Program-made: the position numbers and the translations under genes
Notes under the pieces: model-generated
What the model saw: only the letters and a program-made list of their open reading frames with translations
What the model was told of the DNA's origin: nothing
Database searches by the model: none
In this document: positions 1 through 47,635 of the stretch, in pieces
How the letters are laid out: every line of letters begins with the position of its first letter
How positions within the stretch are numbered: the stretch's first letter is position 1
Assembly: GCA_029778945.1 (NCBI GenBank)
Contig: JAKPBN010000440.1
Span: forward strand, 1-47,635
Source of the DNA: Spirochaetota bacterium
GTDB taxonomy: Bacteria; Spirochaetota; Spirochaetia; Treponematales; Rectinemataceae
Direction: 5' to 3'
Length of the DNA: 47,635 nucleotides

Positions 1-155
1 GGAAAGGCGAAGGGCGAGGCAAAGATGTATTTCTTGAGCTTGAAGGAATTCGAGAGGACCATGTAGATGGGAAAGACCGCCACGAGGGAAAAGAACATGA
101 GGACAATATGGGTGCCGGCACCGGAGAGCCTGAGTCTGCGGGTATTCATGGTCAT
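1..155 (-). CDS. Carbohydrate ABC transporter permease, MalG-like (partial, cut by window edge)
   Basis: Inner-membrane permease subunit of a sugar importer; only the first ~51 codons are present and the rest lies beyond the left edge. The translation begins MTMNTRRLRLSGAG and runs into a hydrophobic first membrane segment (HIVLMFFSLVAVFPIYMVL) followed by SNSFK, the usual N-terminal layout of MalG-family (binding-protein-dependent transport, second permease) proteins. The ATG at 155 is preferred over the in-frame ATG at 149 because AGGAGG sits 5 nt upstream of it. It follows the MalF-like permease by 9 nt, so it is third in the operon after the binding protein and first permease. The family is secure from context; substrate cannot be told. 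Confidence 0.85.
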   Translation of the reverse strand, partial: MTMNTRRLRLSGAGTHIVLMFFSLVAVFPIYMVLSNSFKLKKYIFASPFAF

Positions 156-164
156 AAGGCCCTC

Positions 165-1091
165 CTAGAGCTGGTAGGCCTTCACCCGGCGCTGCCAGAG
201 GAAGGTATAGGCGAGGACGCCGAGGAGGATGATGGTGAACATCATCGCGGCCACGGTGGCGCCCATCGCGGGATTGCCCAGCTGGAGCTGCTGGCCGAAG
301 AAGCTGCGGTAGAAGAGCGTGCCCATGATGTCGGTGGCGAACTCCGGGCCGGCCAGGGCCCCCTTCATCGTATAGATGAGGTCGAAGGCGTTGAAGTTGC
401 CCACAAAGGTGAGGACGGCCACGATGCCCACCGTGGGCAGGAGGAGGGGGAACTTGATCCGCCAGAAGACCTGGCCCCGCGTGGCCCCGTCCACCCGGGC
501 CGCCTCGAGGAGCTCGTCGGGGATGCCGATGAGGGAGGTGTAGAAGAGGATCATGGGGATGCCCACAAACTGCCAGACCGAGATGAGGGCGATCGTGAAG
601 AGGGCGGACTCGGAAAGGCCCAGCCAGGGCTTGAAGAGGGAGGACAGGCCCAGGGCCTTGAGGATGCCCGGGGCGACACCCCAGAGGGGGGAAAGGATCA
701 GCTGCCAGATAAAGCCGATTATGACGACCGAGAGGACCGTGGGCAGGAAAAGCAGGGTCCTGTAGATCGTGCGTCCCCGGCCCTTGGAGACCAGGAGGGC
801 CGCGAGGAGGAGTCCAATGGGGTTCTGGACCACCATGTGGACAAGGAAAAAGACAAAGTTGTTGCCCAGGGCGCCCCAGAAGCGGGGGGCCCACTCGGAG
901 TCGAGGAAGAGCTTGCGGTAATTGCCCAGGCCGTTCCAGACCTCTCGGTTGTCCTGGGAGATGGCAAAGAAGGAGAGCCTCAGGGAGTCGAGGAGGGGAT
1001 AGATCATAAAGAGGCTGTAGACGACCACGGCCGGGGCCAGGAAGACAAAGATAAAGGCCGGGGGCCGCTTGTTTCTAGTTATGTCGAGCAT
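165..1091 (-). CDS. Carbohydrate ABC transporter permease, MalF-like
   Basis: 308-residue inner-membrane permease of a sugar ABC importer. It starts with a short cytoplasmic tail (MLDITRNKRPP) and a first membrane segment at about residues 11-33 and has five or six predicted membrane spans. The cytoplasmic EAA loop that docks the ATPase is visible as EAARVDGATRGQVFWRIKFP near residue 195, matching the family pattern EAAxxDGAxxxxxFxxIxxP. Length is normal for the short MalF/UgpA-type permeases. It is 3' of the binding lipoprotein (247 nt gap holding an inverted repeat) and 9 nt before the MalG-like gene. No ATPase gene is in the window; such systems often share one encoded elsewhere. Substrate unknown. 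Confidence 0.93.
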   Translation of the reverse strand: MLDITRNKRPPAFIFVFLAPAVVVYSLFMIYPLLDSLRLSFFAISQDNREVWNGLGNYRKLFLDSEWAPRFWGALGNNFVFFLVHMVVQNPIGLLLAALLVSKGRGRTIYRTLLFLPTVLSVVIIGFIWQLILSPLWGVAPGILKALGLSSLFKPWLGLSESALFTIALISVWQFVGIPMILFYTSLIGIPDELLEAARVDGATRGQVFWRIKFPLLLPTVGIVAVLTFVGNFNAFDLIYTMKGALAGPEFATDIMGTLFYRSFFGQQLQLGNPAMGATVAAMMFTIILLGVLAYTFLWQRRVKAYQL

Positions 1092-1130
1092 GGTCTATCC
1101 TCTAAAAACATGACATAGGAAGGAAAGCCA

Positions 1131-1286
1131 CAGAGCCGAAGGCCTAGCGAAGCGTTAGGTGCAGAGAAGGGGAGGAGGGGATTTAGAGGTAAATCGAAAT
1201 GATAGGATCAACGAGACCCTTCTGATCGATTCCCCCTTCCCTTCTCCCTCAGTGCCTCTGTGTCTAACGCTTCGCCTTCGGCTCCG
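1131..1286. repeat. Inverted-repeat element inside the sugar ABC operon
   Basis: The 247-nt gap between the binding-protein and MalF-like genes holds two arms that are reverse complements: GCGAAGCGTTAG (1147-1158) against CTAACGCTTCGC (1264-1275), extended by CAGAGCCGAAGGC (1131-1143) against GCCTTCGGCTC. Between them is AT-richer sequence. The right part also reads CCTCTGTGTC, resembling the short-period intergenic repeats seen at 12521-12590 and 42188-42211. In the operon mRNA this could fold into a hairpin that limits read-through or protects the upstream message. Confidence 0.7.
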
Positions 1287-1338
1287 CTATATCTTCGGCC
1301 CGGCGTGCCGGGCCTCGATTCTGTGGCCGATTAATTCA

Positions 1339-2598
1339 TTACTTCGCGGGCTTGTACCACTTGTCCAGGCCGGCCTGGATCTCGGCGGCGGCCTTCTCAG
1401 GCGTGAGCTTGCCATTGATCACGGCGGCGGACACGCGCCACAGCTCGTTCTCGAGATTGGGCTCGCCCCGGGAGAGGATCTGGTAGGAGTTGCGGATCGT
1501 GGACTGGGCCTTGCCCCTCCAGGAGAGGAATTCCTGGGCCAGGGGATCCTTGAGGGTGACGGCGCCGTTCGAGAGGGGGAAGAAGCCGGGCAGGGCGTTG
1601 GCATAGAGCTCGGCGAACTCAGGCGTGGTCATCCACTCGAGGAACTTCGTGGCCTCGGCGGGATGCTTGGTCTTGGCGTTCATGCCCAGGGCGATGTCCG
1701 TGTGGTCGGAGATGTAGACGGTGTCGCCCTTCTTGGCGACGGGGGGCATAAAGACGCCGAGCTTGAAGGAGGAGTCCTTCTCGAACTGGGAGATCTCCCA
1801 GGAGCCCGTGGGGTAGATCGCCGCCTTGCCCATCGTGAAGAGCTGCTGGGCATCGGGATACTTGACGGACTCGAAGCCCGAGGGGAGGTAGGGCTTCCAG
1901 GCGGCCAGGTCCTTCCAGGTCTGGACGTAGGCGGGGTCGGTGTACTTGCCCGTGCCGGCGATCAGGGCCTTGCGGCCTTCCTCGCCCTTCCAGTTGTTGG
2001 GGCCGATGTTCTGGAAGCCCATGGTCGCGGCCTCCCAGAGGTCGGAGGTGCCCATGGCGATGGGCACGTACTTTCCGTCTTTCTTGATGGCGGCGAGCAC
2101 GGCCATGAACTCGGCCTTGGTCTCCGGAACCTTGAGCTTGAGGGCGTCGAAGATGTCCTTGTTGTAGAAGAAGCCATGGATGACCGAGGCCATGGGGACC
2201 GCAAAGACCTTGGAGCCGTCATCGGTGACCCAGGCGCTCTTGGCCACGGCGCCGAAATTCTCCATGCCCTTGAGGCTGGTGAGGTCGGCCAGGTAGCCCT
2301 TCTCAAAGAGCTTGAGGGAGGCGTCAAAGGGCCGGGCGGTTATGAGGTCCCCGGCGGTGCCGCCCTCGAGCTTGGAGTTGAGGACGCCGTTGTATTCGGC
2401 GGGGGCTGCGGGCTGGAACACGACCTTGATGCCGGGGTTCTTCTTCTGGAAGGCCGGGATGATCTGGTCGGTCCAGATGGCCAGATCATCGTTGCGCCAG
2501 CTCTCGATGGTGAGGGTCACTTCCTTGGGCTTGGCTGCGCAGCCAAGGGCGCCAAAGACGACTGCGGCGAGCAGGACTAGGGTCAATGCCTTTTTCAT
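1339..2598 (-). CDS. Sugar ABC transporter substrate-binding lipoprotein (family 1)
   Basis: Extracytoplasmic sugar-binding protein of the ABC importer, 419 residues. MKKALTLVLLAAVVFGALGC is a lipoprotein signal peptide with lipobox-like GALGC, so the mature protein is tethered by Cys20. The mature part has the family-1 extracellular solute-binding look (VTLTIESW, near KKNPGIKVVFQ, then NKDIFDALKLKVPET and the sequence AIYPTGSWEISQF). The start at 2598 is chosen over the longer reading frame to 2724 because AGGAGG lies 6 nt upstream and the signal peptide begins there. First gene of the minus-strand operon with two permeases; a TTGACA-18-TATCCT promoter lies about 97 nt upstream. The specific sugar cannot be inferred. 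Confidence 0.93.
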   Translation of the reverse strand: MKKALTLVLLAAVVFGALGCAAKPKEVTLTIESWRNDDLAIWTDQIIPAFQKKNPGIKVVFQPAAPAEYNGVLNSKLEGGTAGDLITARPFDASLKLFEKGYLADLTSLKGMENFGAVAKSAWVTDDGSKVFAVPMASVIHGFFYNKDIFDALKLKVPETKAEFMAVLAAIKKDGKYVPIAMGTSDLWEAATMGFQNIGPNNWKGEEGRKALIAGTGKYTDPAYVQTWKDLAAWKPYLPSGFESVKYPDAQQLFTMGKAAIYPTGSWEISQFEKDSSFKLGVFMPPVAKKGDTVYISDHTDIALGMNAKTKHPAEATKFLEWMTTPEFAELYANALPGFFPLSNGAVTLKDPLAQEFLSWRGKAQSTIRNSYQILSRGEPNLENELWRVSAAVINGKLTPEKAAAEIQAGLDKWYKPAK

Positions 2599-2694
2599 GA
2601 ATGCCTCCTGGGACTGTCGAGCCGGGTGGGAGGGAAGCCTTGGGCGGCTGCCCAGTCCTGGGATCGCGCTCTCCGCCTCGGTCTCTTCCAGAGG

Positions 2695-2724
2695 AGGATA
2701 GTTGGGTGGGTGGAGGCCTGTCAA
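2695..2724 (-). promoter_or_regulatory. Sigma-70 type promoter of the sugar ABC operon
   Basis: On the minus strand TTGACA (2719-2724) and TATCCT (2695-2700) are separated by 18 nt. Transcription would begin near 2688, giving a leader of about 90 nt with a good ribosome binding site before the binding-protein gene. Confidence 0.7.
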
Positions 2725-2769
2725 GCAAAGCGAATTTTGGGAGAGGCTGGGGAAGGGAAAAACGTTACT

Positions 2770-3276
2770 TTATGGAGAAGTCTGGGCCCTCAGGGCCAGG
2801 CGCCGAACCTCCTCGACAAGGCCTGGGCTGGCGCTTCCCTGGACCTGGCCCAAGAGGCGGCCCGAGGGGGAATAGACCAGGACAGTCGTCGCGTTAGGCG
2901 GCACCGCAAGGGCGGCGGAGACCCGCCCCTTCCAGTCCAAAGGGACGGGAAGGCCCGGAAGGTCCTTCCTCAGGGAAGAGGCTATCAAGTCGTGGGGGAG
3001 GAAAAAAAAGGGCAGGGCCTTGAGGTTGGCGAGGGCCTGGATCCCGTGGCTGGGGGCAAGAGAGGCAAGCGCCTTTGACCATTCGGAGAAATCCTTGGTC
3101 GATTCCCTCTGGTCGCTCGCCACGAGGATATGGGCCTTTCCACGGCCCGCCTCTATCCGGCCGTCCTTGCCAAACTGGTCCTGGAGGACCTCGGAGGGGA
3201 TGGCTCCCTGGGCCTGGGCGGATCCCGCGAGAAGCGCAAGGCTAAAGAAAAGGGCGAGGGCAGTCAGAGGTCTCAT
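2770..3276 (-). CDS. Secreted protein, possible YtfJ/thioredoxin-fold relative
   Basis: 168-residue exported protein. The N terminus (MRPLTALALFFSLALLAGSAQAQG) is a signal peptide with an AQA cleavage site, so it is periplasmic. The rest has alternating strands and helices: DQFGKDGRIEAG, then AHILVASDQRES, then a helix-rich middle and VSAALAVPPNATTVLVYSPSGRLLGQVQG near the C terminus. This strand order and the closing 'asking for G-x-L-L-G-x-V-x-G' turn resemble redoxin-like YtfJ proteins, but no CxxC is present, so a redox activity is not supported. The ATG at 3276 is preferred to the GTG at 3282 because AGGGAG lies 5 nt upstream. Monocistronic; own promoter upstream. Function uncertain. Confidence 0.7.
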   Translation of the reverse strand: MRPLTALALFFSLALLAGSAQAQGAIPSEVLQDQFGKDGRIEAGRGKAHILVASDQRESTKDFSEWSKALASLAPSHGIQALANLKALPFFFLPHDLIASSLRKDLPGLPVPLDWKGRVSAALAVPPNATTVLVYSPSGRLLGQVQGSASPGLVEEVRRLALRAQTSP

Positions 3277-3301
3277 GGTCACTCCCTGGGATCCCAGGCC
3301 C

Positions 3302-3331
3302 TGACCTGGCCGGACCTGGCCGGACCTGGCC
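3302..3331. repeat. Three 10-bp tandem repeats in a 5' leader
   Basis: Three head-to-tail copies of GGACCTGGCC (first copy with one change). They fall inside the predicted 5' untranslated leader of the secreted-protein gene at 2770-3276, between its promoter and ribosome binding site. Confidence 0.85.
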
Positions 3332-3342
3332 GCCCGTCATTA

Positions 3343-3371
3343 AAGATAATCGCGCCGGGCAAAAAAGACAA
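3343..3371 (-). promoter_or_regulatory. Sigma-70 type promoter of the secreted-protein gene
   Basis: Minus-strand TTGTCT (3366-3371), 17-nt spacer, TATCTT (3343-3348). The leader would be about 60 nt. The rest of the divergent gap (3372-3585) shows a TATATT at 3535-3540 that could be a -10 box for the kinase gene, but no convincing -35; otherwise I see nothing there. Confidence 0.65.
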
Positions 3372-3585
3372 ATGCCGGACCTGGGCTCGGCCAGCTTGGC
3401 CCTTGAGCCTTGGCTTCCGCCAAGGGATGGCGGAAAAGGCCGCATAACTCCCCGTGACCCGGAGCCCGGCCTCGAGGCATTCCCGCCGGCGAGGAAAGCC
3501 CTGGGACAATCGCAAAACAGCTTCTCAGCCCCCCTATATTTGCCGATAGTGAAAGGGGGCTCCGTAGCCGGAGCCCGGAGGAACA

Positions 3586-4287
3586 ATGGCAAGAGCCCCT
3601 GTCCTGGCCCCACGCAAGGCCCCGGCCCGGATCCGCTCCCAGGCGATCCGGTCAGCGGAGCCGGAAAGCGACTTCCTTCTAAGGGAACTAGTCCACCGGG
3701 TCAAGAATTCTCTCACCATAATCTCCAGCATCGCCAGCCTCGAGGCCCAATCCATCCTGGATCCTGCGGCCAAGGAGATAGTCCGGCGCCTCCAGAGCCG
3801 GGTCAGCGCCACGGCCCTCCTCTACGACCGCCTGTCCCTGGGCTCGGGCCGGGATACGATAAGGCTCGACTCCTACCTTGGGGACTTGGCTAGCCTCCTT
3901 GTGGAGAGCCTCGCCCTGGAGCCCTCGCGCATCCTCCTCGAGCTCGATGTGGAGGCCCTCTCCGTAAGCCCCAAGCTGGCCGGGGCCCTGGGCCTCATAG
4001 TCAACGAGGCGATCACCAACTCCTTCAAGTACGGGCTCCAGGAAGCGGGCGGGGGCAGGATCACCGTGAGCTGCCGGCGCCAAGGCCGGGGCCGCTGCCG
4101 GCTCCAGGTCTCGGACAATGGACCGGGCTTTCCCCCCGCGATCCTGGCCGGCGACGGCCGGGACTTTGGCTTTACCCTCATGGCCCTGGAGGCCGAGGAA
4201 GTCGGAGGCAAGCTGGAGCTTGAGCCGGGCCCCGGGGCCGCCATAAGCGTGAGCTTCCCCCTGTCCCCCAGGGTCCAGCGCGGCTGA
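3586..4287 (+). CDS. Histidine kinase, HisKA_2 (HWE-like) type, soluble
   Basis: 233-residue cytoplasmic sensor kinase consisting only of transmitter domains. The dimerisation/phosphoacceptor segment is LLRELVHRVKNSL with His37, the HisKA_2 pattern (ExxHRxKN) rather than the classical H-box. The ATPase domain follows with N-box IVNEAITNSFKYG (residues ~140-155), G1 box DNGPGFP and a final GFTLM/GGKLELEPGPGAAISVSFP. There is no sensor domain, so it must take its input from a partner. GGAGGA is placed 4 nt before the ATG. The next gene, a membrane histidine kinase, starts one nucleotide after this stop, so the two are co-translated and may work as a pair. No response regulator gene is nearby. 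Confidence 0.88.
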   Translation: MARAPVLAPRKAPARIRSQAIRSAEPESDFLLRELVHRVKNSLTIISSIASLEAQSILDPAAKEIVRRLQSRVSATALLYDRLSLGSGRDTIRLDSYLGDLASLLVESLALEPSRILLELDVEALSVSPKLAGALGLIVNEAITNSFKYGLQEAGGGRITVSCRRQGRGRCRLQVSDNGPGFPPAILAGDGRDFGFTLMALEAEEVGGKLELEPGPGAAISVSFPLSPRVQRG

Positions 4288-4288
4288 C

Positions 4289-6190
4289 ATGCTCCGAGAG
4301 AGCCTGTATCGGCGGGTCATAGGCATAGCCCTTGGCGCCGCGGCCCTTGTCGCCCTGGGCGTGGGCTTCTTTGGAGAGGTCTACTTCCGGTCCAACATCG
4401 AGGCCGAGAGGGAGAGGGCCTTTGCGGAGGTCGCCTCCCGGGTCCAGCTCCTCGACCTGATGCTGGGAAAGGCCGAGAAGGCGATGCTCGCCCAGGGCAG
4501 GCAGGCCTTGGGGACGATAGCCAAGGACTACGGCAGCCAGGCCGGCCTGGACCGCTTGGATAGCCTAGGCCTCCATGACCTCGGCCGCCTGGCCCGAGGC
4601 CTCGGGGTGGCCGACATCTACCTCATCAACCCCGCGAACCTTGTCGTCGCCACCTCCCTGCGGGTGGACGAGGGCCTCGACCTCTCGAAATTCGGCCCCG
4701 ATTTCATCGGATTCCTGGACGGGGTCAGGGGCCAGGGCAGGATCTTTGACGAGAGCATCACCGTCTCCGGCCAGACCGGGGCGATCAAGGCCTACCAATA
4801 CTACAGCCCCAAAGGCTCTAGGTGGATTGTGGAAGTCTCCAGCGGCCTCGATGCCTGGTTCCCCCAATTCGCCGGAGGCCTCTCCTACGCGGACTTCATC
4901 TCCGTCCTCTTTAGCCCCTTTATCAAGCCCGCCGCGGGGGGCCCCATCGTCTCCTTCGACGTGGTCCGCTGGAGCGTCGCGGGCTCCTGGTCCCTGATCA
5001 AGCCCGGCACACCTCGCTATCTTGACGAAAAGACCGTCGCCGCGGCCCTCGACACGGGGGAGGATTCCTTCCTCGAGGGCAGCCTAGAGCACCATTACCG
5101 ATTCCTGGGCTGGAAGAGCGATGGTCCGAGCTTTGCGGATCCTCGCATCGTCGACCTTGTGGTCGACCTCCAGCCCCTGAGGCGCTTTGCCATCAGCATC
5201 CTCCTGGCCGCCCTCCTCGCCTGCGCCGCGGCGGGCATCTTTGCCTTTATCGCGGTCAGGAGCTTTTTTGACCGCTCCTTTGTCGCCCGGGTCGAGGACC
5301 TCCAGGCCTCGATCAAGCGGGTGGCCGCCGGCGAAACCGGGGTCTCCTTCGATTCTGGCGGGGAGGATGAGCTCTCCTTTATCGGCCGGAGCATCGAAAC
5401 GATGATCGAGGAGATCCGCAAGGCCGAGGAAAGCCTGCGCAACGCCCGGGCCGCCGAGGCCGTGGGCATCATGGCCTCGGGCCTGGCCCACGACATCAAC
5501 AACATCCTGGCCGGCGCGGTAGGGGCCGCGTCCATCCTGCGCAACCGCCTCGAGGAGGAGGGCTCGGTGCCCGAGGAGGAGCTGGTGTCCTCCCTCGTCC
5601 TCATCGAGCATACGGGCGAGCGGGGGGAGATCCTGGTCCGGGACCTTTTAGCCCTGGCCAGGCTTGACCGGCCCCCGCCCTGCCTCGTGGACCTGGGCCA
5701 GGTCGTCTCCGAGGTAGTGGACTTTATGCGGGTCTCCGCCCCCACGACGGTCAGGATCGACCTGGCCCTGCCCCCGGAAGGCGCGCGGCCCGAGATCCTC
5801 GGCTCGGCGGAAAACCTGGAGCGGGTCCTGATGAACCTCTGCCGCAATGGCATCCAGGCGATGACGGAGATGAGGCCCCCGGAAAAGAGGCAGGGGGGAA
5901 CCCTGTCGGTCAGCCTTGCCGCCCATGGGGCGGGGACTGGCGACCCAGACTCCTGGGCCGTCTCCGTCCGGGACGAGGGCGAGGGGATCAGCCCCGACAT
6001 AATGGCCAAGCTCTTTACGCCCTTCTTCTCGACCAAGCCCCACCGGGGAGGCTCGGGCCTGGGCCTCTCGGCCTCCAGGGCCATAGCCGAGGCCCACGGG
6101 GGCCGGATCGAGGTGGAGACCGTCCTGGGCGAGGGGTCGACCTTTACCCTCTACCTCCCCCTGCCCAACCGTCCCGCCGAGGCCTGCTAG
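4289..6190 (+). CDS. Membrane sensor histidine kinase (Cache-like sensor, HAMP, HisKA, HATPase)
   Basis: 633-residue sensor kinase. Residues ~10-32 form a first membrane helix, followed by a periplasmic domain of about 260 residues with Cache-like traits (VADIYLINPANLVVATS, and ISVSGQTGAIKAYQYYSPKGSRWIVEVS), then a second membrane helix at ~302-326 and a HAMP linker (ASIKRVAAGETGVSF). The H-box is GLAHDINNIL with His401, the variant typical of NtrB/hybrid-like kinases. The ATPase domain has N-box NLCRNGIQAM, G1 DEGEGIS, F-box LFTPFFSTK and G2 GGSGLGLS. No receiver domain is attached. It begins one base after the stop of the soluble kinase at 3586-4287, suggesting a joint signalling unit. Ligand unknown. 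Confidence 0.92.
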   Translation: MLRESLYRRVIGIALGAAALVALGVGFFGEVYFRSNIEAERERAFAEVASRVQLLDLMLGKAEKAMLAQGRQALGTIAKDYGSQAGLDRLDSLGLHDLGRLARGLGVADIYLINPANLVVATSLRVDEGLDLSKFGPDFIGFLDGVRGQGRIFDESITVSGQTGAIKAYQYYSPKGSRWIVEVSSGLDAWFPQFAGGLSYADFISVLFSPFIKPAAGGPIVSFDVVRWSVAGSWSLIKPGTPRYLDEKTVAAALDTGEDSFLEGSLEHHYRFLGWKSDGPSFADPRIVDLVVDLQPLRRFAISILLAALLACAAAGIFAFIAVRSFFDRSFVARVEDLQASIKRVAAGETGVSFDSGGEDELSFIGRSIETMIEEIRKAEESLRNARAAEAVGIMASGLAHDINNILAGAVGAASILRNRLEEEGSVPEEELVSSLVLIEHTGERGEILVRDLLALARLDRPPPCLVDLGQVVSEVVDFMRVSAPTTVRIDLALPPEGARPEILGSAENLERVLMNLCRNGIQAMTEMRPPEKRQGGTLSVSLAAHGAGTGDPDSWAVSVRDEGEGISPDIMAKLFTPFFSTKPHRGGSGLGLSASRAIAEAHGGRIEVETVLGEGSTFTLYLPLPNRPAEAC

Positions 6191-6223
6191 ACCTCCACCG
6201 CTTCCGAACCTTACCCTCGGGGC

Positions 6224-8371
6224 ATGGAACTGGACCTTTCCCTCCAATGGCGCCTCTTTCTCTCCTCGGACACCGAGGGCTTCCTGGCCCCCTCGGCCCT
6301 TGCCCCGATCCTTGCGGACCCCGATTCGGCCCAAGGCCCCGGGGAATTCGCCGCCGCCGAGCTTGCCCGGGGCCTCGGCCTCCTGGCCAACCTGCAGGTC
6401 TGTCCGGGCCGGGGGGACGAGGCCGAGGGCACGGGCATCATTATCCTCAACCCCGGCCCTTGCGCCGAGGGGCCCCGGTGCCGGAAGGGCTATGCCTGGA
6501 GGGCTTCTCCGGACCGGGTGGAGATCCACGGGGACTCGGGAGCTGGCCTCCTGGCGGGAGTCGAGGCCTTCCTGGAGGCGGCCGGACTTTCCTGGCCCGT
6601 CCCCGGGGAGGGACCCTATCTGGCCAGGCAAGGCAGGGTCGAGCTCGAAGCCAGCTCGGGGCGGCGGGCCCCGGATGCCCCCCTGGCCACCCTGATCCTG
6701 GGCCACGGCTCCTACCTCGAGGCAGCCCCGGACTACCTGCCCTGGGCCGCGAGGAACGGCTATGCCGGAGTCTTCTTCCACACCACCACCGAGGTCTTGG
6801 CCCTGGGCGCCGTCCCTCTCAAAGCCTATGAGGCCAGAAGGGCCCTGGTCCTGCCCCTGGCCAGGCGCCTGGGCCTCGAGCTCGAGCTGGGGGGCCATGG
6901 GCTCTCGGCCCTCCTCCCCCGGAGCCTCTTCAAGGCCGAGCCGGAGCTGTTTCGCCTCCAGGAAGGGCGGCGCAGGCCCGACGCCAACCTCTGCCCCTCG
7001 AGCCCAAGGGCCCTCGAGGTGGTCTCGGCCAACTTCTCCGCCTTTGTGGCCGCCCACCCGGAGGTGGAGGTCTTCCATGTCTGGCCCGACGACCTCCCCG
7101 GAGGCGGCTGGTGCGAGTGCCCGGCCTGCGCCGGGATGGGGCCCGCGGCCCAGTCCCTGGCCGTGGCCCGGGCCCTCGCGGCCACCCTGGAGAGGGAGCG
7201 CCCCGGGGCCAGGCTCTCCTTCCTCGCCTACCACGACACCGAGGAGGCTGGTGGCGCGGCCAGCCCCGGCGGGTCGGCCGCCAGGGCGCCAGCCAACCTC
7301 GAGCTTCTCTGGGCCCCCCGGCGCCGCTCCTGGGCCAGGGCCTACGGGGACCCCGGCTGCGCCCTCAACGCCGCCTCGGCCGCCAAGCTCGAGGCCGCGC
7401 GGCTGGGGTTTTCCCAAGGGGACAGGCCGCGGGTCTCCATCTTTGAATACTGGGAGGACGCCATCCTCTTCAAGACCGCCGTCCCCCCCCTGGGCTCGAC
7501 GATGGCCGGGGACCTCCTCCACTATGCTCCCCGGGCCGCCCGGATCGGCATCCTCCTAACCGGGGACAGGCTGCCCCTGGCACCCCGGCCCAATCCCTGG
7601 CTCCTCCCCCGCCTCCTGGCTTCGGCAGCCCGGCCCGGGGCCAGCCCGGAAGGCCAGGCCGCCGAGCTCGAGGCCCTGGCCAGGCGCTGGGCCGGGATGC
7701 TCTACGGCCAGGCGGGCCAGACCATGGCCGCCTACTGGAAAGCCCTCGAGGAAGCCTGGAGGATTGACCTCGACCTGGAGCCCGGGGACACGGAACTCCT
7801 CCAGCCCCCTATGGGCCTTGGGGCAGTCACCCACCCCCCCGCCGACTGGGGCGATCCCTGGACGGCCAGCCCGGAGCGCCTGGGGGAAAAGCGCGCCACC
7901 TGGGAGGCCCTCTTTGCCCACCTACGCAAGGCCGAGGGCCTCCTCGCGGAAGCCCAGGAGGCCGGGCAGGACGGCCAGGACGGCCAGGACGGAGAGCATA
8001 TCCGGGCCGAAGCCAGGGAATACGCCCTAAGCTCGGCTGTCCTCGAGCTCGACGGGGCCCGGATCGCGGCCTACCATGAGGCTTCCCGGGGCCAGGCGCG
8101 CCTCGCGGCCGACATCTCCCTTATCGGCCTGGGCATGATCTATTCGGCCCGGCGGAGCCTGAGAGCCGTGCCCGATCCCCGGGCGAGGCGCAATGGGGCC
8201 TTCCTCCTCGAGCTCTTCTATGGTCTCCGCTTCCGCTCCTTGAACAGGGGGGCAAGGGGGCCGGTCCTGCGAGGCTATGCCCTGGGCACGGCCAAGCTTC
8301 GCTTGGCCTGGGCCTATCTCCGGATGAGGCGGCTCTGGGAGGCTTCCAGGCCCTATAAGAATTTGGGTTAG
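6224..8371 (+). CDS. DUF4838 family glycoside-hydrolase-like protein
   Basis: 715-residue protein without a signal peptide. The region around residues 283-305 (VWPDDLPGGGWCECPACAGMG) carries the WPDD-x-GGWCxCxxC signature of DUF4838 proteins, a TIM-barrel family related to glycoside hydrolase families 20/67. The N-terminal ~130 residues, including a GAGLLAGVEAFLE segment, look like the alpha-glucuronidase/GH20b N-terminal domain, and SFLAYHDTEE and IFEYWEDAI fit later barrel strands. The C-terminal third is helical and holds a Gly-Gln-Asp triplet repeat (three 9-bp copies near 7966-7992). A weak TAGACC-18-TACCCT promoter ends 6 nt before the ATG and there is no Shine-Dalgarno, so it may be leaderless or read through from the kinases. 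Substrate unknown. Confidence 0.78.
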   Translation: MELDLSLQWRLFLSSDTEGFLAPSALAPILADPDSAQGPGEFAAAELARGLGLLANLQVCPGRGDEAEGTGIIILNPGPCAEGPRCRKGYAWRASPDRVEIHGDSGAGLLAGVEAFLEAAGLSWPVPGEGPYLARQGRVELEASSGRRAPDAPLATLILGHGSYLEAAPDYLPWAARNGYAGVFFHTTTEVLALGAVPLKAYEARRALVLPLARRLGLELELGGHGLSALLPRSLFKAEPELFRLQEGRRRPDANLCPSSPRALEVVSANFSAFVAAHPEVEVFHVWPDDLPGGGWCECPACAGMGPAAQSLAVARALAATLERERPGARLSFLAYHDTEEAGGAASPGGSAARAPANLELLWAPRRRSWARAYGDPGCALNAASAAKLEAARLGFSQGDRPRVSIFEYWEDAILFKTAVPPLGSTMAGDLLHYAPRAARIGILLTGDRLPLAPRPNPWLLPRLLASAARPGASPEGQAAELEALARRWAGMLYGQAGQTMAAYWKALEEAWRIDLDLEPGDTELLQPPMGLGAVTHPPADWGDPWTASPERLGEKRATWEALFAHLRKAEGLLAEAQEAGQDGQDGQDGEHIRAEAREYALSSAVLELDGARIAAYHEASRGQARLAADISLIGLGMIYSARRSLRAVPDPRARRNGAFLLELFYGLRFRSLNRGARGPVLRGYALGTAKLRLAWAYLRMRRLWEASRPYKNLG

Positions 8372-8391
8372 GGCCAGGAAAGCGCTATATT
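8363..8391 (+). promoter_or_regulatory. Promoter placing +1 at the msrB start codon
   Basis: TTGGGT (8363-8368), 17-nt spacer, TATATT (8386-8391). The -10 box ends 7 nt before the ATG at 8399 and there is no ribosome binding site near the start, so the transcript is probably leaderless. The -35 box overlaps the stop codon of the DUF4838 gene. Confidence 0.65.
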
Positions 8392-8398
8392 CATTACC

Positions 8399-9040
8399 AT
8401 GAAACTCAGGTATTCCCTGGCCCTCCTCGTCCCCCTCGTCCTCGCATCCTGTGGGACCGGAGCCCAGGCTGGCTCGGCAGGCCCGGCCTCGGTCCAGGGG
8501 ACCAAGGCCCTGAAAGCCCCGGCCGAGCCCGCCTCGACCCTGATCGACGCCCAAGGAGTTCCCATGCAAGTCCTCAAGGCCAATGACCCCCAGGTCTGCT
8601 ACATCGAACCCACGGCGGAGCTCAAGAAAAAGCTCAGCCCCGAGCAGTACGCCGTCCTGGTGGAGGCCGCCACCGAACCGCCCTTCCGCAACCCCTACTG
8701 GAACCTCCACGATGAGGGCATCTTTGTGGACGCCCTGGACGGGACGGCCCTCTTCGCCTCGACCACCAAGTTCGACTCGGGCACGGGCTGGCCCTCCTTC
8801 TGGAAGCCCATCGATCCGGCCAAGATCGAGCTCGTGGAGGACGATTCCCTGGGCATGAGGCGGATCGAGGTAAGGGCCAAGGCTTCCGGGGGACACCTGG
8901 GCCACCTTTTTGACGACGGCCCCAAGCCGACGGGGCTGCGCTACTGCATCAATTCCGCCTCCCTGAGGTTTGTGCCCCGGGCAAGCCTGGCCACCGAAGG
9001 CTACGGTTCCCTGGAAGCCCTCTTTGTCCCGGGCAACTAA
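8399..9040 (+). CDS. msrB: Peptide-methionine (R)-S-oxide reductase, lipoprotein form
   Basis: Reduces methionine-R-sulfoxide in proteins; here predicted to act outside the cytoplasm. 213 residues: a lipoprotein signal peptide with lipobox LASC (Cys19), a low-complexity Ala/Pro linker, then the MsrB domain from about residue 75. Family marks are TEPPFRNPYWNLHDEGIFVDALDGTALF, KFDSGTGWPSFWKPI, the GGHLGHLFDDGP loop and the catalytic RYCINSASLRF with Cys183. The four zinc-binding cysteines of many MsrBs are absent, as in the zinc-free class, and the resolving Cys is not obvious. No Shine-Dalgarno; the promoter positions +1 on the ATG. Monocistronic. Its export suggests repair of oxidised envelope proteins. 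Confidence 0.94.
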   Translation: MKLRYSLALLVPLVLASCGTGAQAGSAGPASVQGTKALKAPAEPASTLIDAQGVPMQVLKANDPQVCYIEPTAELKKKLSPEQYAVLVEAATEPPFRNPYWNLHDEGIFVDALDGTALFASTTKFDSGTGWPSFWKPIDPAKIELVEDDSLGMRRIEVRAKASGGHLGHLFDDGPKPTGLRYCINSASLRFVPRASLATEGYGSLEALFVPGN

Positions 9041-9061
9041 GCCCCAGCCCGGCCCCACCGG

Positions 9062-9090
9062 TTGCCATGGATGCCCCTGGGCACTATGGT
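9062..9090 (+). promoter_or_regulatory. Promoter of the PilZ gene
   Basis: TTGCCA (9062-9067), 17-nt spacer, TATGGT (9085-9090). Because these boxes cover the upstream possible start codons (TTG 9062, ATG 9071, ATG 9086), they favour translation from ATG 9101, ten nucleotides after the -10 box. Confidence 0.6.
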
Positions 9091-9100
9091 TAAGGCAATC

Positions 9101-9865
9101 ATGGAAGCTGGAGCCCTAGGCAAGAAGGTATTTTTCCTTAACCCCCCACCCGTCCTAGGCGAGGTGGTCGAGGAATTGGGCCGCCAGGAGTTCGAGGTCT
9201 ACCTGGTCTACGACGAGGTCAAGCTTCAGAGGGTCCTGGCCCAGGAGCCAGACTCCATCGTCTTTGCCAATATCGACAACGGAGCCAAGGACAAGGACTG
9301 GACCCAGTACATCCAGGGCATACGCAACGATCCCAAGACCTCAGCCGTGGGCCTGGGTGTCGTCTCGATGAACGAGGACCGGGAGCTCATGCAGCTCTAT
9401 CTCATGGAGCTCCAGCTGCCCTGCGGCTATATTGTGGTCAAGCTAGGGGCCTCCAAGACCGCGGAGATCCTCTCCAAGACCCTGGAGGCCAACGAGGCCC
9501 GGGGACGCAGGAAATTCGTCCGGGCGACCTGCCCTCCCGGAGTAGCACTGGCCTACCTGGACATCGACGGCAAGAACTTCCGCGCCGAGGTCTCGGACCT
9601 GTCCTCCGCCGGCTGCGCCCTCCGCTTCGATGACGCCCTCGTCTGCAAGCCCGGTACAATCCTGAGGGGCCTCCAGCTCAACATCAAGGGTGTGCGGGTC
9701 CTGGCCGACGGCTTTGTGGCCGCCAAGCGGGATGAGGGGGACCGGCCCACCCACATAGTGATGTTCGCCCCGGCCTCCCTGGATGAGGAGAGAAGGGACA
9801 AGATCCGGAACCTGGTCTTCAAGCTCAACCAGGCCAACATGGAAAAGCTCCTGGCCTCGATCTAG
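9101..9865 (+). CDS. PilZ domain protein with N-terminal receiver-like domain
   Basis: Probable c-di-GMP receptor of about 254 residues. Residues ~8-120 resemble a degenerate receiver fold (KKVFFLNPPP, VYLVYDEVKLQRVL, DSIVFANIDNG) lacking the phosphoacceptor geometry. The PilZ domain follows with the c-di-GMP-binding RxxxR (RRKFVR, near residue 131-136) and DxSxxG (DLSSAG, near residue 160) motifs both intact. The start at 9101 is chosen from promoter position and an AAGG 6 nt upstream; starts at 9071 or 9086 are possible. It converges tail to tail with a histidine kinase, the two stop codons sharing CTAG. A GGDEF protein encoded at 13980-15068 is a possible source of the ligand. The output partner is unknown. 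Confidence 0.88.
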   Translation: MEAGALGKKVFFLNPPPVLGEVVEELGRQEFEVYLVYDEVKLQRVLAQEPDSIVFANIDNGAKDKDWTQYIQGIRNDPKTSAVGLGVVSMNEDRELMQLYLMELQLPCGYIVVKLGASKTAEILSKTLEANEARGRRKFVRATCPPGVALAYLDIDGKNFRAEVSDLSSAGCALRFDDALVCKPGTILRGLQLNIKGVRVLADGFVAAKRDEGDRPTHIVMFAPASLDEERRDKIRNLVFKLNQANMEKLLASI

Positions 9866-11694
9866 GCTTTGGGAAGGACGACCCGGAACTCGCTCCCCTT
9901 CCCGGCCGTCGAGCTTACCTCGACCCTTCCCCCATGGGACTCCACGATGGCCAGGACCCCGGGCAGGCCCAGGCCGTGGGAAGCCCCCCCGCCCTTGGTC
10001 GTGTAGAAGGGGTCAAAGACCCGGGGCAACTCCTGGGCCGAGATGCCTACACCCTCATCGGAGACGCGCAGGATCCAGTCCCCGCCCCCGTCCTCCAGGC
10101 CCAGCCTCACCCTGCCGCCCCAGGGCTCCCCGGGCGCCCGCATCACCGTCATAGAGTCGGCCGCGTTGATGATCAGGTTTATGAGGACCCTCTCCACCTG
10201 GGATGCGCCGGCTATGACCGCGGCCCCCGGAGGAAGGGCCGCCACCTCGATGGCGACCGAGGGGTCGAGGGAGGAGCGGGTGAGCTTGATCGTGTGGTCA
10301 ATGGCCTCCCCCAGGGCCACCCGGACCTTGAGGACCGGGGACTTGCCCGCCAGGGCCAGGAGCTGACGCACCAAATCCTTGCCCCGGGCCGCCGAGGCAT
10401 CCACAAGATCGAGGCCGGCCCCGATCTCCTCGCTGGAGGGAAGGCCTCCCTGGCCATCCCCCAGGCGGAGGAGGGCCACGGTGCCCTTGATGCCCGTCAG
10501 GATGTTGTTGAAGTCATGGGCCAGGCCGGCCGCCAGGGTGCCCACGGCCTCCATCTTCTCCGCCCGGTCAAAGCGCCGCCTCTCCTCGGCCGCCGCCAGG
10601 GCGGCGTCATGCTCCTTGGTGACATCCCGCACGATGGCAGCCACAGCCCTCTGGCCTCCGGTGAGGCGGAAGCTGAAGGCCGAGGACTGGAGCCAGTGGA
10701 GGCGCTTTTCCACATCCAGGATGGGAATCTCCGTGAGCTCCGAGGACCAGTCATCCTCCTGGATCCTGAAGGCCTCCTCGACCAGGTACCTAAGGGCGGG
10801 GTCGGCGCTGCCGTCGTCGGCGTCGGGAAGGGAGAGAAGGTCCCGCAGGTCCATGAGGCCGTGGCCCAGGACATCGCCCGAAGGGGCCCCGGTGATCTCC
10901 TCCATGGCCCGGTTCCAGACAAGGATGCGGCCCTCGGGATCAGTCACAATTATGCCGTCCCGGCCCTTTTCCAGGAAGGCCGCGAAGAGGCGGCCCGAGT
11001 CCCCCACATTGCGGTAGGGGGCTATGAAGCTGTAGCGATTGGTCGCGTAGCGGACCCCCGCGACCCAGATGGCGCACCAGAGGATGCCAAAGTCCGGAAG
11101 GCCCAGGCCAAAGAGGGGAAGGATGGAGTCGGTCACAAAGCCCGCGATGACGGGGACGGTAATGGTCCCCAGGAGGACCCCGAGGGTCTTTCGCTCCACC
11201 GGGGAGCCTGAGCGCCTCCAGGCCCGGGCCAGGACCAGGAAGGCGAAGGCGAACCAGGCCGAGTAGTAGAGCCAGAACAGGAAGCGCCAGGGCCCGTCGG
11301 GAAAAAAGGGCTCGAGGGCCCCCGGGACGTCAGCTATGCCGCTGGCCGCGGCATAGAAATTGGCTCCCCAGAAGACAAGGCCCGGACCGTAGATGCCGAC
11401 CAGGGCGAGGGCGCCAAGCCGGCGCTTCCGGTCGGCGACAAGGAGGCAGAAATGCAGGGCCGCCCCGATAAAGAGGTTCCAGGCGGGACTGCAGAGGAGG
11501 TAGAGGTCCCGGACAAGGCTGAAGTTGGCGCCCGCATAGTCGAAGATGGAGTCGAAGGCCCAGAGGGCCAGGAGGGCGTCCAGGCAGAAGACCACACGGT
11601 TGAGCCTAGCCCTCCGGTCAAGCCTGAGGGCTAGTACGCCTGAATCCAGGTAGAGTAAGCAGGCCAGGGCCGAAAGCACGGGAAGACTGTTCAT
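9862..11694 (-). CDS. Membrane histidine kinase: N-terminal 7TM-like region, PAS, HisKA, HATPase
   Basis: 610-residue sensor kinase. The first ~225 residues are seven or so hydrophobic segments resembling the histidine-kinase N-terminal 7TM region. A PAS domain follows at about 240-365 (DGIIVTDPEGRILVWNRAMEE and the closing VRDVTKEHDA), then the H-box GLAHDFNNIL with His393, N-box NLIINAADSM, G1 DEGVGIS, F-box VFDPFYTTK and G2 SHGLGL. No receiver domain. The start has no clear ribosome binding site or promoter; it is kept because the membrane region begins right there. The gene overlaps the stop of the PilZ gene by 4 nt (CTAG). Signal unknown. Confidence 0.9.
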   Translation of the reverse strand: MNSLPVLSALACLLYLDSGVLALRLDRRARLNRVVFCLDALLALWAFDSIFDYAGANFSLVRDLYLLCSPAWNLFIGAALHFCLLVADRKRRLGALALVGIYGPGLVFWGANFYAAASGIADVPGALEPFFPDGPWRFLFWLYYSAWFAFAFLVLARAWRRSGSPVERKTLGVLLGTITVPVIAGFVTDSILPLFGLGLPDFGILWCAIWVAGVRYATNRYSFIAPYRNVGDSGRLFAAFLEKGRDGIIVTDPEGRILVWNRAMEEITGAPSGDVLGHGLMDLRDLLSLPDADDGSADPALRYLVEEAFRIQEDDWSSELTEIPILDVEKRLHWLQSSAFSFRLTGGQRAVAAIVRDVTKEHDAALAAAEERRRFDRAEKMEAVGTLAAGLAHDFNNILTGIKGTVALLRLGDGQGGLPSSEEIGAGLDLVDASAARGKDLVRQLLALAGKSPVLKVRVALGEAIDHTIKLTRSSLDPSVAIEVAALPPGAAVIAGASQVERVLINLIINAADSMTVMRAPGEPWGGRVRLGLEDGGGDWILRVSDEGVGISAQELPRVFDPFYTTKGGGASHGLGLPGVLAIVESHGGRVEVSSTAGKGSEFRVVLPKA

Positions 11695-11793
11695 GGAATG
11701 CCATCGCCAGTGTCCGCCATTTTGCCGGGAACTTCAAGGGAATACGCAACCAAGGCCGGGGAAACCAGGTCTAAAAAGCCGCAAGGAGAGCAC

Positions 11794-12429
11794 ATGAAAG
11801 ACGCCGCCGAATATTCCTCCCGGGAGGAGACCGCCAATGTCATCACCCACGGCCTAGGCGCCATCCTGGCCCTGCCCGTGGGCTTCCTTCTCGTGGCCCG
11901 GGCCGCAAGCCATGGGATCCTTGCCATCCTGGGCTATAGCCTCTTCGGGGCGTCCCTTTTCCTCCTCCTCCTGGCCTCGTCCCTCTACCACAACTCCCAA
12001 GGCGAGGAAAAGCGCCGGAGACTCCGGATTTTTGACCATGCCTCGATCTACGTCCTCATCGCGGGCACGTACTCCGCATTCTGCCTCACGGCCCTGACCG
12101 GGGCCTTGCGCTGGTCCATCTTTGGCGTGATCTGGTTCCTGGCCTTGGCCGGCGTGGTCTATTCGCTGTTCCTCACCGGGCGCTACAAGCTTCTCATGGT
12201 GGGAGGCTATGTGGCCATGGGCTGGATCATCGTGTTCGCCTTTGGGCCCCTGAGCAGGGTCTTGCCCCGAGTCTCCCTGATGTGGCTTCTGGCGGGGGGC
12301 CTGGCGTATACCCTGGGGGCAGTCCTGTATGCGCTGAAGCGGATACCTTGGTCACACCCTATATGGCACCTGTTTGTGCTGGGCGGCGCGGCCTGCCATG
12401 TGGTTTCTGCCTTGATTGCCCTGGGCTAG
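11794..12429 (+). CDS. Hemolysin III family (YqfA/PAQR-like) membrane protein
   Basis: 211-residue protein with about seven membrane helices. Family motifs are visible: SSREETANVITHGLGAI near the N terminus, SSLYHNS (residue ~65), a RRLRIFDHASIYVLIAGTYSAF block and the terminal IWHLFVLGGAACHVVS, which give the conserved Ser-x-x-x-His, Asp and His-x-x-x-His zinc-site pattern of the PAQR superfamily. The start at 11794 has AAGGAG five nucleotides upstream and is preferred to the upstream in-frame ATG at 11698. The name 'hemolysin' is historical; bacterial members are not shown to be toxins in general, and some act in membrane homeostasis. Monocistronic. Confidence 0.92.
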   Translation: MKDAAEYSSREETANVITHGLGAILALPVGFLLVARAASHGILAILGYSLFGASLFLLLLASSLYHNSQGEEKRRRLRIFDHASIYVLIAGTYSAFCLTALTGALRWSIFGVIWFLALAGVVYSLFLTGRYKLLMVGGYVAMGWIIVFAFGPLSRVLPRVSLMWLLAGGLAYTLGAVLYALKRIPWSHPIWHLFVLGGAACHVVSALIALG

Positions 12430-12460
12430 GCTTGCCGGGGAGAAATATAAGAGAGGAGTC

Positions 12461-12590
12461 TCGCGCAAAGGAATCCGGAGAAGGTTATTGTCCCAGAGAC
12501 TCCCTATGCCCTACCTAAAATTCCTCTCCTTTGCGTCTTTGCGTTAGCGCCCTTGCGCCCTTGCGCCTTTGCACCTTTGCGCGAAATCTT
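12461..12590. repeat. Short-period intergenic repeat with inverted ends
   Basis: The 12430-12608 gap contains a run of roughly 9-bp units of the type CTTTGCGTC / CCTTGCGCC / CCTTTGCAC (12521-12584). Its right end CCTTTGCGCGA (12574-12584) is the exact reverse complement of TCGCGCAAAGG at 12461-12471. It is flanked on the right by AT-rich ATATTAATTAATAG. It also may serve as the transcription end for the converging neighbours. Confidence 0.75.
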
Positions 12591-12608
12591 ATATTAATTA
12601 ATAGCGAA

Positions 12609-13898
12609 TCAACCAGGCATCAGCGCGGAAAAGACGGTCAGCGCAATCCCCACCAGCCCCCCGACCACAGCCCCATTGACCCGTATATACTGAAGATCGT
12701 TCCAGACCGAGTCCTCAATGCGGCCCACGAACTCCTGGGGATCCGTCCCTTTTAGGACTTTTGCGAGGTAACCCGCGAGGCCCTCCACAATCCTGCTCTT
12801 GATGACCAGGCCCGTGACCAGGGAGGCCAGGCCGGAATTTATGCTCCCCCTCAAGACCGGATCCCCGACGACCTGGGCCACAAGACCGTCCTCGATCCTG
12901 TCCAGGCCCGCGATAAACCGGCTGTCCTGGGATCCAAGGTCCTTGCCCAGGCGGCTGAGGATATCGGCCACAAAATTAGAAGCCCCGGTCCTGAAGCCCT
13001 CATCCCCCAGCACATCCCTAAAGCCCTGGCCAAGGCGACGGGCTTCTCCCCCAGGATCGGGGAGGGTCCCATCCAGGGTATCCGCGTAGCGGGCGATGCT
13101 CGCCATGAGGAAGGCCTTGAGCTCATGCCTGGGATCGGCGCTGATGTCCGAAAGCTCCGCCTCGACCCCCTTGAGCAGCTCCTCGAGGGTGCCCTGGCCT
13201 ATGAATAGCCCCTTCCAGCCCGCGTTTTTCTTGACCATCGGGGTGATGGCCGCGGCCAGGCGCGAACGGTTCTTGCCGATCTCCTGGCGGAGTATGTCCG
13301 AGGAGACGGAAATCACCCTTTCGTCAAAGCCCTCGGACCGGGCCCAACGGAGGAGGCTGGCAAAGCTTGGGCCAGGGTCGAGGTTGTCCGCCGCAAAGTC
13401 GCAGAGATCCCCCACAAACGACCGCAGTGACTCCTGGCGCCCGCCCTCGGGACCGCTCCAGGAGGAAAGGAAGACCGAGACCTTCTCCCTGAGAAGACGG
13501 TGAAAATCCTCCTTGAGCAGCTGGCCCTCGAGGGCCTCCAGAAAATGGGAAGCAAAGTCCACCCCCTGGAGGCTCGAGGCCAGCCTTTCGTCGGTCACAA
13601 AGCCCGTGAGAAATCGGGGCACGGCCTCGGCGATGCTGTCCCGGTTCCGGGCGATGATGTTGGTGTGGGGAAGCCTGAGCCCCAGGGGGCTGCGAAAGAG
13701 GGCCGTGACGGCAAACCAGTCGGCCAGGGCCCCCACCAGGGCGGCCTCGAAAAAGGCCACGATGAGGCCCTTGAGGCTCAGGCCCGGCAGGAGGGCCACC
13801 GAGGCCAGGGGCAGCCAGGGCTGGAAGGAAAAGAAAAGGAAGCCCGCCAGGGCGCCGATAAGGAAGTAACCGCCCAGGCGGTTCCGGGGTTTGGCCAT
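12609..13898 (-). CDS. DUF445 family membrane protein
   Basis: 429-residue protein of the DUF445 (YheB/YjiN-like) family. One or two N-terminal membrane helices (LGGYFLIGALAGFLFF, LSLKGLIVAFFEAALVGALADW) contain the family signature ALVGALADWFAVTALFRSPLGLRLPHTNII-type block at residues ~50-80; the long middle is helical and the C terminus has a second hydrophobic segment (VVGGLVGIALTVFSALM). ATG 13898 is preferred to the TTG at 13907. There is no Shine-Dalgarno; the promoter's -10 box ends 7 nt before the ATG, implying a leaderless message. Divergent from the GGDEF gene with only 81 nt between starts. Molecular role of the family is not established. Confidence 0.9.
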   Translation of the reverse strand: MAKPRNRLGGYFLIGALAGFLFFSFQPWLPLASVALLPGLSLKGLIVAFFEAALVGALADWFAVTALFRSPLGLRLPHTNIIARNRDSIAEAVPRFLTGFVTDERLASSLQGVDFASHFLEALEGQLLKEDFHRLLREKVSVFLSSWSGPEGGRQESLRSFVGDLCDFAADNLDPGPSFASLLRWARSEGFDERVISVSSDILRQEIGKNRSRLAAAITPMVKKNAGWKGLFIGQGTLEELLKGVEAELSDISADPRHELKAFLMASIARYADTLDGTLPDPGGEARRLGQGFRDVLGDEGFRTGASNFVADILSRLGKDLGSQDSRFIAGLDRIEDGLVAQVVGDPVLRGSINSGLASLVTGLVIKSRIVEGLAGYLAKVLKGTDPQEFVGRIEDSVWNDLQYIRVNGAVVGGLVGIALTVFSALMPG

Positions 13899-13905
13899 GG
13901 TCTGC

Positions 13906-13935
13906 AAGATAGCGAGGCCGGCCTCGCCTTGGCAA
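13906..13935 (-). promoter_or_regulatory. Promoter placing +1 at the DUF445 start codon
   Basis: Minus-strand TTGCCA (13930-13935), 18-nt spacer, TATCTT (13906-13911), then exactly 7 nt to the ATG at 13898. It lies back to back with the GGDEF promoter. Confidence 0.65.
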
Positions 13936-13943
13936 GCCGCACC

Positions 13944-13972
13944 TTGCCCGCCGGGCCGGGACGCGGCATAGT
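13944..13972 (+). promoter_or_regulatory. Promoter placing +1 at the GGDEF gene start codon
   Basis: TTGCCC (13944-13949), 17-nt spacer, CATAGT (13967-13972), then exactly 7 nt to the ATG at 13980. Confidence 0.6.
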
Positions 13973-13979
13973 TAAGCCC

Positions 13980-15068
13980 ATGGAGGAACCGATGCCCGAC
14001 AGGAGCCCGAGCGAGCCCGATATGGAAGACCTCGTCAAGCTCTCGGTCTTCTCCGCCATAGGCAAGAGCATTGTCGCGGAAAACTCGATCCGGGGGGTCC
14101 TGGACCGGGTCATGGAGCAGGTCGGCTCCTTCTTTGGCCCCCTCAACTGGTCCATCCTCCTCGTGGACGGGGACAAGGACGAGCTGATCTTTGCCGTGGT
14201 CGTGGGCAAGGCAGCCGAGGTCCTACTAGGCACCCGGGTTCCCCTGGACGAGGGCATCGCAGGCTGGGTCGCCCGCCACGGGGTTCCCGCCATCGTCGAC
14301 CCCACCTCCCAGGACCCCCGCTTTTCCCAGCGCTTCGACGCCATCACGGGCTTTGTCACCGAGTCGGTGATAGCCGTCCCCCTCCTCGCGGGGGGCAAGG
14401 TCTTTGGGGTCATCGAGCTCCTCAACCGCCTGGACGGGCATGCCTTCTCGGCCTTTGACATGCGGGTCCTCTCGACCATCTCCGACTTTGCGGCCATAGC
14501 TATAGAGAAAGCCTACTACCTCGCCGAGGCCAGGCGCCTCTCCGAGTTCGATCCCCTCACGGGGGCCCTGAACCGCCGGGGCCTTGGGAAGATAATCGAC
14601 CGGGAATCCGCGAGGATCCAGCGCTACCCCGGCAAGCTCTCGGTGGTTGTGGCCGATGTGGACGAATTCAAGAAGATCAACGACCGGTTTGGCCACCTGG
14701 CCGGGGATGGGGTCCTCATAGCCGTGGCCAAGGCCCTGAGGGAGGCGGTGCGCTCCGCCGACTCGGTGGCCCGCTACGGAGGGGATGAGTTTGTCGTCGT
14801 GATGCCCAACACCGGGCCCGAGGAGGCCGAGCTGGCCCGGGAGCGCTTTATCGCCGCCATCAAGGCCGCCGCGGCCACTTCCACCGTGCCCTTCAGCGTG
14901 ACCCTTGGAACCCATTCCTCGGACAAGGCCGACTTTAACGAGCTTTTCCGGGAATCGGACAAGGACCTCTACCGCAGGAAGGCTGGCCCTCTGGAGATCG
15001 ACAAGAACCTCCTGGGCGCCCTGGCCCACGAAGCCCGCGAGAAAGAGGCGGGCCCCGCCAAGTCCTAG
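13980..15068 (+). CDS. GAF-GGDEF diguanylate cyclase
   Basis: Synthesises c-di-GMP from two GTP; cytoplasmic. 362 residues from ATG 13980. A GAF domain covers about 30-185 (SIRGVLDRVMEQVGSFF, LDEGIAGWVARHG, FGVIELLNR) and the GGDEF domain about 195-330 (EFDPLTGALNRRG, VVVADVDEFKKINDRFGH). The active site GGDEF is intact at 267-271 and an RxxD inhibitory site (RSAD) lies five residues before it, so product feedback is likely. Two starts compete: ATG 13980, where transcription is predicted to begin, and ATG 13992, which has GGAGGA just upstream. The gene converges with cobS, sharing CTAG. The PilZ protein encoded at 9101-9865 is a candidate receptor for its product. Confidence 0.93.
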   Translation: MEEPMPDRSPSEPDMEDLVKLSVFSAIGKSIVAENSIRGVLDRVMEQVGSFFGPLNWSILLVDGDKDELIFAVVVGKAAEVLLGTRVPLDEGIAGWVARHGVPAIVDPTSQDPRFSQRFDAITGFVTESVIAVPLLAGGKVFGVIELLNRLDGHAFSAFDMRVLSTISDFAAIAIEKAYYLAEARRLSEFDPLTGALNRRGLGKIIDRESARIQRYPGKLSVVVADVDEFKKINDRFGHLAGDGVLIAVAKALREAVRSADSVARYGGDEFVVVMPNTGPEEAELARERFIAAIKAAAATSTVPFSVTLGTHSSDKADFNELFRESDKDLYRRKAGPLEIDKNLLGALAHEAREKEAGPAKS

Positions 15069-15862
15069 CCCAGGCGGGGCAAGATGGCCGCAAGGAGGAG
15101 GAGGGCGCCAAGCTCTCCCGCCTCCACGGCTGCCCCCAGGGCATCCCCCGTAAAGCCCCCCAGCCTCTTCCGATAAAGCTTGGCCAGCCCCAGGCCTGCC
15201 CCGGTCCCGGCCCCAAGGGTGGCGAGGACGGCCACGCCTCCCGGGATTATCGCCCGAGGAGTCGGGGAGGAGGCGAGGCCAAAGACGAGGAGGGGGACCA
15301 TGCCCGTCAGGGTCCCCTGGGCGAGCCTCAGCCTGGAAAAGCCCGCCATCAGGGCGCCCAGGCCCGTGGCCCTGGCGGGCCGCGAAAGGAGGGGCACCAG
15401 GACACAGGCCAGCCTGCCCGCCAGGGGTGCCGCGAGAAGGGCGAGGGCGCCGTTCCTGAGCCCGGCCTTGAAGAGGAGGGCCAGGGCGGCGAGCTTTGCC
15501 GCCAGGAGGAGCCAGCCCCAGAAAAAGGCATAGGACCCCAGGCGCGGATCCTTGAGGATCTCCTCGCGCCTTTCCCTCGAGGCCAGGCAGGCCATGGCGT
15601 CGGCGCTGTCGAGGAGGCCGTCCAGGTGGAAGAGGTTAAAGCCGAGGTACTGGACCGCCAGGGCAGCCAGGGCAGCCAGGAAGGGATCCCTGAACAGGAG
15701 GGCCCCAAGGCCGGCTCCGGCCAGGGCGGCCGCGGACACGAGGGGGGATATGGCCGGGATCCAGTAGTCACAGCGGCTCCAGTCGGCCTCGAATTTCCTG
15801 CCCACGGGAATCCGGGAAAGAAGGGTAAAGACCGTGAGGAAACGGGAAGAGCCCTTGTTCAT
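15065..15862 (-). CDS. cobS: Adenosylcobinamide-GDP ribazoletransferase (cobalamin synthase)
   Basis: Membrane enzyme that joins adenosylcobinamide-GDP with alpha-ribazole (phosphate) in the last step of nucleotide-loop assembly. 265 residues with five to seven membrane segments. The start region FLTVFTLLSRIPVG and the Asp-rich LFHLDGLLDSADAMAC motif (residues ~75-92) are diagnostic, as is the following LKDPRLGSYAFF; a GFTGDALGAAVEAGE motif sits near the C terminus. The ATG overlaps the stop of the upstream CbiR-like gene (ATGA), third in the operon cobU-cbiR-cobS. Its stop shares CTAG with the converging GGDEF gene. Confidence 0.95.
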   Translation of the reverse strand: MNKGSSRFLTVFTLLSRIPVGRKFEADWSRCDYWIPAISPLVSAAALAGAGLGALLFRDPFLAALAALAVQYLGFNLFHLDGLLDSADAMACLASRERREEILKDPRLGSYAFFWGWLLLAAKLAALALLFKAGLRNGALALLAAPLAGRLACVLVPLLSRPARATGLGALMAGFSRLRLAQGTLTGMVPLLVFGLASSPTPRAIIPGGVAVLATLGAGTGAGLGLAKLYRKRLGGFTGDALGAAVEAGELGALLLLAAILPRLG

Positions 15863-16539
15863 GGCAACTCCTTGAGGGCCTGGTAGCTCGCCTCGACGCC
15901 GGCCAGGGAAAAGACCTCGAATTCGACCCTCATGGCCCCGTCCCGGAGGAAGGGCAGGAGGGGGCCGAGCCAGGCCTCGTCTCCCCGGAGGGGGCGGTGG
16001 GCCCGGCCATCCTCGAAGCCGTTGAGATGGATTTCCCTCACCTGGCCGCTCCGGGCCCCCAGCCAGGCGGCGGGGTCGATTCCCTCGGCGAGGAGGTGGG
16101 CCGAGTCGGCGCAGACGCCCAGGTCGGGAAGAGCCGCCAGGGCGGCCTCAAAATCGGCCCGGTTGGTGTACTCGAGGAGGAAGCGGTCGCCGTAATCCCT
16201 CCTCAGGGACTCGAGGCTAGAGGCAAAGGCCTCGGACTCCCGGGCCCGGCCCGGGCCCAGGCGGGCGGGGTGGACCACATAGTAGTTCGCATAACGCGCC
16301 GTAGCCTCGAGGATCTCCCGGTGGGCGGGGAGGAGGGGATCGGGCAGGTGGACGCCCAGGTCGAGGCCCCGGCCCTCGGCCTCGATAAGGGGAGACTCCT
16401 TGAGGAAGAGCTCCCGGTCCTCGGCCTCGAAGGAAAAGAGGAGGAGCTCCATGCCCCCGACCCAGGCCAGGGCCTGGGCCGCCCGCAGGTTGGCGAGCCA
16501 GCCTCCGGGCAGGAGCCAGGAGGGCACCGAGGGCCTCAT
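15859..16539 (-). CDS. cbiR: TIM-barrel protein, candidate cobamide-remodelling CbiR
   Basis: 226-residue protein of the AP endonuclease 2 / xylose isomerase-like TIM-barrel superfamily. A nearly complete endonuclease-IV type metal-ligand set can be read in order: His in GVHLPDP, His in YVVHPARL, Glu in LLEYTN, Asp and His in CADSAH, His in EIHLNGF, His in DGRAHRPL and Glu in VEFEVF. CbiR, known from Akkermansia, is a member of this superfamily that hydrolyses the nucleotide loop of unwanted cobamides so they can be rebuilt. Position between cobU (2 nt gap) and cobS (ATGA overlap) makes that role the best guess; a sugar isomerase is the alternative. The assignment rests on fold, ligands and context. 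Confidence 0.72.
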   Translation of the reverse strand: MRPSVPSWLLPGGWLANLRAAQALAWVGGMELLLFSFEAEDRELFLKESPLIEAEGRGLDLGVHLPDPLLPAHREILEATARYANYYVVHPARLGPGRARESEAFASSLESLRRDYGDRFLLEYTNRADFEAALAALPDLGVCADSAHLLAEGIDPAAWLGARSGQVREIHLNGFEDGRAHRPLRGDEAWLGPLLPFLRDGAMRVEFEVFSLAGVEASYQALKELP

Positions 16540-16541
16540 GC

Positions 16542-17024
16542 CTACTTGACCACGAGGGGCAGGCCGGCGACCATCAGGACAACCCGGTCGCAGGCCGCTG
16601 CAAGGGCGGCATTGGCCCGCCCCAGGAGGATGCCATAGCGCCGGGAGAGGGGATCCCCGGGCACAAAGCCCATGCCCACCTCGTTGGTGACTATGACGAT
16701 GTTGGGCGGTAGGCCGGCCACGAGGGCTGCGAGCCAGGTCTCGAACTCGGCCTCTTTCTCATAGTAGAGCACGTTGTTCACCCAGAGGGTCAGGCAGTCG
16801 AGGACCATGTTGTCCTCCAGGCGCTCGTGGATGCGCAGGGGCTCCTCGATGGTCCGGAAATCCCGGCCCCTCTCGGCCTGGTGGCGGGCGATCCTAGCCT
16901 TGAGCTCCTCGTCAAAGGCCTCGGCCGTGGCCAGGAAGCTCCGGGGGGCGGGGAAGGCCTGGGCCAGGACCAGGGCATGGGTGGACTTGCCTGACTTGAT
17001 GCCGCCGGTGACAAGGGTGCGCAT
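16542..17024 (-). CDS. cobU: Adenosylcobinamide kinase / adenosylcobinamide-phosphate guanylyltransferase
   Basis: Bifunctional cytoplasmic enzyme that phosphorylates adenosylcobinamide and then transfers GMP to it, making the CobS substrate. 160 residues, a little shorter than typical. P-loop GGIKSGKS at 7-14; the RIARHQAERG segment holds the histidine that is guanylylated in characterised CobU, followed by FRTIEEP; later LVLDCLTLWVNN and IVTNEVGMGFVP-type blocks are present. First gene of the minus-strand operon. No ribosome binding site; the promoter predicts +1 exactly at the ATG, so this transcript has no room for a riboswitch, unlike the divergent plus-strand operon. Confidence 0.95.
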   Translation of the reverse strand: MRTLVTGGIKSGKSTHALVLAQAFPAPRSFLATAEAFDEELKARIARHQAERGRDFRTIEEPLRIHERLEDNMVLDCLTLWVNNVLYYEKEAEFETWLAALVAGLPPNIVIVTNEVGMGFVPGDPLSRRYGILLGRANAALAAACDRVVLMVAGLPLVVK

Positions 17025-17031
17025 GGCCAGT

Positions 17032-17061
17032 GTGATAGCCCGAAGGGGCTTCTCCAGTCAA
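17032..17061 (-). promoter_or_regulatory. Promoter placing +1 at the cobU start codon
   Basis: Minus-strand TTGACT (17056-17061), 18-nt spacer, TATCAC (17032-17037), then exactly 7 nt to the ATG at 17024. Confidence 0.65.
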
Positions 17062-17072
17062 GCTCGGGCCCC

Positions 17073-17102
17073 TTGACCGCCTGAGGCGACAGAGACTAGG
17101 CT
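17073..17102 (+). promoter_or_regulatory. Promoter of the riboswitch-controlled cobT operon
   Basis: TTGACC (17073-17078), 18-nt spacer, TAGGCT (17097-17102). Predicted +1 near 17109-17110, immediately at the first base-paired strand of the riboswitch. Confidence 0.65.
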
Positions 17103-17109
17103 TTGCCCC

Positions 17110-17268
17110 GAGTACTGGCGCCGCGAGGCTTAATTGGGAAATCGGTGGAATGCCGATGCGCCCCCAGGCACTGTAAAAAGGCGATTTTACCCGTCCCACC
17201 ACTGCGGAAGCCCGCGGGAAGGCTGGGACATGATGGGGATGCCTTTGAGCCAGGAGACCTGCCGTACC
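17110..17268 (+). ncRNA. Cobalamin riboswitch (aptamer)
   Basis: Senses adenosylcobalamin or a related corrinoid and turns down the downstream salvage genes. The B12 box AGCCAGGAGACCTGCC is at 17248-17263. Other conserved segments are TTAATTGGGAA (17130-17140), GGTGGAATGCCGATGCG (from 17144), the CACTGTAA element (17170s) and CCACTGCGGAAG...GGGAAGGCTGGG. The closing stem P1 pairs GTAC-T-GGC (17112-17119) with GCC-GTAC (17261-17267). About 130 nt of expression platform follow, including a CCGGACC/GGTCCGG hairpin at 17275-17292, before the GTG of cobT. No T-tract follows that hairpin, so translation control is as likely as termination. Confidence 0.93.
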
Positions 17269-17400
17269 CGCTTTCCGGACCCTGGGTCCGGGATCACTGT
17301 TATTCACTGGGTGCTGAATAATGCCGGAAGCCCCCCACACGGTCCTCCCCATGTCTTCACGCCCCCCGTCCGTGCAGCCAGCCCGGGCAAGGAGCCTTCC

Positions 17401-18459
17401 GTGCACCTCCTCGAGTCGACGATAGCCGCCATAAGTCCCGCCAGCCAGGCCTCGGCCCTGGCCGCCCTGGCCAGGCAGGACGAGCTCACCAAGCCCCGGG
17501 GCAGCCTGGGCCGCCTGGAGGAGCTCTCCGCCCGGATAGCCGCGATGTGCGACACACCCCGCCCCCGCCTGGGCCCCGGGGCCATCTTTGTCATGGCCGC
17601 CGACCACGGGGTCACGGCCGAGGGGGTGAGCCTCTACCCGCCCGAGGTGACGGCCCAGATGGTGGCCAACTTCCTCTCCGGGGGCGCCGCGATATCAGTC
17701 CTCTCCCGGGCCGCCGGGGCAAGGGTGGTCACCGCCGACCTGGGAGTGGCGGTGCCCATCCCCCCCGCCCCTGGCCTCTGGGCCCGGAAGATCCGGGCCG
17801 GCAGCTCCAACATCGCCCGGGGCCCCGCGATGAGCCGCGAGGAGGCCCGGAAGGCCCTCGAGACGGGCATCGAGATCTTTGAGACCGAGTATGCGGCCCT
17901 CCCCTTCGGCATAGCCGCCACCGGGGACATGGGCATAGGCAACACGACCCCCTCGGCGGCGGTCGCCTCTGCGCTCACGGGCCTCTCCCCGGCCGAACTG
18001 GTGGGCCGGGGCACGGGCCTGGACGACGCCGGGGTGGCCCGCAAGGTCGCGGTGGTGGAAAAGGCCCTCGCGGTAAACCACCCCGACCCGGCCGATGGCC
18101 TTGGGGTCCTCGCGGCCCTGGGGGGCTTTGAGATCGGGGCGATAGCCGGGGTCTGCCTCGCGGCGGCGGCCCGGCGCCTCCCCCTCCTGGTCGATGGCTT
18201 TATCTCCACCGCCGGGGCCCTCATCGCGGCCAGCCTTGCCCCGGCGGCCAAGGACTTTATGATCGCCGCCCACGCCTCCCCGGAGAGGGGCCACCGGGCC
18301 ATGCTCGCCCATCTCGGCCTCGAGCCCCTCCTCGACCTGGGCCTCCGCCTGGGGGAGGGCACGGGGGCGGCCCTGGCCATGCCCCTTTGCCAGGCCGCCT
18401 GCCGGGTCCTGGACGAGATGGCCACCTTTGCCGAGGCCGGCGTCTCGGACAAGGAGTGA
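17401..18459 (+). CDS. cobT: Nicotinate-nucleotide--dimethylbenzimidazole phosphoribosyltransferase
   Basis: Makes alpha-ribazole phosphate by moving phosphoribose from nicotinate mononucleotide to a lower-ligand base. 352 residues, normal length. Recognised by LTKPRGSLGRLEELSARIA, FVMAADHGVTAEGVSLYPPEVT, the GDMGIGNTTPSAAV block, GFEIGAIAGV and a C-terminal GEGTGAALAM that contains the catalytic glutamate. The start is GTG at 17401, with AAGGAG 6 nt upstream; the longer open frame upstream is riboswitch sequence. First gene after the cobalamin riboswitch; btuF follows after 6 nt. Confidence 0.96.
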   Translation: MHLLESTIAAISPASQASALAALARQDELTKPRGSLGRLEELSARIAAMCDTPRPRLGPGAIFVMAADHGVTAEGVSLYPPEVTAQMVANFLSGGAAISVLSRAAGARVVTADLGVAVPIPPAPGLWARKIRAGSSNIARGPAMSREEARKALETGIEIFETEYAALPFGIAATGDMGIGNTTPSAAVASALTGLSPAELVGRGTGLDDAGVARKVAVVEKALAVNHPDPADGLGVLAALGGFEIGAIAGVCLAAAARRLPLLVDGFISTAGALIAASLAPAAKDFMIAAHASPERGHRAMLAHLGLEPLLDLGLRLGEGTGAALAMPLCQAACRVLDEMATFAEAGVSDKE

Positions 18460-18465
18460 GGGATC

Positions 18466-19401
18466 ATGCCAATTAGCAGGCTTTTCCGCCCGGCCCTCCT
18501 CGCCCGCCCGGCCTGCCTTGTCCTGGGCCTAGTCCTGGCCCAGGCCCTCGGCGCCGAGGTCCAGGCGCGGGACTCGGACGGAAGCCTTGTCTCCCTTGCC
18601 GCCCCGGCCCGGCGCCTCGTCTCCCTCTCCCCGGCGGCCACGGAAGCCATCTACGCCATCGGGGCCGGGCCGGCCCTTGTGGGGAACACGAGCTTTTGCG
18701 ACTACCCGCCTGCGGCCCAGACCCTGCCCAAGGTCGGGGGCTTCGCGGCCTCCACGATCAGCGTCGAGCGCATCCTGGCCCTCAAGCCCGACCTTGTGGT
18801 GACCGCCGGGGCCATGCATGGGGTGATAGCGGTGGCCCTGGCCAGGCTCAAGATTCCGGTCTTTGTCTGGGACCCGGGCGACTTTGCCTCCATCGCCACC
18901 TGCATGGAGTCCCTGGGGACCCTTTCCGCCCACGGCCCCGAGGCCGGCAAGGCCGCGGCGGCCATGCTCGCCTCCATCGAGTCCGTGCGCTCGCGCCTCG
19001 CCTCGGTGCCCCGGGAAAAGCGCCCGACCGTCTTCTGGGAGATGTACGACGATCCCCTCATGACCTGCGGGGCCTCCACCTTCCCCCATGCCATCATCGA
19101 GGCCGCCGGGGGCCGGGACCTCTTCTCCGACCTCCCGGGCCAGTGGCCCCGGATCTCCGGCGAGGAAGTGATCCGCCGGGCCCCGGAGTGGATCCTCGGG
19201 GCCGATGACCATGGAGACAAGCTCACGGTCGCCGGGCTCGCGGGCCGGCCGGGCTGGCGCCAGGTCCCCGCGGTCAGCCAGGGCAGGGTAGCCCTCATCC
19301 CGGCCAACCTCGTCTCCCGGGCCTCTCCCCGGGTCGCCGAGGGTGTCCAGGCTGTGGCGGCCATCCTTTGGCCGGCCCTCTTCCCCAAGGCCAGCAAGTG
19401 A
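18466..19401 (+). CDS. btuF: Corrinoid ABC transporter substrate-binding protein
   Basis: Periplasmic corrinoid-binding protein that hands vitamin B12 or cobinamide to BtuCD. 311 residues: a signal peptide (residues ~1-28, ending ALGA) and a two-lobed class III binding-protein fold, with ARRLVSLSPAATEAIYAIGAG, VGNTSFCDYPP, LPKVGGFAA, ILALKPDLVV and the late AVSQGRVALIPANL. ATG 18466 has AAGGAG upstream at the end of cobT. Its TGA overlaps the GTG start of btuC. Under riboswitch control with cobT. Iron-siderophore binding proteins share the fold, but the riboswitch and neighbours argue for corrinoids. Confidence 0.93.
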   Translation: MPISRLFRPALLARPACLVLGLVLAQALGAEVQARDSDGSLVSLAAPARRLVSLSPAATEAIYAIGAGPALVGNTSFCDYPPAAQTLPKVGGFAASTISVERILALKPDLVVTAGAMHGVIAVALARLKIPVFVWDPGDFASIATCMESLGTLSAHGPEAGKAAAAMLASIESVRSRLASVPREKRPTVFWEMYDDPLMTCGASTFPHAIIEAAGGRDLFSDLPGQWPRISGEEVIRRAPEWILGADDHGDKLTVAGLAGRPGWRQVPAVSQGRVALIPANLVSRASPRVAEGVQAVAAILWPALFPKASK

Positions 19402-20462
19402 GCCGGCGAAGAATCCTCGGCTGGGGGGCGACGGTCCTTGCCCTCCCCCTCGTCCTTTTCGCGACCCTCTGCCTCGGAGGCTCGGCCCTCTCGCCCCGGG
19501 AGGTGGCCCTGGCCCTCCTATCCCCCTTTGGCGCAGCCCCGGGAGCCGACCCCGTCACAGTCTCCATAGTCTGGGACCTCCGCCTGGCCCGGTCCCTCCT
19601 GGCCGCCGTCGCGGGAGCCAGCCTGGGAGCGGCCGGAGCCGTCCTCCAGGGCCTCTTCCGCAACCCCCTGGCCGATCCCTATTCCCTGGGGGTCTCCTCC
19701 GGGGCCTCCCTCGGGGCGGTCCTCGCCATCTCCTTTGGCCTGGCCTCGCCCTTCGCCTCCGCGGGCTTCGCCCCCGCAGGCAGGGTCGCGGCGGCCCTGG
19801 GCATGGTCGAGCTCTGCGCCTTCGCCGGGGCCATCCTCTCGGCCGTCCTGGTCTACGCCGTCGCGAGGCGGGCCAGGGCCGCGGGCCCCACGGCCGCCCT
19901 CCTCCTGTCGGGCACGGCCGTGGGCGCCCTGGTCTCGGCCCTGGTGTCGCTCATCGTGTCCATGCGGGACAAGGACCTCCACGAGGTCTTCTTCTGGCTC
20001 CTCGGGGGCTTTGGGGGCAAGTCCTGGACCGACCTCCTCGCGGCCCTGCCCCTGGCCGCGGTCTCCGTGGGCCTCTCCATGGCCCTGGCCCGGCCCCTCG
20101 ACCTCCTGGGAGCCGGGGAGGAGGCCGCGGGCAGCCTCGGCCTCGACGTCAGGCTGACCCGCCGCCTTGCGGTGGCGTCCTCCTCCCTGGGGGCGGCGGC
20201 GGCGGTCTCCGCGGGGGGCATCATAGGCTTTGTGGGCCTCCTTGGGCCCCACATGGCCCGCCTCCTCGTGGGCCCCGGCCACCGCCGCCTCATACCCGCC
20301 TCGGCGATAGCGGGCGCCAGCCTCCTGGCCGCGGCCGACGCGATAGCCCGGTCCATAGCCTCACCCCTCGAGCTTCCCGTGGGGGTTGTCACCGCCGTGA
20401 TCGGCGCCCCCCTCTTCCTCCGCCTCCTCTCAAGGCCCTCGAGGGAAGGGGACGGGGCATGA
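19398..20462 (+). CDS. btuC: Corrinoid ABC transporter permease (FecCD family)
   Basis: Inner-membrane permease of the corrinoid importer, 354 residues with about ten membrane helices. Typical FecCD landmarks: DLRLARSLLAAVAGASLGAAGAVLQ-type block, FRNPLADPYSLGVSSGASLGAV, WLLGGFGGKSW, GFVGLLGPHMARLLVG and the end LPVGVVTAVIGAPLFLRLL. The start is GTG at 19398, which overlaps the btuF stop (GTGA); the upstream TTG at 19368 is inside btuF and less likely. The 3' end overlaps btuD by ATGA, so translation of the three is coupled. Confidence 0.95.
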   Translation: MSRRRILGWGATVLALPLVLFATLCLGGSALSPREVALALLSPFGAAPGADPVTVSIVWDLRLARSLLAAVAGASLGAAGAVLQGLFRNPLADPYSLGVSSGASLGAVLAISFGLASPFASAGFAPAGRVAAALGMVELCAFAGAILSAVLVYAVARRARAAGPTAALLLSGTAVGALVSALVSLIVSMRDKDLHEVFFWLLGGFGGKSWTDLLAALPLAAVSVGLSMALARPLDLLGAGEEAAGSLGLDVRLTRRLAVASSSLGAAAAVSAGGIIGFVGLLGPHMARLLVGPGHRRLIPASAIAGASLLAAADAIARSIASPLELPVGVVTAVIGAPLFLRLLSRPSREGDGA

Positions 20463-21256
20463 CCCGCCTCATCGCCCGAGGCCTCTCCTGCGGCTACCGG
20501 GAGCGCCTCGTCCTCGACGGGGTCGACCTTGTGGTCGAGCCGGGAGAGCTCCTGGCCCTCGTCGGCCCCAACGGGGCGGGCAAGACCACCCTCTTCAGGG
20601 CCCTGGCCGGGGAGCTTCCCGCCCGGTCCGGGGAAGCCCTCATCGAGGTGGACGGCAAGGCCCTCCGGGCCGAGGGCCTCCACCGGCGGGAGAGGGCCCG
20701 GCGCATCGCCCGGGTCCTCCAGGGGGAGAGGCCGGCCTGGGCGGCCCCGGTGCGGGACTATGTGGCCGCCGGCCTCTTCGCGGAGCTAGGCTGGTTTAGC
20801 CTCTCGGGAAAGCGGGAGGAAGAGGGCGTCGAGGCCGCCCTCGCCTCGGCGGGGGCTCGGGCCCTCGCGGATAGACCGGTCACGGAGCTCTCGGGCGGGG
20901 AATTCCGGCGGGTCCTCATAGCCCGGGCCCTGGCCCAGGGCGCCGAGGCCCTCCTCCTGGATGAGCCCGTGGCCGAGCTCGACCTCGCGGGCCAGATGGC
21001 CGTCCTCGACCTCCTCAAGGACCTTGCCGCCTCGGGGGCCGCGGTGGCCTTCTCGGTCCACGACCTCAACCTAGCCGCCCTGGCGGCGGACAAGGTGGCG
21101 GCCCTGGCCGGGGGCCGGATCGTCGCCCTGGGCAGGCCCCGGGAAGTCCTCACCCCCGAGCTTATCCAGAGGGTCTACGGCTCCCCGGTCCTCGTAGGGG
21201 ACCATCCGGCCTTGGACAGGCCCCAGATATCACCCATTCCACCCTGGAGCATCTAG
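20459..21256 (+). CDS. btuD: Corrinoid ABC transporter ATP-binding protein
   Basis: ATPase that drives corrinoid import with BtuC and BtuF; 265 residues. All nucleotide-binding elements are intact: Walker A GPNGAGKTT (residues ~37-45), signature LSGGEFRRVLIARAL, Walker B LLLDEP, D-loop and switch His in FSVHDLN. The Q-loop is VLQGERPAWAAPVRDYV. The ATG at 20459 overlaps the stop of btuC. An EamA-family transporter starts 2 nt after the stop and is likely in the same transcript. Confidence 0.95.
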   Translation: MTRLIARGLSCGYRERLVLDGVDLVVEPGELLALVGPNGAGKTTLFRALAGELPARSGEALIEVDGKALRAEGLHRRERARRIARVLQGERPAWAAPVRDYVAAGLFAELGWFSLSGKREEEGVEAALASAGARALADRPVTELSGGEFRRVLIARALAQGAEALLLDEPVAELDLAGQMAVLDLLKDLAASGAAVAFSVHDLNLAALAADKVAALAGGRIVALGRPREVLTPELIQRVYGSPVLVGDHPALDRPQISPIPPWSI

Positions 21257-21258
21257 CC

Positions 21259-22188
21259 GTGAAAAAAGGCTTTCTCTTTATCCTTCTGGCGGCCGGCCTC
21301 TTTTCGACCATGGAGATAGCCCTAAAGGGGCTTTCCCTCAGCCTGGCCCCCCTCCAGCTCAACTTCCTCCGCTTTGCCCTGGGGGGCCTCGTCCTCCTCC
21401 CCTTTGCCCTCAAGGGCCTGCGGGGCAAGCCTCCGCTGCGATCCGGGGACTGGGGCTTTTTGGCCCTCGCGGGCTTCCTGAATGTGGTCCTCGCCATGAG
21501 CCTCTACCAGGTCGGCGTGAGCCGGGCCCCGGCCTCGGTGGTAGCCGTGGTGTTTTCCTGCAATCCCCTCTTTGTCCTCCCCCTCGCGGCCCTGGCCCTG
21601 GGGGAAAAGGTGACTGGCAGGAAGCTCGCCTCCCTGGCCCTCAGCCTGGCCGGCATTGGAGCGATAGCCTGGCCCGCCTTTACGAAGGCCGGGGGCCTCG
21701 ACCCGGCGGGCATTATCCTCACCGTCCTCTCGGCCATGCTCTTCGCGGCCTATGGGGTGATGGGCAAGGCCTGGGGCCGGCGCCACGGAAGCCTGGCCCT
21801 CACCTGCCTCTCCTTCCTCTTGGGCGCCCTGGAGCTCCTCGTCCTGATTGGCCTATCCCACTTTCCCCCGGTGGCCACATCCTTGAAGACCGCCGGCCTA
21901 GGGGGCTTTGCCTCGATACCGATCCTTGGGGGCCTAAGCCTGTCCAAGCTGCCCATCTTCCTTTACATCGCCGTGGGCATCACGGGCTGGGGCTATGCCT
22001 TCTGGTTCCTGGGCATGGAGCATACTAGCGCCCAGACGGGCTCCCTCGTCTTCCTCATCAAGCCCGCCCTGGCGCCCTTCCTGGCCTGGCTGATCCTGGG
22101 AGAGGCCCTTGGGACCACGATGGCCCTGGGCATGGGCCTGGTTATCCTTGGGGCTAGCCTGGGCTTCCTGCCCCAGCGCCAGCCCTAG
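21259..22188 (+). CDS. EamA/DMT family transporter, last gene of the corrinoid operon
   Basis: 309-residue inner-membrane carrier with ten predicted helices arranged as two EamA repeats (first ~1-140, second ~150-305; the ends of each show the PLFVLPLAALALGEKVTGRK and PALAPFLAWLILGEALG blocks). EamA proteins export or import small metabolites. The GTG start is 2 nt after the btuD stop, and no promoter is seen between, so it should be controlled by the cobalamin riboswitch. A link to lower-ligand bases, ribazole or corrinoid intermediates is a guess from location only. Its stop shares CTAG with the converging gene. Confidence 0.88.
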   Translation: MKKGFLFILLAAGLFSTMEIALKGLSLSLAPLQLNFLRFALGGLVLLPFALKGLRGKPPLRSGDWGFLALAGFLNVVLAMSLYQVGVSRAPASVVAVVFSCNPLFVLPLAALALGEKVTGRKLASLALSLAGIGAIAWPAFTKAGGLDPAGIILTVLSAMLFAAYGVMGKAWGRRHGSLALTCLSFLLGALELLVLIGLSHFPPVATSLKTAGLGGFASIPILGGLSLSKLPIFLYIAVGITGWGYAFWFLGMEHTSAQTGSLVFLIKPALAPFLAWLILGEALGTTMALGMGLVILGASLGFLPQRQP

Positions 22189-22760
22189 GAATCGTCCCCG
22201 TTGGCCGGATTGAGGATGGCGTAGCCGGCCTGGCCAAGGCGCCCCACCACTCCCAGGATCCCCGGGGTCTCATCCTTGAGCGACTCAAAGCCTACACCGA
22301 AGCGGAACTCGAGGATCCGCCGGAAAAAATAGTCGATGCTGCTCTCCTCCACGATAATGGACGAGCCGATCGCGAAGGCCAGGATGACTTTCCGGCTTTC
22401 CACATCCCCTTCCTTGAGCCAATCCCGGATCGAGCGGGGGCCCCGGGAAAAGAGCCTGGCAAGGGTCAGGCCGATAGCCAGGAACATGAAGCGGTCGCCC
22501 TCGGAGCAATGGGCCAGCTGGCTGAGCCTCAGGGTAGTCTCCATCGTGGATTTCATCACCGACTCGGTGGCCTTGTGGAAAACCCGGCTATCCTCCTCGG
22601 CATGGGTCTCGTAGCGCCGGCCCTCCCGGAGCTGCACGGACCTCCACTTGGCCCCGGCGAGGTTCATGGCCGCGTAGATCGATCCGGGGCCCAGGCCTAG
22701 GGCCTCAAGCTCCTTGGCGGCCTCCAACAGGCTTTCCTCCCGAAATCCGCGATAGGTCAT
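22185..22760 (-). CDS. Uncharacterised helical protein
   Basis: I do not recognise this 191-residue protein. It is cytoplasmic by appearance (no signal peptide or membrane helix), mostly helical, and contains LRLSQLAHCSEGDRFMFLAIGLTLARLF and a Glu-rich EEDSRVFHKATESVMKSTMETTLRL stretch. The start at 22760 is chosen because GGAGGA and GAAGG precede it; a GTG at 22787 is the alternative. A TTGCCG-17-TATCTT promoter lies about 40 nt upstream. The gene converges with the EamA transporter gene with a 4-nt CTAG overlap. No partner can be suggested. Confidence 0.7.
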   Translation of the reverse strand: MTYRGFREESLLEAAKELEALGLGPGSIYAAMNLAGAKWRSVQLREGRRYETHAEEDSRVFHKATESVMKSTMETTLRLSQLAHCSEGDRFMFLAIGLTLARLFSRGPRSIRDWLKEGDVESRKVILAFAIGSSIIVEESSIDYFFRRILEFRFGVGFESLKDETPGILGVVGRLGQAGYAILNPANGDDS

Positions 22761-22798
22761 CCTTCGATCCTCCACTCCCGCTGCCACAGGCTATGCAT

Positions 22799-22827
22799 AA
22801 GATATCCACGGCATGGAAGGCCGGCAA
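22799..22827 (-). promoter_or_regulatory. Promoter of the uncharacterised gene at 22185-22760
   Basis: Minus-strand TTGCCG (22822-22827), 17-nt spacer, TATCTT (22799-22804); leader about 30 nt with a GGAGGA ribosome binding site. Confidence 0.6.
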
Positions 22828-22847
22828 AGCCAGACCCCGGAATTCGC

Positions 22848-23498
22848 CTAGGCCCCAAGGACCTTCCCCAGGCCCGCGAAGACCAGCTTGGCCAGGCCGG
22901 TGACGAGCTTCCCGATGGGGAGGAGGTCGATATTCGAGGCCGTGCCCAGGATCAGGATGCCAAAGAGGGCCATCGAGCCCCAGCGGTAAAAGGCCGCCTC
23001 GGTCTGGGGCTTGAGCCGCAGGGCCGTGAAAAAGAGGTGGGAGCCGTCCAGGGGCGGGATCGGGATGAGGTTGAAGATAAAAAGGCCATAATTGATTGTA
23101 ATGGCGCGGATAAACAGGGTCGAGGCCAGGCTGGACAGGACCGAGCCCCGGCGGTAGAGGAAGAGGGCCAGGCCAAAGTAGGCCAAGGAAAGGACCAGGC
23201 CGAGGACCAGGTTGGACAGGGGGCCGGCCAGGGCTATCAGGGCCTCGTCCCGGCGGGGCCACCGCAGCCGCCCACGGTCAAAGCGGACGGGCTTGGCCCA
23301 GCCAAAGCCGGCGATGAGGAGGAAAAGAAAGCCCATCGGATCGATGTGCCTCAGGGGGTTCAGGCTGAGGCGGCCGTCCTCCCGGGCGGTCTCGTCCCCA
23401 AGCCTGTAGGCGGCCAGGGCGTGGGCATACTCGTGGACCGTCAGGCCCAGGATGATGCCCGGCAGGGCATAGAGCTTAGCTGCAAGATCGAGATTCAT
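22848..23498 (-). CDS. Site-2 protease family (M50) membrane metalloprotease
   Basis: 216-residue polytopic membrane protein of the M50/S2P family, which cleave within or near the membrane. The zinc motif HEYAH (HExxH, residues ~23-27) lies in the first hydrophobic segment, and the third ligand is in NLIPIPPLDGSH, the NPxPPLDG-like motif. Four to six membrane spans; no PDZ domain, so it belongs to the short group. The ATG at 23498 has GGGAGG upstream and overlaps the stop of the MtfA-like gene (ATGA), so the two metalloproteases are translationally coupled. Substrate unknown. Confidence 0.93.
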   Translation of the reverse strand: MNLDLAAKLYALPGIILGLTVHEYAHALAAYRLGDETAREDGRLSLNPLRHIDPMGFLFLLIAGFGWAKPVRFDRGRLRWPRRDEALIALAGPLSNLVLGLVLSLAYFGLALFLYRRGSVLSSLASTLFIRAITINYGLFIFNLIPIPPLDGSHLFFTALRLKPQTEAAFYRWGSMALFGILILGTASNIDLLPIGKLVTGLAKLVFAGLGKVLGA

Positions 23499-24313
23499 GT
23501 TCCTCCCAAGGACGGGTCGCGGCCAAAGAATATGACAAGCTGGACGTAGACGTCGGGGTACTCGGACCGGAGCAGCTCGGGCCGCTCAAAGAAATACTCG
23601 CAGACCACCGCAAAGAACTCATCGGGGCCCTCGGCGGCATAGGGATCGAGGCGGGGGACGGCGGGACGGCGGAGCTTGCCCCTCCGGGGCTTGCCGCTTT
23701 TGGGCTGGGCGAGGCGGGAGCGCAAATCCTCGTAGGCCGAGCCCAGGGCCTCCTGCCAGGCCTTGGCCGACTGGCCTTCCCTCAGGGGCGGGGAGCCGTC
23801 ATAGGCCCCGTTCCGGGCATCGAGCTTGTGGGCCATCTCGTGGATGACCACATTGTAGCCATCCCCCCAGCCCGAGGCTTCCACGTCGGCCTTGGAGAGG
23901 GCCACGGGTCCCAGCTCAAAGGCCTCGCCCGCAAACTCGTCGTCATACTCGTGGACAACCCCGGCCTCGTCCAGGTCCTTCCGCCTGACCCCGTATTCCC
24001 GCTCGGTCACCATGATGGTGGAAAAGTCCTCGTACCAGTCCAGGCCCTCCTCAAGGCCGAGGAGGGGAAGGACGGCCTGGGCGGCTATGGACACCTTGAG
24101 GTCCTCCGGGAGCTCGGGGCCGCCCAGGGGGTCAAAGCGCTTTTCCCCCAGGAAGACAGTCGCCAACTCCCGGAGCCTGGCCCTGTCCCCGGGACCGAGG
24201 CGGTGGAAGATGCGGTGCTCCGAGAGGGCCCAGGCCCAGGTCTCATCTGGTATAGCCTGGCTTTCCAGGATCCGTTTTCTGCGGGCCTTCCGGAAGGGAT
24301 GGAACAGGGGCAT
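23495..24313 (-). CDS. mtfA: MtfA-like zinc-dependent peptidase
   Basis: 272-residue soluble protein of the MtfA/YeeI (M90) family. In E. coli MtfA is a zinc aminopeptidase that binds the repressor Mlc. Family marks: PIPDETW-like N-terminal block, LRELATVFLGEKRF, the zinc site VIHEMAHKLDARNG (HExxH around residue 160) and the late DEFFAVVCEYFFERPELLRSEYPDVY. There is a basic insertion around residues 200-220 (SGKPRRGKLRRP). No ribosome binding site; the promoter places +1 at the ATG. First gene of a two-gene unit with the M50 protease. Confidence 0.92.
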   Translation of the reverse strand: MPLFHPFRKARRKRILESQAIPDETWAWALSEHRIFHRLGPGDRARLRELATVFLGEKRFDPLGGPELPEDLKVSIAAQAVLPLLGLEEGLDWYEDFSTIMVTEREYGVRRKDLDEAGVVHEYDDEFAGEAFELGPVALSKADVEASGWGDGYNVVIHEMAHKLDARNGAYDGSPPLREGQSAKAWQEALGSAYEDLRSRLAQPKSGKPRRGKLRRPAVPRLDPYAAEGPDEFFAVVCEYFFERPELLRSEYPDVYVQLVIFFGRDPSLGGT

Positions 24314-24320
24314 GGGCCAG

Positions 24321-24350
24321 ATGCTAAGCCCTAGGCCGGGAGGCTGTCGA
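24321..24350 (-). promoter_or_regulatory. Promoter placing +1 at the mtfA start codon
   Basis: Minus-strand TCGACA (24345-24350), 18-nt spacer, TAGCAT (24321-24326), then exactly 7 nt to the ATG at 24313. Confidence 0.55.
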
Positions 24351-24395
24351 GTCCCGGGCGGGGCGGGTTAGCGAGGGTATCGATACGCTTTTATT

Positions 24396-24424
24396 TTGTT
24401 TTCCCCCAAGCCCAGCGCTATCTT
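24396..24424 (+). promoter_or_regulatory. Candidate promoter of the FecR-domain gene
   Basis: TTGTTT (24396-24401), 17-nt spacer, TATCTT (24419-24424). The leader would be about 64 nt. The -35 box is only moderate. Confidence 0.45.
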
Positions 24425-24494
24425 CGTGGTGTAAGCGCCCTATCCCCGTCGTCTTTGCCCTCCTGGGCCTTACGAACCGAAACCTGGAGCCACC

Positions 24495-25592
24495 ATGAAA
24501 CACGGCCTTGCCCTCTTTGCCTTGTTCGCCCTCTCCCAAGTCCTTTGGGGCCTCGATTCCCAGATCGTAGGCAAGATCCAGTACACCGAGGGCAAGGTCA
24601 GCTATGCCCGGGAAGGAGGAGACTCCAAGGACCTCGACCTGGGCTTCAGTGTCCGGGACGGGGACCTCCTCAAGACCGGGGCCGACGGGCGCATTGTCAT
24701 CACCCTGGACAAGAGCACGGGCATGTCGGGCTCGGTGACCTTGAACCCCTCCACCTCCCTCTACCTCGACCTAGGCCTCTTCCGGGGCAGCCCGAGGACA
24801 AGCCTCGACCTACTCATGGGCTCGGTGGGCGCCAAGGTCAAGAAGCTCGCAGGATCCCCCACCATGCAGGTCCAGACCTCGACGACGGTCGCCGGGGTCA
24901 GGGGGACGGAATTCGAGGTGGCAGTCTCCCTCAATGACGCCGTCCTCGTGACCTGCTCCGAGGGAGAGGTCTCCTGGGACGACGGCCAGGGCTCGGCCCT
25001 CCCCGTGGCCGCCGGCAAGGCCGTGGAAAAGCGCGGTGCCGGCAAGGCCACCTATCTCGACGCCGACCCCGCCGCCATCGCGGAATTCCGGGCCCGCTGG
25101 ATGGAGGGCGAGCTTTCCGCCCTCAAGGTCAATCCCCTCAAGGCCATAGCCGCCTATGAGGCCCGCTACGCCAGGCTCTCGGACTCCTTCCAGAGGGCCG
25201 CCGAGCCCCTTGCCGGGAGCCCCGTCCTCCGCAAGTGGATGGACGAGGACCGGGCAGGCCGCAAGCCCCGCGTCCTCGACCCCGCGGTCATGCGGGAAAA
25301 AAAGGAGATCTTCACCAGCCTCAAGGCCCTGCGCAAGGACATCTTCCTCTTTGAGAGGGTCTATGTCCGGGTGGCCGAGCTCGAGGAGCTCCTCAAGGGC
25401 AGTCCCGCCGAGGCCTACGAGCTCCGCAAGGGCTACACGGTGGGCGATTTCTTCAAGCGCTTCGAGCGGGAAAAGACCATCCTGTCCCGCAGGATTGGCC
25501 TCTTCCACTATGCCCTCAAGCTCTACGCCCAGAGGGATGACGGCGGGTCCGAGCTCCTGCAAGGCTCCTTCTTCGCCGGCTCGGACTTCTAG
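24495..25592 (+). CDS. Secreted FecR-domain protein
   Basis: 365-residue exported protein. Signal peptide at residues 1-19 (LFALFALSQVLWG). The FecR-type beta domain covers about 25-175: IVGKIQYTEGKVSYARE, GFSVRDGDLLKTGADGRIVITLDK and the diagnostic VQTSTTVAGVRGTEFEVAV, then EGEVSWDDG. The remaining ~190 residues are helical and charged with no recognised domain. Proteins of this kind in spirochaetes are periplasmic or surface proteins of unknown role rather than iron regulators. GGAG is 7 nt before the ATG. A separate promoter precedes the UMP kinase gene, so this one is probably monocistronic. Confidence 0.87.
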   Translation: MKHGLALFALFALSQVLWGLDSQIVGKIQYTEGKVSYAREGGDSKDLDLGFSVRDGDLLKTGADGRIVITLDKSTGMSGSVTLNPSTSLYLDLGLFRGSPRTSLDLLMGSVGAKVKKLAGSPTMQVQTSTTVAGVRGTEFEVAVSLNDAVLVTCSEGEVSWDDGQGSALPVAAGKAVEKRGAGKATYLDADPAAIAEFRARWMEGELSALKVNPLKAIAAYEARYARLSDSFQRAAEPLAGSPVLRKWMDEDRAGRKPRVLDPAVMREKKEIFTSLKALRKDIFLFERVYVRVAELEELLKGSPAEAYELRKGYTVGDFFKRFEREKTILSRRIGLFHYALKLYAQRDDGGSELLQGSFFAGSDF

Positions 25593-25609
25593 CGGAGGCC
25601 CACTCGCTA

Positions 25610-25638
25610 TTTACCCGCAGGCCGCCCCTCGCTATGAT
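25610..25638 (+). promoter_or_regulatory. Promoter of the UMP kinase gene
   Basis: TTTACC (25610-25615), 17-nt spacer, TATGAT (25633-25638). The +1 would fall near 25645, just before the GGAGG ribosome binding site, giving a very short leader. Confidence 0.55.
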
Positions 25639-25656
25639 CGGGGGCGGAGGCCTGCC

Positions 25657-26349
25657 ATGACCAAAGTCATCTCTCTCGGTGGTTCCATTGTCGCGCCCGA
25701 GGGTCCCGATGCCGCCTTTATCAAGGCCTTCCGGGACCTCGTCATCGACTACCTCGAGGCGGGCCCCGAGCGCCGCCTCATTTTTGTTGTGGGCGGGGGC
25801 GGGCCGGCCAGGGCCTGGCAAAAGGCCTACCGGGAGGTCCTCGGCGCCGAGGCCCTCGACCCCGACGCGGACTGGATTGGCATCATGGCCACAAGGCTCA
25901 ATGCCCAGCTCATCAAGGCCTGTCTGGGCCATCTGTGCCCCCAGGAGGTCGTCACCGATCCCACGGCGGTGGAGCTTTTCCTGGGCCGGGTGATGGTCGC
26001 CGCGGGCTGGAAGCCTGGCTGGTCCACGGACTACGACGCCGTCCTCCTGGCCGAGCGCTTTGACGCCAAGGAAGTCCTCAACCTCTCCAACATCGCCAAG
26101 GTCTACACCGCCGACCCCAGGCTCGATCCCGCCGCCAAGCCCATCGACTCCATCTCCTGGGCGGATTTCCGGGCAATCGTGGGCGAGGAATGGACCCCGG
26201 GAAAGAACCTCCCCTTCGATCCAGTCGCAACCAAGAAGGCCGCGGCCCTGGGCCTCAAGGTGACCTGCGCCGCCGGCCGCGACCTGGACAACCTGAAGGC
26301 CATCCTGGCGGGCCAGGCCTTTGTGGGCACGACTATCGGGCCGGCTTAG
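25657..26349 (+). CDS. pyrH: UMP kinase, archaeal-type amino acid kinase fold
   Basis: Phosphorylates UMP to UDP. 230 residues, cytoplasmic. The amino acid kinase fold begins VISLGGSIVAP (phosphate-binding Gly-rich loop), continues with FVVGGGGPARAWQKAYRE, a STDYDAVLLAERF segment for the second nucleotide and LSNIAKVYTADPRLDPAAKPI, the typical uridylate-kinase 'VYxADP' region. Sequence style is closer to the short archaeal-like UMP kinases than to the E. coli type, which fits what is known from several spirochaetes. The ATG at 25657 has GGAGG upstream. Converges with the TPR lipoprotein gene; their stops share TTAG. Confidence 0.87.
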   Translation: MTKVISLGGSIVAPEGPDAAFIKAFRDLVIDYLEAGPERRLIFVVGGGGPARAWQKAYREVLGAEALDPDADWIGIMATRLNAQLIKACLGHLCPQEVVTDPTAVELFLGRVMVAAGWKPGWSTDYDAVLLAERFDAKEVLNLSNIAKVYTADPRLDPAAKPIDSISWADFRAIVGEEWTPGKNLPFDPVATKKAAALGLKVTCAAGRDLDNLKAILAGQAFVGTTIGPA

Positions 26350-27281
26350 GGCAAGGCCCCTCCCTCCAGGGCCTCGAGGCGGGCCAGGAGCTCGCCGTAA
26401 TGCCTTGCCTCGGCCTCCTTGCCCACATCCTTGCCCAGGGCGCGCAGGGCCGCGAGGGCCTTGGCCACCTGGCGGGGCAGGTTAGCCGCAAGACTCGAGT
26501 CAAAGGAGCGCCGCCAGTAGTCCCAGGCCTCGGCCTTGCGGCCCAGGCGGAGACTGATGGCCCCAAGGGCTCCCAGGTCCTGGGCTATGCCCGGTCCGTT
26601 TTCCACCCTCTTGTCCGCGGCCAGGGCCAGGAGGGCTTGGGAAAGAGCCCCTTCCAGCTCGCCCTCGGCCACGAGGATGGAAGCTAGGAGGTAGCGGTTC
26701 GAGGCCGCCTGGACGAGGCGCCCGGCCTTCTCGTTGAGGCCCGCGGCTTTAAGAAGATCGGCCTTGGCCTCGGCCCCAAGCCCCGAGCCCGCTTTTGCCC
26801 GGGCGCCTTGGTGGAGGGCCAGGGCCAGGGCTCCCTCGTCCTTGCCCGCCTGGTCCAGGGCCTCCGCAAAGCGGGCCGCGGCCCCCTCCTTGTCGCCCCT
26901 CGCCCAGGCCACTTCCCCTAGCCCGCCTGAGGCCAGGGAGAGGGCAGGCCCCGAGGCGGCCAGGCGGCCGTAGTCCAGGGCGTCCAGAAATTCCTTCTCC
27001 GCCGCGTCCACCTCCCCTGCGGCCAAGTAGGCCTTGCCTAGGGAGGCGTGGCTCCGGGCTATGCCCTCGAGGTAGTCGATGCCGGAGTCGGCCCGCAGGG
27101 CCCGGGTATAGGCCTCGACGGCCCCGCCCCAGTCGCCCCGGTCCATGAGGCCGTCCCCGATCTTCATGTCCCCGGCGGCGGCGTTGCGGGCCTCAAAGAC
27201 ATCATAGCCCTTGGGGGCCGTGGAGCAGGCGGCGAGGAGGGCCAGGGCCGCGAGGGCCCCCAGAAAAGCTATGCTTCGCAT
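26346..27281 (-). CDS. TPR-like lipoprotein, last gene of the Mla operon
   Basis: 311-residue lipoprotein: signal peptide with lipobox LAAC (Cys19), then repeated helix pairs of TPR type (GDWGGAVEAYTRALRAD, ASLGKAYLAAGEVDAAEKEFLDAL, LGEVAWARGDKEGAAARFAEAL) across nearly the whole length. The ATG overlaps the last base of the mlaD stop (TGATG), which ties it to the lipid-transport operon, where it may be an envelope scaffold or adaptor. It is not homologous by eye to MlaA, MlaB or MlaC. The stop shares TTAG with the converging UMP kinase gene. Confidence 0.85.
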   Translation of the reverse strand: MRSIAFLGALAALALLAACSTAPKGYDVFEARNAAAGDMKIGDGLMDRGDWGGAVEAYTRALRADSGIDYLEGIARSHASLGKAYLAAGEVDAAEKEFLDALDYGRLAASGPALSLASGGLGEVAWARGDKEGAAARFAEALDQAGKDEGALALALHQGARAKAGSGLGAEAKADLLKAAGLNEKAGRLVQAASNRYLLASILVAEGELEGALSQALLALAADKRVENGPGIAQDLGALGAISLRLGRKAEAWDYWRRSFDSSLAANLPRQVAKALAALRALGKDVGKEAEARHYGELLARLEALEGGALP

Positions 27282-28321
27282 CAGAAATCGCCCTCCCTCA
27301 GGCTCTGGTAGAGCTGGGTCTGCTCGGCCGCCTTGGGCACCCCGCCCTTGAGGAGGGGATTGTTCCTCAGGGACTCGAGGACATCCTGGGCCTTCTTGAT
27401 CGTGGCCTGGGCCTCCTGGATGGCCGCGGCCACCGAGGGCATCTGGGCGTTCAATGAGGCCGTCATGGCCTGGACATTCTTGATCGAGGCCTGGGCGCCC
27501 TTCACGCTGCCCATGATGGAGTCGTAGAGGGCGTTCTGGTCGTCCAGGAGGGTCTTTACCGAGCCCTTTGGGTCGAGGAGGCGGGGCACGAGGCCTGTGG
27601 GATCGCGCATCGCGTCCGTGAGGGCCGCGAGGTTGGAGGTGATGCCCAAGACCGAGTCCTCGATCGCCGCGGCCTTGTCCATCACCGGCCCGAGCCGGGC
27701 CGTGGCCGAGGCCGCATTGCCCAGGGTCTGGCCCAGGGGGCCCTCGCTCTTGCCCGAGAGGGCCAGGTTGGCCTCCAAGAGGGTCTTGTTGAGGCTGACG
27801 ACGGCCTTGTTGAAGTTCTCCAGCAAGGGACCCACGCTGGAGAGGATGCTTGTCACCGTGTCGTCCCGGGGCGGTATGTCGACCAGGCCTGCCTCGAGGA
27901 GGCGCTGCCCCTCCTCGGAGTCCAGGGTGGGCAGGGCTGTGCCCTCGGCGAGGACACCAGAGCCCAGGCCCGGATGGAGGAGGAGGGTGGTCCCCAGGCC
28001 GATGGGCGAGGTGACAAGCTCGAGGACAGAGCCCGGCCTCACCTTGTCGATATAGGTGTCAAAGATCACGAGATTGGCCTCCACCTTGTTGGCCTCCGTG
28101 AGCCTGAGCCTCGTGATCTTGCCCAGCTTAAAGCCCTTGAGGTTGATCGCCATGCCCACGGACAGGCCCGAGGCCGAGTCAAAGCTCGCGCTGTAGTCGT
28201 AGTCCCGGCCAAACCAGCGCTGGTTGGCCCCCAGGAAAAAGACCACCCCGCAGAGGGCCAGGGCCGCGATGACCACAAAGAGGCCAGAGACCTTCTCCGC
28301 GTGGCGTATATGGAATTTCAT
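27281..28321 (-). CDS. mlaD: MlaD/MCE family lipid-transport protein
   Basis: 346-residue MCE-domain protein anchored by one N-terminal membrane helix (residues ~11-31), with the MCE domain next (DYDYSASFDSASGLSVGMAINLKGFKLGKITRLRL, about 38-115) and a long helical tail extending into the periplasm. MCE proteins form a hexameric ring that moves phospholipids between membranes. The length, about twice the E. coli MlaD, comes from the extended tail, as in many non-enterobacterial forms. Its start overlaps the mlaF stop by 4 nt and its stop touches the start of the TPR lipoprotein gene. Confidence 0.92.
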   Translation of the reverse strand: MKFHIRHAEKVSGLFVVIAALALCGVVFFLGANQRWFGRDYDYSASFDSASGLSVGMAINLKGFKLGKITRLRLTEANKVEANLVIFDTYIDKVRPGSVLELVTSPIGLGTTLLLHPGLGSGVLAEGTALPTLDSEEGQRLLEAGLVDIPPRDDTVTSILSSVGPLLENFNKAVVSLNKTLLEANLALSGKSEGPLGQTLGNAASATARLGPVMDKAAAIEDSVLGITSNLAALTDAMRDPTGLVPRLLDPKGSVKTLLDDQNALYDSIMGSVKGAQASIKNVQAMTASLNAQMPSVAAAIQEAQATIKKAQDVLESLRNNPLLKGGVPKAAEQTQLYQSLREGDF

Positions 28322-29103
28322 GGCTCTCCTACCTCTCTTTCCGCGTCCCTGCCGGCCAGGCGCTCGCCCAGGCGGCCCAGCTCCGGGGCAAAGCCCGAGC
28401 CCCTCAGGGCCTGGACCTCATGATAGGGCCCAAAGGCCACAAGGCTGCCCTCCCTGAGGACCCCTATCCTGTCCGCCAGCCTCGTCACAAAGGACGAGTT
28501 GGCTGATACCGCTACAATGGTCTTGCCCGCCTTCCTCAGGTCCGCGAGGAGGGCCACAAGGCCCTCGGCGTCCTGCTCGCCCAGGGCCGAGGTGGGCTCG
28601 TCCAGGAAGAGGAGCTCGGGCTCGAGGACGAGGGCCCGGGCGAGGCCAGCCAGGCACCTCTCCCCCGTGGAGAGCTCGGCGGGCCTCGCCTCCAGCTCGC
28701 CCACATAGCCCGAGGTCTCGATCGCCTTGGCCATGGCCCGCTCCAGCTCGGCCCGGCCCAGGCCCGGCCTGTGGACCCGCAGGGGCAGGGCCAGGTTTTC
28801 GTAGATGCTCTGGTTGGCCCAGAGGGCCGCGTCCTGGAAGACAAAGGCCGAGTGGCCCCGGAACTCCTTCACCTCCGACCTGGAGAGGCTCCAGATGTCC
28901 TTGCCCCTCCAGAGGACCCGGCCCTCCTCGGGGACCACGAGGCCCGCGGCGACCTTGAGGAGGTTGGACTTGCCCGAGCCCGCCTCGCCCATGAAGACCG
29001 TGGCCTCCCCGGGGGCTATGCAGAGGGATACCCCGTGGAGGACCTGCCAACCCGAGAGGCGGGTCGACACGGCCTCGAGCTCGATCAGGGTTTCCGCGCT
29101 CAT
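28318..29103 (-). CDS. mlaF: MlaF-type ATP-binding protein with divergent catalytic motifs
   Basis: ATPase of the lipid-transport complex, 261 residues. Walker A is GEAGSGKS (residues 39-46), Q-loop FQDAALWANQSIYENLALPLR and Walker B LLFLDEP. Three elements deviate: the signature reads LSTGERCLAG instead of LSGGxxxR, the D-loop is SALGEQD where SALD is usual, and the switch histidine is replaced (AVSANSSF where xxTHD is expected). This suggests weakened or altered ATP hydrolysis. Adjacent genes mlaE (4-nt overlap) and mlaD (4-nt overlap) fix the family. A basic C-terminal extension follows. Confidence 0.9.
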   Translation of the reverse strand: MSAETLIELEAVSTRLSGWQVLHGVSLCIAPGEATVFMGEAGSGKSNLLKVAAGLVVPEEGRVLWRGKDIWSLSRSEVKEFRGHSAFVFQDAALWANQSIYENLALPLRVHRPGLGRAELERAMAKAIETSGYVGELEARPAELSTGERCLAGLARALVLEPELLFLDEPTSALGEQDAEGLVALLADLRKAGKTIVAVSANSSFVTRLADRIGVLREGSLVAFGPYHEVQALRGSGFAPELGRLGERLAGRDAEREVGEP

Positions 29104-29885
29104 GAGAGGTATTGGACGGCCGTGATCACGGCGTCGGCGACGATGCAGAGGACAAAGGAGGATCCCACTGCCTTGATGCCCGCCACGGGCACCTCGGTGC
29201 TGGCCCTCTCGACCGCGAAGCCCTGATATATGGCCACGGTCGAGATGATCACCCCAAAGACAAGGCTCTTGACGAGTCCCGAGAGAAGGTCCCCCACGGT
29301 GAGGATGGAAAAGAGGTTGCGGAAATACTCGTCCACCCCCAGGGGATGGAGGAACTGCATCACTCCAAAGGACCCAAGGAGGCCAAAGACGTTGAAGTAG
29401 ACCGAGAGGACAAGCATGGAGATCACGACCCCCAGGAAGCGGGGGGCGGCGAGGTAGGAGATGGGGTTGATGCCCACGGAGAGGTAGGCCTCGATCTCGT
29501 GGCCCACCACCATCCCGCCCAGCTCGGTGGCTATGGCCGTGCCCGAGCGGGCTATGACCACAAAGGCCGTGAGGAGGGGCCCGAGCTCCCGGGTAATGAC
29601 AATTATGAGAAAAGTGTAGGCGAGCTTGCCCTGGCCAAAGCTCGAGAGGAGGGAGGCGCCTATGAGGTTGATCGCCACCCCCAGGGCCATGGCCAGGATG
29701 GCGGTGATCCTGAGGGCCTCAAAGCCGGTGAATAGGACCTGGAGCTGGAGGACCTTCCAGCCCACCTGGCGGCGCCGGAAAACGAGGATGGACTCCCTCA
29801 GGATGGAAAAGAAGAGGCCCAGGGCATAGCCCAGGCCCCGGATCCTGCCCAGGGCCGCCGAGCCCACCCGGTCAAGGATGCCCAT
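29100..29885 (-). CDS. mlaE: MlaE-type permease of the lipid-transport system
   Basis: 261-residue membrane permease of the MlaE family with five or six helices. Characteristic stretches are QLQVLFTGFEALRITAILAMALG, VITRELGPLLTAFVVIARSGTAIATELG (the conserved RELGPxLTAxxxAGRxGxAxAAELG-like block) and a GINPISYLAAPRFLG segment, followed by LVKSLVFGVIISTVAIYQGF. It works with MlaF and the MCE protein to move phospholipid across the envelope. ATG 29885 lies 2 nt after the stop of the cyclic-nucleotide-binding gene; the 3' end overlaps mlaF. Confidence 0.94.
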   Translation of the reverse strand: MGILDRVGSAALGRIRGLGYALGLFFSILRESILVFRRRQVGWKVLQLQVLFTGFEALRITAILAMALGVAINLIGASLLSSFGQGKLAYTFLIIVITRELGPLLTAFVVIARSGTAIATELGGMVVGHEIEAYLSVGINPISYLAAPRFLGVVISMLVLSVYFNVFGLLGSFGVMQFLHPLGVDEYFRNLFSILTVGDLLSGLVKSLVFGVIISTVAIYQGFAVERASTEVPVAGIKAVGSSFVLCIVADAVITAVQYLS

Positions 29886-29887
29886 GC

Positions 29888-32080
29888 CTAGCCCAGGATA
29901 TCCGACAGCGCTTCCCGGGTGGCCGCATAGAGGGGGGGCACGCCCTCGAGGGGAGAGAGGCGCTCCGAGAGGCGCTGGCCCGTCTGGAGGGGAAGGTCGC
30001 TCACATAATAGAGGAAGCGCAAGCCCGTCCCGGCCCTCAGCACCCCGAGCTGCTCGGCCTCATGGACGGCCCTGATGTACCAGGCACCCTCCATCTCCAG
30101 GCCCACGCAGCCCCAGATCCGGCGGTAGAACTGGAGCATGGCCCGGTTCTGGAGGAGGGTGCCGCCCACGGTGAGGAGGGCCCCGGTGTGGACTTCCCGG
30201 CCCGGCAGGGCCGCCCTGAGCCTGGCCACGGTCTCCTCGGCCACGGGGACGACGGGCATGAAGGTGTCGCTGGTCTGCTCCACAAAGGCCGAGGGCAGCA
30301 TGAGGTCGCCCCGCTTGCCCAGGAGGGCCCCGGCCTTGCCCAGGATGTCTATGGACCTCACGTTGCGGCCAAAGAGGAGGAGGAGGGAGCGGGTGATCTC
30401 CTCGGCCTGCTCCCCGAAGGCATAGTCGATGTTGACGATGAGGCTCCGGCCCCTGCAGCGGCTCCGCCTGATCCCTGGATCGGCGACTACCCTGCAGGCG
30501 GCGTCGGCGTCCACGAGCTGGACCTGGATGCCCGTGGTCACGGTCTCGGGCAGGCGGAGGATGCCCGCGTGGCGCTCGGCGTCGTGGGCCTCCTTGCGCT
30601 TGCCCGGGAAGGCCGTGAAGTAGGCCCTAGCCAGGTGATAGACCTCGTCGAGGTCCTCCTTCCAGCCGGGGGTCCGGATGCCCTCGGCCTGGGCCCAGCC
30701 AAGGACGTCCTGGGCATGGGCGGCAAACCAGGGGTTGAGGCAATTGGACACCGAGTGGGTGTTGGAGGAGACGATGTGGACTTCCCAGTCGTCGGGGAAG
30801 TCGCTCGGCCTCGTGCCCATCAGGGCCCCCGCCGCGGCCCCGACCTCGCTGGCCCAGAGCTCGGAGAGGCGGCTGTTGAAGTTGTTCACCTGCTTGCGGA
30901 CATCCACGGAATAGGCCTGGCGATGGAAGACGATCTGCCTCACCACCTCGGCGGCCTGGCCCGGCCAGATCCTCTCAAGCTCCTCCCTTTCCTCGGCGGT
31001 AAAGGGCAGGCGCTCCAGCAGGGCCGTGGACCTTTCCCGCTCGGCGGGGTCGATGGCGGGCCGGGGCTGGGGCACATAGTCGCCCTCAAAGGCTATGTCC
31101 GTGGCCATGGTCGCCTGGGTGGCCGCGGCCTTGCCCCCCTCGGCATCCTCGCCCTCGGCCATGGGCTCTACCCACTCGGCCTCCTCCTCGAAGCGGGAGA
31201 GGGCCCGCAGGAGGCTTGGGTGGTTGAGGCGATAGCGGATCTTCCTCGCCTCGACGGAGAAGAGGCAGAGGCAGGTCAGGAAGTCCACCAGGTCGGAAAG
31301 CCCGTTCCGCACCAGGACCATGTCCTTGCCGGGCATCATCTCGTAGATGAAGCGATGCCTGGCCTCGGCGGCCACGGCGGGGAAGAGAAGCTCGGGGCTG
31401 GCGTAGACCGTGGGCAGGTTGTCCGTGAGAAGGAAGACAAAGGTCCTGCACACATTGTCCGGGAGGCGTCGCGCGGCGTAGGAGAGGGCCTCCCAGTCGA
31501 TGGCCGAATCCTCGTTGGCCCCGGCATGGAGGGCGGGCTTCAGGGCCTTGTAGAACTCGGCGAGGCGGCGGATCTCGATATGGCCCGAGTCGATCCCCGT
31601 GGCCACCTCCTGGGAAAAGCGGTCAAAGGCGTCGAAGAGGCCAAGGCCCTCCCTGAGCTTGGTGCCAAAGGCCTGGGCAAAGGGCCGGGACTCGGAGAGG
31701 AGCCGCAGGAAGCGGTCCCCGGGTATGGCCAGGCATATGGAATGCTCCAGGGCCCGGACCTCAAAGCGCCTCGGCTCCCCCAGGAGGCAGGACCTCTCCC
31801 CCAAGTAGGACCCGGACTCGACTACGTTCAGGCGAAAGGGGGGCTTTCTGGCCACATCGACAGACTCGACCGAGCCTTGGAGGAGGACAAAGACCTCGGT
31901 CCCTGCCTCGTCGCCCTGGACGATCAGGACGTCCCCCTGGTCATACTCCCGGAGCTCCGAGTCGGCGGCCAAGGCATCGAGCTCCTGGGAGCGGAGGTAG
32001 CGGAAGGGCACTATGGTGGAAAGCCTGCGGAGGGACTCGACGCCGGGGATCCGGGGGCTGCCCTGAATGATGGTGGCCAT
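29888..32080 (-). CDS. Cyclic-nucleotide-binding domain fused to a nucleoside-phosphorylase-like domain
   Basis: 730-residue cytoplasmic protein. Residues ~20-140 are a cyclic-nucleotide-binding domain; the phosphate-binding cassette reads YLGERSCLLGEPRRFEV, with the Gly-Glu and Arg expected of a functional site. Residues ~150-450 are helical and unrecognised, apart from an acidic low-complexity spacer. From about 500 the sequence has the order of nucleoside phosphorylases/nucleosidases: SLIVNIDYAFG, a GKAGALLGKRGDLMLPSAFV stretch, HTGALLTVGGTLL, GLEMEGAW (Glu near residue 660, like the MEGAA of MTA/SAH nucleosidase) and FLYYVSDLPLQ. I recall similar spirochaete proteins being filed under a DUF6909 label but cannot verify this. 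First gene of the Mla operon, and predicted leaderless. Confidence 0.75.
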   Translation of the reverse strand: MATIIQGSPRIPGVESLRRLSTIVPFRYLRSQELDALAADSELREYDQGDVLIVQGDEAGTEVFVLLQGSVESVDVARKPPFRLNVVESGSYLGERSCLLGEPRRFEVRALEHSICLAIPGDRFLRLLSESRPFAQAFGTKLREGLGLFDAFDRFSQEVATGIDSGHIEIRRLAEFYKALKPALHAGANEDSAIDWEALSYAARRLPDNVCRTFVFLLTDNLPTVYASPELLFPAVAAEARHRFIYEMMPGKDMVLVRNGLSDLVDFLTCLCLFSVEARKIRYRLNHPSLLRALSRFEEEAEWVEPMAEGEDAEGGKAAATQATMATDIAFEGDYVPQPRPAIDPAERERSTALLERLPFTAEEREELERIWPGQAAEVVRQIVFHRQAYSVDVRKQVNNFNSRLSELWASEVGAAAGALMGTRPSDFPDDWEVHIVSSNTHSVSNCLNPWFAAHAQDVLGWAQAEGIRTPGWKEDLDEVYHLARAYFTAFPGKRKEAHDAERHAGILRLPETVTTGIQVQLVDADAACRVVADPGIRRSRCRGRSLIVNIDYAFGEQAEEITRSLLLLFGRNVRSIDILGKAGALLGKRGDLMLPSAFVEQTSDTFMPVVPVAEETVARLRAALPGREVHTGALLTVGGTLLQNRAMLQFYRRIWGCVGLEMEGAWYIRAVHEAEQLGVLRAGTGLRFLYYVSDLPLQTGQRLSERLSPLEGVPPLYAATREALSDILG

Positions 32081-32087
32081 ACCCTAG

Positions 32088-32116
32088 AGCATAGTCGGCC
32101 CCGGGCCAGGGGACAA
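32088..32116 (-). promoter_or_regulatory. Promoter placing +1 at the start of the cNMP-binding/Mla operon
   Basis: Minus-strand TTGTCC (32111-32116), 17-nt spacer, TATGCT (32088-32093), then exactly 7 nt to the ATG at 32080. Back to back with the EamA promoter at 32133-32162. Confidence 0.65.
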
Positions 32117-32132
32117 GGGCGGAGGGCCAGGC

Positions 32133-32162
32133 TTGCCCCCCCTCCCCGGTGCCGCGTATAGT
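32133..32162 (+). promoter_or_regulatory. Promoter placing +1 at the EamA gene start codon
   Basis: TTGCCC (32133-32138), 18-nt spacer, TATAGT (32157-32162), then exactly 7 nt to the ATG at 32170; no ribosome binding site. Confidence 0.65.
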
Positions 32163-32169
32163 CAGCTCC

Positions 32170-33093
32170 ATGTCCACCCAGAAGGGCGCCCTGCGCGCCG
32201 ACCTCATCCTCCTCCTCACCGCCGCCATCTGGGGCTTCGCCTTTGTGGCCCAGCGGGCCGGCATGGCCTCCGTAGGGCCTTTTACCTTCAACGCCGCCCG
32301 CTACGCCCTGGGGGCCCTGTCCCTCCTCCCCTTTGTCCTCCTGCGGGCCCGAAAAGGGGCCTTCCCCAGGACGGCCCCGGGCCAGGGCCCCTCCCGGCTC
32401 AGGCGCCTCGTGGGCTATCCCCTCGTCACGGGGACCGTGATGTTCGCCGGGGCCAGCCTCCAGCAGGCCGGCCTTGTGACCACCACGGCGGGCAACGCGG
32501 CCTTTATCACCAGCCTCTATGTCGTCCTCGTCCCCCTCCTGGGCCTCTTCGCGGGCCGCCGGGTCGGGCCCTGGGGCTGGATCGCGGCCATCCTCTCCGT
32601 GGGGGGACTCTACCTCATCTCCGTGGGGGGCAGCCTCCGGGTCTCCCCGGGGGACCTCCTCGTCCTCCTCGGGGCCCTCTTCTGGGCCTTCCACATCATC
32701 GTGATCGACCGCTTTGCGGGCAAGACCGATGCCCTGGCCCTCTCGGCGGGGCAGTTTGTGGTCTGCTCGGTCTACAGCGCCCTGGGGGCCCTCCTCCTCG
32801 ACCCGCCGACCGCAGGGGGCCTGGCCCAGGGCCTCCGGGCCGCGGCCCTCCCCCTGGCCTACGGGGGCATCCTCTCCTGCGGGGTGGCCTTTACCCTGCA
32901 GATAATCGGCCAGCGCCATGCCCGGCCCTCCCACGCCTCGATCATCATGGCCCTGGAGGGCCTCTTTGGCGCGATAGGCGGCATACTCCTCCTGGGCGAG
33001 CCCCTGGGGCTCCGCCTCGCGGTGGGCGGGGCCCTGATGCTGGGCGGGGCCGTCCTCTCCCAGCTCGAGCCCCTCCTCAAGTCCAGGCCGTGA
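32170..33093 (+). CDS. EamA/DMT family transporter
   Basis: 307-residue inner-membrane carrier with ten helices in two EamA repeats; landmarks are LLTAAIWGFAFVAQRAGM near the N terminus, FITSLYVVLVPLLG closing the first repeat, and SHASIIMALEGLFGAIGGILLLGEPLG closing the second. ATG 32170 is chosen: it lies 7 nt after the -10 box, has no Shine-Dalgarno and begins just before the first membrane helix; the longer frame from 32149 overlaps the promoter. The GNAT gene follows through a GTGA overlap. Substrate unknown, probably a small metabolite. Confidence 0.9.
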   Translation: MSTQKGALRADLILLLTAAIWGFAFVAQRAGMASVGPFTFNAARYALGALSLLPFVLLRARKGAFPRTAPGQGPSRLRRLVGYPLVTGTVMFAGASLQQAGLVTTTAGNAAFITSLYVVLVPLLGLFAGRRVGPWGWIAAILSVGGLYLISVGGSLRVSPGDLLVLLGALFWAFHIIVIDRFAGKTDALALSAGQFVVCSVYSALGALLLDPPTAGGLAQGLRAAALPLAYGGILSCGVAFTLQIIGQRHARPSHASIIMALEGLFGAIGGILLLGEPLGLRLAVGGALMLGGAVLSQLEPLLKSRP

Positions 33094-34046
33094 TCCGCGC
33101 GATCGACCCCTGGGCCTCCCGGGCCGAGCTCCTCGCCCTCTGGAACGCCAACCTGGGCTCCAGCTTCCCCCTGGGCGAGGATCTGTTTTCCCAGGGCCTT
33201 GGCCCGGACGGGGAGGCCAAGACCTGCCTCGCGGCCTATGGCGAGGGCAGGACCGAGGGCATCCTCGGCTTTGCCCTGGTCAAGGGCGGGGTTCCCGGGG
33301 AGGGCCTGGCCCCGGGCACGGGCAACCTCTCGCTCTTCCTCGTGGACGCACGGGCCCGGAATAGGGGCCACGGCGCCGCCCTCCTCGAGGCCAGCGAGGC
33401 CTGGCTCAGGGCAAGGGCCTGCCTAGGCATCCTCGCCGGGGCCGACCGCAGGCATTTTTTCCCCGGCGTCCCCCTCGACCAGGACGGCCGGGACGAGGGT
33501 CTAGGGGCCTTCCTGGCTTCCCGGGGCTACCAGGCCGAGGCCCTGGAGCACGACCTCCTTGGCCCGGCCCTCCCGGGCCTGGACGAGGCGCCCGCCGGCC
33601 TGGCCTGGGCCCGCGCCGAGGCTGGCCACCGCGAGGCGGGAGAGGCCTTTTTCCGGAAGAATTTCCCCGGCCGCTGGACCGCGGAATACCTCGATTTCCT
33701 CGACTCCGGGCGGGATCCAAGGGACCTCATCCTCCTCCTCGAGGTAGCCTCGGGCAGGGTCCTGGGCTTTTGCAGGCTCTGCCGGGGCGTCGATCCCTGG
33801 CTCCAGCCCGGCCTCTATTGGCGGAGCCTCCTTGAGGGGAGGACCGGGGCCCTCGGGCCCATAGGCATCGATGCCGACCAACGCGGCCGGGGCCTGGGCC
33901 TAGCCCTTCTCCGCCGGGGCCTCCAGGAGCTTGGGGCCCATGGCGCCCGCCAGGTTGTCATAGACTGGACCGACCAGGTCGGTTTCTACGCCCCCCTGGG
34001 CTTCAGGATCTGGAAGACCTACCGTCCCTGCTGGAAACGTCTCTAG
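33090..34046 (+). CDS. Tandem GNAT N-acetyltransferase
   Basis: 318 residues with two GNAT folds. The first holds NLSLFLVDARARNRGHGAALLEASEAWL (acetyl-CoA pyrophosphate loop RxRGHG, near residue 90) and the second GPIGIDADQRGRGLGLALLRRGLQEL (RGRGLG, near residue 268), followed by VDxTDQVGFYAPLGF, a typical closing strand. Such two-domain GNATs often keep catalysis in one half. The GTG start at 33090 overlaps the stop of the EamA gene, indicating coupling. It is followed after 78 nt by the M20 amidohydrolase gene. Acceptor substrate unknown. Confidence 0.85.
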   Translation: MIRAIDPWASRAELLALWNANLGSSFPLGEDLFSQGLGPDGEAKTCLAAYGEGRTEGILGFALVKGGVPGEGLAPGTGNLSLFLVDARARNRGHGAALLEASEAWLRARACLGILAGADRRHFFPGVPLDQDGRDEGLGAFLASRGYQAEALEHDLLGPALPGLDEAPAGLAWARAEAGHREAGEAFFRKNFPGRWTAEYLDFLDSGRDPRDLILLLEVASGRVLGFCRLCRGVDPWLQPGLYWRSLLEGRTGALGPIGIDADQRGRGLGLALLRRGLQELGAHGARQVVIDWTDQVGFYAPLGFRIWKTYRPCWKRL

Positions 34047-34124
34047 GCCTGGGCCTTGGCCGGGCTGGCGCGCTAGAATCTATAGCCTGGGGTCAGCAGC
34101 CTTCTCGAAAAAAGGAAGAAGCCC

Positions 34125-35309
34125 ATGGAGTCCAGCCTTATCCTCGCCGAGGCCCAATCGATCGAGTCCCTCCTCATTGAGACGCGGCGCCACCTCCATG
34201 CCCGGCCCGAGCTGGGCCGCTCGGAATTCGAGACCGCCGACTATATCGAGGCCACCCTCCAAGGCCTGGGGATCCCGACCCGGCGCCTCGACACGGCCGT
34301 CCTGGGCCAAGTGGCCGGGACGGGTCCGGGCAGGGGCGGCTGCGTGGCCCTCCGGGCGGACATCGACGCCCTCCCCGTGCATGAGCCCGCCGGCCTCCCC
34401 TTCCAGTCCCTCAAGCCCGGCCTCATGCACGCCTGCGGCCACGACGCCCACACCGCCATCCTCCTCGGGGTGGCGACCCTGCTCTCGCGGCATAGGGCGG
34501 ATTTCTCCGGGACGGTAAAGCTCCTCTTCCAGCCCGACGAGGAGGACGAGGGCGGGGCCGAGCTGATGGTCAAGGCCGGCCTCCTCGAGGAGCCCCGGGC
34601 CGAGAAAGTCTTTGGCCTCCATGTCCAGCCCTACCTTGACGTGGGCGAGATCGAGACGAAAAAAGGAGCCCTCAACGGCTCGAGCACCGAGCTAAGGATA
34701 GACGTCGCTGGAGTCGGGGCCCATGGGGCCTATCCTGAGAAAGGCATCGACGCCATCCTCATAGCCGCCCACCTCGTCCTCGCCCTGAACGAGCTGGTCG
34801 CGCGATACGTCTCCCCCCTCGACTCGGCGGTCCTCACCATAGGCAGCATCAAGGGCGGGGCAAGGCCCAACATCATCGCCGACGAGGTGAGCATGAAGGC
34901 GACCCTCCGCTCCACCGACGATGCCTTGAGGGACAGGCTGATAGACCGCGCCCGGGCCCTCGTGGAGGGCATCCCGGCCTCCTTTGGGGGCCGGGGCAGC
35001 CTCGAGGTCAAGCCCGGCTATGCCAGCCTCGTCAACTGCGATGCCGAGGTCGACCTTGTGGCCCAGGTCTCGGAGGCCATCCTGGGGCCGGGGGCCCTGC
35101 GCTGGAAGGACAAGCCGAGCCTGGGGGTCGAGGACTTTTCCTTCTTTATCCAGGACAGGCCGGGAGCCTTCTACCACCTCGGCTGCGGCTCGGGGCCCAA
35201 GGAAAAGCGGGCGGCCCTCCATAGCCCGGACTTCCTCCTCGACGAGGCCTGCCTGCCCCTAGGGGTCGCCCTGCAGGCCGCGATCGCCCTGAAGTGCCTG
35301 GAAAACTGA
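34125..35309 (+). CDS. M20 family amidohydrolase (N-acyl-L-amino acid hydrolase-like)
   Basis: 394-residue cytoplasmic metalloamidohydrolase of the M20D type, which removes acyl or aminoacyl groups from N-acylated substrates. Metal-site motifs: ALRADIDALPV, MHACGHDAHTAILLG (residues ~104-118), QPDEEDEGGAELMV with the catalytic/ligand glutamates, FGLHVQP and the late GVEDFSFFIQDRPGAFYHLG. The dimerisation domain lies in the middle (GVGAHGAYPEKGIDAI). AAGGAAG is 6 nt before the ATG. A TAGAAT or TATAGC at 34074-34086 could be a -10 box without a clear -35. The esterase gene follows after 3 nt. Confidence 0.93.
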   Translation: MESSLILAEAQSIESLLIETRRHLHARPELGRSEFETADYIEATLQGLGIPTRRLDTAVLGQVAGTGPGRGGCVALRADIDALPVHEPAGLPFQSLKPGLMHACGHDAHTAILLGVATLLSRHRADFSGTVKLLFQPDEEDEGGAELMVKAGLLEEPRAEKVFGLHVQPYLDVGEIETKKGALNGSSTELRIDVAGVGAHGAYPEKGIDAILIAAHLVLALNELVARYVSPLDSAVLTIGSIKGGARPNIIADEVSMKATLRSTDDALRDRLIDRARALVEGIPASFGGRGSLEVKPGYASLVNCDAEVDLVAQVSEAILGPGALRWKDKPSLGVEDFSFFIQDRPGAFYHLGCGSGPKEKRAALHSPDFLLDEACLPLGVALQAAIALKCLEN

Positions 35310-35312
35310 AAG

Positions 35313-36110
35313 ATGGCGATAAAATGCGCGCGATGGGCGATCCTGGCCGTCCTCCTCGCCCTCCTGGCACTGCCCGCCCTGGCCCTCGAGCGCCTCGTGG
35401 TGACGGTGGATGGCCTTGAGCGGGAAGCCTTGGTCTACCTGCCACCCGGACCGCCCAGGGCCAGCTACCCCCTGGTCTTTGCCTTCCACGGCCATGGCGG
35501 GACTATGGCCCTGGGGGCCGGCAAATTCAACTGCGAAGCCTTCTGGCCCGAGGCCATCGTGGTCTACCCCCAGGGCCTTCCCACCCCGGGGGCCCTGACG
35601 GATCCCGAGGGCCTCTCCCCGGGCTGGCAGTCCAGGATGGGCGACATGGCCGACCGGGACCTCCACTTCTTTGACGAGGTCCTGGGGCGCCTGGAGAAGG
35701 CCTACCCCATAGACCCCAAGCGCGTCTATGCCCTTGGACATTCCAATGGAGGCGCCTTCGCCTATGTCCTCTGGGCCGCCCGAGGGGAAAGGCTCGCCGC
35801 CATCGCCCCCGTCGCCGCCATCCTGGCCTCGGCCCAGGACCGGCGGAGGCTCGAGCCCAAGCCCGTCTTTGCCCTGGCCGGCAAGAAGGACCCCCTGGTC
35901 AAATTCTCCTGGCAGGATAAAATGGTCCTATTTATTAGAAATTTGAACACCTGCGGCGACGGGGTAAAGGGCAGTGATAGTCATGTGACGGACTACCCCT
36001 CATCCCGGAACGCCCCGGTCTCCTTCTATGTCCATGAAGGCGGGCATGAGCTTCCCCAGAACGCCATGCCCCTGATCATAGCTTTCTTTAAAGGAAACCC
36101 ACAAAGATGA
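35313..36110 (+). CDS. Secreted esterase, polyhydroxybutyrate-depolymerase/LpqC-like alpha/beta hydrolase
   Basis: 265-residue exported alpha/beta hydrolase. Signal peptide at 1-24 (ending ALALE). The oxyanion region LVFAFHGHGG, nucleophile GHSNGG (Ser near residue 145), acid AGKKDPLV and histidine HEGGHELP give a full triad, in the layout of the LpqC/feruloyl-esterase-like family. An AT-rich patch at about 35924-35950 interrupts the otherwise GC-rich coding sequence but stays in frame. Gene follows the M20 stop by 3 nt and overlaps the next gene by ATGA. Natural ester substrate unknown. Confidence 0.87.
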   Translation: MAIKCARWAILAVLLALLALPALALERLVVTVDGLEREALVYLPPGPPRASYPLVFAFHGHGGTMALGAGKFNCEAFWPEAIVVYPQGLPTPGALTDPEGLSPGWQSRMGDMADRDLHFFDEVLGRLEKAYPIDPKRVYALGHSNGGAFAYVLWAARGERLAAIAPVAAILASAQDRRRLEPKPVFALAGKKDPLVKFSWQDKMVLFIRNLNTCGDGVKGSDSHVTDYPSSRNAPVSFYVHEGGHELPQNAMPLIIAFFKGNPQR

Positions 36111-36601
36111 GCAAGAGAATCCTGTTCGCCCTTTTCCTCTCCACCCTCCTCCTCGGGCCAGCCCTGGGCCAGACCCGGTTCACCGAGGCGGACCTCTCCT
36201 TCACCGTCCCCGAGGGCTGGACCCTGAGGGAATTCCCCGGCCTCAAGTACCATGTGGCCATGGGCCCCGTGGAAGGCGGCTTTGCCACCAACATAAATGT
36301 GGTGGATGAGTCCTTTGAGGGCTCCCTTGAGGAGTACCTAGGCCTCCTCGGCCAAAGCCTCGTCCAATACCTCAAGGACTTTACTATCCTCGGGGAAGGA
36401 CCCTTTGTCACCGACCAGGGCCTCGAAGGCTACAAGGTGGTCTGCACGGACAACCAGAACGGCATGGATATAGCCCAGGTCTTCTATGTCTTCAACAAGG
36501 CCCAGCGCTTCTACGTCCTCACTTCCTCGGTCCATCCCTCCTACCTGGAGGCCTACATCGGGATCTTTGACGCGGCGATGGAAAGCCTGGCCTTCCCTTG
36601 A
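36107..36601 (+). CDS. Secreted PsbP/DcrB-like protein
   Basis: 164 residues: a signal peptide (1-21, ending ALGQ) and a single small domain beginning RFTEADLSFTVPEGWTLRE, then ATNINVVDESFEGSLEEYL, VVCTDNQNGMDIAQVFYVFNKAQRFYVLTSS and a terminal helix. This order of strands, 'fsipxGW' start and long helix is that of the PsbP/DcrB (DUF1795) fold; function of such proteins in bacteria is mostly unknown. The ATG overlaps the esterase stop; the dipeptidase follows after 24 nt. Assignment is by fold impression only. Confidence 0.75.
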   Translation: MSKRILFALFLSTLLLGPALGQTRFTEADLSFTVPEGWTLREFPGLKYHVAMGPVEGGFATNINVVDESFEGSLEEYLGLLGQSLVQYLKDFTILGEGPFVTDQGLEGYKVVCTDNQNGMDIAQVFYVFNKAQRFYVLTSSVHPSYLEAYIGIFDAAMESLAFP

Positions 36602-36625
36602 GCCTCGACCGGAAGGAGGTCTGAC

Positions 36626-37636
36626 ATGGACAGCCTGGAATTCCACAAGACCCTGACCGTCGTGGATGGCCACTGTGACACCGTCCTCGACCTCCTGGGG
36701 ATGCCCTTCGGGGACAAGTCCAAGACCCCTCGGGACTTCTTCCAGCGAGGCCGTGGCCACATCGACTTTCCCCGCCTCCTCGAGGGCGGGGTCTCCTGCC
36801 AGATCATGGCCCTCTATACGGACAGCGAGCTTGTCCCCGAGGCCGGTCCCCACACCTGGCGCATACTGGAGGCTATTGAGGGACTCTGGGAGCAAAAGCG
36901 GGGCTTTGTCCCGGCCCTAAAGGTGGCCGACATCCTGGCGGCCAAGGCCGCGGGACAGGTGGCGGGCATCCTGTCCATCGAGGGTGGTGAGGCCATCGGG
37001 GGCGAGGCAGGCGGCCTCGACAGGCTGCGGGCCTTCCATGCCCGGGGACTCCGCCTCATGGGCCTCACCTGGTCCAGGCCCAACGCGATAGCCATGGGCG
37101 TGGCCACTCCCCCAGAAGCCCAGGCCCCTGGGGGCCTCACGCCCTTTGGCAGGAAGGTCGTCAAGGAGATGGAGAGGCTGGGGATCGTGGTCGATGTCTC
37201 CCACCTTTCGGACCAGGCCTTCGAGGAAGTCCTCGACCTGGCCGAGCGCCCCCTGGTCGCCTCCCACTCGAATGCCCGGGCTATCTGTCCGGCCCCCCGG
37301 AACCTGACCGACCCCATGGCCGAGCGGATAGCCGCCGCTGGGGGCCTCATCGGCCTGACTTTCGCCGGCCTCTTTATCGACCAGGTCCCGGCCCAGGTCA
37401 GCCGGGAGCGCTTTATGGACCACCTCTACCATCTTCTTGGGGTCGTGGGGCCCGACCACCTGGGCCTGGGCTCGGACTTTGACGGCTTTACCCCGGCCTT
37501 CGGGATAGCCTTCGACTCCTGCGCCGACCTGCCCTGGATCACCACCCGCCTCCTCGAGGACGGCCAATCCCCGAAGACCGTGGCCAAGCTCATGGGGGGC
37601 AACTGGCTCCGGGTCCTCGGCCAGGTGATAGGCTGA
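36626..37636 (+). CDS. Membrane dipeptidase family (M19) dipeptidase
   Basis: 336-residue zinc dipeptidase (renal dipeptidase family). Zinc ligands in order: VVDGHCDTVLDLLG (His-x-Asp, residues ~14-16), SIEGGEAIGG with the bridging glutamate, VDVSHLSDQAFEEVL and VASHSNARAICPAPRNL with two histidines, then LGLGSDFDGF. No signal peptide, so cytoplasmic. A very strong AAGGAGGT lies 7 nt before the ATG. Last gene of the 34125-37636 run, whose products (amidohydrolase, esterase, dipeptidase) suggest breakdown of acylated peptides or amino acid conjugates. Confidence 0.94.
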   Translation: MDSLEFHKTLTVVDGHCDTVLDLLGMPFGDKSKTPRDFFQRGRGHIDFPRLLEGGVSCQIMALYTDSELVPEAGPHTWRILEAIEGLWEQKRGFVPALKVADILAAKAAGQVAGILSIEGGEAIGGEAGGLDRLRAFHARGLRLMGLTWSRPNAIAMGVATPPEAQAPGGLTPFGRKVVKEMERLGIVVDVSHLSDQAFEEVLDLAERPLVASHSNARAICPAPRNLTDPMAERIAAAGGLIGLTFAGLFIDQVPAQVSRERFMDHLYHLLGVVGPDHLGLGSDFDGFTPAFGIAFDSCADLPWITTRLLEDGQSPKTVAKLMGGNWLRVLGQVIG

Positions 37637-37705
37637 GCTTTCACTGGCCGATAGGCCTTGGGCGGTAGTATCTTGCCTTGTTGAGCACTTCACAGGAGGA
37701 GACCC

Positions 37706-38365
37706 ATGTCTTCATATCCAGAAGAGTCAGGAGGACGTCGCCCGTATGGGGACCCTCCCCTCTCCCCCGTGGCGCTCGAGGCGCGGAGACAACTCGCCCT
37801 CGACCGCCTGACCGAGGCTTTTTCCCGGGACGCGATCTCGATGGAAGCCTACGAGACCAAGGTCAGCGCCATCCAAGGCGCCCGACTGCCCCAGGAGATC
37901 GAGGCCGCCGTGGCCAATCTCCCCGTCCTGCCCCCTCGCCCCAAGAGCCCCGAACCGGCCGGACGCAAAGGCCGGGAGGCGAGCCCTGCCCTGGCCAACG
38001 CCATCGATCCCCGCCTCCGGGGCGAGGAGTCCGTGGCCTGCATCATGGGCACCCGGGTCCTCCAGGGGGACTTCCTCTCGGGCGACAAGATCGGGGTCTT
38101 TACCCTGATGGGCACCACGAAGATCGACCTCACCACCACGGCCCTTCCTCCCGGACGCCTCAAGATCGACACCTTTTGCGTGATGGGAGACGTCAAGGTC
38201 ATCGTGCCCCCGGGCCTCCCGGTCAAGATGAGCGCCCTGCCGATCATGGGCAACTCCCACATCGACCGCGAGGTGGGCCGCCGGATTGTCCGGGGCGAGC
38301 CCTACGTGGAGATAAACGGCCTGGCCCTGATGGGCAATCTCGTGGTAGTCGCCTCGAAGGACTAG
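37706..38365 (+). CDS. LiaF-like protein with N-terminal DUF1707/SHOCT-like segment
   Basis: 219-residue soluble protein. Residues ~20-70 (LSPVALEARRQLALDRLTEAFSRDAISMEAYETKV) follow the DUF1707/SHOCT pattern; the C-terminal half (~100-219) is the LiaF C-terminal ('cell wall-active antibiotics response') beta domain, with repeated IMG and LMG turns: CIMGTRVLQGDF, FTLMGTTKIDL, CVMGDVKVIVPPGL, PIMGNS and ALMGNLVVV. LiaF in Firmicutes restrains an envelope-stress two-component system; no kinase pair is beside this gene. AGGAGG lies 8 nt before the ATG. A PspB-like gene and a second LiaF-like gene follow. Confidence 0.87.
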   Translation: MSSYPEESGGRRPYGDPPLSPVALEARRQLALDRLTEAFSRDAISMEAYETKVSAIQGARLPQEIEAAVANLPVLPPRPKSPEPAGRKGREASPALANAIDPRLRGEESVACIMGTRVLQGDFLSGDKIGVFTLMGTTKIDLTTTALPPGRLKIDTFCVMGDVKVIVPPGLPVKMSALPIMGNSHIDREVGRRIVRGEPYVEINGLALMGNLVVVASKD

Positions 38366-38435
38366 CTCTCATGAACATTTTTAGGACCCCCTGGCGCCGG
38401 GGCCTGGCCTCTAGCCTAAGGACTTGGAGCAAGCC

Positions 38436-38705
38436 ATGGATATCATCGGGATCATTATCACCGCGAGCCTCAGCCTCGCCGGGCTTTTAAGTCTGGGCAG
38501 CTTTCTGGCCATCCGCATCATGAAGGTCTCAATGAAGCTCTCAGAGGATTACGAGAACAAGACCCAGATAGAGGAAATGAAAAAACAGCATGCGGCCCAG
38601 CTCGAGGACCTCCAGGGCCAAGTCAATCGCCTGGTGGAGGCGGTCATCGGGACCAGGTCCAGACTGGAACTCCCGGAAGGGAAAGAGGAGGACAAGGCCC
38701 CATGA
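38436..38705 (+). CDS. Small membrane-anchored coiled-coil protein, PspB-like
   Basis: 89 residues: one N-terminal membrane helix (residues ~2-28, IIGIIITASLSLAGLLSLGSFLAI) followed by a short basic stretch and a charged coiled coil (YENKTQIEEMKKQHAAQLEDLQ...VNRLVEAV). This is the design of phage-shock protein B. ATG 38436 is preferred to TTG 38424, since GGAG lies 6 nt upstream. It overlaps the next gene (ATGA) and follows the LiaF-like gene by 70 nt, so a shared role in envelope stress is likely but inferred. Confidence 0.72.
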   Translation: MDIIGIIITASLSLAGLLSLGSFLAIRIMKVSMKLSEDYENKTQIEEMKKQHAAQLEDLQGQVNRLVEAVIGTRSRLELPEGKEEDKAP

Positions 38706-39289
38706 GCGATGAACCTAGGCTAATCCAAGGCAGTCCCAGGCTCGTGGAAGCCCGGGGCGCGGCGATTGAGCGGCTGAAGGACGCCTTCTCCTCGGGCTAC
38801 CTGGTCCTGGATGAGTTTGAGTCGAGGGTAGCCACGGCGGAGAATGCCCAGGCCCTTGCGGAGCTGGAGGCCATGGTCGCGGACCTTCCCGCCCCAAAGG
38901 CCTCGGCCATGGCGCCCGAGTCTGAGGCCGAGGCCGTGAGATTCAACATGGCCACCAAAAGGCTTGAGGGCTCGATCCTGCGGACGCGGAGGCTGAGCCT
39001 GGAGGCCTCCATGTCGACGGTGAAGATCGACTATCGGGACGAGCGCCCCCTGGAAGGGCTCCAGGAAATCGCCGTCAAGCTGGACATGACCAACGTGGTG
39101 ATCTACCTGCCTGACGACGTGGTGATCGAAAACCGAGTCCAGGAGGACATGTCGACCTTTAGGGAATACAGGAACAAATACTACAATCCCAAAGCCGCCA
39201 CGACGAGGATAAAGCTCACCGGAACCTCGCGGATGTCAACCATCAGGATCGTGAGAAAACGGTATTGGCTGTTCTCCAGGAAGGGATAG
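38702..39289 (+). CDS. Second LiaF-like protein with DUF1707-like N terminus
   Basis: 195-residue protein with the same plan as the one encoded at 37706-38365: an N-terminal helical segment (RGAAIERLKDAFSSGYLVLDEFESRV) like DUF1707/SHOCT, a linker, and a C-terminal beta domain (about 85-195) where alternating strands repeat at MSTVKIDYRDERPLEG, IAVKLDMTNVVIYLPDDVVIENRV and TSRMSTIRIVR. No membrane helix. GAGGAGG lies about 10 nt upstream of the ATG, which overlaps the PspB-like stop. The two LiaF-like proteins bracket the membrane protein and probably arose by duplication. Confidence 0.82.
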   Translation: MSDEPRLIQGSPRLVEARGAAIERLKDAFSSGYLVLDEFESRVATAENAQALAELEAMVADLPAPKASAMAPESEAEAVRFNMATKRLEGSILRTRRLSLEASMSTVKIDYRDERPLEGLQEIAVKLDMTNVVIYLPDDVVIENRVQEDMSTFREYRNKYYNPKAATTRIKLTGTSRMSTIRIVRKRYWLFSRKG

Positions 39290-39358
39290 GCGCCGCAGGA
39301 TTGCCTTCCGTTCCCTGCGGGCCATCCCGCCGCGGCCGGGTCCAGGAGCTGGGCCCAT

Positions 39359-39403
39359 AAAAAACGCGACCCTAACTGGATTTAAGTCCAGCCCCTGGTC
39401 GCG
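39359..39403 (-). terminator. Intrinsic terminator, minus strand
   Basis: Read on the minus strand, CGCGACC...GGTCGCG (7 bp, 39365-39371 with 39397-39403) encloses an inner CTGGA/TCCAG stem and is followed by six T (39359-39364). It would end transcripts of the glycoside hydrolase gene at 39594-41018 after they pass the palindrome at 39474-39585. Confidence 0.75.
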
Positions 39404-39473
39404 CCTTGAAGAAGGAAGGGGTGTGGGGGAAGAGTCTTCTGGTCAGGGGATTATCTTTGACATAAGGTATCGG

Positions 39474-39585
39474 CGAAATATCGGAGCCGAGCGCTAGGAG
39501 CGACGGGAGGCGCGGAGCGGAGCATACTTGCTGTATGTGAGCACCGCGCCGACCCGAGCGACAACGCGGGCGGCCCGAGATTTCG
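39474..39585. repeat. Long imperfect palindrome (possible MITE/REP-like element)
   Basis: CGAAATA (39474-39480) and its near complement ending at 39585 bracket a 112-bp imperfect palindrome. Matching islands include CGAAAT/ATTTCG, GGCGCGG/CCGCGCC and GCATAC/GTATGTGAGC around a TTGCT loop. Weaker pairing (ATAAG...GCGAAAT) extends the ends to about 39462 and 39598, so the right end touches the stop codon of the glycoside hydrolase gene. Confidence 0.75.
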
Positions 39586-39593
39586 CATGAAGC

Positions 39594-41018
39594 TTATATT
39601 TTGTCGATGAGCATCGAGCATTTCCCGGAAGGTATCGGCAGGGTCTTCTTCTTTTTCCCCAGCACGTTGATCGTGAAGTAGTAGAGCTTCTCGCTCTCCA
39701 TGTGGATCTCCCAGCCCCGTCCGGACTTATTGGACAGTATTGTGACCATATTCCGCTTGAGGGACATGTTCTCAATGCCCATGATCTCCAGGTTGGGGAT
39801 GATCCAGTCCACGGTCTTGCGCGGCAGGGAGATGTAGAGGCCCACGATGTTCTCGATCATCAGGGCCACCGTGGACAGGCCCGTGTAGGCCAGGAACTGG
39901 GAGCGGGGCCACTCGGGGCGCTCGGCCCAGATGGCCTTGCCCTCGTTCTGGGGCTGGTAGGCTTCCCAGACCGTGGGCTTCTGGTCCCCGTTCTGGTACA
40001 TCGAGTCGAGGACAAAGTAGAGGTGGCGGATGGCGCAGTCCCGGGCCAGCTCGTACTGGTTGTACTTCTCCAGGCCCTTGATGACCATATAGGTGAAGGG
40101 GGGGATCACCGAGCCCCGGTAGCCGCCGCCCTTCTTGTCATAGGCGGGGTTGTCGGCGGAAAGGCTGGGGAAGGGATGCTCGGTGCCAAAGACCGCCGGA
40201 TCCTTGAGGTGGGCGATGAGGCGCTCCGAGCGGTCCTCGTTGGGGATCTCCGCGAGGAGGGGCCAGTAGCCGCCGATGGTCTTGGTCTTGACCTGCTTCT
40301 CGTTCGCGTCCAGGTCGTAATAGAAGCCATCGTCGGAATTCCACATCAGGGAGTTGATCCGGGTCTTGAGGGAGAAGTAGGAGCGCTTGAACTGGAAGGA
40401 GGCTTCCTTGTCGTTGAGGATGTCTCCCAGGGCCGAAAGGTAGAGGGCGTTCATCGCCATGGCGGCGTTCCAGTCTGAGAGGTAGACGGCCTTGCCCCGG
40501 GGGGAGTTCTCCAGGCCCGTGGCGGAGACCGGAACCTTGTAGAGGCCGTTCTCGCACTTGAAGGTGGCCTCCATCCAGGCCCACTGCTTCATCAGGGCAG
40601 GCATGACATCCTTGACCCGCTTCTTGTTGGCCGTCTTGTGGTAGAGGTTGTGCTCGGCCCAGGCAAAGAGGGGAAGGCCTATGCCCTCGGGATTCTCCGG
40701 GGTGACTATGGGCTTGCCCGTGGCTATGTCGTATTTCCAGCGGATTGCCCCGCTTTCGTCCTGGAGGCCATAGAGGGCATCGAGGCCGTTGGAGGCCGCA
40801 TAGATGCGGTTGGAATAGACGAGAAAAAAGGATGAGAAGACCTGCTCGACCGAGTCGAGGGTGCCTGAGCCGGGATACTGGAAGAACTTGGTCTTTTCCA
40901 GACCGCTCCCGGCTTCTCCCGAGGCCCAATAGTCAGCTATCCACGCCCAGGTGCGATCATAGATTTCGACAAAGTCTTGATCATAGAAATGCACCCGCGG
41001 AAAGTCGCGTTTGTTCAA
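39594..41018 (-). CDS. MGH1-like glycoside hydrolase (GH63/trehalase-type (alpha/alpha)6 barrel)
   Basis: 474-residue cytoplasmic enzyme of the six-hairpin clan. Recognisable blocks: PVSATGLENSPRG, YLSDWNAAMAMNALYLSAL, SLMWNSDDGFYYDLDANEKQ, WPLLAEIPN, HPFPSLSADNPAYDKKGGGYRGSVIPPFTYMVIKGLEKY and TVWEAYQPQNEGKAIW. These fit mannosylglycerate-hydrolase/GH63-like glucosidases with acidic residues in the SDWN and WEAY positions. Codon use is less GC-extreme than neighbours. The start is an uncommon TTG at 41018, with GAGGGG about 8 nt upstream; a GTG nine codons later is possible. A TTGACA-17-TATATT promoter precedes it. Substrate uncertain. Confidence 0.85.
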   Translation of the reverse strand: MNKRDFPRVHFYDQDFVEIYDRTWAWIADYWASGEAGSGLEKTKFFQYPGSGTLDSVEQVFSSFFLVYSNRIYAASNGLDALYGLQDESGAIRWKYDIATGKPIVTPENPEGIGLPLFAWAEHNLYHKTANKKRVKDVMPALMKQWAWMEATFKCENGLYKVPVSATGLENSPRGKAVYLSDWNAAMAMNALYLSALGDILNDKEASFQFKRSYFSLKTRINSLMWNSDDGFYYDLDANEKQVKTKTIGGYWPLLAEIPNEDRSERLIAHLKDPAVFGTEHPFPSLSADNPAYDKKGGGYRGSVIPPFTYMVIKGLEKYNQYELARDCAIRHLYFVLDSMYQNGDQKPTVWEAYQPQNEGKAIWAERPEWPRSQFLAYTGLSTVALMIENIVGLYISLPRKTVDWIIPNLEIMGIENMSLKRNMVTILSNKSGRGWEIHMESEKLYYFTINVLGKKKKTLPIPSGKCSMLIDKI

Positions 41019-41119
41019 CGAAAAACCCCTCTTCAGAGATCGCAGAAAGAGACGGAGGTGCCGCGATCAAATGCACCCCTTTCTAAGATTTTCAAGTAAA
41101 TGCTAAAGGATAAGGTATC

Positions 41120-41148
41120 AATATAGTTTCCCGGGGGTCATTTGTCAA
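41120..41148 (-). promoter_or_regulatory. Consensus-like promoter of the glycoside hydrolase gene
   Basis: Minus-strand TTGACA (41143-41148), 17-nt spacer, TATATT (41120-41125); the closest match to consensus in the window. The leader would be about 95 nt. Confidence 0.75.
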
Positions 41149-41266
41149 ACTTAAAACAGTCGGGAGAACCGGGTTACTACTGGGATGGACCATTAATTAT
41201 AGCATCGATCGTGCCATAACAAAAGAAATTTCTTGGGCGTGACGCAAAACATAAATTTTGTCTGCC

Positions 41267-41294
41267 TTGATTCTGTCCACCGAAGGAGTATACT
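41267..41294 (+). promoter_or_regulatory. Promoter of the non-coding RNA
   Basis: TTGATT (41267-41272), 16-nt spacer, TATACT (41289-41294). Predicted +1 is near 41301-41302. Confidence 0.65.
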
Positions 41295-41301
41295 TAAGAT
41301 A

Positions 41302-41624
41302 TCGAGGAGGACTTTAGGCAATCGCGGCAACCCACCCGTGGGTCCGCCTTCATGACTCTTCCGAATACGAGGAGGTCGAATGGATACTCCGCCTGAGGTT
41401 ACCTAGACGGCCCCGTTACCTGCAGCATACGGAGCCGCCCCTACAGAGAGTCCCTTTCCTTTCGGGACATTCAGGGATGGGTCGAGCCACTTAAGGCTCG
41501 AGATGCTTTAACCACAAGCATTCCTGCCTCCCCATGGGCTAAGCGCCGGGGAATTATGCAGGATAGTCATTGATACGGGGCCCGTCCTCCAGTGTATATA
41601 TGGGGACGGGCCCCGTCGTTTTTT
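41302..41624 (+). ncRNA. Structured RNA of unknown family, about 320 nt
   Basis: A promoter-to-terminator interval with no credible reading frame and a string of local hairpins: GCGG/CCGC plus ACCCA/TGGGT (41324-41347), CGGC-CCGT/ACGG-GCCG (41408-41437), GTCCC/GGGAC (41450-41468), TCGAGCC/GGCTCGA (41482-41501), TGCTT/AAGCA (41504-41520), CCTGC/GCAGG with inner CCCC/GGGG (41524-41562). It ends in the terminator at 41575-41624. I looked for signatures of tmRNA, RNase P RNA, SRP RNA, T-box and common riboswitches and found none. It may be a free-standing RNA or a long attenuated leader of the small gene at 41661, which starts 37 nt after the T-tract. Confidence 0.65.
41575..41624 (+). terminator. 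Strong intrinsic terminator of the non-coding RNA
   Basis: A perfect 13-bp stem, ACGGGGCCCGTCC (41575-41587) with GGACGGGCCCCGT (41604-41616), a 16-nt loop and six T at 41619-41624. Confidence 0.92.
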
Positions 41625-41660
41625 AAAGAACGGCCCCGGGCCAGCCGATAGGAATCATGT

Positions 41661-41975
41661 ATGATCGTAACCCTGTACAATACCGGCACGGATGGAACGA
41701 TGCTCTATTACACCATCCATGACCGCCAGGCCAGCCTTACCCAACCCTATACCCTCACAGTGGCCTGGAGCCGGGGCGGTGGCCGGGGCAGGGAAAAGTT
41801 CTATACCTTTGACAACCTCGAAGCCAAGGACAAGATGATCCGCAGCCTCCTTGCCCGGCGCTTTAAGTCCGGCTACCGCCTCCTCTACAGCTTTTCCCGG
41901 GACGCAGGCTGGAAGGATCCCGAGGCTAAAGCCAAGGCCCCCACCACGATCGGCCTCGTCCACAAGCAAGCCTAG
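41661..41975 (+). CDS. Small WGR-domain-like protein
   Basis: 104 residues. The pattern YTLTVAWSRGGGRGREKFYTFDNLEAKDKMIRSLLARRFKSGYRL has the spacing of a WGR domain (x-W-G-R-I-G ... F ... A ... F ... K ... GY), with WSRGG in place of WGRIG. WGR modules occur in PARPs, in MolR-like proteins and as stand-alone bacterial proteins, often linked to nucleic acid or poly-ADP-ribose biology; function here is open. The ATG at 41661 lacks a strong ribosome binding site (AGGAATC is the best). It lies just after the RNA terminator and ends at its own terminator. Confidence 0.68.
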   Translation: MIVTLYNTGTDGTMLYYTIHDRQASLTQPYTLTVAWSRGGGRGREKFYTFDNLEAKDKMIRSLLARRFKSGYRLLYSFSRDAGWKDPEAKAKAPTTIGLVHKQA

Positions 41976-42002
41976 CTCCCTTTCCTCGGCACCAAAGACA
42001 GC

Positions 42003-42028
42003 AAAGGCGGCCCACGGGCCGCCTTTTT
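42003..42028 (+). terminator. Intrinsic terminator after the WGR-like gene
   Basis: AAAGGCGGCCC/GGGCCGCCTTT hairpin with a short AC loop and five T, 28 nt after the stop codon. The remainder of the gap to 42279 holds an AT-rich stretch (42060-42090) and the repeats described below; no gene is seen. Confidence 0.9.
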
Positions 42029-42187
42029 CGTCAATAAGTGCCACCTAGTTTTCGGATGTTCAAATCTAAGTTTTTTAATATATACAGTTAGGACTTAAAA
42101 TGACTCTCCATATTGGAAGAGCCAGCTCCCTCGCAAGAAGCACAATCCAAGGGGCGGCAATGACCGCTTTCCTGTCTCTTTGCCTAG

Positions 42188-42211
42188 CTCCGTGTCTCCG
42201 TGTCTCCGTGG
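42188..42211. repeat. Short-period repeat CTCCGTGT
   Basis: CTCCGTGT repeated with a 9-nt period nearly three times, followed by GGTTGCC and two T7 tracts (42218-42235). Similar in style to the repeats at 1245-1286 and 12521-12584; only one arm is present here. Confidence 0.7.
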
Positions 42212-42239
42212 TTGCCTTTTTTTCGGAATCCTTTTTTTC

Positions 42240-42305
42240 CAGTCCTTATCCAGTCCTGGTGGCTGAACCACCGGGACTGTCAGTCCTTATCGAGTCCCGG
42301 TGGTT
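42240..42305. repeat. Paired direct and inverted repeats at the hydrogenase stop codon
   Basis: A direct repeat CAGTCCTTATC-AGTCC-GGTGG occurs at 42240-42262 and 42281-42303. In addition AACCACCGGGACT (42266-42278) is an exact reverse complement of AGTCCCGGTGGTT (42293-42305). The right copies are the last codons and stop of the hydrogenase gene. There is no T-tract on the minus-strand side, so it is not a standard terminator. Confidence 0.85.
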
Positions 42306-43596
42306 TTAGCTCCTCCAGGGCGAGGAGCTGGCCGGCCAGGACCCGCACAGTCTCCCGGAGCTTAAAGATGCAATCGGTCTCCACCGCGGTGCCTCGGACC
42401 ACATCCTCGGCCAGGGATTGGCAGGTCGGGGAGCCGCAGGCCCCGCAGTCGAGGCCGGGGAGGAGGCTCGTCCGGTGCTCCATCTCCTCGAGCATGATCA
42501 TGGCCTTGAGCATGTCCCCGTCGAGGAGGCGGGAGGGCCTTGGCTTTATTGGGGCATCCCAGTCCAGGCTGCCCGGGTAGGGCCTCGTGGCGTCCGTCGG
42601 GTCCTGGAGGCCGGCGACCCTCTGGGAGAGCTTGCCCCGGGCGATATAGGGGTTTTCCACCGTCAGGGGCCCCCCCATGCAGCCTGCCGGGCAGGCCAGG
42701 GCCTCCAGGTAGTCCACATCCTTGAGCTTGCCGTTTTCAAGAGCCTCGAGGACCCCGATCACGTTGGCTATGCCATCCACGGCCACGGTCTTGCCAAGGC
42801 CCAGGGCCCTGGTCTCGCCCTCGGGCTCGGCCCAGCGGATCCCGGCCCGGGTCGCCCGGGAGAGGCGGGACTCCGGCGCCTTGGCCACGGCGGCCCGCAG
42901 GGGGAGGTAGATGTCCTTTATGCCTATGACCCCGTCCACGGCGGATTTCTGGTAGCCCAGGGGGGAGCGCACGGCCGTGACCTTGCCCGCGCAGGGGCTG
43001 ACAAAGAAGACCCCGATCTCCTCACCGGGATGGAGGACTTCCTTGACTATCCGGGCGGCGACCTCCATGGGGGGAAGGAGGGGCGCAAGGTGGGGGATGA
43101 GGCTCGGGAAGCGGACCTGGACGATCTTGACCAGGGCGGGGCAGGCCGTGGAGATGATGGGCCGAGGCCCCTCGCTCTCAGCGATGAGGCGCTTTGTGGC
43201 GGCGGTCACAAGGTCGGCCGCCTCGGCCACCTCGTAGACCTCGTCAAAGCCCAGGCCCAGGAGGCCCCCGAGGATGCGGTCGAGGGATATGGCGTCGTCA
43301 AACTGGGAATAGAGGCTGGGGGCCGGGATAGCCACCTTGTAGCGGAAGGAGAGGGCCCGGGAGAGGGAGTCCGAGAGGGCCTTCTTGGCCCCATGGGGGC
43401 AGGTGCGGATGCATTCCCCGCAGTCGATGCACCGCTCGGCGATGATGCGGGCCTTGCCCTTCCTGACCCGGATGGCCTCGGTGGGGCATTTCTTGATGCA
43501 GGTGGTGCAGCCCACGCACTTGTCCGGATCGAGGGTCACCGAATGGAAATAGGGCAGGCCGCCTTCGGCCAGGCCGCCCTCGGGGAGCCCGCTCAT
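42280..43596 (-). CDS. Putative sensory [FeFe] hydrogenase (group D/HydS-like)
   Basis: 438-residue iron-sulfur protein. N-terminal two-cluster ferredoxin domain (CVGCTTCIKKCP and CIDCGECIRTCP, residues ~27-68). The H-cluster domain keeps its binding cysteines: L1 STACPAL, L2 SPCAGK, L3 ACPAGCMGG. In L1 the canonical TSCCPxW proton-transfer cysteine is alanine, a change known for sensory hydrogenases such as Thermotoga HydS. A C-terminal DCGACGSPTCQSLAEDVV segment binds another 4Fe-4S cluster. Its ATG overlaps the stop of the ATPase-domain gene. No HydEFG maturases or catalytic HydABC subunits are in the window. A role as redox or H2 sensor is inferred. Confidence 0.88.
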   Translation of the reverse strand: MSGLPEGGLAEGGLPYFHSVTLDPDKCVGCTTCIKKCPTEAIRVRKGKARIIAERCIDCGECIRTCPHGAKKALSDSLSRALSFRYKVAIPAPSLYSQFDDAISLDRILGGLLGLGFDEVYEVAEAADLVTAATKRLIAESEGPRPIISTACPALVKIVQVRFPSLIPHLAPLLPPMEVAARIVKEVLHPGEEIGVFFVSPCAGKVTAVRSPLGYQKSAVDGVIGIKDIYLPLRAAVAKAPESRLSRATRAGIRWAEPEGETRALGLGKTVAVDGIANVIGVLEALENGKLKDVDYLEALACPAGCMGGPLTVENPYIARGKLSQRVAGLQDPTDATRPYPGSLDWDAPIKPRPSRLLDGDMLKAMIMLEEMEHRTSLLPGLDCGACGSPTCQSLAEDVVRGTAVETDCIFKLRETVRVLAGQLLALEELKPPGLDKD

Positions 43597-44027
43597 GGTC
43601 TTTGCTCCTGGGCCGGCCCCAGCCTGATGGTGATGGACACCTTCGTGCCCTCCCCCACCACGCTGTCGACCCGGAGCTCATCGGCGTTGCGGCGCATGTT
43701 GGGCAGGCCCATCCCGGCCCCAAAGCCCAGCTCCCGGATCCACTCCGGGGCGGTGGAATAGCCCTCGGTCATGGCCAGGGCCAGGTCGGCTATGCCCGGT
43801 CCCTGGTCGGTCATCGTAATGAGGATGCGCTCGGGATTGATGTCGGCCTCGGCTATCCCGCCCCCGGCGTGGATGACCATGTTGATCTCCGCCTCGTACA
43901 TGGCCACGGAGGTGCGCTTGACTATGCCGGGGTCGATCCCGATCTGGCCCAGGACCCGCTTGAACTCGGTCGAGGCCTTGCCCGCCAGGGAGAAGTCATC
44001 CCCCGGGACGGTGTAGCGGTAGTTCAC
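43593..44027 (-). CDS. Anti-sigma-factor-like HATPase protein
   Basis: 144-residue GHKL ATPase-domain protein resembling RsbW/SpoIIAB serine kinases. N-box MYEAEINMVIHAGG (Glu and Asn present, residues ~44-57), G1 DQGPGIA, and GFGAGMGLPNMRRNAD as G2 followed by GEGTKVSITI. No histidine phosphoacceptor. The start is GTG at 44027 with AAGGGCGG upstream. It lies between a DRTGG-domain gene (12 nt gap) and the hydrogenase (ATGA overlap); the same trio is known from hydrogenase loci of Clostridia and Thermotogae. It may pass the hydrogenase signal to a partner; no sigma factor is nearby. Confidence 0.88.
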   Translation of the reverse strand: MNYRYTVPGDDFSLAGKASTEFKRVLGQIGIDPGIVKRTSVAMYEAEINMVIHAGGGIAEADINPERILITMTDQGPGIADLALAMTEGYSTAPEWIRELGFGAGMGLPNMRRNADELRVDSVVGEGTKVSITIRLGPAQEQRP

Positions 44028-44039
44028 GGATAGCCGCCC

Positions 44040-44399
44040 TTAGGCGATTTCCCTCACCCCGCCGGCCCGCAAGCCCGCCTCATAGAGGCGGCCGCAGGCG
44101 AGGAACATGGAGTACTTGGTGGTGCACAGGACCATGCCGTTTTCCTTGGCCATGGCGACCATGTCCTCGCTGGGGCTCTTGCCCCGGACAAAGACCACCA
44201 CCTTGATGTCCAAGAGATCGGCCGTCCTTATAGCCTGGGTGTTCACGAGGCCCGTGAGGAGCACAACCCTATCCTTGACGAAGGCCATGACATCGCTCAT
44301 GAGATCGGCGCCGCAGGCCGAGCCCACCTCGAGGTCGAGGCAGCCCTCGCCGGTCACAACCCTGGCGTCGAGAATCTCGGCGATCTTCGCTACCGTCAT
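44040..44399 (-). CDS. DRTGG domain protein
   Basis: 119 residues forming one DRTGG domain: MTVAKIAEILDARVVTG, CGADLMSDVMAFVKDRVVLLTGLVNTQAIRTADLLDIKVVVFVRGKSPSEDMVAMAKENGMVLCTTKYSMFLACGRLYEAGL. The domain is named for a motif in longer phosphotransacetylase-like proteins, and its ligand is unknown. First gene of the three-gene putative hydrogen-sensing operon; a TTGAGA-16-GATACT promoter lies 24 nt upstream, and AAGG/AGG is near the ATG. Confidence 0.87.
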   Translation of the reverse strand: MTVAKIAEILDARVVTGEGCLDLEVGSACGADLMSDVMAFVKDRVVLLTGLVNTQAIRTADLLDIKVVVFVRGKSPSEDMVAMAKENGMVLCTTKYSMFLACGRLYEAGLRAGGVREIA

Positions 44400-44423
44400 C
44401 CTGGCCCCCTTGGAGGCAATGAG

Positions 44424-44451
44424 AGTATCACGATGGGCCCCGATGTCTCAA
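44424..44451 (-). promoter_or_regulatory. Promoter of the DRTGG-HATPase-hydrogenase operon
   Basis: Minus-strand TTGAGA (44446-44451), 16-nt spacer, GATACT (44424-44429). Between it and the flagellin promoter lies a GGGGCC-TAG-GGCCCC palindrome (44477-44491). Confidence 0.55.
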
Positions 44452-44529
44452 GAAGGGAAGGCCAGGGAGACAGAATGGGGCCTAGGGCCCCGTCCTAGGG
44501 CAAATCCCGAAGGAATGCGCGCTTTTCCT

Positions 44530-44556
44530 TAAGTCGCCGCGCCGTCCACCGATATT
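44530..44556 (+). promoter_or_regulatory. Sigma-28 (FliA) type flagellin promoter
   Basis: TAAG (44530-44533), exactly 15 nt, CCGATATT (44549-44556), matching the TAAA-N15-GCCGATAA pattern of flagellar late-gene promoters. The +1 would be near 44564. Confidence 0.85.
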
Positions 44557-44563
44557 CGGAGAA

Positions 44564-44741
44564 GGGTAAGTGATCCAGTCCCACTCCTGTGGGAGGGGAC
44601 CACCGACCCTGGGCGGTCCTGAAACTCCGTGAAGGGACAGGAGCGATGTCCGCCCGAAGGCAACCGGCGCATGGCACCGGCAAGGAAGCCGCGGAGATCC
44701 GCCCGGCAGGCGGGTCCCCGATACGACGGAAGGAGCAAAGT
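44564..44741 (+). promoter_or_regulatory. Long structured 5' leader of flaB
   Basis: About 178 nt between the sigma-28 start site and the ATG. Predicted stems: TCCCAC/GTGGGA near 44578-44594, a nested GGGCGG-TCCTG ... CAGGA-CCGCCC stem (about 44613-44656), and CCGCC/GGCGG close to the ribosome binding site (about 44699-44713). Several GGA motifs, including those around the AAGGAG ribosome binding site, could bind CsrA, which controls flagellin translation in other bacteria. No standard c-di-GMP riboswitch motif was found. Confidence 0.6.
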
Positions 44742-45602
44742 ATGATCATCAATCACAATCTCAGCGCTATGTTCGCCAACAGGACCCTCGGGGCGACCAA
44801 CCTCGAGGTGGGCAAGGAGGTTGAGAAACTCTCCTCGGGCCAGCGGATCAACCGCGCGGGCGACGACGCTTCTGGCCTCGCCGTCTCCGAGAAAATGCGG
44901 TCCCAGATCCGTGGCCTCCAGAGGGCATCCAAGAATGCCCAGGACGGCATCTCCTTCATCCAGACCACCGAGGGCTACCTCCAGGAATCGCAGGACATTG
45001 TCCAGCGCCTCCGGGAGCTCGCAGTGCAGTCGGCCAACGGGATATACACTTCCGAAGACCGCATGCAGGTCCAGGTGGAGGTCAGCCAGCTTGTCGAGGA
45101 GATCGACAGGATAGCGAGCCACGCCCAGTTCAACGGACTCAATCTCCTCACCGGCCGCTTCGCCCGCGAGACCGGCGAGAACACCGCGACGGGTTCGATG
45201 TGGCTCCACATCGGATCCAACATGGATCAGCGCACCCGGATCTATATCGGGACGATGACCTCCAAGGCCCTCGCGGTGCGGAACTTTGGCGACAATTCCA
45301 TCATCTCCATCGCCAATCCCGATGACGCCAACCGCTCCATCGGGACCTTCGATGCCGCCCTCAAGCGGCTGTCCAAGCAGCGCGCCGATCTCGGAGCCTA
45401 CCAGAACAGGCTCGAGCACGCGGTCCGGGGCATCGACATCGGGGCGGAGAACATGCAGGCCGCAGAGAGCAGGATCCGCGACACCGACATGGCGTCGACC
45501 ATGGTGCAGTACACCAAGGACAAGATCCTCGCCCAGGCCGGCAATGCCCTCCTCGCCCAGGCGAACCAGTCTACCCAGCAAGTGATGCAGCTCCTCCAGT
45601 AG
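44742..45602 (+). CDS. flaB: Periplasmic flagellin FlaB
   Basis: Core filament protein of the spirochaete periplasmic flagellum, 286 residues, the usual FlaB length. The N-terminal domain [17 protein letters not shown], then the L-SSG-RIN block [27 protein letters not shown] and [10 protein letters not shown], is close to other spirochaete FlaB proteins. The C-terminal domain contains [31 protein letters not shown] and ends [14 protein letters not shown]. There is no variable D2/D3 insertion and no signal peptide, as expected. GGAAGGAG lies 7 nt before ATG 44742; the in-frame extension upstream is leader. Sigma-28 promoter upstream, terminator downstream, so it is monocistronic. Confidence 0.98.
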
Positions 45603-45654
45603 TCCCTTGGAGGGCCCGCCCCTGCCGCGATGGCGGGGGCCCGGGTGCCGCTGG

Positions 45655-45684
45655 CGGCCGCCCCTCGGGGCGGCCGTTTTATTT
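45655..45684 (+). terminator. Intrinsic terminator after flaB
   Basis: Near-perfect hairpin CGGCCGCCCC-TCGG-type loop-GGGGCGGCCG (45655-45676) followed by TTTTATTT. Confidence 0.92.
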
Positions 45685-45703
45685 CCGGAAATCTCCATTC
45701 TTC

Positions 45704-45732
45704 TTGCGGTCTGTCCGCCCAAAGCGTATAAT
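45704..45732 (+). promoter_or_regulatory. Promoter close to the start of the gene at 45742
   Basis: TTGCGG (45704-45709), 17-nt spacer, consensus TATAAT (45727-45732). The -10 box ends 9 nt before the ATG at 45742 and no ribosome binding site is present. Confidence 0.7.
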
Positions 45733-45741
45733 CCCCCGCGC

Positions 45742-47538
45742 ATGGACTCGCCAAAGACCGACAGACGCCGCGAGCTGATCCGCCACGTCTTCCCCGAGCT
45801 CCGCTACGGCGGAGATCCAGACATCGAGCGATACTTCGAGTATCGCCGGGGCGGCCGCCTGGGCGACGCCCTAGCCGTCTATAACGGCCCCTTGAGGCGC
45901 CGCTATCCGGACGACACCAAGCGGGTCCTCCTATTGCGGCTTTTCCGCGAGGGCGATCCACGCTGGCTAGCCCTCCAGGACGAGCTTATCCTCGAGCTCG
46001 GCGAAAAGCTGGCCCGGCTAGCCCGGGCCAACATCGATGTCCTCGTGGCCCCCCTTGTGGGCATCCCCCAGGGCAACGCCTACCGGGCCTTGGGCGCCGT
46101 CGAGGCCCTCCTGCGCCTCATCCCCGGGGAGGACGAGGAAGCCACGGCCTTCCTGGCCCGCTACATGTCCTTTTCCGCCATCCTTGCCCATCGGGTGCCC
46201 GAGATGGACAAGGCCCGGCGCCTCGTCGATGAATACCTGGCCATGTCCCGGGCCGACACGCCCTCGGAGTATGACTTTATCGCCCGCTCGGCCGCCCTCG
46301 AGGCCAGGCGCCGGGAGTCCGCGGCCCGGGAAGCCCGGGGCCGGAGCCAGGCCCCCGTGGTCGAGCGCTATGACTTTATCGCCCGCAGCGAAGCCCTTGA
46401 GGAAAAGCGCAAGAAGGAGGCGGAGGCCAAGTCCCGCTTCTTCGACCTCTCCAAGATCAAGTTCAGCGCCCAGGACAAGGCCAGGCTCGAGATCCCTCCC
46501 AGCCTGACGAGGCGGGAGGACAAGGTCCTCGCCTATTGCTGGAAATACTGGGACCTTGTGAAGGATCCAGGTTTCGAGCGCCTGTGCTTCCTCTACTCAA
46601 AGAAGTACGGCACTATCCACAATGCCATCTTCCGGGCGATCAAGCTGGGCCGGACCCGGGGCTCCACAGACGACGAGATCCTTACCGCCGTATCGACAAT
46701 CCTCTCCACAAGCTATTCCTATTCCGTGAGCGGCGACCTCTATATGCAGGCCAACTGGCGCCGTCTCAAGGCCCGGGCCGAGGCCGAGAGGATAGCCGTC
46801 CTCGAGGCCGCCGCCGACCGGGTGGAGGCCAGGTCCCGGGGCGGCCAAGGCTCCAACGCCGCCGAAAAGCGCCTCGCGGTCCTGCGCGCCGCCGCCCCCC
46901 CTCCCCAGGCCCCCCGGCCCAGCTCCCGGCCCCAGGTCTCCCGGGTCGAGACCCTGAGGTCGACTATGCCCGCCACCCCGTCCCGGACCGAGGAGCTCCT
47001 CGCCGCCCGGGAAAAGGCCCGGGCCGAGCGGGAGGCCTCGGTGGAGCGCCGGGTCCTGGCCGCCCCCACTGCCTCCGCAGACGAAAATCGCCTAACTTCC
47101 CGCCCGGGACCGGCCCCGGAGCCCCATGCGGCGGGCCTGCGCGCGCCCACCAAGCCTCCCGCCTCGTCCTCGGCCCGGCTTGCCCCTCCCCCAAAGCCTG
47201 CCGCGGTGATCGAGGAATTGCCCCCCCGGGGCGGCTCGGTCTCGGACCGGATACGCAAGCTCTCGGGCAAGGCCTACGATGTCTACCGCCAGCTCTTCCT
47301 CGAGGGGGTGAGGGCGGACATCCACCGTACCCTCCTCGCGTCGAGGACCAAGAAAAGCCGCCTCTTTGACGATTCCGCCAACGCCGCCGAGGACATTATC
47401 TTCGCCTTCCTGGCCAGCCACTACGCCGACCCCTACATGGACTGGGAAGCCTCGGCGGAAAAAGCCAAGGTCGAGGGCCTGGGCTTTGCCCTGCCATCAC
47501 TGGATCCCATCATTGAGGCCTGGTACCGCCGGATCTAG
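45742..47538 (+). CDS. Uncharacterised protein with duplicated YDFIARS motif and proline-rich linker
   Basis: 598-residue cytoplasmic protein that I do not recognise as a named family. The N-terminal ~165 residues are helical. Two copies of a YDFIARSxALExxRxxE motif follow at residues 177 and 210 (33 residues apart), then KIKFSAQDKARLEIPPSLTRREDKVLAYCWKYWDL and a middle helical domain. Residues ~381-491 are a Pro/Ala/Arg-rich linker. A conserved-looking C-terminal domain (~500-598) begins GSVSDRIRKLSGKAYDVYRQLFLEGVRADIHRTLL. ATG 45742 is chosen because the promoter ends just upstream. Adjacent to flaB but separated by a terminator, so any flagellar role is a guess. Confidence 0.85.
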   Translation: MDSPKTDRRRELIRHVFPELRYGGDPDIERYFEYRRGGRLGDALAVYNGPLRRRYPDDTKRVLLLRLFREGDPRWLALQDELILELGEKLARLARANIDVLVAPLVGIPQGNAYRALGAVEALLRLIPGEDEEATAFLARYMSFSAILAHRVPEMDKARRLVDEYLAMSRADTPSEYDFIARSAALEARRRESAAREARGRSQAPVVERYDFIARSEALEEKRKKEAEAKSRFFDLSKIKFSAQDKARLEIPPSLTRREDKVLAYCWKYWDLVKDPGFERLCFLYSKKYGTIHNAIFRAIKLGRTRGSTDDEILTAVSTILSTSYSYSVSGDLYMQANWRRLKARAEAERIAVLEAAADRVEARSRGGQGSNAAEKRLAVLRAAAPPPQAPRPSSRPQVSRVETLRSTMPATPSRTEELLAAREKARAEREASVERRVLAAPTASADENRLTSRPGPAPEPHAAGLRAPTKPPASSSARLAPPPKPAAVIEELPPRGGSVSDRIRKLSGKAYDVYRQLFLEGVRADIHRTLLASRTKKSRLFDDSANAAEDIIFAFLASHYADPYMDWEASAEKAKVEGLGFALPSLDPIIEAWYRRI

Positions 47539-47558
47539 ACTCATAGAAGAATACACCC

Positions 47559-47578
47559 AGGGACATTTTCAGGGACAT
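47559..47578. repeat. Direct repeat CAGGGACAT at the window edge
   Basis: Two CAGGGACAT copies, 11 nt apart, followed by ACTTA. Similar GGGACAT/ACTTA motifs often flank REP-associated tyrosine transposase genes, so an element may begin beyond the right edge; nothing in the remaining 57 bases proves it. Confidence 0.45.
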
Positions 47579-47635
47579 ACTTAGGCGGGGCCTGGCGTGT
47601 GGAAGCGAGGGGCCGACAAGCAGCGCACGGGCCCC

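Follow-up and report, generated by a model that had tools for sequence, protein, structure and literature searches.

A predicted small RNA family with a conserved Pro-Pro micro-ORF in the spirochaete order that contains Treponema

Signals and structure at the locus

Between a divergent MGH1-like glycosidase gene and a small WGR-domain gene, the window (the whole stretch of DNA that was analysed, 47,635 nucleotides of a Spirochaetota genome) carries a promoter, a structured region and an intrinsic terminator, all on the + strand. These features are real. The sigma-70-type promoter (41267..41294) consists of TTGATT at 41267-41272, a 16-nt spacer and TATACT at 41289-41294. A scan of the + strand recovers it (2 promoter-like sites in the stretch versus 0.6 expected in shuffles), and many relatives have TTGATT/TTGACA/TTGCAT boxes 80-120 nt 5' of the micro-ORF described below. 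The terminator (41575..41624), seen in the sequence and by signal scan, has a perfect 13-bp stem, 41575-41587 with 41604-41616, and T6 at 41619-41624. The predicted transcript of about 320 nt (41301..41624, + strand) has blastn homologues in five relatives. Folding of 330 nt gives -140.2 kcal/mol versus -113.7 +/- 5.1 for shuffled sequences (z = -5.2; 0/100 shuffles as good). Promoter, terminator and structure thus stand as the preliminary description had them.

The same description stated that the RNA has no open reading frame, which does not hold. A canonical Shine-Dalgarno sequence, AGGAGG (41370..41375, + strand), precedes an 8-codon micro-ORF, ATGGATACTCCGCCTGAGGTTACCTAG (41380..41406, + strand), which encodes MDTPPEVT*. 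Its codons are ATG, GAT, ACT, CCG, CCT, GAG, GTT and ACC, with the stop codon TAG at 41404-41406. The frame lies below the 60-aa limit of the ORF list and is easy to overlook by eye; relatives keep both its position and its N-terminal sequence.

Several local structures surround the micro-ORF, some of them restricted to close relatives. TTAGGC (41314..41319, + strand) is predicted, from the fold and from close relatives, to pair with GCCTGA at 41391-41396 inside the micro-ORF. This TCAGGC/GCCTGA pairing is seen again in most close relatives and is lost in one genome (G002, loci L006/L036), hence it is not universal. The 5' hairpin CGGCAACCCACCCGTGGGTCCG (41325..41346, + strand) hardly varies among six copies from the window's own family, and is absent from L040, L042, L043, L045 and other families. 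Alignment and covariation define a 3' module, AGGGATGGGTCGAGCC-loop-GGCTCGA plus an ATGCTT/AAGCAT stem (41472..41521, + strand). Its stems pair 41482-41488 with 41495-41501 and 41503-41508 with 41516-41521, and its ATGCT..AGCAT hairpin is also found in copies from families f4 and f5. A candidate pseudoknot between ACCCAY of the 5' hairpin and GATGGGT of the 3' module was rejected: the two parts are complementary in six copies where both are near-invariant, and L042/L045 do not have the 5' part.

Downstream, outside the RNA, lies the WGR-domain gene (41661..41975, + strand; 104 aa), with a weak Pfam WGR match that is above cut-off (E = 8e-5). It starts 37 nt past the T run, the distance previously given. 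Just past the terminator is a putative sigma-28 (FliA)-like WGR promoter, TAAA-N16-GCCGATAG (41624..41651, + strand), which begins at the last T of the terminator. A flagellin gene (Flagellin_N + Flagellin_C) occupies 44589-45602, about 2.6 kb downstream of the WGR gene. The divergent glycosidase gene has a near-consensus promoter of its own, TTGACA-17-TATATT, at 41148-41120 on the - strand.

Relation to known RNAs and distribution

The RNA matches no known RNA family in Rfam. None of the 4227 families of Rfam 15 scores above its gathering score at the window RNA, permissive thresholds likewise give nothing, and copies from 11 relatives give no match above cut-off at E values up to 5. The earlier statement that the RNA belongs to no recognisable family is thereby borne out for Rfam, in the window RNA and in the 11 relatives. 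Rfam has a single match in the window, at 17098-17280, to a cobalamin riboswitch (87.8 bits).

A diverged housekeeping RNA (tmRNA, RNase P RNA or 6S), which the preliminary description had also considered, is extremely improbable. Size and structure would suit such an RNA, and 6S is not located: its Rfam model (RF00013) matches neither the window RNA nor any other place in nine of these genomes. tmRNA likewise is a structured RNA with a small internal reading frame. However, the window RNA has a Shine-Dalgarno sequence and no covariance-model match to tmRNA (RF00023), and the genome's own tmRNA lies elsewhere (G000:C365:21733-22086). RNase P RNA (RF00010) gives only an opposite-strand match of 7.7 bits (E = 5.5) versus a 100-bit cut-off, with the true gene at G000:C46:3534-3950. 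Both genes are also present in nine relatives. The Shine-Dalgarno-led ORF, the lack of any Rfam match, a 3' part that is not conserved across families, and the lack of a pattern match in most f3 and f5 genomes also argue against a housekeeping role.

Close relatives conserve the RNA. Among 59 genomes (the window's own and 58 relatives), blastn finds homologous DNA in five other genomes, each time 5' of WGR. The search of related spirochaetes that had been proposed as a check thus yields homologues, and the covariation proposed with it appears in the 3' stems. In the 3' module model (GGGATGGGTCGAG...CTCGAG; AATGCTTT...AAAGCATT), four pairs have changes on both sides, and 97.5% of cells are paired versus 93% in shuffles, from only eight related sequences. 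These apparent compensatory changes are supportive, not decisive. Across 395 genomes of the class, the 3' module model (R1) has strong matches only in the window's own family, f1; weaker matches have E values of about 4e-4 and worse.

Synteny with WGR extends the family further. A single WGR protein query has matches in 20 genomes, and a WGR profile then gives 33 loci, nearly all from spirochaetes and including Treponema and Spirochaetaceae metagenome-assembled genomes. At 15 loci (14 and the window), a Shine-Dalgarno-led ORF with Pro-Pro at codons 4-5 lies 5' of WGR (15/15). This subset was gathered by WGR homology and leader sequence was not used, although a Pro-Pro filter still served to call the ORF in loci outside the first alignment. 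The peptides are MDTPPERSQTIQGA, MDTPPESSGPA, MDAPPESSGRRFKAGAQLKR, MNNPPDSSGQSAGWLTE, MEAPPEGSGPGSDRS, MDNPPVFSEPATRRE, METPPESSRPASGS, MDNPPESSEPAPSGEYSLGGTGYDH, MVTPPEGSGSASTR, MDAPPFLCAPA, MDAPPLVRTPA, MDTPPVNYPPVPRDRRARVFV, MDTPPVVPSPARQGRRAQVLR, METPPVVHPPILRDRRARVLR and the window's own. In this subset, codon 4 is either CCG or CCC, and codon 5 is CCT, CCC or CCG. The other WGR-profile loci have WGR and no recognisable copy of the RNA upstream.

Copies also occur away from WGR. The pattern GGAGG-N3-10-ATGGANNCTCCNCC has 25 matches in 24 of the 294 genomes of the order, made up of WGR loci, chance matches and seven copies in f5 that are away from WGR. Context sets chance matches clearly apart: all fall within frames that run for at least 420 codons without a stop, and all but one lack a terminator. 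The seven f5 copies share the layout of the WGR loci (promoter, hairpins, Shine-Dalgarno sequence, micro-ORF, stem, terminator), and their micro-ORFs encode METPPKRK*, MDTPPEVA*, MDTPPEKSRLVRN* and MDTPPEMS*. A model of the f5 copies brings in divergent f5 members, namely MENPPEVAGPV*, MENPPDVIRPAL*, MENPPEEKGPAL*, MENPPEVTRPVS* and MGNPPEVSWPVR*, which have an ATGCT...AGCAT-type hairpin that resembles f1 and f4. In f3, an M[DE]xPP pattern has 16 matches in 195 genomes, from 7 of the 20 genera, versus 0 in a reversed control; examples are MDNPPEDARRRETGRR*, MENPPERKAPGRAV*, MDNPPEIHAPKGAKN* and MENPPETPCLLRGKYC*. The f3 and f5 copies are intergenic and followed by terminators. Genome G395 carries a pair of them at a distance of 3.5 kb (L163, L164), both with a MENPPE start and otherwise different in sequence; a duplication with divergence is possible.

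The prevalence is a lower bound, as the f3 and f5 searches used patterns that fix parts of the leader; most genomes of these two families have no pattern match. In the rest of the class outside the order there is no convincing copy, and the two pattern matches both lie in long frames without a terminator. In the part of the literature that was covered, no paper contains "MENPPE" and none was found that describes the RNA. From sequence comparison, we regard the RNA as a family without an earlier description, found across the spirochaete order that contains Treponema.

The micro-ORF is, by the same comparison, the most widely conserved part of the RNA. Our collection comprises 50 copies that represent four families of the order, 48 found by script and two (the window's and L038) added by hand. 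All 50 have a G-rich Shine-Dalgarno sequence 5' of the ATG, Pro4-Pro5, a hairpin that starts near nucleotide 24-27 of the ORF and a downstream terminator; the terminator positions given by script for L030, L031, L040, L105, L183 and L191 are probably internal hairpins and not the final terminator. The peptide mostly starts M-[D/E]-[N/T/A]-P-P-[E/D]. ATG is invariant (50), codon 2 is GAN in 47 and codon 6 is GAN in 39. Codon 3 is AAT, AAC, ACT, ACC or GCT; codon 4 is CCG 45 times, CCC 4 times and CCA once; and codon 5 is CCT in 29, CCC in 10, CCG in 10 and CCA in 1. Most of the sites that vary are wobble positions, in codons 2, 5 and 6. Pro-Pro is subject to ascertainment, since most f3 and f5 members were found by patterns that fix CCNCC; the WGR subset is the least biased. 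Past codon 6, the peptides differ in sequence and in length (8-29 residues), and in f4 Pro-Pro is followed by V, L or F. The 3' domain differs between families, and a common target site is not visible.

Neighbouring genes and transcription

The RNA is predicted to be an independent transcription unit, a view well supported by its promoter and terminator signals and by its unrelated neighbours. In f1 and f4, nearly every copy lies directly 5' of WGR on the same strand, and in the window's own family the RNA adjoins WGR in every copy. The f3 and f5 copies are not beside WGR, and often have convergent or unrelated downstream genes. Several (L103-L106, L110, L111, L170-L176) share a neighbourhood of a divergent gene that is PtsN-like by eye, a protein of 125-130 aa, the RNA and, often, a radical-SAM gene. 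The 125-130 aa protein has no significant Pfam family, and the radical-SAM gene has a TATACT-like -10 box before its start. Other f3 and f5 copies face a convergent gene that is RRM-, RNase Y- or TrkA-like, and further ones are followed by ychF-, radA- or apt-like genes (all by eye). Such constancy of the core beside changing neighbours is in keeping with an independent gene. The free RNA first described, with a promoter and terminator of its own, is supported; it lies outside Rfam and is conserved in related spirochaetes.

WGR genes have a promoter-like element of their own. A CGAT/CGAC core ([C/T]CGAT or CCGAC) lies just 5' of the start codon in about 30 of 34 WGR genes, and 17 of the 34 have T[ACT][AG]A sixteen bases before this core, whether the RNA is upstream or not. 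WGR is probably independent of the RNA's promoter, because this sigma-28-like box follows the terminator. Loci L029-L061 and the window have in common the motif T[ACT][AG]A-N16-[C/T]CGATA directly before the WGR start codon. We take this motif to resemble a sigma-28 promoter, going by FliA promoters; the likeness suggests that the small WGR protein may belong to the flagellar regulon.

Ribosome engagement and alternative readings

A hairpin stands at a similar place in the micro-ORF of each member. In the window it spans 41404..41443 (+ strand), with its 5' foot at nucleotide 25 of the micro-ORF, and overlaps the stop codon. With minimum-energy folding, the hairpin starts at nt 24-28 in 58% of members versus 23% of shuffles; by eye, most of the remaining members have the same hairpin with extra outer pairs. 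The mean energy is -18.4 kcal/mol versus -13.2 kcal/mol in shuffles. The stems are unrelated between groups (GCCTC/GAGGC, GCTCC/GGAGC, GCCGG/CCGGC, GACCGG/CCGGTC and others). A ribosome reaches about 15 nt from its P site to its leading edge, so that one with codon 4 or 5 in the P site would touch the hairpin.

Three other explanations of this region were rejected. A hairpin between the Shine-Dalgarno sequence and the ORF (GGAG/CTCC) was considered as the cause of conservation at codons 3-5; it is broken in L032, L040, L042, L043 and all MENPP copies, and the peptide holds. A frameshift signal would fit the hairpin spacing, yet no slippery heptamer is shared. A CsrA-binding RNA was suggested by AGGGATG in the window family, a motif that is not kept in other families.

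We propose a stand-alone, ribosome-engaged small RNA of the dual-function type, a reading in which our confidence is middling. The RNA would be transcribed from its own promoter and end at its own terminator, and ribosomes would load through the strong ribosome-binding site of the micro-ORF M[DE]xPP[ED].... While decoding Pro-Pro at codons 4-5, the ribosome would touch the foot of the hairpin that starts around nucleotide 24-27, and may slow or pause there. Its position could then decide the folding of the hairpin and the 3' domain, or the stability of the RNA, so that translation of the micro-ORF would govern how the RNA folds, how stable it is or how much peptide is made. The RNA would act in trans, either alone or together with the peptide. 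We infer transcription, translation, pausing and trans action; for translation, the Shine-Dalgarno sequence and the wobble-patterned conservation are observed in sequence comparison.

Dual-function small RNAs such as SgrS/SgrT, SR1/SR1P and RNAIII are small transcripts with an embedded short ORF led by a Shine-Dalgarno sequence. The window RNA resembles them in being stand-alone, with its own promoter and terminator, and no sequence relation to them was found in Rfam. Unlike them, it has an ORF of 8-29 codons of which only the first six are conserved, and a hairpin at an about constant place after Pro-Pro.

Pausing is the weakest step of the proposed mechanism. Ribosomes are known to pause at PPD and PPE in E. 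coli that lacks EF-P (PMC4140641), and a PPX motif 5' of a terminator alters termination (PMC5021804). In E. coli, a proline run preceded by N or T favours pausing only weakly, and CCG is read faster than the other proline codons (PMC8129111, PMC4176338). Strong arrest is doubtful, because codon 3 encodes N, T or A, codon 4 is CCG in 45 of the 50 copies, and f4 has V, L or F after Pro-Pro. The RNA resembles EF-P-dependent PPX pauses (PMC4140641, PMC4176338, PMC8129111) in having Pro-Pro-Glu/Asp placed to slow a ribosome, whereas those pauses occur in protein-coding genes and a weak pause is what the preceding residue and the codon would favour here. A narrower form, in which the RNA is an order-wide, trans-acting translation sensor of EF-P or prolyl-tRNA status and no cis leader, with the ribosome held at the N-terminal Pro-Pro against the hairpin, is fairly unlikely.

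The main rival is a short mRNA for a micropeptide, M[DE][NTA]PP[ED]..., whose RNA structure merely tunes expression and stability. The first six codons are the most conserved and follow codon wobble, and each copy has a good Shine-Dalgarno sequence, a short 5' region and a terminator, all as expected of such an mRNA. We nevertheless regard it as somewhat unlikely, given that the length ranges from 8 to 29 residues with everything variable past residue 6, that the hairpin stands at about equal distance in every copy, and that the micro-ORF takes up little of the structured RNA. A purely non-coding structured RNA with an accidental ORF would account for the strong folding and the covariation in the 3' stems; it is very unlikely, as four families retain the Shine-Dalgarno spacing, the ATG, the wobble pattern of the frame and Pro-Pro, whereas nearly all else in the RNA has changed.

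Ribosome-controlled transcription attenuation of the downstream WGR gene, akin to the long attenuator first considered, is unlikely as a general account and a minor possibility for f1 and f4. The near-constant position 5' of WGR in those two families favours it and, in the window's family, leaves room for a local role. The classical parts are also present, with a Shine-Dalgarno-led leader ORF upstream of a terminator and alternative pairings; inspection of the window by eye shows that GACGGCCCCGT, which follows the stop codon (about 41406-41417), can pair with the 5' arm of the terminator. Two other copies inspected in this way show no evident matching antiterminator, however, and the WGR promoter-like box follows the terminator and is present also where the RNA is absent. 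Many f3 and f5 copies have convergent or unrelated genes downstream. The proline-rich mgtL leader (PMC5021804) likewise combines a very short ORF that contains proline codons with alternative structures and a terminator, but it controls a downstream gene in cis, and many f3 and f5 copies have no co-directional gene that could depend on the RNA.

Little work has been done on small RNAs in the Treponema order. With 50 copies and an invariant Pro-Pro core, the proposed ribosome-engaged mechanism is open to test through mutation of two codons or one hairpin. If it is the ribosome that does the work, the RNA would be a counterpart to leader-peptide control that stands alone and acts in trans. Even if it is an ordinary micropeptide gene, it would be an unannotated one that is conserved in several spirochaete families. 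By its sigma-28-like promoter, the neighbouring WGR gene would belong to the motility regulon.
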